Assembly: GCA_022822085.1 (NCBI GenBank)
Contig: JAJECK010000036.1
Coordinates: forward strand, 1 to 64,000
DNA from: Candidatus Poribacteria bacterium
GTDB lineage: Bacteria > Poribacteria > WGA-4E > WGA-3G
DNA length: 64,000 nucleotides
Direction: 5' to 3'
Shown here piece after piece: positions 1 through 64,000 of the stretch. The notes beneath the pieces are model-generated. The model did not search any database. It was not told the DNA's origin and saw nothing but the letters and a program-made list of their open reading frames with translations. Numbering within the stretch: position 1 is the stretch's first letter; each line of letters begins with the position of its first letter. Made by a program: the position numbers and the translations under genes.

Positions 1-58
1 AGAGGCACGAAACCCGACAGGATAGCCACAATCAATACCTGTCGGGTTTCGTGCCTCT
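1..58. repeat. Perfect 21-bp inverted repeat at window edge
   Basis: Bases 1-21 and 38-58 are exact reverse complements, separated by a 16-base AT-rich loop. As RNA this would be a long, strong hairpin. There is no T tract on either side, so it is not a classical intrinsic terminator. It may be the end of an upstream gene's terminator or part of a dispersed palindromic element. The left boundary cannot be judged because the window starts here. Confidence 0.8.
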
Positions 59-224
59 ACCCGACCTACAGAAGAATGGTCCAAAAATAATTAAAATTGG
101 TACTACACGCAGGTCACCAGTAGTTATGGCAGCTAAAAACGACTTGATGATATCAAGTCAAAAATCCGCGTCATCTATGAATCTGCGACAATCCGAGATT
201 CAGACAAAATTAAAGGAGTTAAAA

Positions 225-2507
225 TTGAAAATACGTTTTCACATAGTATGTTATCTTCTCATTTTTATTAGCAGTTGGTTTTCGGTGGTATTAGCACAAG
301 AGGTGTCCATACCAGATTCCAATTTAGCATCGGCTGTGCGGAACGCCCTTGGTTTGCCACAAGAAACGCCAATCACACAACAATTGATGCAGAAATTGAG
401 AATCTTGAATGCTCAGGATGCACAAATTAGTGATTTGACAGGATTAGAACATGCAACGAATTTGGAATTATTAAATCTAAAGTCAAATCAAATTAGTGAC
501 ATTAGTGCATTAGCAGACTTAACTCAACTTGATTTACTATCACTTGCATCAAACCAGATCAAGGACATCACCCCACTCTCTACGTTAACAAATATAACTA
601 TGTTATGGCTCAATGAAAATCAAATTAGTTTTGTAAAGTCGCTTTCAGGTCTAACACAGTTGAGGACTTTATCCCTTGCATCCAATCAGATCAGAATCGT
701 AACGCCCCTTAAAAGTTTAACACAACTGGAAACTTTATACCTCAGTTCTAATCAGATCAGCAGCATAAGACCACTCAGAGATTTACCAAACTTGGAGGAA
801 TTATATATTGCGGATAACCCGATTTCAGATGTTTTTCAAATCCATCAAATGATTGCTGCAGGCATAACAGTAGATTTCGAAACCTCAGTCCCAAACGAGT
901 CCCAAGTTGCTTTAACGCGTGTGCTTTTCAATGAGATTCGTAACGCTTCTAACGATAGAAATGATTGGATAGAACTTAAAAATATCAGTAATAGGGACAT
1001 CCCTCTTTTAGAGTGGGAGATTAGCATTCTTACTCGCAGCGGTTCGTCAATCAGTGAGGAGATTGATATTGTCACGTTTCCAGATTGGACATTGCCGGCA
1101 GGTGGGATTTTACTTATAGCAAACACGGATCCGAGTGCAACAACACTTTTGAGAGGACAGAATATCAAAACACCAGATATTAGGCGCGGCGCACAACACG
1201 ACTACCTTGTTTCGGATAAACTCCAATTACCGAGAACGCCGTATCTGCTGATATTACGGAGCGCGCTGGATAAAAATGGTACACAAGAGGCAGTGGAGGA
1301 TGTTGCTGGCAGTTATTTCTTTGATGAACAGACTGCAGATCAACCGTTGACTGTGGGAACAGCATGGCAGCGGGCAACAATCAGTGAGGTGGGGTATGTC
1401 GGCGAGGCGTGGGAAGCAAGTGGGTACAAAGGCGGAATTGGATACCAACCGACAGCACCGAAAGACACAAGCCCTGGCACACCTGGATATCCCAACAACG
1501 CGCTGGTAAACCGAAGTTCCGTGGGACAGATTAGTATTAGCGAAGTAATGTTTAATAACCGAGTTCGCAATCGAACGGTGCAGCAGTGGATAGAAATAGC
1601 CAACAACTCCTACGCTGAAGCCGTAAATATCACAGGATGGGAACTCAAAATTGAAACTCGGCAGGGTAAACAGAATAAGTATTCAACTATTAACTTTACA
1701 GACCTGAATGTTCTACCGAACCAGACAGTGCTTTTGGTAACGGGAACAACAGCGAATGCAGCAAATATTCCTGATAAGCGCGTTTACAATCTTGTTGTGC
1801 ACCATATTGCAAGTATTCTGTTTAAGTTCGGAAGTAACAATGTGCTAAGTCCGGATGGGTTTTTCCTACAACTATCAACCCCGGATGGTATCGTAGTTGA
1901 TACAGTTGGAAATCTTGATGGTGATAGCCAAACACAGGACGAACCCGTGTGGGATTTACCTTCTGGGAAAGCGGATAGTGGTGCACGTAGTTCTATCCTT
2001 AGGCGTTATCATAAAGCAACTCGAAAGCCGATGATAGGCACAGAAGCATCAAGTTGGCGGAGTGCTACGGAGGTAAATCTTGGGAAGTCCTCTTACTTCG
2101 GTAATGCAACGGACATCGGTAATCCTGGGTATACGCTTGGTGGTATATTGCCTGTTACCCTATCCTATTTCCGTGCAGAAACTACGGATCAGGGTGTTAT
2201 CGTCAAATGGACTACCGAAGCAGAGGTAGACAACGCGGGATTCTATATCTACCGCAGTGAAACAAAGGATGGCGAATTCAAAGTCGTCAATCCTACGATG
2301 GTCCAAGGTGCAGGCACAACAGGGGAACGTCAGAATTACACGTGGACAGATACCACCGCTATATCGAATACCGTCTACTATTATCGGATAGAGGATGTAT
2401 CGCATGCAGGTGAGCACATGCAATTAGACACCGTTCGCTTGAGCGGACTTGTGTCAGCACGCGGTAAACTGACCACAAGATGGTCTGATTTGAAAACGCA
2501 AGAGTAA
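225..2507 (+). CDS. Secreted leucine-rich-repeat, lamin-tail-domain and FN3-like protein
   Basis: The start is taken as TTG at 225 because AAAGGAG lies at 212-218 and a good signal peptide follows at once (hydrophobic residues 5-23, likely cleavage after VLA). The longer frame opens inside the 1-58 palindrome and has no signal. The product is about 760 aa. Residues ~60-202 hold roughly six internalin-type 22-residue leucine-rich repeats (pattern L..L.L..NQI.DI..L). Two lamin-tail-like segments follow (near 229 and 433, with DWIELKN and QWIEIANN), then an Ig/FN3-like domain from about 643. The tail carries GKLTTRWSDLK, related to a motif ending three other proteins here. It is probably an exported binding or adhesion protein; ligand unknown. 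LRR and secretion are secure, the other domains are from pattern only. Confidence 0.85.
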   Translation: MKIRFHIVCYLLIFISSWFSVVLAQEVSIPDSNLASAVRNALGLPQETPITQQLMQKLRILNAQDAQISDLTGLEHATNLELLNLKSNQISDISALADLTQLDLLSLASNQIKDITPLSTLTNITMLWLNENQISFVKSLSGLTQLRTLSLASNQIRIVTPLKSLTQLETLYLSSNQISSIRPLRDLPNLEELYIADNPISDVFQIHQMIAAGITVDFETSVPNESQVALTRVLFNEIRNASNDRNDWIELKNISNRDIPLLEWEISILTRSGSSISEEIDIVTFPDWTLPAGGILLIANTDPSATTLLRGQNIKTPDIRRGAQHDYLVSDKLQLPRTPYLLILRSALDKNGTQEAVEDVAGSYFFDEQTADQPLTVGTAWQRATISEVGYVGEAWEASGYKGGIGYQPTAPKDTSPGTPGYPNNALVNRSSVGQISISEVMFNNRVRNRTVQQWIEIANNSYAEAVNITGWELKIETRQGKQNKYSTINFTDLNVLPNQTVLLVTGTTANAANIPDKRVYNLVVHHIASILFKFGSNNVLSPDGFFLQLSTPDGIVVDTVGNLDGDSQTQDEPVWDLPSGKADSGARSSILRRYHKATRKPMIGTEASSWRSATEVNLGKSSYFGNATDIGNPGYTLGGILPVTLSYFRAETTDQGVIVKWTTEAEVDNAGFYIYRSETKDGEFKVVNPTMVQGAGTTGERQNYTWTDTTAISNTVYYYRIEDVSHAGEHMQLDTVRLSGLVSARGKLTTRWSDLKTQE

Positions 2508-2578
2508 AACAGAAGCAGCGTTCCCTGACACTATAGTGAAACATATAATTAATCGGGTACTTTTGTACCGCAAACTGT

Positions 2579-2693
2579 ATAAAGATAAAAAAATAAATTA
2601 GGTAATGTAGCGAGGTTAGGAAACCTCGCCAGCAGGAGTACAACTGTCCTCGCCCAGAAGGAAAATTACCCAATTAATAAGTTAATCTTCATT
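2579..2693. repeat. MITE-like element B, copy 1
   Basis: This is a ~115-bp non-coding element with imperfect terminal inverted repeats: an ATAAAGATAAA-type left end and a TTAATCTTCAT right end. An internal palindrome CGAGGTT-agga-AACCTCG and the inner pair GGTAAT/ATTACC are present. A second copy with the same plan lies at 4874-4989, inserted in another element. No coding capacity. Boundaries are approximate because the left end is divergent. Confidence 0.6.
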
Positions 2694-2729
2694 TAGTTTG
2701 CGGACGTTCGGCACAAACTAAATGAAGAT
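2685..2729. repeat. 16-bp perfect inverted repeat (hairpin) at end of element B
   Basis: Bases 2685-2700 and 2714-2729 are exact reverse complements around a 13-base loop. The left arm contains the terminal sequence of MITE-like element B, so the hairpin may be a second, inverted element end fused to it, or a transcription-end structure downstream of the LRR gene. Confidence 0.75.
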
Positions 2730-2750
2730 AAAAAAATATTTCGATCCTTT

Positions 2751-2975
2751 CTTTAGTCCCGTCCGGACGCAATGTTTATAGAAGACGAATACATCCCATC
2801 TCTTCAGTCCCGTAGGGTCGATATGTTTATAGATAAACTTCATTCAAACCCTCTTTAGTCCCGTCCGGACGATATGTGTATTCCAACGACATATTATAAA
2901 CATATCGTCCCTATGGGACTAAAGAGAGGCGGTGACAGGATTTTCTATAGACATTCCGTCCGGACGGGACTGAAG
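2751..2975. repeat. Phased cluster of five ~31-bp REP-like palindromic repeats
   Basis: Consensus CTTTAGTCCCGTNNGGAC followed by GATATGTTTATAG. Forward copies start at 2751, 2802 and 2853, exactly 51 bp apart. Two inverted copies end at 2924 and 2975, again 51 bp apart. Each contains a GTCC...GGAC palindrome that varies between a CCCGTAGGG and a CCCGTCCGGAC form. The ~20-bp sequences between copies are unrelated to each other. Orientation flips and core variation argue against CRISPR and for a REP/BIME-like dispersed repeat. A sixth copy is at 3235. Confidence 0.75.
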
Positions 2976-3488
2976 ACATCCCTAAAGCGGATCTATCTGC
3001 TTAAGTTGACAGTTATGAGGACCGCTTGCACTCATCCCAACATCCGATAATTCATTCATAAAAAATAACATTTGTGATAAAATAACGAAAACTAAATAAC
3101 CCTGGCGATGTCATTAATCATCTTGACATCAGTATAGGAATTTGGTAATATGTAATAGGTCCTGAACGCTAATTTAACGACTTGTGCCAGTTAACAATAT
3201 GTTTATTTTCTATTCACACATATTTAATTTAACATATAAACATATCGTCCCTACGGGACTAAAGAACGGACAATCTAATGAGAAGTATTTACAAAACAAA
3301 TCATTAATGTTGAATAATGTTTAACATATAGTTATTTAGCACAACTCGTTAATTTACAAATTACATTGAGTTTTATTGAAATTCTATAAGACCATAGTCT
3401 ATCTATATAAAGTTCACAATTTCTACACTGTTTCTTTTTTGTACAGATTATTAAATTTTAGTGATTGATTATAGCAACGGAGTACATT
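2976..3488. other. AT-rich intergenic stretch with one isolated repeat copy
   Basis: No supported gene in about 500 bases. The only recognisable item is a sixth inverted copy of the REP-like repeat at 3235-3265, with the TAC-loop form of the palindrome. The promoter of the following GTPase gene presumably lies here, but no good -35/-10 pair was identified. Confidence 0.6.
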
Positions 3489-4448
3489 ATGCCTGCCAAT
3501 CTGCCTCCAACATACTATAAACTTAAGCATCAGCATGAAGCAGCCAAAACGGATGAGGAAAGGTTGAGTCTGTTAGAGGAGATGTTGCGTATTGTCCCAA
3601 AGCATAAAGGCACTGAAAAAGTTGTTTCGGATCTGCGCAAACGAATCGCTGTCATAAAAAAGGGGGAATCGGGTAAAGGTGGAAAAGGATCAGGAAAGAA
3701 AGGTTATAGTGAACATATACCAAAACAGGGGGCTGGACAACTTGTTATGTTAGGTCCTCCCAATAGTGGTAAATCACAGATACTCGCTAACTTTACAAAA
3801 GCAAAATCAGAAGTTTCACCGACACCATACACAACGACGATGCCGATTGTAGGTATGCTGCCTTACGAAAACATTCAATTCCAACTGATTGATACACCTT
3901 CAATTATGCAGGACTTTATTTCTCCATCTGTCTTGACATTAGTCAGAAACGCTGATTTATGTTTAGGTGTTGTGAGTCTTGCCAATGATAATCTGTTAGA
4001 TGAGTTAGATACTGTCCTGTCAGTGTTTAATGAGCAAAGAGGGGATGAACAGAATGGGGAATTGGGATATATCGTTGTGGCTAATCAACTTGATACACCT
4101 GGGGCAGATGAAAGATTAGATATATTATCGGAGTTTTATGGAGATGATTTGTCTATTTATGCAATATCCGCTGAAACTGGAGAAGGGAAAGCAGAATTTT
4201 TAGAAGGATTGTACGAGATATTGGACATTGTTCGTGTCTATCCTAAAGCGCCTGGCAAACAGGTAGAACGTGATGATCCTATTGTATTACCGAATGGTGC
4301 TACTGTGCTTGATGCTGCCCTTGGCTTACATAAAGATTTTGCGGAATTCAAATTTGCACGAATCTGGGGGCCTGAATGGCACGATGGACAACCTGTCAGT
4401 CGAAACGATATGATCAATGATGGAGATGTGGTAGAGTTTCATTTATAG
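3489..4448 (+). CDS. GTPase with C-terminal TGS domain (DRG/Obg-like)
   Basis: A cytoplasmic P-loop GTPase of about 319 aa. ATG at 3489 is preferred over an in-frame TTG at 3465 because CGGAG precedes it at a suitable distance. The N-terminal ~80 residues are a charged, probably helical region ending in a Gly/Lys-rich linker. G motifs are clear: G1 GPPNSGKS (~89-96), G3 DTPS (~135), G4 NQLD (~199) and G5 SAETGEG (~227). Residues ~265-319 form a TGS domain (LPNGATVLDAALGLHKDF...) ending DGDVVEFHL. DRG-type GTPases of this plan bind ribosomes or RNA, so a translation-related role is likely but unproven. It stands alone between repeat-rich stretches. Confidence 0.85.
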   Translation: MPANLPPTYYKLKHQHEAAKTDEERLSLLEEMLRIVPKHKGTEKVVSDLRKRIAVIKKGESGKGGKGSGKKGYSEHIPKQGAGQLVMLGPPNSGKSQILANFTKAKSEVSPTPYTTTMPIVGMLPYENIQFQLIDTPSIMQDFISPSVLTLVRNADLCLGVVSLANDNLLDELDTVLSVFNEQRGDEQNGELGYIVVANQLDTPGADERLDILSEFYGDDLSIYAISAETGEGKAEFLEGLYEILDIVRVYPKAPGKQVERDDPIVLPNGATVLDAALGLHKDFAEFKFARIWGPEWHDGQPVSRNDMINDGDVVEFHL

Positions 4449-4506
4449 TTGAGAAGTGTTTAAATAATCAAAATGTCTCAATATGTAGATTAGAAGGAGA
4501 TTCGTT

Positions 4507-4755
4507 GTGAAAACCAAAATACAAAAAACTGACAACAGTGATAGCATCTATTTCACAAAGGCAATGTTGGACACAGCAAAAATCAAAGCAGGGGATGAAG
4601 TCCAAGTAACAATTCAGAATGGTAGAATAATTATTGAAACTACTGCTATTGCCAGAAAACGAGTTGATTTGCATGACTTATTTGCTGATATGCCTGAGGA
4701 ATATCAACCGGAAGAAATAGATTGGGGTAAACCAGTTGGTGAAGAGGTATGGTAG
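4507..4755 (+). CDS. MazE/AbrB-like antitoxin, apparently orphan
   Basis: An 82-aa protein with a GTG start and a strong AGAAGGAG site just upstream. The pattern MKTKIQKTDNSDSIYFTKAM followed by KAGDEVQVTIQNGRIIIE matches the swapped-hairpin AbrB/MazE DNA-binding fold. The acidic C-terminal tail (PEEYQPEEIDWGKP) is of the kind that wraps around a MazF toxin. No toxin gene follows. An ATG overlapping the stop, where mazF would start, opens a frame of only eight codons (4749-4775), and a mobile-element insertion begins at about 4806. It is probably a relic or solitary regulator. Confidence 0.75.
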   Translation: MKTKIQKTDNSDSIYFTKAMLDTAKIKAGDEVQVTIQNGRIIIETTAIARKRVDLHDLFADMPEEYQPEEIDWGKPVGEEVW

Positions 4756-4775
4756 ATTTCACGTATTTGTTGTAA
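4749..4775 (+). pseudogene. Possible remnant of a toxin gene start
   Basis: ATG at 4749 overlaps the end of the MazE-like gene, the usual coupling for a toxin partner. It reads MVDFTYLL and then stops. It is too short to identify, and a chance ATG is possible. The position and the nearby element insertion make a lost mazF-like gene plausible. Confidence 0.3.
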
Positions 4776-4805
4776 GAAATACACATTTTAATTCCAATAA
4801 TGATA

Positions 4806-5074
4806 TTATAGTTAAATCTATAATTACCTTTACATTAGCGAGGTTAGGAAGAAATCAACGGTATGAATGCCATATGAAGATTAAGAAAATAAATCGGTAA
4901 TTTGGCGAGGTTAGGAAACCTCGCCAGCGGCGGAGGGAAACCTGCTTCAGACAGATAAAAAATTACCGAATTAATAAATTAATCTTCATTAGGCATTCCC
5001 CGCCTCGCCAGCGGGGGATGGTGTGGGGATCGTTGTTAATTGAAATGTGAACATATTTTCGGATTTTACTATAA
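4806..5074. repeat. MITE-like element A, copy 1, interrupted by element B
   Basis: The left end (4806, TTATAGTTAAATCTATAATT) and right end (TTTTACTATAA, ending 5074) match the uninterrupted copy at 30684-30834. The two copies share ~55 bp after the left end and ~60 bp before the right end. Here the element is split at 4873/4990 by MITE-like element B, which sits in the apical loop of A's internal hairpin (GAATGCC...GGCATTC). The right end lies 3 bp before the ATG of the next gene. Confidence 0.75.
4874..4989. repeat. MITE-like element B, copy 2, nested in element A
   Basis: About 116 bp with ~30-bp imperfect terminal inverted repeats. They begin with 11 identical bases (ATGAAGATTAA against TTAATCTTCAT) and share CGGTAATTT further in. 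The centre carries the same GCGAGGTTAGGAAACCTCGCC palindrome as copy 1. No open frame. A target-site duplication could not be resolved. Confidence 0.7.
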
Positions 5075-5077
5075 AAA

Positions 5078-6661
5078 ATGAAGAACAGAAAGCAGAAACA
5101 TCCATTCTTTATCTATTCCATTATAATACACATTATTCTTCTGTTCTGTTTGTGGTGGTATTCTCCAAGAAATGTATCACCACCAATAGATAGACCTGGA
5201 AGTGAGGGAGACCTTATACTTCTCCCACGCGTTACTGAACCCAAACCTCCAGAGATTGTTGAAATCCCTCGTCCTGAAATAACCGATAATTCTATTGAAG
5301 AAGAGGAAGAGGACCTAACTCCACCGAAACCAAGTGTTGATTTACAATTCCCGTCTTTAAGTATTGAAGAGCAAACACCTATATCCGTAAGAAATGCCCA
5401 AGGCAGTAGGTCCGACCATCATAACAATGACAGTGATATAGAGGTGACTACACATAGTACAAGAACATCTAATATAATACAGAAACCACAGACACATGAT
5501 ACGTCAGTCAAAATAGATCGACAGCAATTTACATTATCAGATATATCAAAAAACGTTCCTGATATTCCTCATGCCGACATAGGAACTGTCCATTTAACTT
5601 CGGGAGGAACATTAAGTGAAAATTCACCAAATGCGGGTGCTCCACAGATACATTACGGTGGTCACCGTGGTGATGCCTTTAGTGCAACTGGTATGACGAA
5701 TACATGGGGAGGTAGCAGTACATCAAGCGGTAGCAAAATCGGTGGTATCTATATCAAAATGATGGGTGAAATTGCAAATCAACTTACAGCAGCAACGACA
5801 GCAAAAAAGGTTGATATAGTCTTTTTGGTTGATGAAACTGCCAGTATGATGGACAATATCCGAGGTATACGTGCATATTTCGACCTTATATTTGATGCAT
5901 TCAAACGAGAAAAACGTGATGTTGCTTATGGGTTGGTGACATTCACGGATAAGGTAAAAACCTATGAACTTACAGATGATTTCGGCAAATTCAAAAATAG
6001 GTTGTTCAAGATCGATGTTGACCGAGGTGGAGACATCTCCGAAGCGGGATTAGATGCCTTGATGGAAGCTGCCACAAAGATGAAATTTAGAGACAATGCG
6101 CAACGTTTCTTTGTTCTGGCAAGTGATGCGGCTTTTCATGACGCTGATTTTAATGGTAGGTCGCAGTATAGTCTTGATGAAGTCATCTCAACTTTACAAA
6201 AGAAACAGATACGAGTGGAAGTAATTGGTCTTGAGTATCTGCCAATCAAACAGATAGCGATGGGGACTGGAGGAACATGGCGTGCAATACCCGGTAAGGG
6301 TTATTTAGAATATATCCCCCCAATAACACTTACTGAGAAAATGGTATCTAAATTAGGCACTCTCACTTATGATGAAGACACATTAGGTGATAAAATCACT
6401 GTATATGTCAACAATCCGCCTAGACCTAAACAGGTGACGTTAACTTGGAAGGTCCTTAATCCATTAGGAGAGAAGTGTTATGGTCCATTTAGCGAAACAA
6501 AATCAATACCCGATGATTCTTCCAAATATATAGAATTTATACCTGTTCTTGATGGCAATGCATTTTATAATATGCATGGGATATATACAGTAATCTATCG
6601 TCTTGAAAACGATCAAGAACACAAAAGTATTTTACGAAGAATGTTATCATACAAAGAATAG
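5078..6661 (+). CDS. TonB-like membrane-anchored protein with von Willebrand factor A domain
   Basis: 527 aa. Residues 10-28 form one N-terminal membrane segment (FFIYSIIIHIILLFCLWWY), followed by a Pro/Glu-rich linker with PKPPEIVEIPRPE, as in TonB-family or energy-transducer proteins. A long low-complexity spacer leads to a VWA domain at about 243-420. Its metal-binding (MIDAS) motif is DETAS (252-256), a DxTxS form of DxSxS. A ~100-residue beta-rich tail follows. It is probably anchored in the inner membrane with the VWA domain in the periplasm. The start abuts the end of a MITE-like element and has no clear ribosome site. It heads a co-directional run with M20, TPR and FG-GAP genes. Confidence 0.8.
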   Translation: MKNRKQKHPFFIYSIIIHIILLFCLWWYSPRNVSPPIDRPGSEGDLILLPRVTEPKPPEIVEIPRPEITDNSIEEEEEDLTPPKPSVDLQFPSLSIEEQTPISVRNAQGSRSDHHNNDSDIEVTTHSTRTSNIIQKPQTHDTSVKIDRQQFTLSDISKNVPDIPHADIGTVHLTSGGTLSENSPNAGAPQIHYGGHRGDAFSATGMTNTWGGSSTSSGSKIGGIYIKMMGEIANQLTAATTAKKVDIVFLVDETASMMDNIRGIRAYFDLIFDAFKREKRDVAYGLVTFTDKVKTYELTDDFGKFKNRLFKIDVDRGGDISEAGLDALMEAATKMKFRDNAQRFFVLASDAAFHDADFNGRSQYSLDEVISTLQKKQIRVEVIGLEYLPIKQIAMGTGGTWRAIPGKGYLEYIPPITLTEKMVSKLGTLTYDEDTLGDKITVYVNNPPRPKQVTLTWKVLNPLGEKCYGPFSETKSIPDDSSKYIEFIPVLDGNAFYNMHGIYTVIYRLENDQEHKSILRRMLSYKE

Positions 6662-6686
6662 ATATAGTGAAGATTTAGTTGTAAAT

Positions 6687-7853
6687 ATGAAAAATATGAT
6701 TTTTGAACAGTGTCATCAACTTTTTGATGAGATTGTTGATATTAGACGTGACATACATCAGCATCCTGAGTTAGGGTTTGATGTTGAACGAACTGCCGGT
6801 ATCGCAGCAGATGCGCTTGACGTCTTTGATATTCCTGTCAGAACAGGAATCGGTAAAACGGGTGTTGTTGGTGATTTGGAAGTTACTGGTGCGACCAAAC
6901 GTATAGCATTGCGTGCAGATATGGACGCACTTCCAATTCAAGAACAGACTAATGTTCCTTATAAATCTAAAATAGATGGCAAAGCACACCTATGTGGTCA
7001 CGATGCACACACTGCCATGCTCATTGGTACAGCAAGGATTCTATCTAATTTAAGAAACCAACTTAAAGCGAATATACGATTTATCTTTCAACCTTGTGAA
7101 GAAACATTTCCTGGCGGTGCTAAAGCCATGATTGCCGACGGTGTGCTTGAGGATGTTGACGAGATCTACGGTATTCATGTCTTTCCTCTGTATCCTGTAG
7201 GTAAATATGCAACTTGTACTGGACCGATGCTTGCACAATCAGATACTTTTGAAATTACAATAACAGGAAGGGGAGGACATGCGGCGTTTCCACACCTGAC
7301 AGTTGACCCGATTGTCATCGGGGCAGAGTTTGTGAATGCGGCGCAGTCCATTGTATCAAGAAATGTGGATCCGTTAGACTCTGCAGTTGTTAGTATCACA
7401 CAGTTTCACGGAGGCGATGCAAAGAATGTAATTCCCCCTTCAGTAACACTTGGTGGCACTGTTCGCGCTTTGGACGAAGAAGTCAATGTGCGTGTCCGTT
7501 CTCAGCTGGAAAGTCTACTTAATGGTATCGTAAACGCTCATAATGGAACATATACCTTTACTTATCAAGAAGGGTGTCCAGTTACATACAATCATGAACC
7601 GTGTGTTGAAAGTGTTCTTACATCAGCACATACATTGGTAGGTGAGGAGAATGTGATCTATCCTATATCCCCTATACTTGGTGGAGAAGATTTTGCCTAC
7701 TATTCTCAACATATCCCTGCTTGTTTTGTAATGGTGGGGGCTGGGAATGAACAGAAGGGTATCGTCAATATGTGTCATCATCCACAGTTTGATATAGATG
7801 AAAGCTGCATGGTCTACGGCATGGCGTTAACTGCGAGTCTCGGTTTAATGTAA
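6687..7853 (+). CDS. M20-family (M20D) metal-dependent amidohydrolase
   Basis: About 388 aa and cytoplasmic. The start at ATG 6687 is chosen because it lies after the upstream stop and directly before the conserved family start. A longer frame would overlap the VWA gene. The metal and catalytic signature is complete: LCGHDAH (Cys103, His105, His108), Glu138/139 in QPCEETFPGG, His164 in YGIHV, and a late His in CHHPQFD (~364). The dimerisation insert GRGGHAAFPHLTVDP is present. The family hydrolyses N-acyl amino acids, hippurate or N-acetyl-diaminopimelate, and the sequence does not fix the substrate. Only 25 bases separate it from the upstream gene, suggesting co-transcription. Confidence 0.9.
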   Translation: MKNMIFEQCHQLFDEIVDIRRDIHQHPELGFDVERTAGIAADALDVFDIPVRTGIGKTGVVGDLEVTGATKRIALRADMDALPIQEQTNVPYKSKIDGKAHLCGHDAHTAMLIGTARILSNLRNQLKANIRFIFQPCEETFPGGAKAMIADGVLEDVDEIYGIHVFPLYPVGKYATCTGPMLAQSDTFEITITGRGGHAAFPHLTVDPIVIGAEFVNAAQSIVSRNVDPLDSAVVSITQFHGGDAKNVIPPSVTLGGTVRALDEEVNVRVRSQLESLLNGIVNAHNGTYTFTYQEGCPVTYNHEPCVESVLTSAHTLVGEENVIYPISPILGGEDFAYYSQHIPACFVMVGAGNEQKGIVNMCHHPQFDIDESCMVYGMALTASLGLM

Positions 7854-7880
7854 TTATGATAGACAAGGAATAGATTAATT

Positions 7881-10181
7881 ATGCAAAAGATAATTTTCTT
7901 AGGGAAACGATTTTCACTTGGATTATCAATCGGACTGGTAATCATTATTACTTCCTCATTCAATCTTGTCTTGGCTCAAAGACAATCAATCAATGATCAA
8001 ACCGAAAGAATAAAAACACTGAATGCCATTCAGGATGCAAACGATCATTATTACCAGAAACGTTATGCAGAAGCTATAAAAGCGTATCAGGCATTACTAA
8101 AGACAACTCTTTCGCAGACACAAAAAGATTCTATGCGTCTGATGTTAGGACAGAGTTATTCGAAACTGGGTGAGGATGCCGAAGCACGGAAAATACTGAA
8201 AGAAGTAATAGACGAAAATCCTGACGGTTCTTATGCATCACAGGCAGTACATCAACTTTCTAATCTTTATAGTCAACGTTATCAGTATAAAGAGGCGATC
8301 ATTATGTGCAAGCAGATATTGAAACAACACCCAGATACTGCTACTGCTGCTGTCGCTGCCTACCTAATAGCTTACTACCAATATGTAGAAGGTGAATATG
8401 AATCTGCAATGAAGAGTTACAAAGATTTTCTTGAGAACTATCCGAATTCAATCTATCGTTCAACTGCAGTGAGTAGTCTTGTTCGTCTATATACGCAAAA
8501 TAAAAGGTTGGCAGATGCAGAAAAACTCATAAAAGACCGACTCAAACTTAATTCTACTGATACTACGTTGTTAGAGGAATTAGCCAACATATACCAACAA
8601 CAAGGAAAATCTGATAAGGCACTTAAACTATATCAAGGAGTACTTGAAAAAAATCCGGCAAATGTATCAATACGCCGCAAATTGGGCTCCCTCTATGCAG
8701 AACTTGGCAAAAAGGAACAAGCAGTAGCAGAATGGAAGAAATTGGTTGAAGGCGATTATAATCAACATCAGCAGTTAGGTGTGATTTATCTATCGCATAA
8801 AATGTATCCAGATGCCATAGAATCGTTTCAGCAGGCAATTCGTGTGAATCCAAGTTATGGCTATCTATATACACAACTCGCATCAGTCTATAATATTCAA
8901 GGTGATGTTGAAAAAGCAGCTTCCACTTATCTTGATGGATTACAAACGGTGGGTCCCAGCAGTAGTCAACGTGCAGCAATATGGAAATCTATGCTTGAAA
9001 TCTTTCAGGGAGATAGACAGAAACCGTTAAGGGAGAAATTAATTGCTCAGTACGAGGCGGTACATAAAGCTGCACCGCGTAATCTGAACAATGCTTTAAC
9101 TTTAGGAGAGTTGTATTTCTATTCGGGAAAACACACCGAAGCCCTAAATATATTCACACAAATCCACAAATTCTATCCAACCTCAGTTGATTCAACAATT
9201 GAAATGTTGGCGAATGATTTGAACCGGAATCAGCATCCTGCTGCAATAGATTATTACAAATCCCTGCTGCAGCTTTCAAAAAACAGGAGGTTTTTGACGA
9301 ATACACGATATAAACTGGCAAACCTTTACCAAATGCAGGAGCAGTGGGACGAAGCAGTTGCAATCTTGAAAGAGATGGACAGAAATAGTCCTTCATCGGT
9401 TGAAAGCAAACTCTTACTTGCCAGAACACAATTACACGGTCTACACGACCCAAAAGCCGCACATATAACAGTCCAACCACTGTTTTCAAGAAATTTGGTA
9501 GGGCAACAATTATTAGAAGCACAATTGATACTGGGTGAATGTCATTTACTGCTAAAGCGGTGGACGCTTGCCAGAGAAGTGTTAGAACCGATTGCCAACA
9601 GTTCAAGTCGATCAAGTACCGCAGCACGAAAACTGCTGGGTGACTCATATTTCTTTGCGACTGAGTTTGATAATGCAGTGTCTGAATATAATGAGGTAAT
9701 TCGTATCTCAAAGTCTGATAAATTAACTAACGATGCGCTTGAACGAATTGTATTAATACAAGACAATTCAGATTTTCTGTCTATCCCTCTGACAGATTAT
9801 GCAAATGCTCTACAATACTACCTAACAGGAGATACAAAAGTCGCAATTACCCAGTGTGAAGATACGATTACAGCACATCCGAAGGCGATGATTGTAGACG
9901 ATATTTGGATGCTACTCGGTACTATTTACCGGGCACAGAAATCCTATGGAGACGCTATTCATTCCTATCGTCAGGTTGTAACAGTGGAAAGTCCATTTGC
10001 GGCAGAAGCATTAACCCAAATCGCAGAAATATACCAAAGTAAGAAAGATTATTTAAATGCTGCAGATACCTATACAACACTTCTCCAAACATTTCCTGAC
10101 AACAGTATTATTCCTCATGTGCGTCAACAGTTGGACGAAATTACCAAGTTGATTCAAAGTACAGAAACACACTCTCCATAA
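7881..10181 (+). CDS. Secreted multi-TPR protein
   Basis: 766 aa with a signal peptide (basic N-terminus, hydrophobic 13-30, cleavage after VLA). Practically the whole mature protein is tetratricopeptide repeat, seen as recurring A...Y...L...P and YQQQGKSDKALKLYQ-type helices. It starts 27 bases after the M20 gene with AAGGAA upstream, so it is probably in the same operon. TPR arrays are protein-interaction scaffolds, and a periplasmic scaffold for the neighbouring VWA or FG-GAP proteins is an inference. No catalytic domain is visible. Confidence 0.85.
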   Translation: MQKIIFLGKRFSLGLSIGLVIIITSSFNLVLAQRQSINDQTERIKTLNAIQDANDHYYQKRYAEAIKAYQALLKTTLSQTQKDSMRLMLGQSYSKLGEDAEARKILKEVIDENPDGSYASQAVHQLSNLYSQRYQYKEAIIMCKQILKQHPDTATAAVAAYLIAYYQYVEGEYESAMKSYKDFLENYPNSIYRSTAVSSLVRLYTQNKRLADAEKLIKDRLKLNSTDTTLLEELANIYQQQGKSDKALKLYQGVLEKNPANVSIRRKLGSLYAELGKKEQAVAEWKKLVEGDYNQHQQLGVIYLSHKMYPDAIESFQQAIRVNPSYGYLYTQLASVYNIQGDVEKAASTYLDGLQTVGPSSSQRAAIWKSMLEIFQGDRQKPLREKLIAQYEAVHKAAPRNLNNALTLGELYFYSGKHTEALNIFTQIHKFYPTSVDSTIEMLANDLNRNQHPAAIDYYKSLLQLSKNRRFLTNTRYKLANLYQMQEQWDEAVAILKEMDRNSPSSVESKLLLARTQLHGLHDPKAAHITVQPLFSRNLVGQQLLEAQLILGECHLLLKRWTLAREVLEPIANSSSRSSTAARKLLGDSYFFATEFDNAVSEYNEVIRISKSDKLTNDALERIVLIQDNSDFLSIPLTDYANALQYYLTGDTKVAITQCEDTITAHPKAMIVDDIWMLLGTIYRAQKSYGDAIHSYRQVVTVESPFAAEALTQIAEIYQSKKDYLNAADTYTTLLQTFPDNSIIPHVRQQLDEITKLIQSTETHSP

Positions 10182-10204
10182 ATGTTCTCCGATTATAAAT
10201 AGTG

Positions 10205-11869
10205 ATGAATATTTCTGCTCATCTTTTACTCATCTACATTCTCATTTACACATTTATTATTCCTATCAATGCAGATGCATCAGTAATCCGTTTTTCTGAT
10301 CAGACGCGTGCTGCAAATATTAACTTCAGACACAACAGCGGCATTTCTAATCATAAATACCTTCCTGAAACGATGGGGGCTGGATGTCTCTTTTTTGATT
10401 ATGATAAAGACGGAAATCTTGACATATATCTGGTCAACAGTGGTAACACTTGTACAAATCCTTCCAAACCTCGTACTCAAACTGATGAGATGAACGCTCT
10501 ATATCGTAATAACGGAGATGGCACATTTACAGATGTTACTGAACAGTCTGGTTTTGTAAGAAATCACGGATATGGCATGGGTTGTATTTCCGCTGATTAT
10601 GACAATGATGGAGATGCAGACTTATATCTCACAAATTACGGAAAAAATCAACTCTATCGTAATAATGGAGATGGGACTTTCAGTGATGTGACAACGCATG
10701 CGGGTGTTGGGGATAGTCGTTGGAGTGTCAGTGCTTCCTTCGGTGACTACGATCTTGACGGTTTCCTTGATCTCTATGTTGTGAATTACTTAGATTACCA
10801 AATTGAAACAGCACATCCATGTATACTTGAAGGAGTTCATATCTACTGCGGTCCACACGAATATCCCGGTGCGCAGGATACACTTTATCGCAACAACGGA
10901 GACGGTACATTTACAGATGTCACGGTTAAATCTGGCGTTAGTAATGCTGGCAAAGGATTAGGTGTCCTTTGGACAGATTACAACAACGATGGCCAACCAG
11001 ATATTTTTGTAGCAAACGATGCAGTTGAAGATTTTCTTTATCATAACAACGGGGATGGTACATGGACAGATGTTGCTGTTTCCGCAGGTGTCGCCTATAA
11101 TTCTGAGGGACGCGCAACAGCAAGTATGGGAGTGGCTAACGGGGATTATGACAATGATGGTTTGTTAGATCTATTTATCACAAATTTCTCTTTAGAAGTG
11201 AACAGCCTATTTCACAATGATGGCGATGGTTTTTATACAATGACTACATTTGAGACAGGTCTTGCTGAACCCAGTTTCTCGCAGCTCGGGTTTGGCACGC
11301 AATTTCTTGATGCTGATAATAACGGAACATTAGACCTATTCGTTGCTAATGGACATGTGTGGGATAATGTAGCTAAAATCACACCTTCATTATCCTACAA
11401 ACAGACGTGTCAATTCTTTGCAAACACAGGAGAGGGGACATTCAGTGATATATCTGAAAAAGTCGGTGCATTTTTCACACATCCAGTCGTTGCACGCGGT
11501 ACAGCTATCGGTGATTACGACAACGATGGGGATGTTGACATTTTGGTTTCATGCTCCAACGATATGCCAGTTCTATTACGAAATGATACACAAATAAGAA
11601 ATAATTGGTTGAAAATAAAATTGGTAGGAACAAAAAGCAACCGAGATGGAATTGGTTCAAAAGTGATGGTAAGAACAGATGGATTTACACAGATCAAAGA
11701 GGTAACTTGTGGTGGTAGTTATGCATCTGGCAGCGATATTTCATTACTTTTTGGACTTGACACATATTCAGAAGTAGAGACAATTGAAGTAAAGTGGCAA
11801 TCTGGACATATACAAAGACTGAGCAATATATCTGTAAATCAAACCATTAGAATTGAAGAAAATCGATGA
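10205..11869 (+). CDS. Secreted FG-GAP/VCBS repeat protein with ASPIC/UnbV domain
   Basis: About 554 aa. ATG 10205 is preferred to the adjacent GTG 10202. Both lack a strong ribosome site and lie ~20 bases after the TPR gene. A signal peptide (LLLIYILIYTFIIPINADA) is followed by at least six FG-GAP/VCBS units of the type DYDNDGDADLYLTNYG...LYRNNGDGTFTDV, whose Asp-rich loops bind calcium in a beta-propeller. The final ~90 residues match the ASPIC/UnbV (CRTAC) module (NWLKIKLVGTKSNRDGIGSKV). Proteins of this plan are exported and often sit beside TPR proteins in environmental phyla. Function is unknown. Confidence 0.88.
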   Translation: MNISAHLLLIYILIYTFIIPINADASVIRFSDQTRAANINFRHNSGISNHKYLPETMGAGCLFFDYDKDGNLDIYLVNSGNTCTNPSKPRTQTDEMNALYRNNGDGTFTDVTEQSGFVRNHGYGMGCISADYDNDGDADLYLTNYGKNQLYRNNGDGTFSDVTTHAGVGDSRWSVSASFGDYDLDGFLDLYVVNYLDYQIETAHPCILEGVHIYCGPHEYPGAQDTLYRNNGDGTFTDVTVKSGVSNAGKGLGVLWTDYNNDGQPDIFVANDAVEDFLYHNNGDGTWTDVAVSAGVAYNSEGRATASMGVANGDYDNDGLLDLFITNFSLEVNSLFHNDGDGFYTMTTFETGLAEPSFSQLGFGTQFLDADNNGTLDLFVANGHVWDNVAKITPSLSYKQTCQFFANTGEGTFSDISEKVGAFFTHPVVARGTAIGDYDNDGDVDILVSCSNDMPVLLRNDTQIRNNWLKIKLVGTKSNRDGIGSKVMVRTDGFTQIKEVTCGGSYASGSDISLLFGLDTYSEVETIEVKWQSGHIQRLSNISVNQTIRIEENR

Positions 11870-11875
11870 ATTACC

Positions 11876-11904
11876 TTGACAATTGCATCAATCTGCCTTA
11901 AAAT
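11876..11904 (+). promoter_or_regulatory. Sigma-70-type promoter for the DUF1349 gene
   Basis: TTGACA at 11876-11881, a 17-base spacer and TAAAAT at 11899-11904. This is close to the ideal -35/-10 layout and lies 25 bases before the start codon of the next gene, with TAGGAGGA as its ribosome site. Confidence 0.7.
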
Positions 11905-11929
11905 TAACTGATAGGAGGATATATTTACT

Positions 11930-12688
11930 ATGAAAAACATTAGCATAAATAATGTGATGTATTATTGTGTTTTTATCTGTTTGCTTGCACCTATTTTTGG
12001 ATTGATATCCGCGGTGAACGCAGAAGAATCATTTGGCGACCCATTTGAGGGTGGTAAATTGACAAATTCCAATTGGAAATGGCAAAATGAGCCGCCGACT
12101 TGGGATATTGATAAAACACGCGAAGGTTTTTTAACTATTGATAGTGAACCTAACAGAAATGTGTGGGCATCGGACGCATCCCACTTCTTGTATCAAATAA
12201 CAGATGTAGATACTTTTGATGTTGAAACACATTTCTTTGCAAAATGGGATACCAGTTCAGGTGTCAATGGACTTCTTGTGAAAAGTCCAAGTGACAATAA
12301 TTGGGTAACCCTAAAATTCTGGTCACGCGATGCAAATTCAAGAGGTCACATCCAGTTCCAACGCAAACAAGCTGGAATGGGACGTCCTGATATTCAATGG
12401 AGATTTGGAGACTGGGGTGACATTGAAATGTCTCTTCGGCTAAAAAAAGAGGGTGATACATATACCGCATGGTATAAAGCTTCTGGAGATGAAGATTGGA
12501 TGGATATTGGAGAAGGCACTTTTGCTCTGACTCCACCACTCTGGCTCGGTATTTATTCAGGTGTTGCCGCTGGTTCAGGTAAATTAGAAGTTGGATACGA
12601 ACACTTTAGAGATAATCTCAACGTTACTGATGTTGAACCTGAAGGAAAAATCTCAACAACATGGGGTATGGTAAAGTCTCGTTATTAA
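11930..12688 (+). CDS. Secreted DUF1349-type (concanavalin-like) protein, copy 1
   Basis: 252 aa with a signal peptide ending around VNA and a strong GGAGG site. The body (FGDPFEGGKLTNSNWKW..., KWDTSSGVNGLLVKS, NNWVTLKFW, ...PLWLGIYSG) is the beta-sandwich DUF1349/LamG-like fold found in exported carbohydrate-associated proteins. It ends with VEPEGKISTTWGMVKSRY, a tail shared with the next gene. The adjacent paralogue at 12823 is clearly homologous over its full length. It has its own promoter and terminator, so it is probably a single-gene transcript. The binding target is not known. Confidence 0.85.
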   Translation: MKNISINNVMYYCVFICLLAPIFGLISAVNAEESFGDPFEGGKLTNSNWKWQNEPPTWDIDKTREGFLTIDSEPNRNVWASDASHFLYQITDVDTFDVETHFFAKWDTSSGVNGLLVKSPSDNNWVTLKFWSRDANSRGHIQFQRKQAGMGRPDIQWRFGDWGDIEMSLRLKKEGDTYTAWYKASGDEDWMDIGEGTFALTPPLWLGIYSGVAAGSGKLEVGYEHFRDNLNVTDVEPEGKISTTWGMVKSRY

Positions 12689-12696
12689 TATTTCAG

Positions 12697-12733
12697 AGGT
12701 GGAGTAGAATTGGGTCTACTCCACCTTTTATTT
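12697..12733 (+). terminator. Intrinsic terminator
   Basis: A perfect 12-bp stem (AGGTGGAGTAGA at 12697-12708 with TCTACTCCACCT at 12715-12726) with a 6-base loop, followed directly by TTTTATTT. It lies 9 bases after the stop of the first DUF1349 gene and separates it from its paralogue. Confidence 0.9.
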
Positions 12734-12822
12734 ACGTATCTGCTTACTAATATTGTGGTAAGCAAATATTGACTAATTATTCTTATGAGAAATTGCATAT
12801 AATTGAGAAAATGAGGAAGAAA

Positions 12823-13587
12823 ATGATGAAAAATTTAACATTTGGGAAAATTGTATATATTTGTGCTGTTCTGTCCTTACTTGCTCCAATGTCTGGATTG
12901 ATATCCACTGTGAATGCAGCTGACTCATTTGGCGACCCTTTTGATGGGAATAAATTGCAGAATCCCAATTGGAAATGGCAAAACGAACCACCAAATTGGG
13001 ATGTTGGCAAAACAGTTGAAGGCCGTTTATACATAGACTGCGAACCGAATCGAAATCTGTGGCAAGGTGATGCATCTCACTTTTTATATCAGGATATTGC
13101 TGATACAGAAATGTTTGATGTTGAGACGCATTTTCGTGCGAAATGGGATACCAGTTCAGGTGTTAATGGTCTCCTTGTGAAAAGTACTGAGGACAATGAC
13201 TGGGTCACCATTAAATTTTGGGGGCGTGATGCTGCCGCTAAAGGGCATATCCAATATCAAGGGCGGGAAAAAGGTTTGGGACGTCCTGATGTGCAATGGA
13301 GATTTGGTGATTGGGGAGACCTTGAAATGTCAATGCGACTCAAAAAAGAGGGTAATACATACACTGCTTGGTATAAAGCAGAGGGTGATGAGGATTGGAT
13401 GGATATCGGAGAAGCTATAGTTGATCTGACTCCTCCACTATGGCTTGGTGTTTATGCAGGTGTAGCCGCTGGTGCCGGCAACCTTGAAGTAGAATACGAA
13501 TACTTCACAGATAATATGAACGCCTTCCCTGTAGAACCTGGCGGTAAAGCCACCACGACTTGGGGTGCTGTTAAAACCCGTTACTAA
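12823..13587 (+). CDS. Secreted DUF1349-type protein, copy 2 (tandem paralogue)
   Basis: About 254 aa. Start ATG 12823 has GAGGA six bases upstream and aligns with the paralogue's N-terminus. An upstream in-frame extension has no ribosome site. Signal peptide, core (KWDTSSGVNGLLVKS, GRPDVQWRFGDWGD, PPLWLGVYAGVAAG) and tail GKATTTWGAVKTRY all parallel copy 1. It is followed 15 bases later by the FG-GAP/sorting-domain gene, so these two are likely co-transcribed. Tandem duplication is evident and functional divergence unknown. Confidence 0.85.
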   Translation: MMKNLTFGKIVYICAVLSLLAPMSGLISTVNAADSFGDPFDGNKLQNPNWKWQNEPPNWDVGKTVEGRLYIDCEPNRNLWQGDASHFLYQDIADTEMFDVETHFRAKWDTSSGVNGLLVKSTEDNDWVTIKFWGRDAAAKGHIQYQGREKGLGRPDVQWRFGDWGDLEMSMRLKKEGNTYTAWYKAEGDEDWMDIGEAIVDLTPPLWLGVYAGVAAGAGNLEVEYEYFTDNMNAFPVEPGGKATTTWGAVKTRY

Positions 13588-13601
13588 GGAGGGAATAGAC
13601 T

Positions 13602-15554
13602 ATGCGATACAGCTTAATCATATTTCTCTGTTTCTGTGTCGTTCCTTCTCTATTTGCTGCGACTTTCACAGATGTCAGTCAAGCAGCAGGGGTTCATCAA
13701 CGAGAAGTTCCAATTGATGAAAATTCCGGGGCTTGGATGGGCCCCGGTGCCGCCGCTGTAGATTACGACAACGATGGCTGCTGGCTTGACATTTTTGTTA
13801 TTGGTGATGGCGGTTTACCTAACGCGCTTTACCACAATAATGCCGATGGAACATTCACAGATATTGCTGACAAAGCAGGCATTGCCAACACCCCAAATGG
13901 GCGCGGATGCGTTTGGTTTGACTATAACAATGATGGCTGGCGCGATCTTTATGTAACCTGTGATGGCCCAAACTTCCTCTTCATGAACAATGGGAATGGC
14001 ATCTTCACAGATGTAAGTGAGCGAGCAGGAATCGCTGATGAGCAGCACGGTACGGGTGCGGTAGTTGCCGATTATGACCACGATGGATGGCTGGATATCT
14101 ATGTTGCAAACTGGGGACGTCCAGCGTCACTATTGGTTTTTGATCCTGCTCCCAGAATCAATGTACTATATCGGAACAAAGGTGATGGCACTTTTGAGGA
14201 TGTTGCACAGGAAGCTGGCGTTGCTGATGATGGCATTGCCTGGGGCGCAATCTTCTTTGACTACGATGGTGATACGTGGGCAGATCTGTTCGTTGCAAAC
14301 GACCACGGTCCCGATAAACTCTATCGCAACAAAGGAGATGGCACTTTTGAGGATGTCTCAGAACAATCTGGCATTGTAACACTCATCAGAGGAAAACCGA
14401 CAGGTGCAATGGGTCTCTGTGTCGGAGACTATGACAACGATGCTGACCTTGACCTTTTCGTCACAAACTATGATGAGGATCTGCTCTGGCGAAATAACAG
14501 TGATGGAACTTTTACAAATGTTGCTGAAGCAGTTGGTGTCGCAAACGTAGGCGTTGGGTGGTATGCCAGTTTCATTGACTTTGACAACGACGGATATCGT
14601 GACCTTTACGTTGTCAACGGTGATGTAGATAATTCACAAAAAACCAACCGTAACCGGCTCTATCATAATACGAGAGATGGGAAGTTTGTGGATCGTTCCG
14701 ATGCGTTCAATACGACCGTTGATGCTGTCGCACGCGGTGCAACGGCTGGAGATTTTGATAACGATGGCGATGTTGATTTTTTTATCGTTAACAATACTGG
14801 CAATACACTTCTTCTAAACGATCTTGATCCTGCCTTTCATATCAGTAAACCTGTTTCTCAGGACAACTTAACCCAGGTTCAACGTAACCTTTTACCGCTT
14901 AGATATGCGGGAGATGCTGCTTCTCGGCGCAACCAATCTAAAAATCAACGCATCCAAGTTCGTTTGCGTGGAACAGAAAGCAACCGAGATGGTATCGGCA
15001 CACGGGTAGCGATTAAAATAGGCAACCATGTTCAAACGCAAGAATTAATCTGTGGTACAGGTTTCTTGGGTAGCGACAGTTTAGAACTTGAATTTGGACT
15101 CGCAGGTGCTGACATCGATTCTATTACGTTGACATGGCCCTCCGGAATTGTTGAAACCTATCAATTCGAATACGGCCTTAGTGGGGATGCCCTTATTTTT
15201 ACTGAAGGCGAAAAAGAAAAATTTTTTGTAGCGGTTGAACCGACTGGAAAACAGAGCACAACATGGGGAAAGATCAAAACTGCAGAGGTCTTTCAAAACT
15301 ACCCGAACCCGTTTAATCCAGAAACATGGATACCATATAAACTGAACGAATCCAGCGATGTGAAAATATCCATCTATTCTCCCATCGGAGAATTGGTGAG
15401 AACATTTAACCTGGGACTTCAGACGCAAGGTGAGAAAAAGTTTCACTGGGATGGTAAAAATGCAAACGGTGAATCTGTTGCCAGTGGAATTTACTTCTAT
15501 CAGTTTGAGGCAGGCAATACCCGAAATGTGCGGAAAATGTGGTTAATGAAGTAA
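13602..15554 (+). CDS. Secreted FG-GAP/ASPIC protein with FlgD-like C-terminal sorting domain
   Basis: 650 aa starting at ATG after AAGGAGGG. Signal peptide ends around LFAA. Seven or so VCBS/FG-GAP units follow (DYDNDGCWLDIFV..., LYRNKGDGTFEDV), then an ASPIC/UnbV module (VRLRGTESNRDGIGTRVA). A linker with GKQSTTWGKIKT leads into NYPNPFNPETWIPYKL and a ~75-residue FlgD/Ig-like domain (GELVRTFNLG..., WDGKNANGESVASGIYFYQ). That last module is the kind of C-terminal signal recognised by type IX-like secretion in Bacteroidota. Its use in this lineage is inferred. Likely surface-exposed or released; calcium-binding propeller. Confidence 0.9.
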   Translation: MRYSLIIFLCFCVVPSLFAATFTDVSQAAGVHQREVPIDENSGAWMGPGAAAVDYDNDGCWLDIFVIGDGGLPNALYHNNADGTFTDIADKAGIANTPNGRGCVWFDYNNDGWRDLYVTCDGPNFLFMNNGNGIFTDVSERAGIADEQHGTGAVVADYDHDGWLDIYVANWGRPASLLVFDPAPRINVLYRNKGDGTFEDVAQEAGVADDGIAWGAIFFDYDGDTWADLFVANDHGPDKLYRNKGDGTFEDVSEQSGIVTLIRGKPTGAMGLCVGDYDNDADLDLFVTNYDEDLLWRNNSDGTFTNVAEAVGVANVGVGWYASFIDFDNDGYRDLYVVNGDVDNSQKTNRNRLYHNTRDGKFVDRSDAFNTTVDAVARGATAGDFDNDGDVDFFIVNNTGNTLLLNDLDPAFHISKPVSQDNLTQVQRNLLPLRYAGDAASRRNQSKNQRIQVRLRGTESNRDGIGTRVAIKIGNHVQTQELICGTGFLGSDSLELEFGLAGADIDSITLTWPSGIVETYQFEYGLSGDALIFTEGEKEKFFVAVEPTGKQSTTWGKIKTAEVFQNYPNPFNPETWIPYKLNESSDVKISIYSPIGELVRTFNLGLQTQGEKKFHWDGKNANGESVASGIYFYQFEAGNTRNVRKMWLMK

Positions 15555-15583
15555 ATTTGCACGAAAAAAATAGGGAGAGCAAA

Positions 15584-15832
15584 ATGGCTTTAATAATAGA
15601 ACAGGGTGAGGTAAACAATGGCAACATTGTTTTATCTAAGCCTTTGTCGTTGCCCGAAGGCACCAAAGTCCGCATACAAATTGAACCGATTGACACTGAT
15701 GAAGACAACCAAAGCACAACACCCGATGAAAACGAAGATTTTGTTAATCTACCTTTCTTTGGCATGTGGGCAGACCGAGAGGATACGCGCGACAGTGTAG
15801 CATGGGTTCGAAAACAGAGAGGTTATGAATAG
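15584..15832 (+). CDS. Small antitoxin-like protein (AF2212/VapB-like), orphan
   Basis: 82 aa. Start ATG 15584 is preceded by GGGAG. The first half (GEVNNGNIVLSKPLSLPEGTKVRIQIEP) has the small beta-barrel pattern of AF2212/DUF104-type antitoxins. The tail FGMWADREDTRDSVAWVRKQR resembles the toxin-binding C-terminus of VapB-like antitoxins. No PIN-domain or other toxin gene follows; the next gene is a metallo-hydrolase 56 bases away. It starts 29 bases after the sorting-domain gene. Confidence 0.65.
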   Translation: MALIIEQGEVNNGNIVLSKPLSLPEGTKVRIQIEPIDTDEDNQSTTPDENEDFVNLPFFGMWADREDTRDSVAWVRKQRGYE

Positions 15833-15888
15833 AACGCATTACCACGAATAGATGATTGACACATCAATATGTTTAGAGACATTTCACT

Positions 15889-16782
15889 ATGGAAAACATA
15901 TTTCTAAGATGGTGGGGGTGCGGTGCATTTGACGCGTGTTTTGGCGATGTTAATATCGCATTCGATCCTTATCTGTTCAATGAGCACTTAGCGGATGCCG
16001 AACCGATATACGATTATATCTTCATTTCTCACGAACATTTTGACCATTGCCACCCTGCCACCTTACGAAAATTGTGCTGCAGCACGCGTTTTAAAAAAAT
16101 ATTTGTCAATCCCGGATGCATCACACCTGCAACACCCATAACAGAAAAATACGGGGATGCTGCTTTTGAACGCGATCTACCGATAACCAAGCATGTTCCT
16201 GCCGATAAAGTTCAGATTCTGTATCCTAAACATCTCAACGATAAACAAGGTTTGTCACGCGCATTTCAAGGTTCAGACACCCTTGATCTCGGTGCTATTT
16301 GCGTTGAAACAATTGAAAGTGGTGAGAACCAAACGCCTGATATACCAACAAACGGCTATCTCATTACACACCTTGCCAAGAATGTCTCTATCTTACACAT
16401 AGGTGATCTCCACGAACCCTATCCCGCATTGGAAAACCTTAATGGTAAGGTCGATTTTCTAATTCACATGAAACTTGGGCTTGGTAAGGGAATTGAGCAT
16501 AAATTAATTGAACTTATAGACCTAATCCAACCCCGATATCTGATACCGACACACTATCGGACAGATCGGAAATCTGATCCAATTCCTGAAGGACATTGGC
16601 CACCCAACGTTACGGATGAGATGGCGTTCATTGAGTCAATACGGGAAATAGTGAAAGATAAAACCCAAGTTCTGCCTTTCACTGCTGGTATAGAATATGA
16701 GGTTGAAATGCCAGAGAAACAGGTTATCTGGAAATGGGATTGGTTTAACACTTGGACTGTTCCACCTTGGCGTGAAAACTAA
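15889..16782 (+). CDS. Metallo-beta-lactamase-fold hydrolase (UlaG-like)
   Basis: 297 aa and cytoplasmic, without signal peptide. The metal-binding motif HEHFDH (residues 48-53) is the HxHxDH signature of the superfamily. Further ligands are plausible in LHIGDLHEP and the late PTHYRTD. The fold fits UlaG/RomA-type lactonase or phosphodiesterase-like enzymes. Substrate cannot be deduced. No close operon partner; the next gene is 57 bases downstream with its own ribosome site. Confidence 0.8.
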   Translation: MENIFLRWWGCGAFDACFGDVNIAFDPYLFNEHLADAEPIYDYIFISHEHFDHCHPATLRKLCCSTRFKKIFVNPGCITPATPITEKYGDAAFERDLPITKHVPADKVQILYPKHLNDKQGLSRAFQGSDTLDLGAICVETIESGENQTPDIPTNGYLITHLAKNVSILHIGDLHEPYPALENLNGKVDFLIHMKLGLGKGIEHKLIELIDLIQPRYLIPTHYRTDRKSDPIPEGHWPPNVTDEMAFIESIREIVKDKTQVLPFTAGIEYEVEMPEKQVIWKWDWFNTWTVPPWREN

Positions 16783-16839
16783 TTCAATTGATTATATTTT
16801 ATATGTGAACTTACACTACACAAGGAGGAAATTGATATT

Positions 16840-18762
16840 TTGAAATTGGCACAATTTCTCATTCTAACGTGCTTTATTGTTTTAAGCTTATTTCTCACAC
16901 CTGCCTCTGCTGAGGATCCGTCTCAATGGCATTTACCTAAAGGTGTCAAGGCGCGTCTTGGGAAAGGAAATATAGAACAAATTAAGTTTTCACCAGATGG
17001 GAATCGGTTTGCTGTCGCGACAGGTATTGGCGTATGGGTCTACGATGCACAAACATATCAAGAAGTCTACCTACTCACTGGACATACTGAGCGTGTTACT
17101 TCGGTCGCGTATTCACCGGATGGTCAAACGCTTGCCAGTGGAAGTATGGATAAGTCTATTCGTTTTTGGAATGCAAGCACGGGGGAACACATGAAAACGC
17201 TGGGTGGACAACCAGAGAATATCTATATTCATTCTATTGCATTCAGTTCAGACGGTCATTTGCTCGTAAGTGCGGGGCAGGATGGATATATTCAGATATG
17301 GAATGTCCAAACTGGTAAATCCAAATCAATCTTCAAAGGGGATGAAGGGGTGATGACGCATGTTACATTCAGTCCTGATGATAAGACACTTGCCGCCTGT
17401 GGAATAGGTGATACAATTTGGCTATGGGATATCCAAACTACACAACTTATGGCAACACTTAAGCGTCAGACCAGTATTGGCACTTTTGCGTATAGTCCTG
17501 ATGGAAAAACACTAGCAAATGCATGTGGTAACACAATTCAGTTATGGGATACTGCCTCTGGACGGCCTGTAAAAACTTTGACAGGACATACGCGGTTAGT
17601 AGGACCTATAGCGTATAGTCCTGATGGAAAAACACTATCGAGTGGGAGTAATGACAAAACCATTTGTTTGTGGAATACTGAAAGTGGACAGCTCAAGAAA
17701 ACTCTTGAAGGGCATACTGAGGATATAAATACCGTAGATTTCAGTTCAGATGGTCGCACGCTTGTGAGTGGTAGTGATGACGGGACAATCCGCTTATGGA
17801 ATTCACTGTCTGGGAAACAAAAAGGGACTATTAAAGGGCATACCAATTCTACGAAAGAAGTTGTTTTTAGTCCAGATGGTCGCACGCTTGCAAGTTTTTC
17901 TACTTATGGTAGTCAAGTGATTTGGTTGTGGGATGCTGTTTCCAAACAACGTTTGGCTGTTATTCGTGAGCATGAGCATATAATTTCTTTTATTAATACT
18001 ATTACGTTCAGTCCTGATGGCAGGACACTTGCGAGTGCGAACAGTATAGGAAAAATATACTTATGGGATGCAATCACTGGACAAGAAAAACTGAATTTTG
18101 AAGATCCTTCAACGATTGAGCTTGTTCACGGTGACTACCGAAGTGCTAGTGCCTCCATACATTATTCTTCCATCGCATTTAGTCCTGATGGGCAAACGCT
18201 TGCAAGTGGTAGTGCCGATGGAACAATTCGCTTATGGAATGTTTTGGATGGGAAACTTCAGGCAACTCTTGAAGGGCATACAGATTTCGTAAATTCCATT
18301 ATATTCAGTCCAGACGGAAGTAAATTTGCTAGTGGAAGTTCGGATAAAACTATTATGTTATGGGCATCAGAAACCCGTTTTGGAAAAAACTTGCGTCTTG
18401 CCACGCTTAAAGGACATACAGACATTATTTACGACTTAACATTCGAGCCTGATGGGCAGACGCTCGTAAGTGGTAGTGCTGATAGCACCATTCACTTATG
18501 GGATGTGAAAACTGGGAAACATAAAGCTACGCTCAGTGGGCATACAGGTGGAGTCACTTCTGTTGCATATTCTCCAGATAAAAGTATACTTGTGAGTGGC
18601 AGTTGGGATAAAACGATTCGCTTGTGGGATGCCAATACAGGAAAACATCAAAGAACGCTCACTGGACGTATGCGTGTTGTTCATTCACTATCATTCAGTC
18701 CTGATGGCACACTCGCCAGTGGAAGTTCGGAAGGTGCGATTCTTCTGTGGGAAATTAGATAA
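16840..18762 (+). CDS. Secreted WD40 beta-propeller protein
   Basis: 640 aa with a TTG start preceded by AAGGAGG. Signal peptide ends at about residue 24 (PASA). The rest is a run of some thirteen WD40 repeats with the bacterial consensus FSPDG..LASGS.D.TIRLWD...G. That length suggests two propellers. No enzymatic or anchoring domain and no C-terminal sorting signal. Such proteins are common export products in this lineage and are presumed interaction platforms. Confidence 0.88.
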   Translation: MKLAQFLILTCFIVLSLFLTPASAEDPSQWHLPKGVKARLGKGNIEQIKFSPDGNRFAVATGIGVWVYDAQTYQEVYLLTGHTERVTSVAYSPDGQTLASGSMDKSIRFWNASTGEHMKTLGGQPENIYIHSIAFSSDGHLLVSAGQDGYIQIWNVQTGKSKSIFKGDEGVMTHVTFSPDDKTLAACGIGDTIWLWDIQTTQLMATLKRQTSIGTFAYSPDGKTLANACGNTIQLWDTASGRPVKTLTGHTRLVGPIAYSPDGKTLSSGSNDKTICLWNTESGQLKKTLEGHTEDINTVDFSSDGRTLVSGSDDGTIRLWNSLSGKQKGTIKGHTNSTKEVVFSPDGRTLASFSTYGSQVIWLWDAVSKQRLAVIREHEHIISFINTITFSPDGRTLASANSIGKIYLWDAITGQEKLNFEDPSTIELVHGDYRSASASIHYSSIAFSPDGQTLASGSADGTIRLWNVLDGKLQATLEGHTDFVNSIIFSPDGSKFASGSSDKTIMLWASETRFGKNLRLATLKGHTDIIYDLTFEPDGQTLVSGSADSTIHLWDVKTGKHKATLSGHTGGVTSVAYSPDKSILVSGSWDKTIRLWDANTGKHQRTLTGRMRVVHSLSFSPDGTLASGSSEGAILLWEIR

Positions 18763-18872
18763 TACCCCATGTCATAGAAATTTAAGTGATTAAGGTCCTT
18801 TTTCGGATTAGCCACAATGTAGAATCATAAACGCTGCGTCCGTGTGGAATGATCTATTGGGGCAATGTGTTC

Positions 18873-18907
18873 AATCCTGAAAATCCTATAATCCTGGTTC
18901 AAACAAT
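18873..18907. repeat. Short AATCCTG decamer-type dispersed repeat
   Basis: The sequence contains AATCCTGAAA, ATCCTAT and AATCCTGGTTC in succession, then AAACAA. This resembles a dispersed intergenic repeat built of AATCCTG(T/A)AA units that I recall from several bacterial phyla. It sits in the 170-base gap before the oxidoreductase gene. Identification is by memory of the pattern only. Confidence 0.4.
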
Positions 18908-18934
18908 GAATTAACTAAAATTGTTGGAAATATT

Positions 18935-19945
18935 ATGTCAATAACATCTGAAGTTCGTATTGCCTTCTACGGATGCGGTAATTTCGCAAAAAATAACAGA
19001 ATTCCGAACCTTTTGGAATTGGATTCCGTTACTATAATTGCAGCATGTGACAGTAACGTCCAAGCGGCAAAAGAAACTGCGGATCGTTTCAACATTCCAC
19101 GGGTATATCAAAATGGTCATGAAATGCTTAACACCGACAATTTTGACGTGTTATACTCTATCGTGCCAGCGTATGTGCGGACTGATGTTGAAGTCATTGC
19201 AGCGGAAAAAGGTGTCCATATTTTCAGTGAAAAACCGCAGGCGATTACAATGCAGGTGGCAAATCGGATTGACAAAGCAATTCAACAAGCAGGGGTTATC
19301 AGCACTGTTGGCTTTCGTGAACGTTATCGTCCAATATTTCAAAAAGCACGTGAATTTTTGATGGATAAAACTATCGTCCATGTGCGTTTTGTGAGTTATG
19401 GAGGGTTACCAGCCAAAGCAGATGATTCACCAAAAACGTGGTGGGCAGATATGAACAAATCGGGTGGACGCGCACTTGATTGGGGTGTTCATGCTACTGA
19501 CTATAGCCGATTTATGACAGGATTGAACGTCTCTAAAGCACAAGCATTCTATTGCGAAAGGTCTATATATAACACGCCGTTGTCATGTATATTCAATTTC
19601 TACTTGGATAACGGTGCTACCATGACGCTCAACTTTATCTCTGCGGGTGCAAGTCCCAAAGATGAACCGTGGTTTACCGTTTTCTTTGAAGGTGGCTATC
19701 TCGCCATTTACCGTTACGATAGAATTGAGGTAAACGGTGAATTATTCTATCAAGCAGAAGAATTTAATCCGTGGTTAGAACAGGATAGAACCTTTATCCG
19801 TGCTGTTCAGGCTGGAGATGTCAGTATTTTACAAAGTGATTATCACGATGGACTATTCTCATTAGCACCTGTTTTGGCAGGTTGGGAATCAGCACGCAAC
19901 AACGGAGAATGTATAGATATAGATACATTCATGGATATTACTTAA
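18935..19945 (+). CDS. Gfo/Idh/MocA-family oxidoreductase
   Basis: 336 aa. The N-terminal Rossmann fold has FYGCGNFAKNNRIPNLLE. The family motif EKP appears in FSEKPQAITMQ, and the catalytic region GGRALDWGVHATDYSRFM carries the Asp/His typical of the second domain. The family oxidises or reduces sugars, inositols and related compounds with NAD(P). Substrate undetermined. It precedes a small unknown protein and an aminotransferase, with short gaps that suggest a three-gene unit. Confidence 0.88.
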   Translation: MSITSEVRIAFYGCGNFAKNNRIPNLLELDSVTIIAACDSNVQAAKETADRFNIPRVYQNGHEMLNTDNFDVLYSIVPAYVRTDVEVIAAEKGVHIFSEKPQAITMQVANRIDKAIQQAGVISTVGFRERYRPIFQKAREFLMDKTIVHVRFVSYGGLPAKADDSPKTWWADMNKSGGRALDWGVHATDYSRFMTGLNVSKAQAFYCERSIYNTPLSCIFNFYLDNGATMTLNFISAGASPKDEPWFTVFFEGGYLAIYRYDRIEVNGELFYQAEEFNPWLEQDRTFIRAVQAGDVSILQSDYHDGLFSLAPVLAGWESARNNGECIDIDTFMDIT

Positions 19946-19973
19946 CAAATTTATTTAATGATGAGGATTTATT

Positions 19974-20189
19974 ATGGATGCAAAACTGAAAAAGATTCAA
20001 ATTACACCGATGAAATTCGACAAGGACGGAGATGTCCAAAAAGAGGAATTCGCTACAATCACAATTGAAGTTCCGATGGACAGTGCAATGCAAAGAGAGG
20101 CAATTGTCTCTGTCCTACAACTGCTAAGTAGAGAATGGGTTGTCCTAAATGTTGAAGGTAAATCACCTGGTGCAGTAAATACTGCATGA
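19974..20189 (+). CDS. Small uncharacterised protein
   Basis: 71 aa, with GAGGAT upstream of the start. The sequence is mixed alpha/beta in appearance (KKIQITPMKFDKDGD..., ATITIEVPMD, ...EWVVLNV) and has no membrane segment or recognised motif. It lies 28 bases after the oxidoreductase and 7 bases before the aminotransferase, so it is probably translated with them. Function unknown. Confidence 0.6.
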   Translation: MDAKLKKIQITPMKFDKDGDVQKEEFATITIEVPMDSAMQREAIVSVLQLLSREWVVLNVEGKSPGAVNTA

Positions 20190-20196
20190 ATTAATC

Positions 20197-21339
20197 ATGA
20201 AAAAACATTTTCTCTTCACACCAGGTCCAACACCGATTCCGCCAGAAGCATTATTAGCAATGGCGCAACCTATTGATTACCACCGAAGTGAAGATGCAGT
20301 TGCACTGATTAAAGATGTATTAGAAAAACTAAAGCATGTTTTCCAAACAGAAAATGATGTCCTATTTTTAACTTCGTCTGGCACAGGTGCAATGGAGGGT
20401 GCTGTAGCAAATCTTCTATGTAATGGAGATAAAGTCATTGTTATTCGCAGTGGAAAATTCGGTGAACGGTGGGCGGAAATCTGTGATGCCTACGGAATTG
20501 ACGTTATTCCCATTGATGTTAGACCGGGGGATTCAGTTGCTTCTGAAGCAGTAGAAGCCGAGTTGTCCGATAATCCTGATGTCCAGGCAGTTTACGCAAC
20601 ACTCTGTGAAACATCAACAGGTGCATTGCACGATATAGAAGCACTCGCGGGGAGAACCAAACACACACCAACATTGCTTGTTGTAGATGCTGTGAGTGCA
20701 CTCGGTGCTGATGATCTACAGATGGACAACTGGGGTGTTGATGTTGTGGTATCATGTTCACAGAAAGGGTTGATGACACCACCCGGTCTTGCCTTCGCAG
20801 CCCTCAATGGTCGTGCATGGGAAGCAGTTGAACAGTCAGATCTACCGAAGTATTATTTAGATTTCCGTAAAGCGCATGAGAGTGGACTGAAAGGTTCAGT
20901 GCCGTATACGCCAGCAGTTACGCTACTTATCGCATTACAAATCGCATTAAACCGTATCTGTGATGAAGGTATCCGAAATACCATCACTCGTCATAACCGT
21001 ATGGCTTTAGCAACACGAAATGCAGTTAAAGCAATCGGACTTCCACTGTTCGCCACATCACCTGCAAATACATTAACCTCAATCCGTTTGCCAGAAGAAA
21101 TTGATGGTAAAGCATTCGTGAAGATGATGAGAGATAGGCACGGTATCACTTATGCAGGTGGACAAGCGGAGTTGAGCGGTAAGATTGTCCGTATTGCACA
21201 TCTCGGATGGATGAATGAAAATGATGTTATAGTTGCCATCTCTGCCTTTGAGAGAGGATTAGCGGAAATCGGTTACGATGTTTCGCTTGGCGCAGGTATT
21301 GCCGCCGCACAAGAGGTTTTTACGAAGCAAACTTCATAA
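20197..21339 (+). CDS. Class V PLP aminotransferase (alanine-glyoxylate/serine-pyruvate type)
   Basis: 380 aa, standard length for the family. The start FTPGPTPIPPEALLAM is the characteristic substrate-binding segment. TSSGTGAMEGAV binds the cofactor phosphate, VVDAVSALGADDL carries the pyridine-contacting Asp, and SCSQKGLMTPPG contains the Schiff-base Lys190. The C-terminal YAGGQAELSGKIVRIAHLG is also typical. Likely reactions are alanine-glyoxylate, serine-glyoxylate or aspartate-type transamination, and family members are not separable by eye. It begins 7 bases after the small protein gene. Confidence 0.9.
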   Translation: MKKHFLFTPGPTPIPPEALLAMAQPIDYHRSEDAVALIKDVLEKLKHVFQTENDVLFLTSSGTGAMEGAVANLLCNGDKVIVIRSGKFGERWAEICDAYGIDVIPIDVRPGDSVASEAVEAELSDNPDVQAVYATLCETSTGALHDIEALAGRTKHTPTLLVVDAVSALGADDLQMDNWGVDVVVSCSQKGLMTPPGLAFAALNGRAWEAVEQSDLPKYYLDFRKAHESGLKGSVPYTPAVTLLIALQIALNRICDEGIRNTITRHNRMALATRNAVKAIGLPLFATSPANTLTSIRLPEEIDGKAFVKMMRDRHGITYAGGQAELSGKIVRIAHLGWMNENDVIVAISAFERGLAEIGYDVSLGAGIAAAQEVFTKQTS

Positions 21340-21447
21340 AACGTGAGTTCGGTATAAAACCAAACTGTCCTATGTGGAAACGTTAAACTCAAGCACGTAA
21401 ATCAACAGTTAATTTGGGAAAATTTTTACACACAAAAGGAGTTTACT

Positions 21448-22455
21448 ATGAAAACAGCATGTTTGATACTTTTCACACTATTTTTCACCTGTACAGTATT
21501 TCTACCGAACACATTTGCCCATCCACGCGACGATGCCAAAGCCAGCCTCGGTATAGGTAGCATGCGGGAGGTAACCTATTCTCCGGATGGCAGTCTGCTT
21601 GTCGCAGCGAGTTCTATCGGTATCTGGATATATGATGCACAAACTGGTAAAGCACTTCATCTGCTCACAAAACATCTGGCTACAGTCAACAGCGTGTGTT
21701 TTTCACCAGATGGAAAAACCATCGTTAGTGGCAGTGCGGACAAAACGGTCCGCTTATGGGATGCCGCCACAGGAAAACATCTGAAAACGCTTACAGGGCA
21801 TACAAGAACAGTCAACAGCGTGTGTTTTTCACCAGATGGAAAAACCATCGCTTCTGCAGGTGAAGACTACGATGTTCGGTTGTGGGATGCTACCACAGGA
21901 AGACACTTGAAAACTCTCAAGGGACATACAAACGATGTTAACAGCGTGTGTTTTTCACCAGATGGAAAAACCATCGCTTCTGCCAGTGGAAATTATTTGG
22001 GTAGTGATGACCACACAGTCCGGTTGTGGGATGCCGACACCGGAAAACACCTGAAAACACTCACAGGGCATACGTGGGCAGTCTTCAGCGTGTGTTTTTC
22101 ACCGGATGGAAAATCTATCGCTACTGCCAGCGGAGACAAAACGGTCCGGTTGTGGGATGCTACCACAGGAAAGCACTTGAAAACTCTCAATGGATTGCAT
22201 CGGTCTTCTGTTAGTAGCGTATGCTTTTCACCGGATGGTAAAACTATCGCTACAGCCAGTGGATTGCAAATTAGTGAGCATGAACCCGAAAGTCATGACA
22301 ATGAGATCCAGTTGTGGGATGCTACCACAGGAAAACACTTGAAACGTTTCGTAGGACACACAGCGTGGGTCAACAGCGTATGTTTTTCACCAGATGGGAA
22401 AACTATTGCCAGTGCCAGTGCGGATGGCACAGTCCGTCTTTGGAATGTTGACTAA
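21448..22455 (+). CDS. Secreted WD40 protein with near-identical repeats
   Basis: 335 aa after an AAAAGGAG site. Signal peptide ends near NTFA. Seven WD40 units (about one propeller) of the form [39 protein letters not shown] follow. The repeats are nearly identical at DNA level: a ~35-base block around GTGTGTTTTTCACCAGATGG recurs almost unchanged. This points to recent internal amplification or gene conversion. No further domain. A secreted interaction scaffold is the best guess. Confidence 0.88.
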
Positions 22456-22579
22456 ACAAAACAACCTTAGTTTGCGCATAGTGATTATAGTAAAATGCCG
22501 TCATTTTATATTTTTTGATAATTTTGGATGAAAAGGAGAAGATAGGACTGATGGAAGGATAGAGAAAAGAGAGGGAACA

Positions 22580-22606
22580 ATGTGTCTATTCTCGTACGCT
22601 TCTTGA
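22580..22606 (+). promoter_or_regulatory. Possible leader peptide upstream of the serine-acetyltransferase-like gene
   Basis: ATG at 22580 is preceded by a good ribosome site (GAGGGA, 22571-22576) and opens an eight-codon frame MCLFSYAS followed by TGA, ending 22 bases before the next gene. The main gene has only a weak site of its own. One Cys and two Ser codons ahead of a serine-acetyltransferase-like gene would fit attenuation, but such a short frame may be chance. Confidence 0.3.
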
Positions 22607-22628
22607 CTCCACACTTCCCGATAAGAAT

Positions 22629-23909
22629 ATGTCTGAAACTACAATTTTTGATTCATCTTATGAACAACGAAAGAAACCATTATTGGAAAAAACGTTAGAT
22701 CGTCTACGTCCAATCTATAGCAGGTCTGATCTCAATGCCTTGCGAATAGATAGCACGAGTCGAGAAGGATTAGCCCTACGTTCTGGTCGTGGATTCGTCA
22801 ATCGTGATATCCTTGAAACAGTTTTGGGTAATCTATTGGAATGCGTTGCGCCAGGTTCTCATAATGCACCACATCTGCAGAATCAGAAACGTGAGCTATC
22901 GGAAGCAATTGAAGAGGTAGCCGATCAGTTGTATGCGATGGTGGTGCAATCGTTTTTAGCAGTTCCAGACGAAACGCATCTTGAAGCTGCTCTTGAAACT
23001 GCATTCTCTCTCCTTTGGGAACTCCCCAGATTGAAAAGTCGTGCGTTATGGAATCGTTTTGCATCTCTCAAAGATCCTGCTGTCTGGGATGCATATCTCC
23101 TCCACAACGGCATCTCACGAGAAAAACTTGCTGCACTTGATTTCCGTATGCAAATTGATAACGCAATTTTGGAACGTAGTTTTGAACCCTATGAGGACTT
23201 TCTTGGAACTTTGAATCTCGCCTCTGTGTTGGAATATCAACTTCAATTGGTTGTGAGTACCTATCCTGGTTGGCGAGTTCTGTTTTATCACGATGTAGCA
23301 CACGCATTAACACGCAGCGATCCGCCGAAAGATAACACAGACCTACACAGAGTACCTGTTCCGCTATTACCACGCGCCATCGCTGAACTCGGTGGACGAT
23401 ATTATCAAGCAGATTTACATCCCGAAACCCAAATCGGCGATGCCAACCTATTAGAACATCCACACCGTGGTGTAACAACAGGACAGACAGGTATTATCGG
23501 ATCGGGTTGTGTAATATACCCATGCACACTTGGGGGGCTGAGTGTCAAAGTTAAGCAACGTCATCCTGTTATCGGTGATTTTGTTGAGATCGGCACGGAT
23601 ACGAGTCTCCTTGGTCCCGTTCAAATCGCTGATCGTACAACTATAGGTACTAACACAGAAATATATGGATTTGTGGAAATTGATCAAATGTGCCGTATCG
23701 GTTCCTCTGTTGTTATTGGAACGATTCGTGGGGCTGCAGAACATCCCGGAAAGATTATGATAGGTGACGAGGTGCGTATTGGCGATGGCACAGTAATTGA
23801 AAATACATCTGAAATGGATCTGATTATACCTACACGCGCACAAATCCCCGCACGCAGCCACGTTGCAAATGACGGATTCGGATTTCCCAGATATGTAACT
23901 CAAAATTAA
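22629..23909 (+). CDS. Serine O-acetyltransferase-like left-handed beta-helix protein
   Basis: 426 aa, longer than typical CysE (~270). A helical N-terminal part (~1-220) is followed by FYHDVAHALTR and RAIAELGGRYYQADLHPETQIG. Then come hexapeptide repeats forming a left-handed beta-helix (TGQTGIIGSGCVIYPCTLGG, RHPVIGDFVEIGTDTSLLGPVQI), the SAT-like acyl-CoA site. It probably acetylates serine for cysteine synthesis or a related substrate. The extended ends mean another acceptor is possible. A possible leader peptide lies just upstream. Confidence 0.75.
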   Translation: MSETTIFDSSYEQRKKPLLEKTLDRLRPIYSRSDLNALRIDSTSREGLALRSGRGFVNRDILETVLGNLLECVAPGSHNAPHLQNQKRELSEAIEEVADQLYAMVVQSFLAVPDETHLEAALETAFSLLWELPRLKSRALWNRFASLKDPAVWDAYLLHNGISREKLAALDFRMQIDNAILERSFEPYEDFLGTLNLASVLEYQLQLVVSTYPGWRVLFYHDVAHALTRSDPPKDNTDLHRVPVPLLPRAIAELGGRYYQADLHPETQIGDANLLEHPHRGVTTGQTGIIGSGCVIYPCTLGGLSVKVKQRHPVIGDFVEIGTDTSLLGPVQIADRTTIGTNTEIYGFVEIDQMCRIGSSVVIGTIRGAAEHPGKIMIGDEVRIGDGTVIENTSEMDLIIPTRAQIPARSHVANDGFGFPRYVTQN

Positions 23910-23945
23910 CCGCAATTACCATAAGGAAAATGGTTAAACTTGTAG

Positions 23946-25529
23946 ATGAAGAAAATAGAACGCGCTCTTATCAGCACTTATGACAAGACAGATCTGATAG
24001 ACATAGCAAACGCTCTTGCTCAACGAGGGGTTGAACTCCTCTCAACGGGTGGTACAGCCAAACATCTACGTGATGCAGGAATTGAGATCGTTGATGTGTC
24101 TGAATACACTGGTTTCCCTGAGATGTTAGATGGTAGGGTAAAGACTCTCCATCCCAAAATTCATGGCGGATTGCTCGCGCAATGGGATAACGCTGAACAG
24201 ACAAAACAAGCGAATGATAACGGTATCAAACCAATTGACATGGTGATTTGTAACCTCTATCCATTTGAAGAAACAATCGCCAAACCAGATGTCACACTTG
24301 AAGAAGCAATTGAAAATATTGATATCGGTGGACCGACAATGATTCGTGCTGCAGCGAAGAATTACAAGCAAGTTGCGGTCCTAACAAGTCCTGATCAATA
24401 CAGAAAAATAATTGCTGATTTAGAAACCAACGATGGATCTTTATCTGAAGATGTCCGATTTGAATTAGCAAAATCTGCGTTCCGACATTCTGCACATTAT
24501 GATAGTGCGATTTCTACCTATCTTGCCAATTTGGAAAACGATGGTGAATTCGACAATGTTCTTTCACTCCAATATCACAAAGCAGAATCGTTGAGATATG
24601 GAGAAAATCCACACCAGAGCGCAGCTTTCTATAAAACCGAAACTGAACCTTCACCCTGTGCTGCATGGGCAAAGCAGTTGAATGGACCACCTCTATCTTT
24701 CAACAACATCCTCGATTTAGATGCTGCCTTAGAGATAGTGAAGGACTTCAAAACACCCGCATGTGCCATCATCAAACATAACAATCCGTGTGGTCTTGCT
24801 ACTGCAGACAACCTACAAGATGCCTTCAAAAATGCACTTGAATGTGATCGTACCTCTGCGTTTGGTTCAATTGTCGGTTTAAATCGCAAGGTAACAGTAC
24901 AGACTGCCAACACGGTCCGAGAAGCTGCAAAATCGGGTGTGAAAATAGAAGCAATCATCGCACCGAGTTACACCGACAAAGCAGTGCGTGCATTATCCCG
25001 TGTCCAAGACAGAAGAATACTTGAATCAGGACCGTTGCAGAGTAGTAGGCACACTCCGTGTGCCGTAACAAATCCCATGCAAATACGCAATGTCACAGGT
25101 GGTGTGCTTCTTCAGGAACAGGACTTACACCATATTGATAGAAGTGATTTAAAATATGTCACAAAGCGTAAACCAACTGATGAAGAGATAGAATCCTTAT
25201 TATTTGCATGGAAAGCCTGTAAACATGTCAAATCCAATTGTATCCTACTTGCACAAGACACACAAACGGTAGGTATCGGTGCGGGGCAGATGAGCCGTGT
25301 TGATGCAGCAATTATTGCTGTCCGTAAGGCGGGAGAAAAAGCAAAAGATGCAGTATTAGCTTCTGATGCGTTCTTTCCATTCCCTGATGGTGTGGAAATT
25401 GCTGGTGATGCAGGTATCCGTGCAATTATCCAACCCGGTGGTTCTGTAAATGATGACTTGGTCATTGAAACAGCGGACGCTTACGGTATAGCGATGGTAT
25501 TTACAGGTATCCGACACTTCCGGCATTAG
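23946..25529 (+). CDS. purH: Bifunctional AICAR formyltransferase/IMP cyclohydrolase
   Basis: 527 aa, catalysing the last two steps of purine synthesis. The N-terminal MGS-like cyclohydrolase is shown by RALISTYDKTDL, LLSTGGTAKHLRDAGI and DGRVKTLHPKIHGGLL. The formyltransferase domain is shown by RYGENPHQSAAFY, IIKHNNPCGLA, HVKSNCILLA and VGIGAGQMSRVDAA. An unusual insert SSRHTPCAVTNPMQ sits in a surface loop and is encoded by a palindrome-bearing segment (25048-25064) that looks like an in-frame repeat insertion. Length and catalytic motifs are otherwise intact. Confidence 0.96.
   Translation: MKKIERALISTYDKTDLIDIANALAQRGVELLSTGGTAKHLRDAGIEIVDVSEYTGFPEMLDGRVKTLHPKIHGGLLAQWDNAEQTKQANDNGIKPIDMVICNLYPFEETIAKPDVTLEEAIENIDIGGPTMIRAAAKNYKQVAVLTSPDQYRKIIADLETNDGSLSEDVRFELAKSAFRHSAHYDSAISTYLANLENDGEFDNVLSLQYHKAESLRYGENPHQSAAFYKTETEPSPCAAWAKQLNGPPLSFNNILDLDAALEIVKDFKTPACAIIKHNNPCGLATADNLQDAFKNALECDRTSAFGSIVGLNRKVTVQTANTVREAAKSGVKIEAIIAPSYTDKAVRALSRVQDRRILESGPLQSSRHTPCAVTNPMQIRNVTGGVLLQEQDLHHIDRSDLKYVTKRKPTDEEIESLLFAWKACKHVKSNCILLAQDTQTVGIGAGQMSRVDAAIIAVRKAGEKAKDAVLASDAFFPFPDGVEIAGDAGIRAIIQPGGSVNDDLVIETADAYGIAMVFTGIRHFRH
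25048..25064. repeat. REP-like palindrome inserted in frame in purH
   Basis: GGCACAC at 25048-25054 and GTGTGCC at 25058-25064 form a perfect 7-bp stem with a TCC loop. The segment encodes RHTPCAV, which has no counterpart in the PurH sequences I know at this loop. It looks like a palindromic repeat absorbed into a coding sequence. Confidence 0.6.
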
Positions 25530-25645
25530 TTGTGAAAACAGTTTATTTTAATCCGTTTTGCGGTAAACTTAAGCAAACGGTGCTAACTTCTTGCCCGGAT
25601 ATTAAATAATCACCTCCAACTTTCTCCCCAAAGGACAACAATGCT

Positions 25646-27826
25646 ATGAAAATAAAAATAGGACTTTTTTTATTAACTTTTTCTATCGTTTCAAGTCTCA
25701 GTCTGTCAACCACGTTTGCACAATATGAACCCCACACACAAGTCGGTTTACCCAAAGATGCAGTAGCTCGCTTTGGGACGGGACCATTCTGGGGTGTTTT
25801 TGAATACAGAATTGCCTTTTCACAGAATCCGAATGTGCCTCAGTTTGCAGTACCGGGCATATTAGGTATTTGGCTATACGATTCTGAAACTTTACAAATA
25901 GAAGGGCTGCTTCATGCCCCTTATCCTGATGTTTATTGCATGAGTTACAGCCTTGATGGGAAACTCCTTGCAACTGGACACTACGATGGCACTATAAGGT
26001 TATGGAATCTCCATACTTCTGAACTCGACATGACCCTTACACCGAATCCCGCTGTAGCTTATTGGGATGAAACGGCTGACTTCTATAGACATACGTTCTC
26101 CAGATTTCCACGCATTATCGAGAGTGTAACGTTCAGTCCTGATCATAACATTCTTGCTGCTGGTATTGACAATGGGACGATAGAACTTTGGGATGTTAAC
26201 ACTGGAAAGGTTAGCATACTTGAAGGACATAATGAAACAGTTGATACCTCAGTTAAGATGAGGGTTAGTTTTAGTAACGATGGTAGCATGCTTGCTTCTA
26301 CAAGTGTATATAGTGAAGTGCATTTGTGGGATGTTACCACGGGCGAACTTATCAAAACGCTTGGCGAACAGAGTTGGGGTGCCACGAACGTGAGTTTTAG
26401 TCCAGATGGTAACACTATGGCGACCTATAGTACGGGACTGCATTTATGGGATGTTGAAACATACAAACTACTTCAAACCTTTAATCACGCTCCTGCGTTA
26501 GTCAGTCCTGGATTTGACGCTAATATCAGTTTTAGTCCGGACGGTAGTACTATCGTCACTTATACTTACGACAAAACTACTCATAGCAGGGCACTTTATC
26601 TATGGGACGTTGCCTCAAACACACTACGTAATGTACTTCATGGTCCTTATGACTCTGTGGATGCTATAAGTTACAGTGCTAACGGAGAAATCCTTGCGGC
26701 TACAACAAGTCACGGAATATACTTATGGTATGTTAATCGGCGTGGTACGTCCTATGTGCGCTTTCAAGGACAAGTCTTAAATCCACAGACTGCAATCAGC
26801 CCTGATGGGAAAACGCTCGCTACTGGGAGATTGCTTTGGGATATATCTACAGGCACACGCAAATATACAGTCCTTAATAGTCCAAATGTGTTTCTCAGTC
26901 GCATTGGTTCTACAGCAATTGAGAATGTGTTATTTAGTTCGGATGGACGGACCTTAGCTATTTCAGAGTTTAATACTGTGCTGCTGTTTGATGCCGCCAC
27001 TGGTACGCTTTTGCATACCATCAATGGACATGTTGGGCGGCCCCAGGGTGTTGAAAGTATGGCGTTTAGTCCGGATAGCAGCCTCCTCGCTACAGGGAGT
27101 GTCCATTTCTCACATGGAAAAGGTGAATTGTTTTTATGGGATGTCGCTACGGCTCAGCAGAAAACTAACTTTACAAAGCACGTGGGTAATGTGTATAGTC
27201 TTAGTTTTAGCCCGGATGGCAAAATACTCGCCGCAGGGATTGACGACACAGTGCATTTGATGGATGCGGCTACCGGTGAAATGTCCAATACATTCCCGAG
27301 GAAAGGACGTATTGTATATAGTCTAAGCTTCAGTCCGGATGGCAAAATACTCGCTACGGGAAGTGACGATAAGGTGCGTTTGTGGGATGTCGCCACGGGC
27401 ACCATCCGTACAACCTTTGACACAATCTTCCAAGAGCATACGCCAAATATCTGGAGCGTTAAATTTAGTCCTGATGGTAAGACACTCGCTGCCAGCATCT
27501 ACAATACAGTACATTTGTGGGATGTAGCTACAAATGACATTAAAGCTACTTTTAAAGGGCATGTTGATGATGTTTATAGCGTAAGTTTCAGTCCGGATGG
27601 CAGTACCCTTGCCTCTGGAAGTAGAGATGGCACAGTGCTTTTATGGGAAATTGGAGTACCAAAACAACTCAAAGAAGATATAAATGGCGATGGTGTTGTC
27701 AATATCCAGGACATGGTATTGGTTGCCGCACAGTTCGGTCATACAGGAGAAATCAAAGCGGATGTAAACGAAGATGGCGTTGTTAATATCCAAGATCTCG
27801 TCTTGGTGGCCCGCCGCTTTCAGTAA
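25646..27826 (+). CDS. Secreted WD40 protein with dockerin repeats, truncated C-terminus
   Basis: 726 aa with a signal peptide (LTFSIVSSLSLSTTFA). A long WD40 array follows, degenerate at first and more regular towards the end. The last ~50 residues are a type I dockerin pair with two calcium loops (DINGDGVVNIQD and DVNEDGVVNIQD). It stops at VARRFQ. Compared with the downstream paralogue, one extra base near 27808-27812 shifts the frame; the other frame still reads AAFSNGS before homology ends. The sorting domain found in the paralogue is absent. The protein may be retained in the periplasm or be non-functional for export beyond it. Confidence 0.85.
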   Translation: MKIKIGLFLLTFSIVSSLSLSTTFAQYEPHTQVGLPKDAVARFGTGPFWGVFEYRIAFSQNPNVPQFAVPGILGIWLYDSETLQIEGLLHAPYPDVYCMSYSLDGKLLATGHYDGTIRLWNLHTSELDMTLTPNPAVAYWDETADFYRHTFSRFPRIIESVTFSPDHNILAAGIDNGTIELWDVNTGKVSILEGHNETVDTSVKMRVSFSNDGSMLASTSVYSEVHLWDVTTGELIKTLGEQSWGATNVSFSPDGNTMATYSTGLHLWDVETYKLLQTFNHAPALVSPGFDANISFSPDGSTIVTYTYDKTTHSRALYLWDVASNTLRNVLHGPYDSVDAISYSANGEILAATTSHGIYLWYVNRRGTSYVRFQGQVLNPQTAISPDGKTLATGRLLWDISTGTRKYTVLNSPNVFLSRIGSTAIENVLFSSDGRTLAISEFNTVLLFDAATGTLLHTINGHVGRPQGVESMAFSPDSSLLATGSVHFSHGKGELFLWDVATAQQKTNFTKHVGNVYSLSFSPDGKILAAGIDDTVHLMDAATGEMSNTFPRKGRIVYSLSFSPDGKILATGSDDKVRLWDVATGTIRTTFDTIFQEHTPNIWSVKFSPDGKTLAASIYNTVHLWDVATNDIKATFKGHVDDVYSVSFSPDGSTLASGSRDGTVLLWEIGVPKQLKEDINGDGVVNIQDMVLVAAQFGHTGEIKADVNEDGVVNIQDLVLVARRFQ

Positions 27827-27911
27827 CGGATCATTGTTTCCACAATATAAACCACTAATTTATGCACACCGCACAATTAAATCACTATATCCCAAAATAG
27901 GTGATAATACA

Positions 27912-30620
27912 ATGAAGATAAAAACAGGACTATTTTTATTAACTTTTTTTATCGTTTCAAGCCTCAGTCTGTCAACCGCGTTTGCCCAATATGAACCGCA
28001 CATGCAAATGGGTTTACCTGAAGGAGCAAAAGTCCGCTTCGGCACAGGACAGCTAACTTCGCGGACTATCGCCTATTCACCTAACATGACTGACTCTCTA
28101 CTTGCTGTTGTAGGTAAAATCGGGATTTGGCTCTATGATGCCGAGACACTGCAACCGCTTGACTTGCTCACAGGACCTATGAACACTGTTAACGACATGA
28201 GTTTTAGTCCTGATGGAGGCACCCTCGCAGTTGGACAGATCAATGGCACAGTAGATTTATGGGATGTTGCTACAAGGACGCTCCGCAAAACCCTCACCCC
28301 AGATCCTACTGTGGCATTTCAAGATGAATCGGGCTCTTGGCACAATCTCCGTAACAGATTAGACTGTGATGTCGAAAGTCTTAGTTTCAGTCCTGATGGC
28401 AGTATCCTTGCTGTTGGGACCGACAATGGCACAATAGAATTGTGGAATACTGCCAAGGGTGAACTCCACAAAATCTTTGCAGAGCATCACGATACTCTTA
28501 ATAAACGCTCTCTGAATGTAAGCTTCAGTCCGGATGGTACTACGCTTGCCTCTGCAACACTAGTGCGCCGTGTGCATCTGTGGGATGTTGCCACAGGTGA
28601 ACTCCGTAAAACTCTTGGAAAGTATGGCGGAGGGGATAGTTGGGGTTCCCAGAATGCAAGTTTTAGTCCAGATGGCAGCACCCTCGCTACTTATAATACT
28701 CACGACACACTACTTTTATGGGATGTTGCCACAGGCGAACTCCTCAAAACCTTTGAAAACCTGCCTGAGTTAATTAATCATATAAATATCAGTGATAACA
28801 TCATTTTCAGTCCGGATGGTAACACCATCGTTACGCTTACTAATAATACTGATTCTTATACGCAGGCACTATATCTGTGGGATGTTGCTACAGGTACACT
28901 TCGTAATACTATCCCTTTCTATTGGATCATGGGCATGAGTTTCAGTCCAGATGGAAACACCCTCGCAGCTACCAATTTCAATACGGTATTCTTGTTGGAT
29001 ATCAACACGGGTAAACTCCGCGGGACTATCAAAGGGAGTTCATTAAATTCCACCAGCTTGATCAGTCCTGATGGTAGGACGCTTGCAATTGGGAACCTCT
29101 TGTGGGATATTTCTACAGGTACACTTCGTAATACTCTTAAATGGGTTGGTTATGAGAGCTTGAGTTACAGTCCAACTGGTAATGTCCATAGTATGAGTTT
29201 CAGTCCAGATGGCAGCATTCTCGCTACTGGTTCTGGTAATCGCCCGTATGTGGCATCTAACTACCCCAACTGGGTGTATTTGTGGGATGTCTCCACGGGA
29301 ACATTCCGCAATATTCTTAAAGGGCATACTGCCACCGTTATGAGTGTGTCCTTCAGTCCTGATGGCAACACCATCGCTTCTGGGAGTGTCTATGTTCCAC
29401 CTATTGATTATGAACTGGAGGCTGATATCCATATTTTAAATCCTAATCTGGAGCTGCAGAGAAAGGGTGAATTGCTATTCTGGGATGTTGCTACAGGTCA
29501 GCAGAAAAACAACTTTAATGAGCATTTCGGTAATATCTATAGTATAAGCTTTAACTTTGATGGTAGTAGCCTCGCTGTAGGAAGTGATAACAAGGTATAT
29601 TTGCTGGACGCTGACACTGGCGCAGTTTCCAAAATCTTCCAGCATGTCGGTAATGTCTATAGTGTGAGTTTTAGTCCGGATGGTAGCATCCTCGCAACAG
29701 GGAGTGACGATAATGTCCGTTTGTGGGATGTTACTACTGGCACTCTCCGTAAAACCTTTGACACCATCCTCTACAAGCATAAGCCCAATATCAGGAGCGT
29801 TAAATTTAGTCACGATGGTAGTACACTCGCTGCAAGCATCTACAGTACAGTGCATTTGTGGGATGTTGCCACGGGGACTCTTAGTTCTGTTCTTAAAGGG
29901 CATACCGGTTATGTTGAGAGCATAAGTTTCGGTCCGGATGGCAGCACCCTTGCCTCTGGAAGTGGAGACGGCACAGTACTTTTATGGGAAATTGGAGTGC
30001 CAAAACAACTCAAAGAAGATATAAATGGCGATGGCGTTGTCAATATCCAGGATTTGGTAATGGTCGCTTCACAGTTCGGACAGACAGGTGAAAACAAAGC
30101 AGATGTGAACGAAGATGGCGTTGTTAATATCCAAGATCTCGTCTTGGTAGCTGCCGCTTTCAGTAACGCATCAGCTGCTCCCACTATCACGTTCGACGCG
30201 AGTAAACACCTCACTCCAGAAGTCATGCAGCAGTGGATTGATGCCGCTAAGCAATTGGCGCGCACCGATCCTACTGCACAACGAGGTATTGCCGTGTTGG
30301 AAACTCTCCTCGCTGCGTTGACACCAAAAAAGACTGCCCTTCTGCCCAACTATCCGAATCCGTTTAACCCAGAAACATGGATCCCTTATCAGTTAGCAAA
30401 GCGTGTAGATGTCAGCATTACGATCTATTCTGCAGATGGAAAACTTGTTCGGATACTAAAATTGGGGCAACAGGCAGCGGGAGTTTATGAATCTCGGAGC
30501 CGAGCGGCGTATTGGGATGGAAAAAATGAAGTCGGTGAATCTGTAGCAAGCGGCGTGTATCTCTATACGCTTAAAGCAGGTGATTTCACAACAACACGGA
30601 AGATGTTAATTCGGAAGTAA
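27912..30620 (+). CDS. Secreted WD40-dockerin protein with FlgD-like sorting domain
   Basis: About 902 aa. Start ATG 27912 gives a signal peptide nearly identical to that of the upstream paralogue. The longer frame begins inside the paralogue's tail and is not used. The order is WD40 repeats to ~690, the dockerin pair (DINGDGVVNIQDLVMVASQFG, second loop DVNEDGVVNIQD), a helical linker, then NYPNPFNPETWIPYQL with the FlgD/Ig-like module ending TTRKMLIRK. The C-terminal module suggests translocation across the outer membrane by a type IX-like route. Dockerins may bind cohesin partners or simply calcium; no cohesin is seen here. Confidence 0.88.
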   Translation: MKIKTGLFLLTFFIVSSLSLSTAFAQYEPHMQMGLPEGAKVRFGTGQLTSRTIAYSPNMTDSLLAVVGKIGIWLYDAETLQPLDLLTGPMNTVNDMSFSPDGGTLAVGQINGTVDLWDVATRTLRKTLTPDPTVAFQDESGSWHNLRNRLDCDVESLSFSPDGSILAVGTDNGTIELWNTAKGELHKIFAEHHDTLNKRSLNVSFSPDGTTLASATLVRRVHLWDVATGELRKTLGKYGGGDSWGSQNASFSPDGSTLATYNTHDTLLLWDVATGELLKTFENLPELINHINISDNIIFSPDGNTIVTLTNNTDSYTQALYLWDVATGTLRNTIPFYWIMGMSFSPDGNTLAATNFNTVFLLDINTGKLRGTIKGSSLNSTSLISPDGRTLAIGNLLWDISTGTLRNTLKWVGYESLSYSPTGNVHSMSFSPDGSILATGSGNRPYVASNYPNWVYLWDVSTGTFRNILKGHTATVMSVSFSPDGNTIASGSVYVPPIDYELEADIHILNPNLELQRKGELLFWDVATGQQKNNFNEHFGNIYSISFNFDGSSLAVGSDNKVYLLDADTGAVSKIFQHVGNVYSVSFSPDGSILATGSDDNVRLWDVTTGTLRKTFDTILYKHKPNIRSVKFSHDGSTLAASIYSTVHLWDVATGTLSSVLKGHTGYVESISFGPDGSTLASGSGDGTVLLWEIGVPKQLKEDINGDGVVNIQDLVMVASQFGQTGENKADVNEDGVVNIQDLVLVAAAFSNASAAPTITFDASKHLTPEVMQQWIDAAKQLARTDPTAQRGIAVLETLLAALTPKKTALLPNYPNPFNPETWIPYQLAKRVDVSITIYSADGKLVRILKLGQQAAGVYESRSRAAYWDGKNEVGESVASGVYLYTLKAGDFTTTRKMLIRK

Positions 30621-30683
30621 TCTTTATCCTCTGTACAATAGGAACATATCTAAGTTAATGAGGTTCTCTGAATCATTTTGATT

Positions 30684-30834
30684 TTATAGTAAAAACTATA
30701 ATTACCTTTACATTAGCGAGGTTAGGATGAAATCAACGGTATGAATGCCATTTAGGCATTCACCGCCTCGCCAGCGTGAGTGTGGGGGACTGTTGTTCAT
30801 TGAAATGTGAACATATTTTCGGATTTTACTATAA
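30684..30834. repeat. MITE-like element A, copy 2, complete
   Basis: 151 bp with perfect 11-bp terminal inverted repeats (TTATAGTAAAA at the left, TTTTACTATAA at the right). Internal arms GCGAGG/CCTCGC and GAATGCC/GGCATTC would fold the whole element into one hairpin. There is no open frame. It is near-identical over its shared parts to the interrupted copy at 4806-5074. Ends show TA but no longer target duplication was resolved. Confidence 0.8.
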
Positions 30835-30855
30835 TTCCACGTAGGAACTTGAAAA

Positions 30856-32034
30856 TTGTCTACTATATTCTCAATCCCTCCCACAATAATCACTGGTGCA
30901 GGTGCATCCGAAAAAGTTGGTGAACAAGCAAAACGACTCGGTGCAACAAAGGCACTTATCGTGACAGATCCGGGCATCGTAAAAGTCGGATATCCTCACC
31001 AAATATCTAATAATCTACAAAATGCTGGTATTACCTCAACTATCTATTCAGATGTAACACCTGATCCTACTTTACAGAATGTAAATGATGGTCTAAAACA
31101 ATACGTTGATGAGAAATGTGATCTGATTGTAAGTATTGGTGGTGGCAGCGCGATTGACTGCGGTAAAGGTATAGCCATCAAGCTCACAAATGACGGTGAA
31201 TTCGCTGTATACATGGGTGTTGACAAAATCCCGAATCCGGGTGTTAAATTGATTGCAATTCCAACTACTGCGGGAACAGGTAGCGAAGTAACCAAAGTCA
31301 CCGTTATTACAGACACAGAACGAAACGTTAAAATGATGCTAAGTAGTTCCTGTCTACTTGCGTCAGTTGCTCTGGTGGATCCGATTCTATCACTCACAAC
31401 GCCACCGCACTTGACTGCAGCAGTCGGTGTTGATGCTTTGACACACGCAATTGAGGCGTATATCTCCAAACGCGCACAGCCGATAACCGATGCTCTTGCT
31501 CTGAAAGCAATCAGGTTGATTTCTGGTTCACTACGACAAGCGTGGGCAGATGGAGAGAACATATCTGCCAAAACAGATATGATGATTGGAGCATCAATTG
31601 CAGGTATGGCGTTTAGCAATTCATCCGTTGCGTTAGTGCACGGTATGTCTCGTCCTATTGGGGCATACTTTCACATTCATCACGGATTATCAAATTCAGT
31701 GTTATTGCTTGATGTTATGGAGTTTAGCCTTGTCGGTGCTCCCCATCGGTTTGCAGACATTGCAGAAGCAATGGGTGAACAGATTGATGGATTATCCCTA
31801 ATGAAACAGGCAGATGCTGCGATTACTGCTGTTGAGCGACTTGTTAACGATATTGATATGCCGCGTCTCGGAGAAATCGGTATTGATGCAGATAAGTTTG
31901 AAGAAGTTATTGAGAAAATGGCTGCAGATGCAATTGCAAGCGGAAGTCCTGCTAACAACCCCAGACAAGCATCCCAAGAAGAAATCATTGCATTATATCG
32001 AAAGTGTTTTGCATCAAGAACGAGAAATATATAG
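30856..32034 (+). CDS. Iron-containing alcohol dehydrogenase
   Basis: 392 aa, TTG start preceded by TAGGAA and lying 21 bases after the MITE-like element. Typical family III signature: GAGASEKVGEQA, ISIGGGSAIDCGKG-type NAD site, IPTTAGTGSEVTK. Metal ligands are in VGVDALTHAIEAY and MSRPIGAYFHIHHG. The family oxidises primary alcohols, diols, lactaldehyde or similar substrates. Substrate not assignable. The ABC ATPase gene begins 10 bases later, so the two may be one transcript. Confidence 0.93.
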   Translation: MSTIFSIPPTIITGAGASEKVGEQAKRLGATKALIVTDPGIVKVGYPHQISNNLQNAGITSTIYSDVTPDPTLQNVNDGLKQYVDEKCDLIVSIGGGSAIDCGKGIAIKLTNDGEFAVYMGVDKIPNPGVKLIAIPTTAGTGSEVTKVTVITDTERNVKMMLSSSCLLASVALVDPILSLTTPPHLTAAVGVDALTHAIEAYISKRAQPITDALALKAIRLISGSLRQAWADGENISAKTDMMIGASIAGMAFSNSSVALVHGMSRPIGAYFHIHHGLSNSVLLLDVMEFSLVGAPHRFADIAEAMGEQIDGLSLMKQADAAITAVERLVNDIDMPRLGEIGIDADKFEEVIEKMAADAIASGSPANNPRQASQEEIIALYRKCFASRTRNI

Positions 32035-32044
32035 GAAGACTCCG

Positions 32045-33580
32045 ATGTCACAAGTGCCAATTATAGAAATGCACAGCATCAACAAAAAATTTGGAAATGT
32101 GCAAGCTAACGATGACGTGAGTTTTACACTGCAACAAGGTGAAATCCATGCTATCGTCGGTGAAAATGGTGCTGGCAAATCAACGCTGATGAACATACTT
32201 TACGGACTCCAACATCCGGATTCTGGAGAGATATGTGTAAACGGTCAATCTGAGGTCATCTCATCTCCGAAGCGGGCAATGAAACTCGGGTTGGGAATGA
32301 TCCAGCAACACTTCACTTTGATCCCTACATTTACTGCCCTTCAGAATATTATTCTGGCAAAAGAAACACGCAACTATGGAACATTTATTGATTATCAAAA
32401 AGCTGAATCCGAGATAACTGAACTCTCTAAACAGATTGGGTTTGATCTCCAATTGAACACACCGATCGAATCACTACCAATTGGCGCACAACAACATACA
32501 GAAATACTAAAAGTCCTTTACCACGGGGCTGAGATTTTGATTATGGATGAACCGACAGCAGTACTTGTTCCACAAGAAATTGAAGGTTTATTTGAATGTA
32601 TGCGTGGATTAAAAGAAGAAGGTAGGAGCATTATCATCATTACACACAAACTAAATGAAGTGATGACGATAGCAGATTCTGTAACAGTCCTGCGGCGTGG
32701 AAAAAACATTACAACCCGGTCTGTTTCTGAAACAGACCCACATGAGTTGGCAGAACTCATATTTGGAGAACCTGTAACACAAAACGCTATTGAACGAAAA
32801 GATATAAAACAAATAAATCCAATGTTAAGTTTAGACGATGTTACTGTGAAGTCTGGGACAAGTAGACACCTACTGAAAGAAATTAACCTTGATGTATTCT
32901 CAGGTGAAATTATCGGAATTGCTGGCGTTGAAGGTAACGGTCAGACAGAACTTGTTGAAGTGCTAACCGGATTGCGTCCTATAGAGAGAGGCACTATTTC
33001 ATTAGACGGTGAATCAGTAGAAAACGCGTCATCTGCAGAATTACGTAAGAAAAAGATAGCACATCTACCCGCGGACAGACATCGGCATGGAGTTAGTCTA
33101 AATAATCGAATTGATGAGAACTTCATCATTGGACGACATAAACAGAAGTTGTTTTCTCAAAAAACGGTGCTAAATTCAAGGAATATTCAACGTTTTACTA
33201 TGAATGCCTTGGATAAATATCAGATACAAGTAGGGAATATATATGATCCAATCAGCACATTATCTGGCGGGAATCAGCAAAAGGTTGTTGTTGCACGTGA
33301 ATTATCTGGTGAACCAACGCTGATTATTGCCGCACATCCGACACGTGGCTTAGATATTCACGCAGCGAGATTCGTTCACACTCGACTTATTCAAGCGCGT
33401 AATCGTGGAAAAGCCATAATACTTGTTTCATCTGAACTTGAGGAACTACTTGAACTCAGTGATAGGATAGCAGTGATGTTTAATGGTGAGCTCGTTGGTA
33501 TGGTCAAACCGGGTGAAACGAATCAACAAGAGTTAGGTAAGTTAATGCTCGGACTAAATGCGGAAAGAGATAGCCGTTAA
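32045..33580 (+). CDS. ABC transporter double ATPase, nucleoside/sugar type (BmpA-system like)
   Basis: About 511 aa. Start ATG 32045 has AGGAAG seven bases upstream; longer frames overlap the dehydrogenase. Two fused ATPase domains are present. The first has Walker A GENGAGKST and Walker B ILIMDEPTAVL with the THKLNEVM switch. The second has degenerate Walker A GVEGNGQTEL and B LIIAAHPTRGLD but an intact LSGGNQQK signature, the asymmetry usual for the YufO/RbsA group. The cognate permeases and binding protein should be adjacent but are not in the window. They may be encoded elsewhere. Confidence 0.88.
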   Translation: MSQVPIIEMHSINKKFGNVQANDDVSFTLQQGEIHAIVGENGAGKSTLMNILYGLQHPDSGEICVNGQSEVISSPKRAMKLGLGMIQQHFTLIPTFTALQNIILAKETRNYGTFIDYQKAESEITELSKQIGFDLQLNTPIESLPIGAQQHTEILKVLYHGAEILIMDEPTAVLVPQEIEGLFECMRGLKEEGRSIIIITHKLNEVMTIADSVTVLRRGKNITTRSVSETDPHELAELIFGEPVTQNAIERKDIKQINPMLSLDDVTVKSGTSRHLLKEINLDVFSGEIIGIAGVEGNGQTELVEVLTGLRPIERGTISLDGESVENASSAELRKKKIAHLPADRHRHGVSLNNRIDENFIIGRHKQKLFSQKTVLNSRNIQRFTMNALDKYQIQVGNIYDPISTLSGGNQQKVVVARELSGEPTLIIAAHPTRGLDIHAARFVHTRLIQARNRGKAIILVSSELEELLELSDRIAVMFNGELVGMVKPGETNQQELGKLMLGLNAERDSR

Positions 33581-33635
33581 AATGAATACTCATGTTTCTA
33601 ACTTAAAAAACTTAAGACGCAATAATAGATTTTCA

Positions 33636-33665
33636 TTGACAAAGACTATAGACATGATGTAATAT
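33636..33665 (+). promoter_or_regulatory. Sigma-70-type promoter, possibly giving a leaderless mRNA
   Basis: TTGACA at 33636-33641, an 18-base spacer and TAATAT at 33660-33665. The ATG of the next gene is at 33672, only 6 bases after the -10 box, so transcription would begin at or next to the start codon. No ribosome site is present between them. Confidence 0.55.
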
Positions 33666-33671
33666 GTAAAT

Positions 33672-34091
33672 ATGAAAACAATGATCAAATCTATTTTCTT
33701 TTTTTGTATTGTATTATCTATGATCATAACTCACGTCTTTAGTGATATATCGGATGCTGATCTTAATAAAATCCGTCTGATTGTTAAAGAAGAAATCGCT
33801 GAATCTGAGAAACGACTCAAAGAAGAGATTGACAAATCTGAAAGACAGATGAAACAATATGTTGACACAAAATTTGAAGCCGTTGACACAAAATTTGAAA
33901 GCATAGATAAACGTATGACCTTATTTGCAGGTTTTTTATCAGGGTTAATGCTTCTTATTGTTGTTACAGTCGGTAACCCACAGATTATCATAGCATTGCG
34001 TCAAAAGAATGAAAAGGAACAAGATAAAAAGATTGAAGACCTGTATCGCGAAATTGATGCCCTCAAACAACAACGCATTGTCAATCCTTGA
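33672..34091 (+). CDS. Small coiled-coil membrane protein
   Basis: 139 aa. A signal-like N-terminal hydrophobic stretch (IKSIFFFCIVLSMIITHVF) is followed by a charged heptad-rich coil (~30-80: EEIAESEKRLKEEIDKSERQMKQYVDTKFEAVDT...). A membrane segment (FAGFLSGLMLLIVVTVG, ~88-104) and a second short coil come next. The plan resembles small membrane-tethered coiled-coil proteins of unknown function. A promoter sits directly on its start. It ends 9 bases before the amidohydrolase gene. Confidence 0.7.
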   Translation: MKTMIKSIFFFCIVLSMIITHVFSDISDADLNKIRLIVKEEIAESEKRLKEEIDKSERQMKQYVDTKFEAVDTKFESIDKRMTLFAGFLSGLMLLIVVTVGNPQIIIALRQKNEKEQDKKIEDLYREIDALKQQRIVNP

Positions 34092-34100
34092 AAAAACATA

Positions 34101-34940
34101 ATGATAATCGATTCCCACACACATGCATGGCCCCGCTGGCCCTACCAACCACCTGTCCCTGACGATGAAAGTCGTGGAAAAGTTGAACAACTTCTCCACG
34201 AAATGGACTTACACATCGTTGATAAAGCAGTTCTTATCTGTGCACGGATTGAAAGAAATCCAGACAATAACGACTATGCAGCAGAATGTGTTAAACGCTA
34301 TCCAGATAGACTGATTCAGTTTGCAGATGTTGATTGTGCTTGGACGGATACATATCATACTGATGGTGCCGCGGAACGCCTAAAGACAGCAGCTGAAACT
34401 TACAATCTTAAGGGGTATACACACTATCTAAAAGGCGATGACGATTGCAGTTGGTTCTTTTCTGATGAAGGCCAACGATTCTTCCAAACAACCGCAGAAT
34501 TGGGATTGATCGCAAGCATTGCAATGGGTAGTCAACATCACAAACCACTCCGTAAACTTGCAGCACAGTTTCCCACCGTTCCATTTCTGTGTCATCACAT
34601 GGCTGGCGCACGTGCTGGAGAGTCCGCACCGTACCCCCAACTTGAACAAGTTCTCGCCTCTGCAACAGTACCAAATATCTATGTCAAGATGTCAGGGTTT
34701 GCTTATGTCTCTGAAGTCTCCTGGGATTATCCATACAAGGATACGCACAGAGTCGTGCGGGCACTTTATGAACATTTTGGTGCTGCTCGACTCTGCTGGG
34801 GATCTGACTATCCAGTGGTCCGCAATTTCATGACTTACCAGCATGCACTTGAAGCATTTCGAACGCATTGCACTTTTATCTCAGAAGAAGATAAATCAGA
34901 AATTCTGGGTGGTACACTACACCGACTTCTTTATGAGTGA
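34101..34940 (+). CDS. Amidohydrolase-2 family TIM-barrel hydrolase
   Basis: 279 aa, cytoplasmic. It begins MIIDSHTHAW, the N-terminal metal-binding HxH strand of the family. Later strands include CHHMAG, IYVKMSG and the signature CWGSDYPV carrying the catalytic Asp. The group contains lactonases, decarboxylases and related zinc enzymes acting on aromatic or sugar-derived acids. Substrate not assignable. It follows the coiled-coil gene by 9 bases without a strong ribosome site. Confidence 0.85.
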   Translation: MIIDSHTHAWPRWPYQPPVPDDESRGKVEQLLHEMDLHIVDKAVLICARIERNPDNNDYAAECVKRYPDRLIQFADVDCAWTDTYHTDGAAERLKTAAETYNLKGYTHYLKGDDDCSWFFSDEGQRFFQTTAELGLIASIAMGSQHHKPLRKLAAQFPTVPFLCHHMAGARAGESAPYPQLEQVLASATVPNIYVKMSGFAYVSEVSWDYPYKDTHRVVRALYEHFGAARLCWGSDYPVVRNFMTYQHALEAFRTHCTFISEEDKSEILGGTLHRLLYE

Positions 34941-34954
34941 TACGGGTATTTTCC

Positions 34955-34994
34955 TCTTGACATCCAAACAGAATTCTTGACATCTAGACAGAAT
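34955..34994 (+). repeat. Tandem 20-bp direct repeat in promoter region
   Basis: TCTTGACATC(C/T)A(A/G)ACAGAAT occurs twice back to back (34955-34974 and 34975-34994), 18 of 20 positions identical. Each unit contains TTGACA. The unit may be a regulator binding site duplicated with the -35 box. Confidence 0.7.
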
Positions 34995-35005
34995 AATGTT
35001 ACTTT
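34977..35005 (+). promoter_or_regulatory. Candidate sigma-70-type promoter for the NHL gene
   Basis: TTGACA (34977-34982, in the second repeat unit), a 17-base spacer and TACTTT (35000-35005) lie about 25 bases before the start codon at 35030. The -10 box is only a moderate match. Confidence 0.45.
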
Positions 35006-35029
35006 ATAAGAAAAACAATAGGATTACGT

Positions 35030-37069
35030 ATGTTCAAAACTACCTTAACAAAACACTTCCGATTACCACTTCTCCAGTCATTTATTTTATTGTTTTCCAT
35101 TCTATATATATGGTCAAACACTGCATTTGCAGTAGATTTTATAGCACTTGAACACGAATTTTCAGGGAAAGGTTCAACGCAAGGGGCATTCGGTAAAACA
35201 ATTCACCTTGCATTTCAAAAAGATATATATGTGAGTGATACAGAAAATAGGTTAATCCAAAAACTTTCTCCTACAGGTGAATTCATTTCGCAGTTCCCTG
35301 CCAATCCAGAAACTCCTACCAATATTTTCAACAAACCGGGACACATTGCAGTAGATGCCATTGGAAATATCTATGTCTGCGATTTAACCACACACCATAT
35401 TGCCAACACATCTGAACCAAAAGTATACATCTTTGCGCCTTGTGTTTATAAGTTAAGTCCAACAGGTGAGTTGTTACATACATATTTTGTTGATCCTGTA
35501 GATGAAAAACCGTGGGTCGCAATTCCTGCCAAACCGATGATTGATGGAGATGGAAAGATGGCATTGGGTGTTCAACCAACTGGATACGACCGTCAACTTC
35601 GTGTTGCAGTGAATGCCGAATTCCAACTCTATGTCTTGGATTCAAAACGAGGACGTATCCATAAGTTTGATACTGATGGCAAGAAAGTCCTAACATTCGG
35701 AAGGTATGGGGCAGGTGGTGGCGAGTTTGATAAAGATGCATCCGACATAGCAATAGATGCACGAGGTAATGTCTTCGTTGCAGATACGGGGAACCATCGC
35801 GTGGTTAAATTTGACAGCAATGGAAAATTTGTCCTTAGTTTTGGTAGAAAGGGGCGCAACGTTGGTGAATTTATAAAACCGATTGCACTGACTACATTGC
35901 CTACAGGTGAGGTCTTAGTCAAAGATTCCAGTATATTTCGTCGAAAGATCGGTGGTTTGCCAGAGGTAATTGCGCTTTCTCCTACACTAACCCAGTTAAC
36001 AGAAAGTACACCCAATCAAGCAGAACTTGCCGAAACGATTAATAATGCTACGCGTCCTCAATACGGACCTTTTGCCCATAATCCAATTGCCCCGGTTGAC
36101 ATCACATCTCTAAATCGTCGACTGCGATTACTGGAAGAAGCAGAATATCGTCGCTATTTTGACGACAGTTATTCTGATGATGAAGACGATAAGGAGCTTG
36201 CAGATGAACTAAAACGCGCTGATATTCGGTTGACACTTCTCCATAATGTTATCTCACGGGTTCAGAAATTTGATAACAACGGCAGATATAACGGACGGAT
36301 TATCTATGAAACAGATCAGTTGAGTGAGGAAAAGCACGACCAAACTTTTTTGGCTCTTGACAGCTCAGGTTACCTCTATCTTCGTGATACAAGCGACTTC
36401 ACTATTGCGAAATATTCTATCACCGGTTTTACAATAAAACCATCACACATGAACGGTTTCTATAGTACTCGTGTTGCCAATTTAAGCAATAACTACCTTG
36501 AAGATTATGAGGACATTGACTTTTCAACCGATGTTCAAGACAAACTCAACCAGTTAGAACTCAAGAATCTATTTGGATGGTCATATAGCCTTTCAGAACG
36601 ATGGCACTTAACTATTCTTGATGAGTTGACTTATGCAGAACAAGATGAAAGGTATATTACACCTGCAAAAGAAGAGGATAGTTTTGATTTTGAAACGCAG
36701 GCGTTAGAAAATGCATTCGCTGCAAATCTGAAGTTTATCACCAACCCAAATCCGTATCGGTATAAAGAATTGAATTTTTCTGTAGGACGCGTTGATGGCA
36801 CCACTGACCTGACGCAAGATGCCTTATTCCAAGAACAGAACAAACAACGCAGAATAGACACTGGGGATGCAAGTTCTACAGTGTTAGAGCTAAATTGGGA
36901 TATATGGTCTCGGACAAATCTATGGTTACGTTATGCAAATCTCAATCCTGCTGAAACAAGTCGCAACTTTATCCGTAGGTTTTATGATGTTTCAGGCGAT
37001 CTATATGAAGTGTTTGGTAGCCGCAATGAAGCGCAGCAGTTCCTTGGTGAGTTCACGATTAAGTTTTAA
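35030..37069 (+). CDS. Secreted NHL-repeat protein with possible outer-membrane C-terminus
   Basis: 679 aa. Signal peptide (LLQSFILLFSILYIWSNTAFA). NHL propeller repeats are visible to about residue 300 (GNIYVCDLTTHHI, GNVFVADTGNHRVVKFDSNGKFVLSFGRKG), then again around 400-460. The last ~200 residues contain alternating beta-strand-like segments (LNWDIWSRTNLWLRYANLNP) and the protein ends in Phe (FLGEFTIKF), as outer-membrane beta-barrel proteins do. A propeller joined to a membrane barrel is an inference. The stop overlaps the next start (TAATG), so translation is coupled. Confidence 0.8.
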   Translation: MFKTTLTKHFRLPLLQSFILLFSILYIWSNTAFAVDFIALEHEFSGKGSTQGAFGKTIHLAFQKDIYVSDTENRLIQKLSPTGEFISQFPANPETPTNIFNKPGHIAVDAIGNIYVCDLTTHHIANTSEPKVYIFAPCVYKLSPTGELLHTYFVDPVDEKPWVAIPAKPMIDGDGKMALGVQPTGYDRQLRVAVNAEFQLYVLDSKRGRIHKFDTDGKKVLTFGRYGAGGGEFDKDASDIAIDARGNVFVADTGNHRVVKFDSNGKFVLSFGRKGRNVGEFIKPIALTTLPTGEVLVKDSSIFRRKIGGLPEVIALSPTLTQLTESTPNQAELAETINNATRPQYGPFAHNPIAPVDITSLNRRLRLLEEAEYRRYFDDSYSDDEDDKELADELKRADIRLTLLHNVISRVQKFDNNGRYNGRIIYETDQLSEEKHDQTFLALDSSGYLYLRDTSDFTIAKYSITGFTIKPSHMNGFYSTRVANLSNNYLEDYEDIDFSTDVQDKLNQLELKNLFGWSYSLSERWHLTILDELTYAEQDERYITPAKEEDSFDFETQALENAFAANLKFITNPNPYRYKELNFSVGRVDGTTDLTQDALFQEQNKQRRIDTGDASSTVLELNWDIWSRTNLWLRYANLNPAETSRNFIRRFYDVSGDLYEVFGSRNEAQQFLGEFTIKF

Positions 37070-38061
37070 TGGTTTTATCTGATATGCAGTTTCGGGCATT
37101 ATATCCAGATGAATTAGAAGCGTGGCTTGACCATGTATCACACGTCTTTTCAGCCAGCCGCCAGTATTTTTCCAACCATTGGCACAACGATCCTTGGAAG
37201 GACGTTGAAGGTATACGTGTTGCAGTTGACGATGGCAAAATTGTCAGCACTGTTCGTGTTTTTATCCGTAAGATGTTCCTCCACGGTGAACCTATTACTG
37301 TTGGTGGAATCGGTGAAGTCAGCACACGTTCAGAATATCGCAAACGTGGTTTGGCAACGCAACTCCTCCAGGATTCAATTCAGTTTATGGAAGATCGCAA
37401 TATTGCCATTTCCATGCTACACGGTAGTCAACGCATCTATTCTCTTGAAGGATGGGAAAGTGTTCCGCGTTACTACGCCAAGAAACCCCTTCTCGGTAGA
37501 AAACAGCAGACGTGGCATATCCGTCCAGCCGATTTTCAAGATAGCAACGAAGTTACGCAGCTTGCCTCTCTCTACAACACCTATTCCCGCAAATTCAACG
37601 GCACTTTCGTGAGAGATGACATGGCATATTGGACTGATTGGGTCCAGACCGAATCACCGCAGGCATGGATTGCTGAACGTGATGGTACCATAGAAGGATA
37701 TGTTTCCGTTAGAAGTCGTGACGGGGAGTTAGGTGTCAAAGAATTTGCTGTATCAGAGGAGTTGTTTGCTCAAGACAAGGGAACAGCATTTTTTGATGTT
37801 TTGTTATCTGAAGTGATCGCGCAGATGGGTGAAGAAAGTCTTGTCGTTGAATATCCGGCACCGATTGCTGATGGATTCAATGTGCCAAATGTTCAACCCT
37901 ATGGTAGTACCATGTATCGCATTATCCAACCTGATGCATTCCCACCTCATTTAAAGGAAGAACGGACTAACGGTCTACCGGAGTTTCTACATAATCAATC
38001 TGTGGCATTAGCACAAGACATCGAGTCTCATCACATTTTTTGGCAAACTGACGGGTTTTAG
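37069..38061 (+). CDS. GNAT-family N-acetyltransferase (Eis-like)
   Basis: 330 aa, starting at ATG 37069 in a TAATG overlap with the NHL gene. The acetyl-CoA pocket motif is GIGEVSTRSEYRKRGLATQLLQDSI. FLHGEPITVGG is the preceding strand and ISMLHGSQRIYSLEGWE the following one. A second half of ~170 residues resembles the duplicated GNAT lobe of Eis-type enzymes. Acceptor substrate unknown. Coupling to a secreted NHL protein is unusual, though the acetyltransferase itself has no signal peptide. Confidence 0.8.
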   Translation: MVLSDMQFRALYPDELEAWLDHVSHVFSASRQYFSNHWHNDPWKDVEGIRVAVDDGKIVSTVRVFIRKMFLHGEPITVGGIGEVSTRSEYRKRGLATQLLQDSIQFMEDRNIAISMLHGSQRIYSLEGWESVPRYYAKKPLLGRKQQTWHIRPADFQDSNEVTQLASLYNTYSRKFNGTFVRDDMAYWTDWVQTESPQAWIAERDGTIEGYVSVRSRDGELGVKEFAVSEELFAQDKGTAFFDVLLSEVIAQMGEESLVVEYPAPIADGFNVPNVQPYGSTMYRIIQPDAFPPHLKEERTNGLPEFLHNQSVALAQDIESHHIFWQTDGF

Positions 38062-38124
38062 TGACACACCTTAAATCTTGCAGGGTTTGGCTATTACGAA
38101 GGTTTATAAACAAGTAGAATAACA

Positions 38125-38997
38125 ATGGATCTCTATAAATACGTTCCCGCAGAACGGATTGATATTTTGAAAAATCGTTTGATTCGATTCACGCAACCAC
38201 TTGCACTGAATGACCCATTTGAAGCGAACCCGTATTTCTATGAACTCGGATCGAAAGAGGAATTCGCAAAACACTATGCCGAGGCAATTAGAAAGTTTCC
38301 TATCCGTGTTTGGGATGACTACTGTAAAGCAATAGGAAACAATCTGGGCCGGTTTGCATTAGCGAACAAAGTTCAGAACGATCCCGACTACGCTGAATGG
38401 TTATATAAAAATCTCCATAAGAAAAACCCGGAAGACCTTCTGTTTAACTTACAGGAAAGGTTTTACAAACTGCATAACGAGTTCGGCATTCTATCTCTCT
38501 CTGAAACACCCGATAATCTGCTCATGTGGGCGCACTATGCTGCAGGACATACAGGTTTTGTACTTGTATTAGACGGTTCCCATGATTTTTTCAAGGGAGC
38601 CGTTTCTTTACTAGGACTGGCCAAACCTGAACGTGTTGAATATAGTTCAAAACGTCATCGTATGACAGCAGAAGAAACGAGTGAAGAAACAGCTATGCAA
38701 GATATATTTTTCATTAAAGGTTCTGACTGGGAATATGAGAAAGAGTGGCGGTATCTGAAGTTTCTCACAAATGCACAGAAGAAAACCAAAGATGTCAATG
38801 ATCAGGATGTACATCTCTTCAGGCTGCCCTCAAAGTGTATAAAAGGTGTAATCCTTGGGTGCGAAAGTTCTGAAGATTTGAAGGACAAAATCGCTGCCAT
38901 AAAACGTGATGAACCAGAATTCAAACACTTGCGAATCCAACAAGCGTGTGCATCCGAAACGGAGTATCGTTTGGCGATAGAAGAAATAGCAACTTAA
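38125..38997 (+). CDS. DUF2971 protein
   Basis: 290 aa, cytoplasmic. The opening YKYVPAERIDILKNRLIRFTQPLALNDPFE and the core DNLLMWAHYAAGHTGFVLVLD (WAHYA) are the signature of DUF2971, a family of unknown activity that is often found in accessory regions. FFIKGSDWEYEKEWRYLKF is the second conserved block. No operon partner; flanking genes are unrelated. A stress or defence role is possible from family distribution only. Confidence 0.8.
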   Translation: MDLYKYVPAERIDILKNRLIRFTQPLALNDPFEANPYFYELGSKEEFAKHYAEAIRKFPIRVWDDYCKAIGNNLGRFALANKVQNDPDYAEWLYKNLHKKNPEDLLFNLQERFYKLHNEFGILSLSETPDNLLMWAHYAAGHTGFVLVLDGSHDFFKGAVSLLGLAKPERVEYSSKRHRMTAEETSEETAMQDIFFIKGSDWEYEKEWRYLKFLTNAQKKTKDVNDQDVHLFRLPSKCIKGVILGCESSEDLKDKIAAIKRDEPEFKHLRIQQACASETEYRLAIEEIAT

Positions 38998-39108
38998 CTT
39001 CTCAGGAATATCCAATATGAAGGAATTTGCTTTGATAAATGTTTTGATCATGCTGATGAATGCAATTGGCCACTGAAGATATTCTTCATGAATTACTCGC
39101 TTATCCAA

Positions 39109-39393
39109 TCAAGACTCAGGGTCTGATAGACCGCGCCATATCCAATTAATAAGAAGTTTCAGTAGCCAATAACATAGATAAGATATTCCATACGCCCCCC
39201 ATACGTATACTAATCCCGCAACTACGCCTAACAAAAAATAAGGAATGTTGAGGATTGGGTATTCTGCTCCACCATTTAATATATATACAACAAATCCCCC
39301 AACTATCCCACTAATCACGGAGAGAATAACCGTAAGTCTAAAGATTCCCTTTCTCCAGTTCAGGGACTTAAGCTTGCTCCAAAAATTGGACAT
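39109..39393 (-). CDS. Small two-helix membrane protein
   Basis: About 94 aa, starting at ATG 39393 with AAGAGGT upstream. Two hydrophobic helices, one around residues 18-40 (LTVILSVISGIVGGFVVYIL) and one around 50-80 (FLLGVVAGLVYVWGAYGISYLCYWLL), and a short charged tail. Not recognised. It lies 40 bases downstream of the DUF433 gene on the same strand. Confidence 0.6.
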   Translation of the reverse strand: MSNFWSKLKSLNWRKGIFRLTVILSVISGIVGGFVVYILNGGAEYPILNIPYFLLGVVAGLVYVWGAYGISYLCYWLLKLLINWIWRGLSDPES

Positions 39394-39432
39394 TTTTACC
39401 TCTTTTATCAGCAACAAATGGATGCAGCATCG

Positions 39433-39672
39433 TCAAGATGCTCCCTCACGCGGAAAAGGCATATCTATCACGATGTCATTCCCTAATGCACGAGCTGCAT
39501 AGCCAAGCACCGCCCGAATGCTCTCCTCACTCAATATCGGATACTCTGCAATAATCTCCTCGTTTGACATACCACTCGCCAATAGTCCTAACACATGTTC
39601 AACACTTATGCGCGTGCCTTCAATTACCGGTTTTCCACCAAGAATTCCCGGGTTAGCGATTATTCTAACCAT
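39433..39672 (-). CDS. DUF433 antitoxin-like protein
   Basis: 79 aa, GAGGAAA ribosome site upstream. The sequence NPGILGGKPVIEGTRISVEHVLGLLASGMSNEEIIAEYP is the classic DUF433 helix-turn-helix-like signature. The family normally pairs with a downstream PIN-like (DUF5615) toxin. Here the following gene encodes a membrane protein, so the toxin is absent. It may be a solitary remnant. Confidence 0.85.
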   Translation of the reverse strand: MVRIIANPGILGGKPVIEGTRISVEHVLGLLASGMSNEEIIAEYPILSEESIRAVLGYAARALGNDIVIDMPFPREGAS

Positions 39673-39762
39673 AATTATTTTCCTCCATCATGGAATTTAT
39701 TAACCTTGCATCAATATTTTACCAAAATTTGCGACGTATATCAAATCGTTTCCTAAAAAAAC

Positions 39763-39791
39763 TTGACATCATTATTGCTGTAGCATACAAT
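39763..39791 (+). promoter_or_regulatory. Strong sigma-70-type promoter
   Basis: TTGACA at 39763-39768, an exact 17-base spacer and TACAAT at 39786-39791, about 50 bases before the start of the Gfo/Idh/MocA gene, which also has an AGGAGG site. The DUF433 gene diverges on the other side. Confidence 0.75.
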
Positions 39792-39840
39792 CTGTTTAGA
39801 TGTAAGGATAATCTCATTTGAGAATTAGGAGGATAGGAAC

Positions 39841-40839
39841 ATGGCAAAACTACGTGTTGGCGTTATAGGGTGTAGTGGTATAGGGACAACGCACGCATCC
39901 GGGTTAGTCGGATTACCAAATGTTGAATTAGCCGCGGGGTGCGATTTTGTGCAAAGCACACTGGATGCATTCAAAGCAAAATGGCAGGATAATTGGGATA
40001 ATATCTCTCTATATACAAACCATCAAGAAATGCTCGCCGCCGAGAATTTAGATGTTGTTACAGTGGCGACTTCTGACCATCGGCATGCAGACCTTGTTGT
40101 TGATGCTGCAAACGCAGGTGTCAAAGGTATCTTCTGTGAAAAGCCGATGGCAACAAATGTGCAAGATGCAGACAGAATGCTGGAAGCAGCTGATAAAAAC
40201 GGAACTATTCTATCCATTGATCATACTCGTAGATGGCAACCGTTGTGGCGGCACACAAGGGAAGAAATCGTCGGTGGTGGACAGATCGGGGATGTGCAGT
40301 ATGTCATCGGTACATTGAGCGGTGGACGTGCAATGCTATTCCGAAACGGTACACATTGCGTAGATGCAATCTGCTATTTTGCAGACTCAACACCAGAATG
40401 GGTCTCTGCCGAATTGGAAGATGGCTACGAAGACTATAACGAGTATAAAGGTGATGGTGGACATAATCCATCTACAGAACCCTCAGCGCACGGATACATC
40501 CATTTTGCCAATGGCGTGCGTGGATATTATGCAGGGGGACCAAAATCAACACAATCCGGTTTCCGATGTGAAATTGTAGGTACAAACGGATACATATTGA
40601 TTAGTGATAAGGGAGCAACAATCCATCAGGGAGATTCAGTTGAAAAGATTGAGCCACCCACTTGGGATGTTGTTGGTATTCCGGCAGGTGTTCAAGAGAC
40701 TGTAAAACTCGTTGCAGAAGGTGGAGAACCTGTATCTCCCGGCAGTGAAGGACACAAAGTTGTCCAGATTATCATTGGATTTTTGACATCACAACAACAG
40801 GATAATGGTAAAGTAAAATTGCCATTACCACACAATTAA
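39841..40839 (+). CDS. Gfo/Idh/MocA-family oxidoreductase
   Basis: 332 aa with an AGGAGG site. N-terminal Rossmann motif GVIGCSGIGTTHASGL, then TVATSDHRHADLV and the EKP motif in FCEKPMATNVQDAD. The C-terminal domain has IGTLSGGRAMLFRNGTHCVDAICYF with the catalytic His. Substrate unknown, presumably a sugar or polyol. Its 3' end overlaps by 4 bases the 3' end of the convergent PotA-type gene. Confidence 0.9.
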   Translation: MAKLRVGVIGCSGIGTTHASGLVGLPNVELAAGCDFVQSTLDAFKAKWQDNWDNISLYTNHQEMLAAENLDVVTVATSDHRHADLVVDAANAGVKGIFCEKPMATNVQDADRMLEAADKNGTILSIDHTRRWQPLWRHTREEIVGGGQIGDVQYVIGTLSGGRAMLFRNGTHCVDAICYFADSTPEWVSAELEDGYEDYNEYKGDGGHNPSTEPSAHGYIHFANGVRGYYAGGPKSTQSGFRCEIVGTNGYILISDKGATIHQGDSVEKIEPPTWDVVGIPAGVQETVKLVAEGGEPVSPGSEGHKVVQIIIGFLTSQQQDNGKVKLPLPHN

Positions 40840-41996
40840 TCTGTTGGTAGGACAATCGCATTTTCAGGCATCCAATGCAAATAAACCGTGTCACCTTGTT
40901 GAAAACGGTGTGATGAGGAGTTTCTTGTCCCCTGTTTCACGTCACTAAGGGGTGAGGGATCCGCGCCTTGCCATTGCTGATTTACAATGATTGGTGCTGG
41001 ATAGTCCGATTTAACAGTGTATTGCACTGTTGTTCCAAGATAACTTTCGTCTTGAATAACACCCCGTAGGCAATTCGGAATATTCTGATTTGGTTCTGCT
41101 GATATGATAATCCGTTCTGGACGAACTATAACCGTTACTGCTGTGTCAATCTGAATAGTTTCATTATGTTTACAAATGAACTTAAATGGTGGGTCAGTCC
41201 CTGTCATTATCTCTGCTAACTCACCATTTGAATCGACAATAATTCCATCTATAAAGTTTGAAGTTCCGATAAAGTCTGCCACAAAGCGATTCTGTGGAGA
41301 ATCATATATTTCGTAAGGTGTTCCCACTTGTAGGATATTGCCTTCGTTCATTACTGCAATCCGATCCGAAAGTGTTAATGCTTCTCCTTGATCATGTGTG
41401 ACATACACGAATGTTATCCCAACTTTACGTTGCAGTTCTTTAAGTTCCAACTGCATTTGCTTTCGGAGTTTCAGATCAAGTGCAGATAGCGGTTCATCTA
41501 AAAGCAGGATAGTCGGTTCGTTAATTAAGGCGCGTGCAAGTGCAACACGCTGTCTTTCTCCGCCAGAAAGTTCAGTAGGTTTTCGTTCTCCGTATCCCCG
41601 CAACTGGACCAAATCAAGTGAACGTTCTACCGCATCTGCTATTTCTATTTTTGAGATTTTTTTCATCTGCAATCCAAATGCGATGTTTTGTGCTACTGTT
41701 TTGTGTGGGAATAACGCGTAATTTTGAAAGACTGTGTTGACAGGACGACGATAGGGAGGTGTATCTTCCATCAATTCTCCGTTGATGTAGACTTCACCTT
41801 CATCTGGAAAGACGAAACCTCCGATAATCCGAAGAGTTGTTGTTTTGCCGCATCCACTCGGACCGAGTAAGGAAAAAAACTCACCACCCTCAATCTGCAA
41901 TGATACATCGTTAACCGCAATCGTTTCCCCGAACTTTTTGGTTACTGATGATAGGATAATCTGACCTACGGACATGTCTAATCCGTTCTCTGACAT
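40836..41996 (-). CDS. ABC transporter ATPase, PotA/polyamine type, without permeases
   Basis: 386 aa. Walker A GPSGCGKT (45-52), signature LSGGERQR, Walker B ILLLDEPLSALD, switch VTHDQGEA. The C-terminal ~130 residues form the TOBE-type regulatory domain, with EIYDSPQNRFVADFIGTSNFIDG at its boundary. This architecture belongs to the spermidine/putrescine or iron uptake group. Its start overlaps the end of the methyltransferase gene by 19 bases. No membrane or binding-protein genes are adjacent, so it must work with distant partners or be a remnant. Confidence 0.88.
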   Translation of the reverse strand: MSENGLDMSVGQIILSSVTKKFGETIAVNDVSLQIEGGEFFSLLGPSGCGKTTTLRIIGGFVFPDEGEVYINGELMEDTPPYRRPVNTVFQNYALFPHKTVAQNIAFGLQMKKISKIEIADAVERSLDLVQLRGYGERKPTELSGGERQRVALARALINEPTILLLDEPLSALDLKLRKQMQLELKELQRKVGITFVYVTHDQGEALTLSDRIAVMNEGNILQVGTPYEIYDSPQNRFVADFIGTSNFIDGIIVDSNGELAEIMTGTDPPFKFICKHNETIQIDTAVTVIVRPERIIISAEPNQNIPNCLRGVIQDESYLGTTVQYTVKSDYPAPIIVNQQWQGADPSPLSDVKQGTRNSSSHRFQQGDTVYLHWMPENAIVLPTD

Positions 41997-43225
41997 ATAA
42001 CAATATTCTCTTCGTTCATCGTTGATGAAGTTTGACCTGCGACATTAGAAGGACTGTTCTTTTTGGGCATCCGTTTGTTAGGTATATTCCTGACGATTGT
42101 TTCTTTATGAGAGAACCCGTGTTTACCAAATGCATGGACAACAAATTCGTCTGTTGGTAGTAGAACGTCTTTAACCCGACGGTTCCCAACAACATAGCAT
42201 ATAGTGGAACGTGGTGATAGCATTTTTGCAACAGTATCTATGCTGTGTCCGAGATCATTGTAAAATGCAGAAACATCACGCGATCGCTTTTCATCTATTG
42301 TTTGGATTTTTTCAATAGCAGTTGTCACAGGAGAATCTTCAAAAATGCTCTTTGATGGTTGTCCACCCATTGCAATTCTATCAACCTTACGTGCGTTATT
42401 TAGACCTATCCATTCTGCAGACAATCGAGAAAATTGGCCGTAAGCTACTGTAGTTTGTGAATCACCATAAGGTGGCGAGGTAATCACCAGGTTATACCCA
42501 CCAAGTGGTCGCGGTATTGGGAGCTCTCCAGCAACGGTATTAGCATGACATATTGTTGCTTCTACATCTTTGCGTTTTTCAAGGTATGCAATTAAACCTT
42601 GTCTATTTCTGTTAATTTTTTTGTGATAGATACCAAAAACATCAGGATTAAAATTCTCAAGTTTTTCTGATGGCATACGATGCAATTTGAAAGTACTTGT
42701 TCTTGTATATGATACCTCGCGCACAGTCTCTGAATATGCAACCTTCATGAAGTTACGAATTGGTTCATCTTCCACTTTGTTGATCTGGTATAATAAGTAG
42801 GCAAGAAACTTCTTAACTTCATCCGAAAACCAATAGTCCAAATTGGGGACATCTGGAATCGGTACATCTGGTATCGTAGTAGTTCCAAATTCAATATCAA
42901 AAAAAGCATCGTTTAATCTATTGACTTCACTATCAAGTGCTTTCAATGAGATTGGCGTAACTTTAGCAGTTGCAATCAATCTCACGAGTGGGTTGATGTC
43001 GCATCCCACGCTATGCATACCGAACAGAGATGCCTCAACCAATGATGTACCTGTCCCACAATACGGATCCAGGAGCCATTCGCCTTCACAGCCATACTCA
43101 TTTAATAACCTTCTTGCTATCTGCGGAATCATCATGGCAGGATAGGTGTGAAAGCAGTGAGTATATTCCTTTGTATCTGCTGATCGGAAGTCCCAAGATT
43201 CATCTTTGTGTTTTAGGTCTCCCAT
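41978..43225 (-). CDS. DNA methyltransferase with DPYCGTGT and TSPPY motifs
   Basis: 415 aa. AdoMet-binding motif I is WLLDPYCGTGTSLVEA (53-60) followed by VGCDINPL. Catalytic motif IV is VITSPPYGDS (249-253), the form common in N4-cytosine and some N6-adenine enzymes. A ~150-residue region between them could hold target recognition. It lies 78 bases downstream of a second, unrelated methyltransferase on the same strand. No restriction endonuclease is recognisable nearby. Target base and site cannot be told from sequence alone. Confidence 0.88.
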   Translation of the reverse strand: MGDLKHKDESWDFRSADTKEYTHCFHTYPAMMIPQIARRLLNEYGCEGEWLLDPYCGTGTSLVEASLFGMHSVGCDINPLVRLIATAKVTPISLKALDSEVNRLNDAFFDIEFGTTTIPDVPIPDVPNLDYWFSDEVKKFLAYLLYQINKVEDEPIRNFMKVAYSETVREVSYTRTSTFKLHRMPSEKLENFNPDVFGIYHKKINRNRQGLIAYLEKRKDVEATICHANTVAGELPIPRPLGGYNLVITSPPYGDSQTTVAYGQFSRLSAEWIGLNNARKVDRIAMGGQPSKSIFEDSPVTTAIEKIQTIDEKRSRDVSAFYNDLGHSIDTVAKMLSPRSTICYVVGNRRVKDVLLPTDEFVVHAFGKHGFSHKETIVRNIPNKRMPKKNSPSNVAGQTSSTMNEENIVICQRTD

Positions 43226-43303
43226 TAATATGTTACCAAGATTTGCATCAAATTCTAATTTAGCACATTAGTGATAGGACCCACCAGAAGATTGTTTGTG
43301 ATT

Positions 43304-44086
43304 CTACATCTTAATGCTACTATTATATTCTATCAGATCACACCCGAGGAAATTTCGCCCTTTTGAGAGTGCAGCTTCCATAACAGAAAAGGAACCTGCA
43401 GCAGGATCAATCACATAATCACCTTCATTACTGACAGCAGCAATTAACTCTCCCTGTAAACCGATAGGCTTTTGATGGGGATGTTCGCGTGTTTTTGTCC
43501 GTTCAAGCCAGACATCACGAATGTTGTGGATTTTCCAAACCCCTTTCGCCTTTCGCGGATACTTCTGTAGAACAACACAATATTCACTCACGCGTCTGGA
43601 ACGGTACCCCATCCCAAACCTGTCTTTATTCCAGACGATCAAGTCAACAATGTCTAACTGTGTGCCATCAAACCAATTTTTGAATCCTTGGCATAGATGA
43701 AACTTGTCCATCCACAGAAAGAGATGTCCAGAAGGGATGAGCACATTGTCAATACCTTGAATGAATTTGCCAATCAGTTCTTCTGACATTTGCATCAATG
43801 CACTTCTGCGTTTTTCTCTACTTTTCCCTTCATTTCCGTAATTCATTTTGTCAAGCACACCTCTATATTGTGGATCCAGAAACGCTACGGGGACTGATTC
43901 TACTGGCAGATGAGATAGAAACTGCAGACCGTCCATCTTTAACCTTGTATTCGGTATCAATAAATCAGGTAAATCTATAGCAGGGGTTTGTACGGTCCGT
44001 TCAGTGGAGAATACATTTTTTTTACAGGTGTCTGTTGTTTCAGGGAAAAGTGTGAGATTCTCGCCCGTGGAGGTTATTTTTTTCAT
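43304..44086 (-). CDS. DNA methyltransferase with DPQY and DPAAGSF motifs
   Basis: 260 aa with AGGAGAA upstream of the start. Catalytic motif IV is [18 protein letters not shown] (DPQY at 71-74, a variant of DPPY) and the AdoMet motif comes late as [28 protein letters not shown] (DPAAGSF 227-233). This is the beta-class order of N6-adenine/N4-cytosine enzymes. [14 protein letters not shown] is the usual motif X-like helix. It starts 30 bases after the broken gatB copy. It forms a pair with the next methyltransferase, possibly for the two strands of an asymmetric site. Confidence 0.85.
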
Positions 44087-44116
44087 TTATTCTCCTGTTT
44101 CATATCTCTATTTATC

Positions 44117-44386
44117 CTAATTTTCAGACAAAACCCTCGCCAAAATTTGATTGACAAGCTGCGGATTTGCTTTGCCCTGCGTTGCCTTCATCACCTGACC
44201 GACAAGAAAGCCAATTGCCTTTTTCGTTCCATCACGTACATCTTGTGCTGGTCCAGGATTTTCTTCAATGACTTGCATGACAATTGATTCAATTTCCGAT
44301 GTATCAGTAATCTGTGCCATGCCTTTCTCTTCAACAATCTGTTTCGGCATCTTTCCGGTTTCGAAAGACTCATCTAAAAATGAAAC
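44117..44386 (-). pseudogene. 3' fragment of a second gatB (GatB C-terminal/YqeY domain only)
   Basis: The frame VSFLDESFETGKMPKQIVEEKG to [18 protein letters not shown] matches the last ~85 residues of GatB and aligns with the intact gene at 48236-49762 ([14 protein letters not shown]..., [23 protein letters not shown]). A TAG codon lies directly upstream in frame and the catalytic part is absent. The fragment differs markedly from the intact copy, so it is not a recent duplicate. It could still give a 77-aa product from ATG 44350. Confidence 0.8.
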
Positions 44387-44679
44387 CTAAAAAATTATGG
44401 TCTTATTCAGACATCAAAGAGTATACCACATTTTACTATTTTCTTTTAATAATTTTACTGAAATGAGGGCAAATTTTAATTTGCAAAATTTTTTGAGATT
44501 TGCTATATTTAAGATGATGTAGTTTCACTACTTTGGTAAACCCACTTGCACTTTTGAAAGAGTAGCGGGTTTTGGCGATCCGAGGCGTGTGAGTGAACCG
44601 GCGAACTATTCATCGCTGGACAGTTATTGACGCGATAGAACTTCAGATAACATGAAAATCAGGTTGACCTTGAGACTAG
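44387..44679. other. Intergenic segment, possibly decayed coding or structured RNA
   Basis: The first ~130 bases are AT-rich with nothing recognisable. From about 44530 the composition becomes less AT-rich and contains AAACCC...GGGTTT arms (44538-44573) and a later GCGAT...ATCGC pairing. A plus-strand frame there reads GKPTCTFERVAGFGDPRRV and continues past a stop, which could be a decayed gene, perhaps of mobile-element origin. No tRNA, known riboswitch or clear promoter found. Confidence 0.35.
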
Positions 44680-44829
44680 ATGGAGTTTGCCTTATTAGAC
44701 AAAGGACTTTCTGCAGTGGTAGTGCCTCTGTTACTGAGAAATCCTGATATAACTATTTCGGGAGTGAAAGATGAACATAGCACAATAGGTGTCTATAGCA
44801 AATTAGGTATGGAGGTACTGGAACAATGA
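44680..44829 (+). CDS. Small ORF translationally coupled to the TPR gene
   Basis: 49 codons from ATG 44680, reading MEFALLDKGLSAVVVPLLL and ending in TGA that overlaps the TPR start as ATGA. The overlap and the internal GGAGG that serves the TPR gene favour a real coupled gene. There is no strong ribosome site of its own and no recognised family. It may instead be the tail of a decayed gene. Confidence 0.35.
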   Translation: MEFALLDKGLSAVVVPLLLRNPDITISGVKDEHSTIGVYSKLGMEVLEQ

Positions 44830-46028
44830 ATGATGCCAACTTAATAGTGAATGATGCCGAAAGATGGTCTCGGTATAAATATCTACATAAATATGATGAT
44901 ATTATCAAGGAATGCACTGATGCTATTGCATTAGACCCTCAGCGTTCTAATGCTTATAGATACAGAGCAGATGCTTATGTTGAAAAAGATCAACTTGACT
45001 TAGCTATTGCAGATTATAACAAAGCTATAAAATTAGACCCTGAATATATCTCAGCATATAAACGAAGAGGATACCTATACTGTCACCGTAAGAGGGAATA
45101 TGACAAGGCGATTAATGATTACACAAAAGTTATCCTGTTAGACCCTAATGATCATGAAGCTTATGATAGAAGAGGATATAGTTATACTTGCCAAGGCAAT
45201 TATGCACAAGCAATTAATGATCACAATAGGGCAATCGAGCTGAAATCTGATTATGCTTTAGCATATAAAAATTTAGGTTTCGTACATTCTTCTATGGGTG
45301 AGCTTGATACAGCGATTATAAACCTAAATACAGCAATAGACTTAGATCAAGGTCTTGCTGTAGCTTATAGTACTAGAGGTTTTGTACATTCTTCCAAGAA
45401 TGATTTTCACTCAGCGATTGCAGACCTAAACACAGCAATAACGTTAAATGAACAGTACCCAAAAGCTTATCGTAACAGAGGCTATGCCCATGCTCGTTTG
45501 ATGAATTTTAGACAGGCTTTACAGGACCATTCAAATGATATCCTGTATAGTTTTGCTCTTGGAGATCATCAAAATCTTGCTTCAGCATACAACGCCCGGG
45601 GATTAACTTATACCCTCATGGATGAATATGGAAAAGCCCTTAAGAATTACAATCAAGCTATTAGGTACCGACAAAACCAATCTCGTATATATTTGAACAT
45701 AGGAGACTTATATCGTTTGCAAGATAATGGTGAGCAAGCAATTGAGAATTACGACAATGCTGTACTTTACAGTCCTAATCATAAAATAGACGTTGTGGAT
45801 CGTAACTTTGCCCATAATGCTGGAGACATAATCAAAAATGCTCACAGATTACTGTCGGAGAAAATCGAATCACTTCAGCAAAATAGTGCTGATTACTATT
45901 ATTACTCTGGTGTCCGGGCGTTATTTAGGAACAGCACAACTGCTGCAATAAGGTATTTTCGATTTGCCTCGGATGAGGGTTATCATGATCCCAAGGTTAA
46001 CCAACACATTGAAAACCTAAAAGATTGA
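44826..46028 (+). CDS. Cytoplasmic TPR protein
   Basis: 400 aa, GGAGG ribosome site, no signal peptide or membrane segment. About nine to ten TPR units of the form AYRYRADAYVEKDQLDLAIADYNKAIKLDP, most regular between residues 20 and 330. It converges on the helicase gene with a 12-base overlap at their 3' ends. TPR proteins beside helicase/nuclease genes are common in defence modules, but nothing in this protein alone shows such a role. Confidence 0.85.
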   Translation: MNDANLIVNDAERWSRYKYLHKYDDIIKECTDAIALDPQRSNAYRYRADAYVEKDQLDLAIADYNKAIKLDPEYISAYKRRGYLYCHRKREYDKAINDYTKVILLDPNDHEAYDRRGYSYTCQGNYAQAINDHNRAIELKSDYALAYKNLGFVHSSMGELDTAIINLNTAIDLDQGLAVAYSTRGFVHSSKNDFHSAIADLNTAITLNEQYPKAYRNRGYAHARLMNFRQALQDHSNDILYSFALGDHQNLASAYNARGLTYTLMDEYGKALKNYNQAIRYRQNQSRIYLNIGDLYRLQDNGEQAIENYDNAVLYSPNHKIDVVDRNFAHNAGDIIKNAHRLLSEKIESLQQNSADYYYYSGVRALFRNSTTAAIRYFRFASDEGYHDPKVNQHIENLKD

Positions 46029-47966
46029 GGCATTATTTTGAGATCTAGTTTTGTCCATTTTCCATGTCTCTATACACTCATTCAGATGTTCTTTGTAATT
46101 CTTGTCAGCTAGGACTATAAGCATTGTTTTAGCCCTACTCATACCTATATAAAGAACTCTGTTTAGATGTTTTTCATTTTCTATCAAAACTGTTCCTTCA
46201 AAACTAACTTGGGCATCAGTGCGAGATATAACCAATATGACAAGGTCGCTTTCTAAACCCTGGAAGTCATAGACATCACTATATCTAAGAATATTTGAAG
46301 GGACATCACTATTATATTTAAGAATATCTGAAGGATCGTCAGATTCTAAGATATCCCCTTGGTCAACTTCAGGTATCCTGCGTATATTGCATAGTTTCCA
46401 GCCGCCATAATTCGACTGATTAGTGCCAAACTCAGTACCGTCTGTACTGGACAACAAAATAATCTGCCTAGATCCATGACCTTCAGATTTCCATATAGAT
46501 AACAACTTCTCAAGTTGATTTTCCAATTGGTCCTGTCCTTCAAAATATTTGATTTGGACATCTGGTCCATGCACGCCAGACATAGAACTCGATGGAATAT
46601 TAGTTAGACCGTAGACAGCATCCGCTATCTCATGTGTATTTCGGCAATTGGTTTTCAATTCATCGTAGGACCATTTATGGTCAATACCAAATTCTATCAG
46701 GACTTTTTCCCATTCCAGCTTCCTATCAAGCATGACAATAGCTTGGTTCAAATCGCCAAACATGGTCCAACAACCATTATCCATGTTATCTTTCAACAAC
46801 TCATTCATTAGGTTTAGAAAACACGGGTCAAGTAGGTTCTGTGCTTCGTCAACAATTAAATAATCGAAATAATTAGAAAACTCATTTTCCCTTAGATCAT
46901 CAACCGCATTTCCGATAAAATGATACCATCCATTATCAATGTCACCTTTCCTAAGTGTCTCTTCCAATTTAGAATCCTTCAGTATTTCCGTGTACTTATT
47001 CTTGAGAACATCATTATCTTTAAAAACCGATAACAACAATGTTGCGGGGGTTCCTGCTACAATTTTACCTGTGACACCTTTTGATATTCCGGTTGCCCAT
47101 TTCTCAAAACGGCCGCTTAGGGTAGCGTTGCTGCACATTAAAGCAACAGTTTCCTCATGTTTTTCGGCACGTCTTTTTGCAAGTTCCATTGCAAGAACGG
47201 TCTTACCTGTACCAGCGGCACCGTCAATTATACAACGCGGATTTTTTTCTGTACGATCTAAACTCGTGTATTGCTCATATGTGAGGCGTAGCAATTCTCT
47301 ATTGAGGGTATCCAAATTGGTACTAAATATTTTCATAAGTGTTGGCTCCATGTTATGTTTCGATTCAAGTTTATCTTGCAGTTCACTAAATTTCAATTGT
47401 GCATTCTCCCAGTCCTCATCATACGTATCTATATTTTCCCACTTTAACAGAGCAAAGGCATAATTTTCCAACATTTCGCCTAATTTACTTGGATTTAAGG
47501 GATCACAAGTAGCGTTATATTCTGTCACCATGGTAAAACGTCTTGGTAAAACTGTCCCCTCGGGGAATAATGGTCTCAAGTGCTCCGGTAATTCTTTCGC
47601 TTCATATTGTGTTTCTGTGGGATAAACTACGGCATGACCAATCGCAAGCGGAGAATCATCATCAAAGTATTCTGGAAATTGTTTTCGTAACTTTTCCATA
47701 ACTTCTTTGGAAATTGATATCGGTGCTATAGTATTTCCCGATAAATCAACGAGGTCAGTCGGCTCTAAAACCACCTCAAGACAAATCACGCAAAGATCTG
47801 TCTTATGATGCAAAACAAAACTAATCCTTGTGTCAGAAACTTCAAATGAATGAAAGACCACCCATTCTTTTACGGAAGTATTAGTGATCCATCTGAAGGT
47901 TTCAGAAATCATTCTTTCCGGCACCGGGGATTCGCCAGAAATTGGATACGGTATCATTGTAGGCAT
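46017..47966 (-). CDS. Superfamily I helicase/ATPase with NERD-like N-terminus
   Basis: 649 aa. Residues ~10-70 (ESPVPERMISETFRWI..., VFHSFEV, ISFVLHHKTDLCVICLEVV) follow the plan of the NERD nuclease-related domain. The expected ExK is ExV, so nuclease activity is doubtful. The ATPase core has Walker A GAAGTGKT (249-256), Walker B with IVDEAQN (~368-374), a motif III-like MFGDLNQAI, and YIGMSRAKTMLIVLA as motif VI (~606). This resembles DUF2075/UvrD-type helicases. It lies between the two gatB copies with a TPR gene. A role in DNA repair or phage defence is plausible but unproven. Confidence 0.8.
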   Translation of the reverse strand: MPTMIPYPISGESPVPERMISETFRWITNTSVKEWVVFHSFEVSDTRISFVLHHKTDLCVICLEVVLEPTDLVDLSGNTIAPISISKEVMEKLRKQFPEYFDDDSPLAIGHAVVYPTETQYEAKELPEHLRPLFPEGTVLPRRFTMVTEYNATCDPLNPSKLGEMLENYAFALLKWENIDTYDEDWENAQLKFSELQDKLESKHNMEPTLMKIFSTNLDTLNRELLRLTYEQYTSLDRTEKNPRCIIDGAAGTGKTVLAMELAKRRAEKHEETVALMCSNATLSGRFEKWATGISKGVTGKIVAGTPATLLLSVFKDNDVLKNKYTEILKDSKLEETLRKGDIDNGWYHFIGNAVDDLRENEFSNYFDYLIVDEAQNLLDPCFLNLMNELLKDNMDNGCWTMFGDLNQAIVMLDRKLEWEKVLIEFGIDHKWSYDELKTNCRNTHEIADAVYGLTNIPSSSMSGVHGPDVQIKYFEGQDQLENQLEKLLSIWKSEGHGSRQIILLSSTDGTEFGTNQSNYGGWKLCNIRRIPEVDQGDILESDDPSDILKYNSDVPSNILRYSDVYDFQGLESDLVILVISRTDAQVSFEGTVLIENEKHLNRVLYIGMSRAKTMLIVLADKNYKEHLNECIETWKMDKTRSQNNASIF

Positions 47967-48235
47967 ATAATATCCCTTGCTCCTATTATACTTGGAAGAT
48001 TAAATTTATTTAATGGACAGTCCACAAGAACACTGAAAACTTTGGAAACACACTCTCATTGAAAGTCTCTAAAAATTTCAAAACTAATTTACTATATCTG
48101 AATTATACTAAATGTTGCAAAAATTGTCAAAAAAGATTTACTGAAGTAAAAAAATAATTCCGCAATTTCCAGATATTTTGTTGTCCTTTATAATCGTGAC
48201 AAAACGTATCTTCAATCATAATAAGCCAACCGAAC
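47967..48235. other. AT-rich intergenic stretch between helicase and gatB
   Basis: About 270 bases with no supported gene or hairpin terminator. It must hold the helicase promoter (minus strand) and the end of the gatB transcript, neither of which shows a clear signal. Confidence 0.5.
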
Positions 48236-49762
48236 CTAAGCGGATAACTTCTCCATCAAAATCTGATTTACCAATTGTGGGTTCGCTTTTCCTTTAGTAG
48301 CACGCATAACCTGCCCGACAAGAAATCTCAAGGTTGCCGTTTTGCCGTTACGATAATCTTTCACCGCTCCCTCCTTATGTTCCTCTAAAACCTTTAAGAC
48401 AGCCGCTTCTATTGTTGAATCATCCGTAATAGCGAACAAATCTTTTTCTTTAGCAATCTGTTCCGGCATCTTGCCTGTCTCAAAGACATCGTTAAGTACA
48501 ACTTTGGCGTTTGGTGCTTCGATCTTGCGATCTTTTTTGCCTTCGAGATACAGGATGAGATCGACGAAATGTTCTGGTGTGACCTTAGAATCTTGGATAT
48601 CAATTTTTGCAGCTTTGAGTAACGGCCTCAGGTCACCTATAATCCAGTTGACACAACTCTTAACACAAGTTGTAAGTTCACTATTCCGTTCTTTAGTTTT
48701 AATTGTAGCTTCATCAAAAAAATCAGCAAGTTTTTTTGCAACTTCATCAAAAAAATCAGCAAGGTGCCGCTTTTCGGTTAATAACTTAGCATCGTGATCT
48801 AGGATGCCGAATTCGTCCTTAAACTTTTTGCGGCGATCAGCGGGGAGTTCAGGGAGTGCTTGTTTAATTTCCTCTTTCCATTCATCATCTATCTGAACGT
48901 GAACGAGATCGGGTTCAGGAAAATAGCGGTAGTCGTCCGCTTCTTCCTTGCCACGCATTGCGACAGTCTTACCTGTGTTTTCATCAAATAACATGGTTTC
49001 TTGAACAACTTCTCCACCAGAATCGATGATACGCGCTTGCCTTGTCACTTCATATTTCATTGCAGCAAGCAAAAATTGAAACGAGTTCATGTTCTTAATC
49101 TCCGTGCGCGTTCCTAATTCCTGACTGCCTTTTGGACGCAGCGAGATATTCGGTTCACAACGAAGACTGCCCTCCTCCATATTGCAATCGCTCACCTCAA
49201 TGTATTCTAAGATCTCTTTGACAGCACGGCAGTATGCGATTGCTTCTTCAGGTGAATGGATATCAGGTTCACTTACAATTTCCATGAGTGGCACTCCGGC
49301 GCGATTGAAATCCATAAAACTTCGAGTTGGATCACCTGTTACTTCTGCGTGAATAGATTTTCCCGCATCCTCTTCCAGATGAATTCTACGCAGCCTAACC
49401 GTCTTCTCAACCCTTCTGGACTCGTCATTAATAAATTCAAACTCTACCTTACCACCTTCACATAACGGACGGTCATGTTGCGAAATCTGATAGTTTTTTG
49501 GTAAATCAGGGTAGAAATAGTTTTTCCGATCAAATTTACTGGATGTTGTTATTTCGCAATTCATCGCCAAGCCCGCACGAACAACGAACTCCAACGCTCG
49601 TTGATTGATAACTGGCAGTGTTCCTGGCATCCCTAAGCAGACTGGACAGGTGCAATCATTTGCTGAGGCACCGAACGTATAAGCACAGTTACAGAACAAT
49701 TTACTATCTGTGCATAATTCTGCGTGTATTTCCAAACCGATGACTATTTCATATTTATCCAT
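48236..49762 (-). CDS. gatB: Aspartyl/glutamyl-tRNA amidotransferase subunit B
   Basis: 508 aa. GatB converts misacylated Glu-tRNA(Gln) or Asp-tRNA(Asn) as part of GatCAB. Signature blocks: [13 protein letters not shown], the zinc-type cysteines [55 protein letters not shown] and the C-terminal [23 protein letters not shown]. An 11-codon tandem duplication (LADFFDE twice) lies in the helical domain. gatA and gatC are not in the window. A diverged 3' fragment of a second gatB lies 3.8 kb further along. Confidence 0.95.
   Translation of the reverse strand: [508 protein letters not shown]
48709..48763. repeat. 33-bp tandem duplication inside gatB
   Basis: The 22-base sequence CTTCATCAAAAAAATCAGCAAG occurs at 48709-48730 and 48742-48763, exactly 33 bases apart. 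In the protein this gives KLADFFDE twice, an in-frame 11-residue insertion in the helical/tail-linker region of GatB. Confidence 0.85.
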
Positions 49763-49799
49763 AAGGACACTCTCATTTCAGATGCAATCCATAACAAAC

Positions 49800-49842
49800 A
49801 GCGCGAGTACCTACCTATGTGAAAGATAGGACATCTCGCGCT
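49800..49842 (-). terminator. Hairpin between aldo/keto reductase gene and gatB
   Basis: AGCGCGAG (49800-49807) pairs with CTCGCGCT (49835-49842), with an inner CCTAT/ATAGG pairing in the loop. On the minus strand it lies between the reductase stop and gatB and is followed by GTTTGTT, a weak T tract. It is probably a terminator or processing site. Confidence 0.5.
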
Positions 49843-49860
49843 ATAAAGAATATAGACATA

Positions 49861-50634
49861 TTACATAGACTTTTCCGAAAATTCGTTAACAACTTTTACA
49901 TTTGCTTCTACTTCAGCGTTTGAAGTCATGCCGATTGTCATTGCGTGTACACACGGTAATCCCATGACAAATTCAATGGCATCGCGTTGACTCTCTGCAT
50001 CTTTCGCTAATTTTCCCATACCTAAGACTTTCATGCCGTAGATACCTTTGCCAGCAAAAGCCATCTGTTCCATCGTTCGGATTACATCTGCAGGCGATGC
50101 GTCCATTTGAACACCAGAGTGATTTATCCGTGCTAAAACAACTTCAACCCAATCTGTCATGGCAGATGTTTGGAATGCTCCGAAGTCGTGGCAAGAAACG
50201 CCGTGTGCACGAATCAATCCCTGTTCTTTACACCGAGTAAGTGCTTCCATTGCATCTGGATACCGTGCTGGCCAATCCACTTGTGTTAGACAATGAAGTA
50301 ACACAATATCTACATAGTCTGACCCTATTTCTTTGAGGAATCGCTTAACATCAACTTCTACTTCCTCCCTTGTTCGCGAAACTGTTTTAGTTGTAATGGT
50401 TACGCTACTGCGAGGAACATGGTTGAGTGCTTCTTTTATATGGGGGTGACTTCCATATTGGTCTGCAGAATCCCAGAACGTAACACCATTTTCATGTGCA
50501 AAAAGTAATAGGTCACGTAATTCTTCAAACCCTAAATCTGTCTGATTTGAGCGACCGTTCCATCCGTTTGAACCTGTTCCAATAGAAAGACGAGAGACGT
50601 CTAAACCTGTTTTCCCAAGTGCTACAATTTCCAT
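49861..50634 (-). CDS. Aldo/keto reductase family oxidoreductase
   Basis: About 257 aa. Start ATG 50634 has TAGGAG upstream; a longer frame has no site. The (beta/alpha)8 barrel tetrad is visible: Asp and Tyr in FWDSADQYGS, Lys in TITTKT, His in VLLHCL. The start MEIVALGKTGLDVSRLSIGTG is typical. NADPH-dependent reduction of aldehydes or sugars is expected; substrate unknown. It lies upstream of gatB on the same strand, separated by a hairpin. Confidence 0.88.
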   Translation of the reverse strand: MEIVALGKTGLDVSRLSIGTGSNGWNGRSNQTDLGFEELRDLLLFAHENGVTFWDSADQYGSHPHIKEALNHVPRSSVTITTKTVSRTREEVEVDVKRFLKEIGSDYVDIVLLHCLTQVDWPARYPDAMEALTRCKEQGLIRAHGVSCHDFGAFQTSAMTDWVEVVLARINHSGVQMDASPADVIRTMEQMAFAGKGIYGMKVLGMGKLAKDAESQRDAIEFVMGLPCVHAMTIGMTSNAEVEANVKVVNEFSEKSM

Positions 50635-50859
50635 AGATATTTCTCCTATAGTGAGATTTAATCTAATGTAAGTATACCATTTATTTCTAAATCTGGCAAC
50701 AAAAACATTATCTGAAATGTGGTGAGTCATTTATCCCACGTACAATTTTGTTGGTGGATTTCTAACATCCTTACACACTAAGAATGTTGAAATTGGGATT
50801 ACAATCCGTGTAATAATGATGAATTGACAATTGATGATTCTGCTTTCCACAAAAAATTG

Positions 50860-50889
50860 TTGCCATTCACCATCATGTAACGTTATAAT
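50860..50889 (+). promoter_or_regulatory. Sigma-70-type promoter for the lytic transglycosylase
   Basis: TTGCCA at 50860-50865, an 18-base spacer and a perfect TATAAT at 50884-50889. This predicts a 5' leader of about 120 bases before the ATG at 51016. AACGTT occurs twice nearby (50879 and about 50925) and could be an operator. Confidence 0.65.
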
Positions 50890-50974
50890 TATTGTTTTAG
50901 CGTAATTAAAATAGAACTTTACAACGTTAAAATGGGACAGATTACAAAAATAGATGTTTGATGTAAATTTTATT

Positions 50975-51007
50975 AGGAGGAAAAAAGCGGCCGGTTGAAC
51001 CGCTTTT
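50975..51007 (+). promoter_or_regulatory. Shine-Dalgarno followed by a hairpin before the start codon
   Basis: AGGAGG at 50975-50980 is 35 bases from the ATG at 51016, too far for normal use. Between them AAAAGCGG (50983-50990) and CCGCTTTT (51000-51007) form an 8-bp stem. Folding it would leave about 10 bases between the ribosome site and ATG. A TTG in the loop opens a six-codon frame ending in TAG just before the ATG. Confidence 0.55.
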
Positions 51008-51015
51008 CAAGATAG

Positions 51016-53262
51016 ATGTGCTCAATTGTCAAGAAACCTATTAGAAAATATTTACAATATCTTCTTGGTTCATTAGTACTCGCAATTTTTTGCTTAAGTG
51101 TTGATGTTTCCATTTCTGCTGAAGAAGATTACAATCCAATTCGAGATGCTGCTTTTACCTTAGTAGATAAAGGAGATTACAAACGAGCAGTACCAAAATT
51201 AGAAAGTTTATTACAAACTGATTTGTCAAGGATGGGGAAACTTGAGATATATCATGCACTCGGTTACTACTATGAAAAATTGAAAAATCGTCCTAAAGCT
51301 GTTGGATACTATGTTAGAGTAATCACAAACGACTATCCACTTGCAGACACTGCAGCATATCGTCTTGCTAAGTTGTATGTTGAAATGAAAAATGACCCGA
51401 AAGCCATAAAATGGTGGACAGAACTTGTTAAAAACTACCCGAACAGTATATATGTTACAGAAGCAAAATGGGACTTAGCAGAACTTCACCTAAAATATAA
51501 GCAGTATAAAGAAGCAAAGGCTGTATTAGTGGATGTAATTAAACATCAGACATATAAACGTAAAGCGAATTATGCTTTAGCCCGATGTGAAGAAGGATTA
51601 GGCAACTATTCAGAAGCATTTAAAATCCATCAACAACTCATAAGTGAAAAACAATCAGATTCAGTTGCTGATGATGCTGTAGGCAAGTTGAAAATGCTTG
51701 CCCGTTCGCGGAAATCACTCAAATTGACTGTGAACGATAGATTTAATTGTGGATTAGTAGAATATTACCATAGGAATTATAAAACTGCTGTAAATGAGTT
51801 TACCCAACTTGCGGCCAGCACAGATTTGAAACAGAAAGGTCGTGCTCTCTATCATCTCGGATTGAGTAATCAGGGACGTAAGTGGTTTAACACTGCCATT
51901 AAAAATTACAATTCTGTTGTTACCCTTGGTTCCAAATCTGATTATTTGACTCGTGCGCAATACCAAATTGCGCAAATTTATAGGATCAAAGGAAGTCTAA
52001 CAACGGCAGTAAATCGTCTTGAGAGTTTTGTAAAAAAGTATCCTTGGAGCGAAATGGTGGATAACGCACTCTATGATATTGCCACGATTCATCAACAACG
52101 CGAAAAATCTGAGTTGATGCTTAATGCGTTTTCACGATTAATTGAAGTAGACCCCGGTAGCGAATACGCCGATTGGGCAGCCTGGCGAATTGGTTGGCAA
52201 AGGTTTGACGAAAAAAAGTATGAAGAAAGTTACAAAGCATTTGAGGGACTAAAGAACAACTTTCCAGGTAATCGTTATGCAATGGGGGCTCATTTTTGGA
52301 TGGCTAAGATCCGCGAGAGACAGAATAAACCTGATGAGGCAAAACAGATTTATCAAGATGTTGCAAAAGCACGATATTGGTATTATAGTGCAAGAGCAAA
52401 AGCACTCTTAGGTATCACAAAATCCGAATTAGAAACAAAAGCAATACCTGATGCTGAGTTGCCAGAAGAAAAGAAATGTCCTATTCAATTAGACATTTTA
52501 ATGAAACTTAGACTTTACGAAGATGCTGCGTATCTGCTTTCCCGTTATATTACTGATACACCAGATGCAGCTCAGGAATGTTATTATGCATTGATAAAGT
52601 CCTATGAAAAACTTTCATTGTATGACAAAGCGCGTGAGATTGCGGACAAGGCTCTGCTTAGCATATCATTCAAATTTCAAGCAAGTGATGAATTAGCAAA
52701 ATTCCGCAAAAAGTTGTATCCATTACACTATGAAGCATTGGTTGAAAAATATGCTAAGGAGTACAATGTTGATAAAGCCTTGATATATGCTATGATATTG
52801 GAAGAAAGCCGGTACCGTACTGATGCAATTAGTTGGGCAGGTGCGATTGGGTTAATGCAGATTATGCCTGCAACCGGTAGAGAAATTGCACGAAAACTAA
52901 AAATTAGTCGATTCCGTTCATCAATGCTAAAGATACCTTCTGTTAACATTCAAATGGGAACAAAATATATTGATGAACTCAACGATATGTTTGACGGTAA
53001 TGCAATGTTGGTTTCTGGTGCCTATAATGGTGGTCCTGGTAGGATGAAGCGGTGGTTGGAAACAAAGAAGATAAAGGATATTGACGAATTCGTTGAAAAG
53101 ATAACTATCAGAGAAACCCGATTGCACATCAAAAAAGTCATCAACAGTTATGACAATTACGTAGAAATCTACGGTCAACCCGATGTGCCAGCTGTCAATT
53201 CAGCATTTGATGTCCCTGCGAAGAAAAGTTCAAACCCGATTCTTGGGAAGCTCAACCAATAA
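51016..53262 (+). CDS. Soluble lytic murein transglycosylase with TPR superhelix
   Basis: 748 aa with a signal peptide (YLLGSLVLAIFCLSVDVSISA). A long alpha-helical TPR region (~40-560) forms the ring seen in Slt-type enzymes. The C-terminal SLT domain has ALIYAMILEESRYRTDAISWAGAIGLMQIMPATG with catalytic Glu597 and GAYNGGPGRMKRWL. It cleaves peptidoglycan glycan strands in the periplasm, giving anhydromuropeptides. The leader has a ribosome site displaced by a hairpin. It converges on nadB with 13 bases between stops. Confidence 0.93.
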   Translation: MCSIVKKPIRKYLQYLLGSLVLAIFCLSVDVSISAEEDYNPIRDAAFTLVDKGDYKRAVPKLESLLQTDLSRMGKLEIYHALGYYYEKLKNRPKAVGYYVRVITNDYPLADTAAYRLAKLYVEMKNDPKAIKWWTELVKNYPNSIYVTEAKWDLAELHLKYKQYKEAKAVLVDVIKHQTYKRKANYALARCEEGLGNYSEAFKIHQQLISEKQSDSVADDAVGKLKMLARSRKSLKLTVNDRFNCGLVEYYHRNYKTAVNEFTQLAASTDLKQKGRALYHLGLSNQGRKWFNTAIKNYNSVVTLGSKSDYLTRAQYQIAQIYRIKGSLTTAVNRLESFVKKYPWSEMVDNALYDIATIHQQREKSELMLNAFSRLIEVDPGSEYADWAAWRIGWQRFDEKKYEESYKAFEGLKNNFPGNRYAMGAHFWMAKIRERQNKPDEAKQIYQDVAKARYWYYSARAKALLGITKSELETKAIPDAELPEEKKCPIQLDILMKLRLYEDAAYLLSRYITDTPDAAQECYYALIKSYEKLSLYDKAREIADKALLSISFKFQASDELAKFRKKLYPLHYEALVEKYAKEYNVDKALIYAMILEESRYRTDAISWAGAIGLMQIMPATGREIARKLKISRFRSSMLKIPSVNIQMGTKYIDELNDMFDGNAMLVSGAYNGGPGRMKRWLETKKIKDIDEFVEKITIRETRLHIKKVINSYDNYVEIYGQPDVPAVNSAFDVPAKKSSNPILGKLNQ

Positions 53263-53275
53263 ATTAATCATAAGA

Positions 53276-54961
53276 TTACAATTCAACAAGGACAGAATCC
53301 ATTTCTCTGGTCATGATGATACGACAATTCCAATTACTATCATCTTGATCAGGGAAATCCGCTCTATAATGAGCACCCCGACTTTCTGTTCTGACTGAAG
53401 ATGCTTTAGTTATTAGCCATGCGACATTGAGCATATTAACTGCCTCACATAAGTCTACATTCGTTGTGTGAAGTACGTTAGGAGAAGATGGACAAAATCC
53501 AATTTCTGCCCCAATTTCATCCAAATCTGAGAGTGTAAGTTCTATCTCTTCCCCCTCGCGTTCAATCGCTACATTTTCCCACAGTGTCTCTCTAATGGCC
53601 TCTTTAATTGCAACTATTGTCTCCTCATCAAATCTCATAGACAACTCTGGCTTATCACATTTTGATATAGGTATATCGGGTGGTTCCTGAGATGTTTGTG
53701 ATTTCGCGTATGCTGCAGCGTTATTTCCAGCACGTACACCAAAAACAAGACACTCTAAAAGCGAATTACTCGCTAATCGGTTTGCGCCGTGCACACCAGT
53801 ACATGCAACTTCACCACAGGCAAATAGTCCAGTAAGATTTGTTTCCGTATCAGCATTAGTGCGGACACCTCCCATCATAAAATGTGCCCCTGGACGGACT
53901 GGAATTAGGTCAATACTAATATCCAGACCATAACGTTCTGTTGTGGCAGAGATAGTTGGGAAACGTTCTTGGATATAGTCGGAGGATTTATGCGTAATAT
54001 CAAGATATACGCAAGGAAAGTCAGTCAGGAACATCTCATTCTGTATGGCGCGGCTGACAACATCACGAGGTGCAAGTTCACCTTTCTCATGATATTTCTC
54101 CATGAAACGTTCACCACGGATGTTGATGAGTCTTCCACCTTCTCCACGCACCGCCTCAGATATAAGAAAATTTGGAGCACCGTCAAGGAAAAGCGTCGTA
54201 GGATGGAATTGAACGAACTCCATATCAATCATCTCACAACCAGCACGCCAGGCGGCTGCGAAACCGTCCCCTGTTGCTACCTCTGGGTTTGAAGTGCATG
54301 GATAGAGACGACCAAGCCCGCCAGTGGCGAGTATAGTTGCTTTTGCGTAGAGAGACACCAATTCTCCTTCCACGATTGCCCTAACACCGTAGCAGGTCAT
54401 AGTTTCGTTTTCAGAGACTAATGCTGCATCCGTAAGGAGGTCAACTGCAAATGCGTCTGATATAACACGTATCCGTTCTGTGTTAAGCACTCGTTGAACG
54501 AGAACATCAGTGGTTTCTCTCCCAGTAGCATCCCCTTTATGTACAATTCTCTTTCTGCTGTGTGCTGCTTCCTGCGTAAACCGTGGCAGCGTCCCTTCCC
54601 AATCAAAATTCGCGCCCCAATCTAACAATTCCTTTACACGAGGAATACCTTCAGAAACCATAGTTTCTACAACATCAACATCACACAACCCACACCCCGC
54701 ACTGCAAGTATCCTCAACATGTAGGTCAACAGTGTCGTCAATATTCATAGCGACAGCGATGCCGCCTTGTGCATAGAGGGTATTGCTTTCTTTGAGGGTT
54801 GTTTTCGTAATAAGCGTAACATCAGCACTTTCACTTGCGGCAAGTGCAGCACGCAGACCAGCAGCACCACTTCCGATTATGAGGACATCTGTCCACCATT
54901 CTGAAGACGTGGCTGAATTCAGCACAGAAAAATCTGTTTCATTATCCATGTTGTCTTGCAA
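53276..54961 (-). CDS. nadB: L-aspartate oxidase
   Basis: 561 aa. FAD-dependent first enzyme of NAD synthesis, oxidising aspartate to iminoaspartate. DVLIIGSGAAGLRAAL (dinucleotide site), SNTLYAQGGIAVAM, RFTQEAAHSRKRIVH, GGLGRLYPCTSNP, FVQFHPTTL and HFMMGGVRTN are all diagnostic. A TTG start at 54961 or ATG at 54949 is possible; the former has AAAGG upstream. nadA and nadC are not in the window. It lies at the end of a long minus-strand block. Confidence 0.95.
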   Translation of the reverse strand: MQDNMDNETDFSVLNSATSSEWWTDVLIIGSGAAGLRAALAASESADVTLITKTTLKESNTLYAQGGIAVAMNIDDTVDLHVEDTCSAGCGLCDVDVVETMVSEGIPRVKELLDWGANFDWEGTLPRFTQEAAHSRKRIVHKGDATGRETTDVLVQRVLNTERIRVISDAFAVDLLTDAALVSENETMTCYGVRAIVEGELVSLYAKATILATGGLGRLYPCTSNPEVATGDGFAAAWRAGCEMIDMEFVQFHPTTLFLDGAPNFLISEAVRGEGGRLINIRGERFMEKYHEKGELAPRDVVSRAIQNEMFLTDFPCVYLDITHKSSDYIQERFPTISATTERYGLDISIDLIPVRPGAHFMMGGVRTNADTETNLTGLFACGEVACTGVHGANRLASNSLLECLVFGVRAGNNAAAYAKSQTSQEPPDIPISKCDKPELSMRFDEETIVAIKEAIRETLWENVAIEREGEEIELTLSDLDEIGAEIGFCPSSPNVLHTTNVDLCEAVNMLNVAWLITKASSVRTESRGAHYRADFPDQDDSNWNCRIIMTREMDSVLVEL

Positions 54962-54995
54962 GCCTTTCGGCGTTCACGATAATTGCGTTTGACAT

Positions 54996-55412
54996 CTACG
55001 GCGCAAAACTATCGTCAACAGGCATTACCTTACCTGTGCCCGTTGCAATGAGCGTGTTATCGCTCAATTTTATTTCTGCTTTTGCTTCTATAATACGTCG
55101 TGATACTTTTGTTCTTTTTGCTGATACAAAAAGTTTTACACCCGTCGGTGCTGGTTTCCGAAAACGCACCTCGAGCTGTGCAGTAACAGCTGGCCCGTCA
55201 TACGTTCCTATGCCGATATGTGTTATCGCCTCATCTAACAGCGTGCTGATTATACCGCCGTGTAGAATTTTTGCCCACCCTTGCATGTGTTCCGGTGGTG
55301 TGCATTCAATGTGAACCGCAGCTCCCGAATCTATGATTTCCGGATGGACTTGCAATCCATACGGATTTTTCATACCGCATACAAAACATCGGTTATTATT
55401 TTTAATGCTCAT
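54996..55412 (-). CDS. PaaI-like hot-dog thioesterase
   Basis: 138 aa. HGGIISTLLDEAI contains the HGG(M/I) active-site segment of the PaaI/YdiI group. VTAQLEVRFRKPAPTG is the following strand. An N-terminal RCFVCGMKNPYGL is a CxxC-type addition seen in a subgroup. It hydrolyses acyl- or aryl-CoA esters; substrate unknown. It sits 33 bases after valS and 34 before nadB on the same strand. Confidence 0.88.
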   Translation of the reverse strand: MSIKNNNRCFVCGMKNPYGLQVHPEIIDSGAAVHIECTPPEHMQGWAKILHGGIISTLLDEAITHIGIGTYDGPAVTAQLEVRFRKPAPTGVKLFVSAKRTKVSRRIIEAKAEIKLSDNTLIATGTGKVMPVDDSFAP

Positions 55413-55445
55413 ATTTAACCCAGAATGTCAGATATTATCACATTT

Positions 55446-58103
55446 TTATGATGTATTTAGTAATGACAGACTCCGCTCCAACTTACCTTGTTCGATCAAT
55501 AACCTGTCAAGCAAATCGCGTTTTTGGGCAACCACGTTTTCTGGTGCCCGTTCAATAAAGTTTGGATTCTCTAAGGTTTTCTGCGCTGCTGCCACATCTT
55601 TTACTGTCTGTTGATGCCGTTTGGTGAGCCGTGTTTTTTCCGTCTCCAGATCAATTACCCCTGCCAAAGGTATATAGATTGCCAGTTCTCCTATCACAGC
55701 TTCTGCCGATGCGGGTGGTTTCGGTAAGGTTTCTGCTATTGTTATAGATTCTACACGGGTGAATGCAGGTAAATAGTGCCCGAGATACGTCTCAAGTCGT
55801 TCACGAATTTCAGCATTTGGTGATTGTATGTGAACGTCTACAGCCGCGCCAATTGGAACATTCAGTTCACCACGTATACTTCTAATATTATCTATGACCT
55901 TCATGAGTGTTTCCATCGTAGCTTCTGCTGTCGGATTCTCCGTTGAGGGTGTAGGCCAAGGTGCAACGGTAACAGACGCTTTCTCATCAGACGAATTTCT
56001 CTGACTACCGTGAGGGAGTTGCTGCCATATTTCTTCTGTTATAAATGGCATCAATGGGTGTAGCAACCGCATAATCTGTTCTAAAACATCAACGGCAACC
56101 CATAAGGCTTTAGGTTCATCGTTTGACAGTCGTTGTTTTGCAAACTCAATATACCAATCACAGAATTCATGCCAGAGAAATGCGTAAAGCGTATGTGCTA
56201 CCTCATGAAATCGGAAGTTTTCCAAAGCATCTGTCGTTGTCTTTATTGTGTAATTTAGTCTGCTTTGAATCCATTGTACTTCTAAAGGCACCTGTTCATT
56301 GTCATCTGTATCAGTTGTTGGAATTGGATGTTTTTCCAAGTTCATAAGTATGAATCGTGCTGCATTCCATATTTTATTGGCGAACCTTCTACCGGATTCA
56401 ATCTGAGCTTCAGGTAGAGCAACATAAGGGATTGGTGTGCTGACATTTGCAAGTGCAAACCGAAATGCATCAGTACCATACTTCTCAATCGTCTCTAATG
56501 GATCTATGCTGTTTCCTTTCGATTTACTCATCTTCTGTCCCTTCTCATCAGCAACAAGTCCATGAAGGTATACGTGGCGGAATGGCACTTCATCCATACA
56601 TCCGAGACCTAACATAATCATCCTTGCTACCCAAAAGAACAGAATGTCCCACCCGCTGACAAGTACGGAAGTGGGATAAAAGGTCTTCAACTCATCTGTT
56701 TCTTCTGGCCACCCCATTGTTGAGAAGGGCCACAATCCGGAACTGAACCAAGTGTCTAATACATCCTCCTCCTGATGGAAATCGGTAGACCCACATTTGC
56801 ACTTTTTAGGTGTGTCCATTGCAGCAGTAACTTCTTCACAAGAATTGCAATACCAAATCGGCAGCCTATGTCCCCACCATCTTTGGCGTGAAATCGGCCA
56901 CGGTTCTATATTTTCCATCCAGTGATAGAAACGCGCTGTTTCACGTTCAGGAATAAATGTGATTTCTCCTTTTTTTGTTGCTTCTATTGCACGTTCAGCA
57001 AGTGGACGAACATTCATAAACCATTGTAATGATATTGCTGGTTCAACAATTGTGTTGCATCTATCATGATGTCCGACTGTATGCCTATGCGGAACTATCT
57101 TGACAAGATACCCCTCGTTCTTCAAATCTTCAACAACCTTTTTGCGACAATCCCATCGTGATAAACCTGTGTATCTCTCTCCTGCATCCTCATTCATGTG
57201 TCCATCTGTAGTGAAGATATTTCGCTGTTCAAGATCGTGTCTCAAACCGATTTCATAGTCATTGACATCGTGTGCGGGGGTTACTTTCAATGCACCTGTT
57301 CCAAATTCTGTATCTACATATTCATCTGCGATTATAGTAATTTCTCTATCGCATAAGGGTAGGAGCACTTTTTTACCTATAAGGTGTTGATAGCGTTCGT
57401 CATCAGGATGGACAGCAACTGCGGTATCACCTAACATTGTTTCAGGACGAGTGGTTGCTATTTCAAGGGTTATATCAGTGTCTATCACTGGATAGTGTAT
57501 GTGATAGAAGTTACCATCAATCTCAATCGGTTCTACCTCAAGGTTACTTACTGCAGTATGACAGTTTGGACACCAATTCACCATGTATGTGTCCCGATAG
57601 ATAAGTCCTTGATTGTAGAGTTTTACAAAGGCAGTCCGTACTGCTATTGAAAGACCTGCATCAAGTGTAAATCGTTCACGTTCCCAATCACAAGAACATC
57701 CGAGTTGTTGAAGTTGCGAGACAATATAACCAGCGGATTCATCTTTCCATTGCCACATCCGTTCAGTAAATTTCTCACGCCCAATCGCGTTTCTACTTGT
57801 TCCTTCTTCTGCAAGTTTTTGCTCCATAATGAGTTCAGTTACAATTCCAGCATGATCAGTTCCCGGCATCCATAAAGTATTATGTCCCTTCATACGGTGC
57901 CATCGGATAAGGCAATCCTGTAGGGTGTTATCAAGGGCGTGTCCGATATGTAGACTACCAGTAATATTTGGGGGTGGGATCACAATTGCGTATGGAGATT
58001 TGTCAGAAGTAGATTCGGCGTGAAAATAATTGTTGCTTAGCCAGAATTGGTACCATTTCCCCTCAATTTCCTGAGGGTCATAAATCTTTGGAAGACTCGT
58101 CAT
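55446..58103 (-). CDS. valS: Valyl-tRNA synthetase
   Basis: 885 aa, full length. HIGH motif in PPPNITGSLHIGHALDNT (52-55) and KMSKS in KGQKMSKSKGNSIDP (524-528). The editing insert is present (ETMLGDTAVAVHPDD, GTGALKVTPAHD), a zinc-type CNSCEE...CKCGS insert follows, and the C-terminal ~65 residues form the tRNA-binding coiled coil (LETEKTRLTKRHQQTVKDVAAAQKTL). No T-box leader seen upstream; a GC-rich hairpin precedes it. Confidence 0.97.
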   Translation of the reverse strand: MTSLPKIYDPQEIEGKWYQFWLSNNYFHAESTSDKSPYAIVIPPPNITGSLHIGHALDNTLQDCLIRWHRMKGHNTLWMPGTDHAGIVTELIMEQKLAEEGTSRNAIGREKFTERMWQWKDESAGYIVSQLQQLGCSCDWERERFTLDAGLSIAVRTAFVKLYNQGLIYRDTYMVNWCPNCHTAVSNLEVEPIEIDGNFYHIHYPVIDTDITLEIATTRPETMLGDTAVAVHPDDERYQHLIGKKVLLPLCDREITIIADEYVDTEFGTGALKVTPAHDVNDYEIGLRHDLEQRNIFTTDGHMNEDAGERYTGLSRWDCRKKVVEDLKNEGYLVKIVPHRHTVGHHDRCNTIVEPAISLQWFMNVRPLAERAIEATKKGEITFIPERETARFYHWMENIEPWPISRQRWWGHRLPIWYCNSCEEVTAAMDTPKKCKCGSTDFHQEEDVLDTWFSSGLWPFSTMGWPEETDELKTFYPTSVLVSGWDILFFWVARMIMLGLGCMDEVPFRHVYLHGLVADEKGQKMSKSKGNSIDPLETIEKYGTDAFRFALANVSTPIPYVALPEAQIESGRRFANKIWNAARFILMNLEKHPIPTTDTDDNEQVPLEVQWIQSRLNYTIKTTTDALENFRFHEVAHTLYAFLWHEFCDWYIEFAKQRLSNDEPKALWVAVDVLEQIMRLLHPLMPFITEEIWQQLPHGSQRNSSDEKASVTVAPWPTPSTENPTAEATMETLMKVIDNIRSIRGELNVPIGAAVDVHIQSPNAEIRERLETYLGHYLPAFTRVESITIAETLPKPPASAEAVIGELAIYIPLAGVIDLETEKTRLTKRHQQTVKDVAAAQKTLENPNFIERAPENVVAQKRDLLDRLLIEQGKLERSLSLLNTS

Positions 58104-58154
58104 ATTCTTACCTGAAAGGAAACCTATTACACCAAGATAATCTGATTTTGAAGT

Positions 58155-58181
58155 TATAGCGCGCCGATAGAGCGCGCTATA
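58155..58181. repeat. GC-rich hairpin between hpf and valS
   Basis: TATAGCGCGC (58155-58164) and GCGCGCTATA (58172-58181) form a perfect 10-bp stem with a 7-base loop. There is no T tract. It shares the AGCGCG...CGCGCT theme with the hairpin at 49800. It may be a processing or attenuation site between the two minus-strand genes. Confidence 0.6.
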
Positions 58182-58223
58182 TTACTATTTTACAATTTAT
58201 AACTTGTACAACGGACTATGTCT

Positions 58224-58781
58224 CTATGTAAAGGAGGGTTCTACCCAACCATACGCACCATTGTCAGACTGATAAAGTAAGTTTACCTGCCGCGTTTCAG
58301 AATTTAAGAACATCAAAAGAGTTCCACCCGAAGAGTGAAGTTCTGTCGCAGCTTCATTCACTGTAAGTGGTTTTGCAGCAAATTTCTCTGCAGCAGGAAC
58401 AATTATAGGTGAATCAGTTAAATCTAATTCTACGGGAATATCAGTTATTTCTTGATTCAACTGTTCCACTACCTCGCGATGGGGAACATCATGCCGTTTA
58501 TCCTTTACACGTTCCTTATATTTACGGATCTGTTTGATGACTTTGTCTACCGCGCCATCCAAAGCAGACATCAAATCATGGGTCTCATTATTTGCAAAGA
58601 ATGAGACCCTGGGGGCAATGATTTTTACTTCAACTTCAAAACGATGCTTTTCTGCTTTAAGAATAACATTAAACTCCTGCATTTCACTGAAACGGGATTC
58701 AATTTTCTCTGCACGTTTGATGATGTAATCATGCAGGTCATCAGTAATTTTGAGATTATGTCCAGAATAAGTGATTTTCAT
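58224..58781 (-). CDS. hpf: Ribosome hibernation promoting factor, long form
   Basis: 185 aa with GGGGAGA upstream. N-terminal ~100 residues (MKITYSGHNLKITDDLHDYI, ERVKDKRHD) are the S30AE domain that binds the 30S decoding centre. The C-terminal ~60 residues (KPLTVNEAATELHSSGGTLLMFLNSETRQVNLLYQSDNGAYGWVEP) are the dimerisation domain of long HPF, which joins ribosomes into 100S particles. Directly downstream of rpoN, as in many Gram-negatives. Confidence 0.93.
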   Translation of the reverse strand: MKITYSGHNLKITDDLHDYIIKRAEKIESRFSEMQEFNVILKAEKHRFEVEVKIIAPRVSFFANNETHDLMSALDGAVDKVIKQIRKYKERVKDKRHDVPHREVVEQLNQEITDIPVELDLTDSPIIVPAAEKFAAKPLTVNEAATELHSSGGTLLMFLNSETRQVNLLYQSDNGAYGWVEPSFT

Positions 58782-58856
58782 AATTTATATCTCCCCATGG
58801 TATAGAGTTGATTTATTTATCTTGCGGTAAATAGTCGGAATAACGTAACCATACAT

Positions 58857-60644
58857 TTATTTTTCACTGTTCTTTCTTTGACGGGAAGATAGTATACCCA
58901 ATTCCTCACGATATTTTTGTACAGTCCGTCTGGCAACAACAATTCCTTTTTTTTTCAATAAAGTACTCACTGTCTGGTCGCTTATGGGTTTTGCTGTGTC
59001 CTCGTTACTTATCAGATCTTTTATGGCTGCTTTGACATGTTCAGACGATACAGAACTCCCATGTGTGGTAGCTAACTGGTTTCTAAAAAAGAATTTTAAT
59101 GGGAAAGTTCCGATTGGTGTTTCAACATATTTATGACTCGTAACGCGACTTACTGTTGATTCGTGCACACCTGCCATTTCTGCTACAGTTTTTAAGGTCA
59201 AAGGTTTCAGACTCTGCGCTCCTTGTTGCAAGAAATCAGATTGCACCTCAAATATTGCTTCTGTAACGCGTTCAATTGTCCGGCCTCGTTGTGATATACT
59301 ATTAAGAATATCTATCGCGTCATTAAATTTTTTCTGTATCCATTTTTTGGCATCAGAATCTAATGTATTTTTTTCATCACGCATTAATCTTACATAATAT
59401 GGATTCATACGCAATCGTGGAATGAAATTATCATTCGGCAAAACATAATACTCTCCATCCATTTCAACAATTTTTACATCAGGTGTGACTCCTTGCACCG
59501 TTTCAGGAGACTTTACCAAGTCCTTTACGGATGGGTCTGTATAGTATCTGCCCGGATATGGAGATAAAGTGCTGATCCAAGAAGATGCTTTCTGAATGTC
59601 TGTTTTGTCCACATGTAGTTCTTCAGATATCGTGGACATTTGATTGTTTAATAAATCCTGCAAATGGTTTTCTACGATCAGTTTTGCAAGTTGATGTGGA
59701 ACATCAGTTTCATACGGTGTTTGCCCGTTACGTTTATATTGCTGCATTTCGTGATGTCGAATCTGTATGCACAATGTTTCTTTGAGGTCACGATAAGCAA
59801 TCCCAATAGGATCAAAAGTATCTTGTATTGTGTGTAACACGGATTCTACTTCAGATACCGGACATCCCACTTCTATTGCTATATCTTCTAAAGTGAGTTC
59901 ATATAGGTTGAGTTCATTTCCTTCATGAATTACCGTATATGTCATTTTGTCTTGCACATCAATGATTTCCCATCTTTCTGACTTACTTTCAGGTGAGGCA
60001 TCAATCGGTAGAACTTCATATTCCTTTTCTTCTGTCTCTTCTTTAGAATCCTTTTTGTCTGATATGGATTTACTAAGATTCTTAGATAATGTATTCTTTA
60101 ATTCTTCAGTTACATATCCATTTTTAAAGTCAACGAGGAACTCTATCGGAAGAGAAAATAGTTTCAACTGGAGTTGACCATCATCATTTAAATTGCCGAT
60201 TATTAATTCTCCAATGGAGCGTTCTGTATTCGTGAAGGGTGCTAACTGCAGTTGTTGCTGTAGATAATTCTGAAGAGATAACGCTTCAGCAATATCTGGT
60301 TCTGGCGCATCAGAATCATCATATTCTGTTTTTCCATTTGTTGCAGGCATCCGCATGTCGTCAAACACGGAATTCCAGTCAATATCAACAGATGAATCTT
60401 CTTTATCAATGTTTTCTTCAGGATTATTCCATTCCAATGCTGGATCGTAATCCTCCATAGACAAGGCTGTATCTTGTTCCTCCTCTATTTCTAACAAAGG
60501 GTTTTGAATTAACTCTTGTTCTATGTATTGCTTTAACTCAAGTTGCGGCATCATCAACACCTTGATTGCTTGTTGCAACTTGGGTGTCATGACTATTTTT
60601 TGTTGCTGAGTCTGTGTATGTGTGAGTTTCTGTTGAATTTTCAT
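58857..60644 (-). CDS. rpoN: RNA polymerase sigma-54 factor
   Basis: About 595 aa, longer than the usual ~480 because of acidic linkers. Start ATG 60644 has GGAG nine bases upstream; an ATG at 60659 is the alternative. Region I (QQKIVMTPKLQQAIKVLMMPQLELKQYIEQEL), the core-binding domain, the HTH (HESTVSRVTSHKYVETPIGTFPLKFFF) and the RpoN box (VARRTVQKYREELGI) are all present. The linker contains a KEETEEKE-rich stretch. It directs -24/-12 promoters with enhancer-binding ATPases, none of which is in the window. Confidence 0.96.
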   Translation of the reverse strand: MKIQQKLTHTQTQQQKIVMTPKLQQAIKVLMMPQLELKQYIEQELIQNPLLEIEEEQDTALSMEDYDPALEWNNPEENIDKEDSSVDIDWNSVFDDMRMPATNGKTEYDDSDAPEPDIAEALSLQNYLQQQLQLAPFTNTERSIGELIIGNLNDDGQLQLKLFSLPIEFLVDFKNGYVTEELKNTLSKNLSKSISDKKDSKEETEEKEYEVLPIDASPESKSERWEIIDVQDKMTYTVIHEGNELNLYELTLEDIAIEVGCPVSEVESVLHTIQDTFDPIGIAYRDLKETLCIQIRHHEMQQYKRNGQTPYETDVPHQLAKLIVENHLQDLLNNQMSTISEELHVDKTDIQKASSWISTLSPYPGRYYTDPSVKDLVKSPETVQGVTPDVKIVEMDGEYYVLPNDNFIPRLRMNPYYVRLMRDEKNTLDSDAKKWIQKKFNDAIDILNSISQRGRTIERVTEAIFEVQSDFLQQGAQSLKPLTLKTVAEMAGVHESTVSRVTSHKYVETPIGTFPLKFFFRNQLATTHGSSVSSEHVKAAIKDLISNEDTAKPISDQTVSTLLKKKGIVVARRTVQKYREELGILSSRQRKNSEK

Positions 60645-60738
60645 CACGCTGCACTCCATACCATATCAGACAATAGGAGTTTCATTGGGAACATTAGCGA
60701 TATAAGTTTTTAAGTGATAAAGCGATACTAAATTCCTA

Positions 60739-61491
60739 CTATTGATTTTTTTCATGAAGTATATAATGAAAGTTGTCACCGAAATAAAGTTCTCTTGCGA
60801 CTTCACTATTTAGGAGTTCATCTGGAGTTCCAGACAATGTAATTTTTCCATCTGCAATTAGATATGCCCGATCAACGATATTTAGCGTCTCAACAGCGTT
60901 GTGGTCTGTAATCAATATGCCAAGGTTTCGATCCCGTAAGTGTAAGATCAACTGTTTTATATCAGCAACAGCAATGGGATCAATCCCAGAAAGTGGTTCA
61001 TCCAACAGGATGAAGTCTGGTTGTGCTGCGAGTGCCCGTGCAATTTCTGCCCGGCGACATTCGCCGCCAGAAAGTGTGTATGCCTTCCGATCTAACAGGT
61101 TGGAAATACCAAGTTCATCTGTAAATTCAAGAATCCGCTCTTCGCGTTCCTCCTTGGGCATTCCACGTGCCTCTAAAATTGCTTCAATGTTTTGTTTCAC
61201 CGTCAATTTACGGAAAATAGATGTTTCCTGAGAAAGATAACCTATACCTAGTCGGGCACGTTTATACATCGGTAAAAAAGTTATATCCCTATCTCCATAA
61301 GTTATGCGACCGGCATTTGGGCGAATCAGCCCAACGACCATGTAAAATGTAGTTGATTTGCCTGCACCATTCGGTCCCAACAATCCCACTATTTCTCCTT
61401 GTTGAACCGACAAACTTACTTCATTGACAACGATTGGCCCCCGACGGATATACCTCTTGACGAGATTATGTGTTTGTAATTCTATTGCCAC
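60739..61491 (-). CDS. lptB: Lipopolysaccharide export ATPase
   Basis: About 250 aa. GTG 61491 is chosen because AGGAAG lies seven bases upstream; a TTG at 61527 is possible. Walker A GPNGAGKST, Q-loop YLSQETSIFRKLTV, signature LSGGECRRAEIARAL and Walker B FILLDEPLSGIDPIAV are the LptB forms. It powers LPS extraction from the inner membrane with LptFG, which is not in the window. Between lptA and rpoN, the classical position. Confidence 0.95.
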   Translation of the reverse strand: MAIELQTHNLVKRYIRRGPIVVNEVSLSVQQGEIVGLLGPNGAGKSTTFYMVVGLIRPNAGRITYGDRDITFLPMYKRARLGIGYLSQETSIFRKLTVKQNIEAILEARGMPKEEREERILEFTDELGISNLLDRKAYTLSGGECRRAEIARALAAQPDFILLDEPLSGIDPIAVADIKQLILHLRDRNLGILITDHNAVETLNIVDRAYLIADGKITLSGTPDELLNSEVARELYFGDNFHYILHEKNQ

Positions 61492-61568
61492 GCTTTTACT
61501 TCCTATGTTCTCCCTTTTATTAAACAATAGTCCGATTCATATCCAAAACAATAAGTGGTGATATGTAT

Positions 61569-62555
61569 TCATTCTTGTGTTTCTTCTTCACCTGTATCTT
61601 CAGATTCAGATTCAACTTCATCCTTCTCTTCAGATTCTGATTGTTCCTTCTCTTCAGATTCGTTATTCTCAGATTCACTATCTCCCTTAGATTCAGCTTC
61701 TTCCTTTGCCTTGTCTATAGGAGCAGCTTTCTCTTTACTATCTGATTTGTCAGAATTTCCGTCTGACTTTTTCTGTTCCTCTTTTTTCGTTTCAGATGCG
61801 TCAGTTTTCTTGTCAGTATTACCTGTAGATTCGGTTGCATCTTTGTTGTCAGAATCAGTTTCCTCTGATTTTTCTGCTGATTCAGTTGGGGTGGCTTGTG
61901 TGACTTCTACCTTGAATTTAACGCCACCGATACCTGTCTGTTTACCAGTTATTCTATTGAATGTAAAGAGTTTTGTTTCTAATCTATCTTTGTTCTGTAA
62001 AACCACAACATTATCTTTTAATGTGATGATACTTGTTAGGTTATCCATCGTAGCATGGTCACAGGTAGCGAAGATTTTATCATCTCTGATTTCAACATTA
62101 CCAACTGCAACAATTTCTGTGGTTTCTCCAGTCTCTGGATTGTTCTTAATCGTGATAGTATCAGCGTTTAGGAAACCGATTTCAATGCCGTCCTCAGAAT
62201 GTCTTTTTGTTTTGGCATTGCCAATAAGGATTGTAATTCCAACTTTCTCATCTCTTTCCATTCTATCAGAGGTGCCTGTTATTACCTCTTTTGTGACTTT
62301 AACTTGTTCAGTATCTGTTTCATCACTTTGTTGATCCGAAGTAGCGGATGAACCGCCTTCTGTGTTATCAGGTGGTGCATCAGAAGTTTGGTCTGCTTCC
62401 TGCGCAACTTCAGCATCAGGAGCTTCTTCTGCGGTAACATGTAATGTTGTCAGACATAGTAGTATCCCTAATATTACTAACCAATTGCCTACGAATAACA
62501 GGAGTTTCTGAGATGTATCTGTATCAAATTTAGGGTTGATTTTCTTAATCTTCAT
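61569..62555 (-). CDS. lptA: LptA/OstA-type LPS transport protein with acidic low-complexity tail
   Basis: 328 aa, twice normal LptA length. Signal peptide/anchor (LLLFVGNWLVILGILLCLTTLHVTA). A Ser/Asp/Glu-rich stretch is followed by an OstA-like beta region at about 85-215 (IGFLNADTITIKNNPETGET..., VAVGNVEIRDDKIFATCDHATMDN, LKDNVVVLQNKDRLETKLFTFN). The last ~110 residues are almost only Glu, Ser, Asp and Lys. The OstA part bridges the periplasm; the tail's role is unknown. It overlaps lptC by 11 bases. Confidence 0.82.
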   Translation of the reverse strand: MKIKKINPKFDTDTSQKLLLFVGNWLVILGILLCLTTLHVTAEEAPDAEVAQEADQTSDAPPDNTEGGSSATSDQQSDETDTEQVKVTKEVITGTSDRMERDEKVGITILIGNAKTKRHSEDGIEIGFLNADTITIKNNPETGETTEIVAVGNVEIRDDKIFATCDHATMDNLTSIITLKDNVVVLQNKDRLETKLFTFNRITGKQTGIGGVKFKVEVTQATPTESAEKSEETDSDNKDATESTGNTDKKTDASETKKEEQKKSDGNSDKSDSKEKAAPIDKAKEEAESKGDSESENNESEEKEQSESEEKDEVESESEDTGEEETQE

Positions 62556-63099
62556 TTATTTCCTCGTCTTTAGGATAAAGTTTAAACCTGTTGTTTGTCA
62601 TAGTTACAGTTTCAAGGTTCGGATTCGCTACCATTTCTTTTCCATACCAAGTGGAGTCTCCACGCATTATCTTTACTTCATTAGGTGCATAAAGTGTGCC
62701 GTCTTTATTTTGCCATTCAAGGAATTCTGTCCGTAAAGTTCCATTTTCGCTGACACCAACGACATTTCCTTGAAGATACACATTATTTTTCTTTTGACCT
62801 GTATTGTAGAGTTCTCCTGTCTGACTTGTCAATGTAATGGATATCTCACCTTCTTCATATATTTGTACTTTGGGGTTTTGGACTATAATCTTGTTTCCAC
62901 CTGTCATTGTTTTTCGCATCTCGGAGGAGTTACCAACAAGTGTCCACTTCAATACTCCCCCTTCTGTGTGTTGTGTCGTGAATGTTTCCAGTTGTTGAAT
63001 CGGTGCTGGTGTTTCTGGTGGAATTTCCGCTTCGCGTTCACAACCGATGATTATTAACAGTGAAATACAGATGAATGTAATGAAATTTAACTTTGTCAA
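62545..63099 (-). CDS. lptC: LptC-like LPS export protein (probable lipoprotein or anchored)
   Basis: About 184 aa from TTG 63099, the first start after the upstream acyltransferase stop. No strong ribosome site. It gives MTKLNFITFICISLLIIIGC, a signal with a lipobox-like LIIIGC. The beta-jellyroll part shows the LptC pattern (NPKVQIYEEGEISITLTSQTGELYNTGQKKNNVYLQGNVVGVSENG..., LRTEFLEWQNKDGTLYAPNEVKIMRGDSTWYGKEM). It passes LPS from LptBFG to LptA. A lipoprotein form would differ from the enterobacterial membrane-anchored one. Confidence 0.8.
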   Translation of the reverse strand: MTKLNFITFICISLLIIIGCEREAEIPPETPAPIQQLETFTTQHTEGGVLKWTLVGNSSEMRKTMTGGNKIIVQNPKVQIYEEGEISITLTSQTGELYNTGQKKNNVYLQGNVVGVSENGTLRTEFLEWQNKDGTLYAPNEVKIMRGDSTWYGKEMVANPNLETVTMTNNRFKLYPKDEEINED

Positions 63100-63127
63100 T
63101 AACGGACATCTAAGAATAGCGTTTTCA

Positions 63128-64000
63128 TTACTTTGGACGCGTTTTCCAACGCTTATGCATCCAAATCCACTGTTCAGGATATTTCCGAATATAGGATTCA
63201 ATAATTTTTGTGTAATTCTGTGTGTTGATAACAAGTTCTTTCTCTTTATCGGCACACCGTTCTAATGTCAACGGTGGTTCAATTATCGCCTGATGTGTCC
63301 CATCAGGTTGGCGTATAATAAAAGAAGGTAATATAGCTGCCCCAGTTTTTAATGCAAATGCAATCGGACTATAAGGTGTATAAGCGGCTCTACCAAAGAA
63401 GTCAACAAACACGCCGTTTACCGTTGTATCCACATCCGCAACTATACCCAATAGACTGTTACTTCTCAGGCATCGCAAGGCTTGTCTAACGCCTGTATTT
63501 CGATCTATGGTTGAATATCCTGCTTTTTCTCTATATTTGGACACTAATGCATTTAATCGTGGGGAACGCAGCTCACGTACAATTGGGGTCAACGGTGAAA
63601 CAGTTGTGCTGATGCTTGCAGCCAATAGTTCCCAATTCCCAAAATGTCCAGTTAAAATAATCGCTCCATTTCCCTCTGCTAACGCATTTTCAACATGGTG
63701 TACACCTTCAAAGTTCACTGACTTCTGTATCTGCTTAGGATTCAAGCGCGGAAACAACATGAACTCTATCACATTTTTCCCTAAATTGGCAAAACAGTTC
63801 TTAGCAATAGTTTTTCTGGTGTTTTCGTCTGATATGTCCAACGCCTGTTGTATATGTTCACAGGCTAATTTTCTTTGTTGCGATGCTAACAGATAGGCAA
63901 GTCCCCCTAACCATCCGCCGATTACCAACGATACCGAACGCGGAAGCAGACAGATACAGTATCCAATCAGTTTGGCAGTAAATCCATAACACCAATCTTT
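63128..64000 (-). CDS. Lauroyl/myristoyl acyltransferase (LpxL/HtrB-like), 5' end outside window
   Basis: The frame is open to the window edge (reading KDWCYGFTAKLIGYCICLLPRSVSLV at the edge), so the start lies beyond base 64000. At least 290 aa. The acyltransferase signature HFGNWELLAASI (HX4-5 catalytic motif) and the later strand DVDTTVNGVFVDFFGRAAYTPYSPIAFALKTGAAILP are typical of late lipid A acyltransferases. It adds secondary acyl chains to lipid A at the inner membrane. It begins the lpt-rpoN-hpf block. Confidence 0.9.
   Translation of the reverse strand, partial: KDWCYGFTAKLIGYCICLLPRSVSLVIGGWLGGLAYLLASQQRKLACEHIQQALDISDENTRKTIAKNCFANLGKNVIEFMLFPRLNPKQIQKSVNFEGVHHVENALAEGNGAIILTGHFGNWELLAASISTTVSPLTPIVRELRSPRLNALVSKYREKAGYSTIDRNTGVRQALRCLRSNSLLGIVADVDTTVNGVFVDFFGRAAYTPYSPIAFALKTGAAILPSFIIRQPDGTHQAIIEPPLTLERCADKEKELVINTQNYTKIIESYIRKYPEQWIWMHKRWKTRPK

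Follow-up and report, generated by a model that had tools for sequence, protein, structure and literature searches.

A small inverted-repeat element of Candidatus Poribacteria and its probable IS630-family parent reside in the loops of unrelated DNA hairpins

A split element in a four-level nest

The DNA studied here comes from Candidatus Poribacteria, a sponge-symbiont bacterium with a genome of 5.63 Mb. The own-genome loci comprise 61 contiguous stretches, 1.24 Mb in total, and include the 64,000-nucleotide stretch that we call the window. At 4806–5074 of the window, an inverted-repeat element, A, is split by a second, B (Table 1). An earlier note on this DNA had described A as interrupted by an element of about 116 bp, and direct comparison agrees: the two pieces (4806–4873 and 4989/4990–5074) correspond to positions 1–68 and 69–151 of the 151-bp copy at 30684–30834, and B is 116 bp long. 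Neither A nor B is protein-coding. The two bases that adjoin B on each side correspond to the outer positions of the ATTTA loop in the intact copy; the central T is absent from the split copy. The note had placed B in the loop of A's own GAATGCC/GGCATTC hairpin; B does lie in that loop, but the hairpin is an inserted module, X, rather than a part of A. X is 35 nt long (GGGGAATGCCTAAATGGCATTCATACCGTTGATTT) and occupies the loop of the GCGAGG/CCTCGC core of A, so that the nest has four levels, running from A through the REP core and X to B. In the likely order of events, A would have entered at a TA, bearing the REP core with X in its loop, and B would have entered the ATTTA loop of X later, with loss of the central T.

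Table 1 Features of the locus and of reference copies in the window
Feature	Position	Strand	Basis or remark
Left part of A (TTATAGT end)	4806–4873	+	96% match to positions 1–68 of intact A
Right part of A (ACTATAA end)	4990–5074	+	88% match to positions 69–151 of intact A
Element B, putative 116-bp MITE (ATGAAGATTAA ... TTAATCTTCAT)	4874–4989	+	Ends common to the 1,240-bp IS630-family IS
Left terminal inverted repeat of B	4874–4901	+	End conserved, with exact relatives among Poribacteria
Right terminal inverted repeat of B	4962–4989	+	Relatives keep it as ATTACCGAATTAATAAATTAATCTTCAT
X target hairpin, 5' arm GAATGCC and kept loop bases AT (4872–4873)	4865–4873	+	Sequence; retained-bases rule
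Kept loop bases TA (4990–4991) and X target hairpin, 3' arm GGCATTC	4990–4998	+	Sequence; ATTTA loop in 30684–30834
GCGAGG arm, REP core of A	4838–4843	+	Partner CCTCGC at 5003–5008, X in between; RAYT gene at L181 flanked by the same hairpin
REP hairpin GGCGAGGTTAGGAAACCTCGCC within B	4904–4925	+	Read from sequence
Intact A, X loop ATTTA uninterrupted (pre-insertion state)	30684–30834	+	
Second B copy, diverged	2579–2692	+	Loop of hairpin C, arms 2568–2576 and 2695–2703, kept bases GT/TT

Other mobile hairpins around A and B

The note had pointed to a GCGAGG...CCTCGC core common to A and B. The core is present in both, holding X in A and uninterrupted inside B, but the reason is a common REP and not kinship. 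Arrays of GGCGAGG/CCTCGCC lie on both sides of a RAYT gene (Y1 transposase, 159-aa ORF) at L181:1100–2000, about 18300–19200 of G000:C138. Because its arrays flank a Y1-transposase gene on both sides, the core hairpin is a REP and no proof that A and B are related; membership of a REP/RAYT system extends to the shared core only. At L179 (G000:C20) and L180 (G000:C135), two other Y1 transposase genes have a different hairpin repeat at their flanks, in which GAAAGGTGTATAG follows GCCCC/GGGGC; this looks like another family of mobile hairpins.

X also occurs in the loop of the D hairpin (GTCCC-GTA-GGGAC) and in other places. The X modules of the own genome (for example at L151:13225) have no terminal inverted repeats, lie in the loops of REP, D and other hairpins and are sometimes in tandem. 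A cluster of D hairpins (TTTAGTCCCGTAGGGACGATATGTTTATAG), similar to CGTC-tagged REPs, occupies 2750–3260 of the window, with no transposase linked to them here. A itself, for which 64 matching pieces were found in its own genome and 47 distinct copies were examined, is a MITE with TA as its insertion site. This use of TA is seen because an A-type element inside a B terminal repeat (L167:2223–2336), where the nesting is reversed, has duplicated TA. Among the fetched loci, there was no convincing candidate for an autonomous element with A ends.

B is a dispersed element with conserved ends

The terminal inverted repeat of B is ATGAAGATTAA, and about 155 copies of each end are present in the genome. 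A pattern built on the end matched the 5.63-Mb genome 155 times in forward and 158 times in reverse orientation, compared with 0 and 0 for the reversed control pattern. The note had reported B on its own at position 2579, and a diverged copy is indeed found there in a different hairpin, CCGCAAACT-GT-B-TT-AGTTTGCGG. In a scan of 84,980 species genomes, the matches listed for the exact 28-mer of the B end came only from Candidatus Poribacteria MAGs, and relatives of B are present in 41 of 60 related genomes. The centre of the element is variable: at L102 and L114, in relatives, it is swapped for other hairpins with the ends unchanged. One B copy (L125:15413–15605) carries the REP core in tandem. 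We also considered B as a protein-inserting element like the Rickettsia RPEs, and dropped this idea on finding no preference in reading-frame openness or in length modulo 3.

B-type elements lie in hairpin loops

We examined 159 distinct B-type elements, including the candidate autonomous parent described below (55 from the own genome and 104 from relatives), calling a hairpin when inverted-repeat arms of 5 bp or more directly flanked the element. Hairpin flanks were found for 126 elements (79%), 46 of 55 in the own genome and 80 of 104 in relatives, whereas random positions were hairpin-flanked in 1.6% of cases. When the flanks were read 12 or 16 bp further out, the numbers fell to 5 and 3 of 159. 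As an internal control, the same analysis of A in the same genome placed 2 of 47 copies in hairpins, and such flanks are therefore not a general property of the inverted-repeat elements of this genome. About 21% of the B-type elements have no detectable flanking hairpin, and some of these are rearranged or truncated. These figures lend good support to the structure-guided targeting that the note had suggested.

Exactly two unpaired bases separate the arm from the element on each side in 94 of the 126 hairpin-flanked elements, and at 87 of these 94 sites the inner base is the same on both sides. At a minority of sites, the palindrome is perfect and runs right up to the ends of the element (geometry 0,0). 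The arms of the target hairpins are unrelated, with 37 distinct 6-mers that reduce to 17 after similar ones are merged. In all 17, the base on the 5' side of the loop-closing pair is a pyrimidine (background, 58/116). The targets include repeated hairpins, about ten that were seen once and one inside a gene; the hairpins at L119:11831, L131:13705, L160:11380, L192:6497 and L249:1288 lie outside any repeat family recognized here.

Target duplication follows loop length

The one insertion with an orthologous empty site is at L131, where a B copy interrupts a 95-aa gene. Over the insertion point, the intact homologues of related genomes can be aligned with no gap, as can a paralogue, and exactly one base is duplicated, at AAATCTCT-GAC-AGAGATTT. 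A similar search for L119:11831 found no conserved intergenic sequence. Uninterrupted and occupied hairpins were also compared family by family; a dot marks the position of the element. Triloops gain one duplicated base (GTA to GT·TA in D, AAC to AA·AC in C and ACA to AC·CA in the REP), and pentaloops of X lose their middle base (ATTTA to AT·TA, as in the window, and ATTAA to AT·AA). Tetraloops appear to duplicate none (AGGA to AG·GA, GGGA to GG·GA); the triloops AGA and GGA would give the same flanks, and the four-base case is less secure than those of three and five because in some families the two origins cannot be told apart by their flanks. A two-base centre, TA, gives TA·TA (L141).

As read from these comparisons, the rule in the dominant class is that each side retains two bases of the loop at any loop length n, from which the predicted duplication is 4 − n. 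We prefer this two-bases-per-side rule to a constant duplication of 1 bp at the centre of the dyad, as the X pentaloops lose a base. GG·AA, predicted from the common C loop GGAA, was not seen in the hairpin-family comparison, and to explain perfect palindromes such as TT·AA, either a loop of four bases or a subsequent correction is required.

A candidate autonomous parent

When B ends were sought further apart in the fetched loci, a 1,240-bp element with B ends and one long ORF was found in a relative (L194:1501–2740). That search gave this one element and no convincing long B-ended element in the own-genome stretches. The own genome does hold one full-length copy of this IS, 88% identical, with B ends on both sides (C14:43851–45090, G000:C14). 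This copy occupies the loop of an X module, which in turn lies within a D hairpin. Six of eight full-size IS copies lie in hairpin loops.

The terminal inverted repeats of the IS match at 26 of 28 positions. Its transposase has matches to Pfam DDE_3 (E=1.4e-20) and to HTH families, its plasmid relatives, at 26–28% identity, are annotated as IS630, and the three catalytic acidic residues (D, D, E) are conserved, including in the own copy. A profile search of the PDB with the transposase found no meaningful relative, and the AlphaFold model (mean pLDDT 52) was unusable. The IS thus has the DDE_3-type transposase with conserved D, D and E of IS630 and Tc1/mariner elements, and at 1,240 bp, with one ORF and terminal inverted repeats, it falls within their usual build of about 1.0–1.3 kb. 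Insertion is not confined to TA with duplication of TA; the targets are loops of many sequences, among which the TA centre at L141 is a single case, with a 1-bp duplication at triloops, and for this reason we class the IS as an IS630 variant and not as a plain member. B has no transposase gene and has ends identical to those of an autonomous IS of the same genome, as expected of a MITE. It departs from IS200/IS605 elements, which have subterminal hairpins, no terminal inverted repeats, no duplication and a Y1 enzyme, in having terminal inverted repeats and the 1-bp duplication at triloops.

The genome-wide search proposed in the note has therefore yielded both a preference for hairpin loops and a transposase with matching terminal repeats. 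Single-strand targeting, also raised there, is not supported as written and is not needed, the enzyme being a DDE transposase and not an HUH enzyme. We consider it likely, with a probability of roughly 0.8, that B is a MITE of the 1,240-bp IS, the IS630-family DDE transposase of which inserts in hairpin loops of any sequence. Mobilization of B by this IS, and activity of any copy, are what we infer from sequence.

Alternative explanations

One simpler possibility, that B is a constant internal part of A, would account for their common GCGAGG/CCTCGC core, but most A copies are without B and most B copies lie outside A, which makes it next to impossible. A transposase that reads the sequence of particular REP-like repeats, as for ISPsy8 and IS1397, with the hairpins present by coincidence, would explain why many sites have CAAACT and REP-type arms, and the pyrimidine at the loop-closing pair does indicate some local preference. 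Set against the 17 mutually unrelated arms with their 37 distinct 6-mers, and against target hairpins that occur only once, one of them in a coding gene, we regard this explanation as unlikely.

It is very unlikely that B inserts anywhere and that the flanking repeats arise later, through quasi-palindrome correction in which the terminal repeats of B are lengthened by template switching. Such a process would yield the minority of perfect palindromes, but uninterrupted versions of most target hairpins, with identical arms, are found elsewhere, 94 of 126 cases still have two mismatched loop bases per side, and A, which is also an inverted-repeat element, is without such arms. Movement of B as single-stranded DNA by a Y1/RAYT enzyme, acting through the REP core and on single-stranded hairpin loops, draws on the presence within B of the REP found beside the RAYT gene at L181 and on the plausibility of hairpin loops as single-stranded targets. 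We judge it highly improbable: the ends of B match an IS with a DDE transposase, the L102 and L114 relatives keep these ends while replacing the REP core, and a loop-dependent target duplication does not fit HUH transposition. A partner for B had also been sought among the Y1 genes, and Y1 was found to go with REP-type hairpins and not with the ends of B.

Discussion

The IS and B resemble the IS630 family and Tc1/mariner elements in having DDE_3 with an N-terminal HTH, a single ORF, a length of about 1.2 kb, terminal inverted repeats, MITE derivatives and a 2-nt target register. ISY100 inserts almost exclusively at TA, which is duplicated (PMC2170065), whereas the target here is a hairpin loop of any sequence and the duplication varies with loop length (+1, 0 and −1, and 2 at a TA centre). 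The closest precedent is IS1272 of the IS1182 family, which also picks inverted repeats or stem-loops of unrelated sequence (PMC5678879). However, IS1272 replaces the stem-loop without duplication, and insertion into the loop is drawn in that paper only as a theoretical pathway; B and the IS retain both arms and sit in the loop, and the transposase families differ.

ISPsy8, like B, enters a REP hairpin at its symmetry axis, but with a 3-bp duplication and in that REP only (PMC1525189). The same holds more broadly for the REP-targeting ISs (ISPsy8, IS1397, IS621 and ISRm22), each of which uses one particular REP and a fixed duplication, unlike B and the IS; the families given for them are IS3, IS110, IS4, IS256 and IS5, and not IS630 (PMC1525189). 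REP dimers embedded in longer palindromes have been described in Anabaena, Thermomicrobium and Halothiobacillus (PMC3733652), and the hairpins of the core, C and D are similar to REPs that bear GTAG and CGTC tags. Those host palindromes have no link to a transposase, whereas here a transposon with terminal inverted repeats and its enzyme would do the inserting. In the open-access literature, we found no report of an IS630 or Tc1/mariner element with hairpin-loop targets.

A probable mechanism is that the palindrome would extrude as a small cruciform, or be captured as hairpins while the strands are apart. A transposase dimer would capture it with both strands folded and join one transposon end per loop, each transposon 3' end being joined to one strand two nucleotides 5' of the 3' arm of that hairpin. 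The 2-nt register would be that of Tc1/mariner enzymes at TA. Repair would then fill one base at a triloop, only seal the nicks at a tetraloop and trim one base at a pentaloop. Tc1/mariner enzymes are described as bending their target and flipping bases in it (PMC5481204), so that TA may become dispensable where the target is already folded. The arms of B targets, at 5–9 bp, are short for stable cruciform extrusion, which counts against the cruciform proposal. On balance, we lean towards a broader reading in which a Tc1/mariner-superfamily transposase would have moved from reading TA to reading hairpins, two nucleotides from the stem on each strand, with TA as the n=2 case and with mobile hairpins that serve as mutual landing sites, giving nested elements throughout the lineage.

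Target choice by DNA transposases is normally ascribed to sequence, flexibility or partner proteins. The targets described here suggest a transposase that recognizes shape and not sequence. They favour recognition of a target that is folded, and the rule that ties loop length to duplication can be read from the sequences. If this is true, these insertions would be a genomic record of palindromes forming hairpins in living cells. They would also provide a test system for structure-dependent DDE transposition, which has been proposed for IS1272, and would account for nested palindromes in bacterial genomes.
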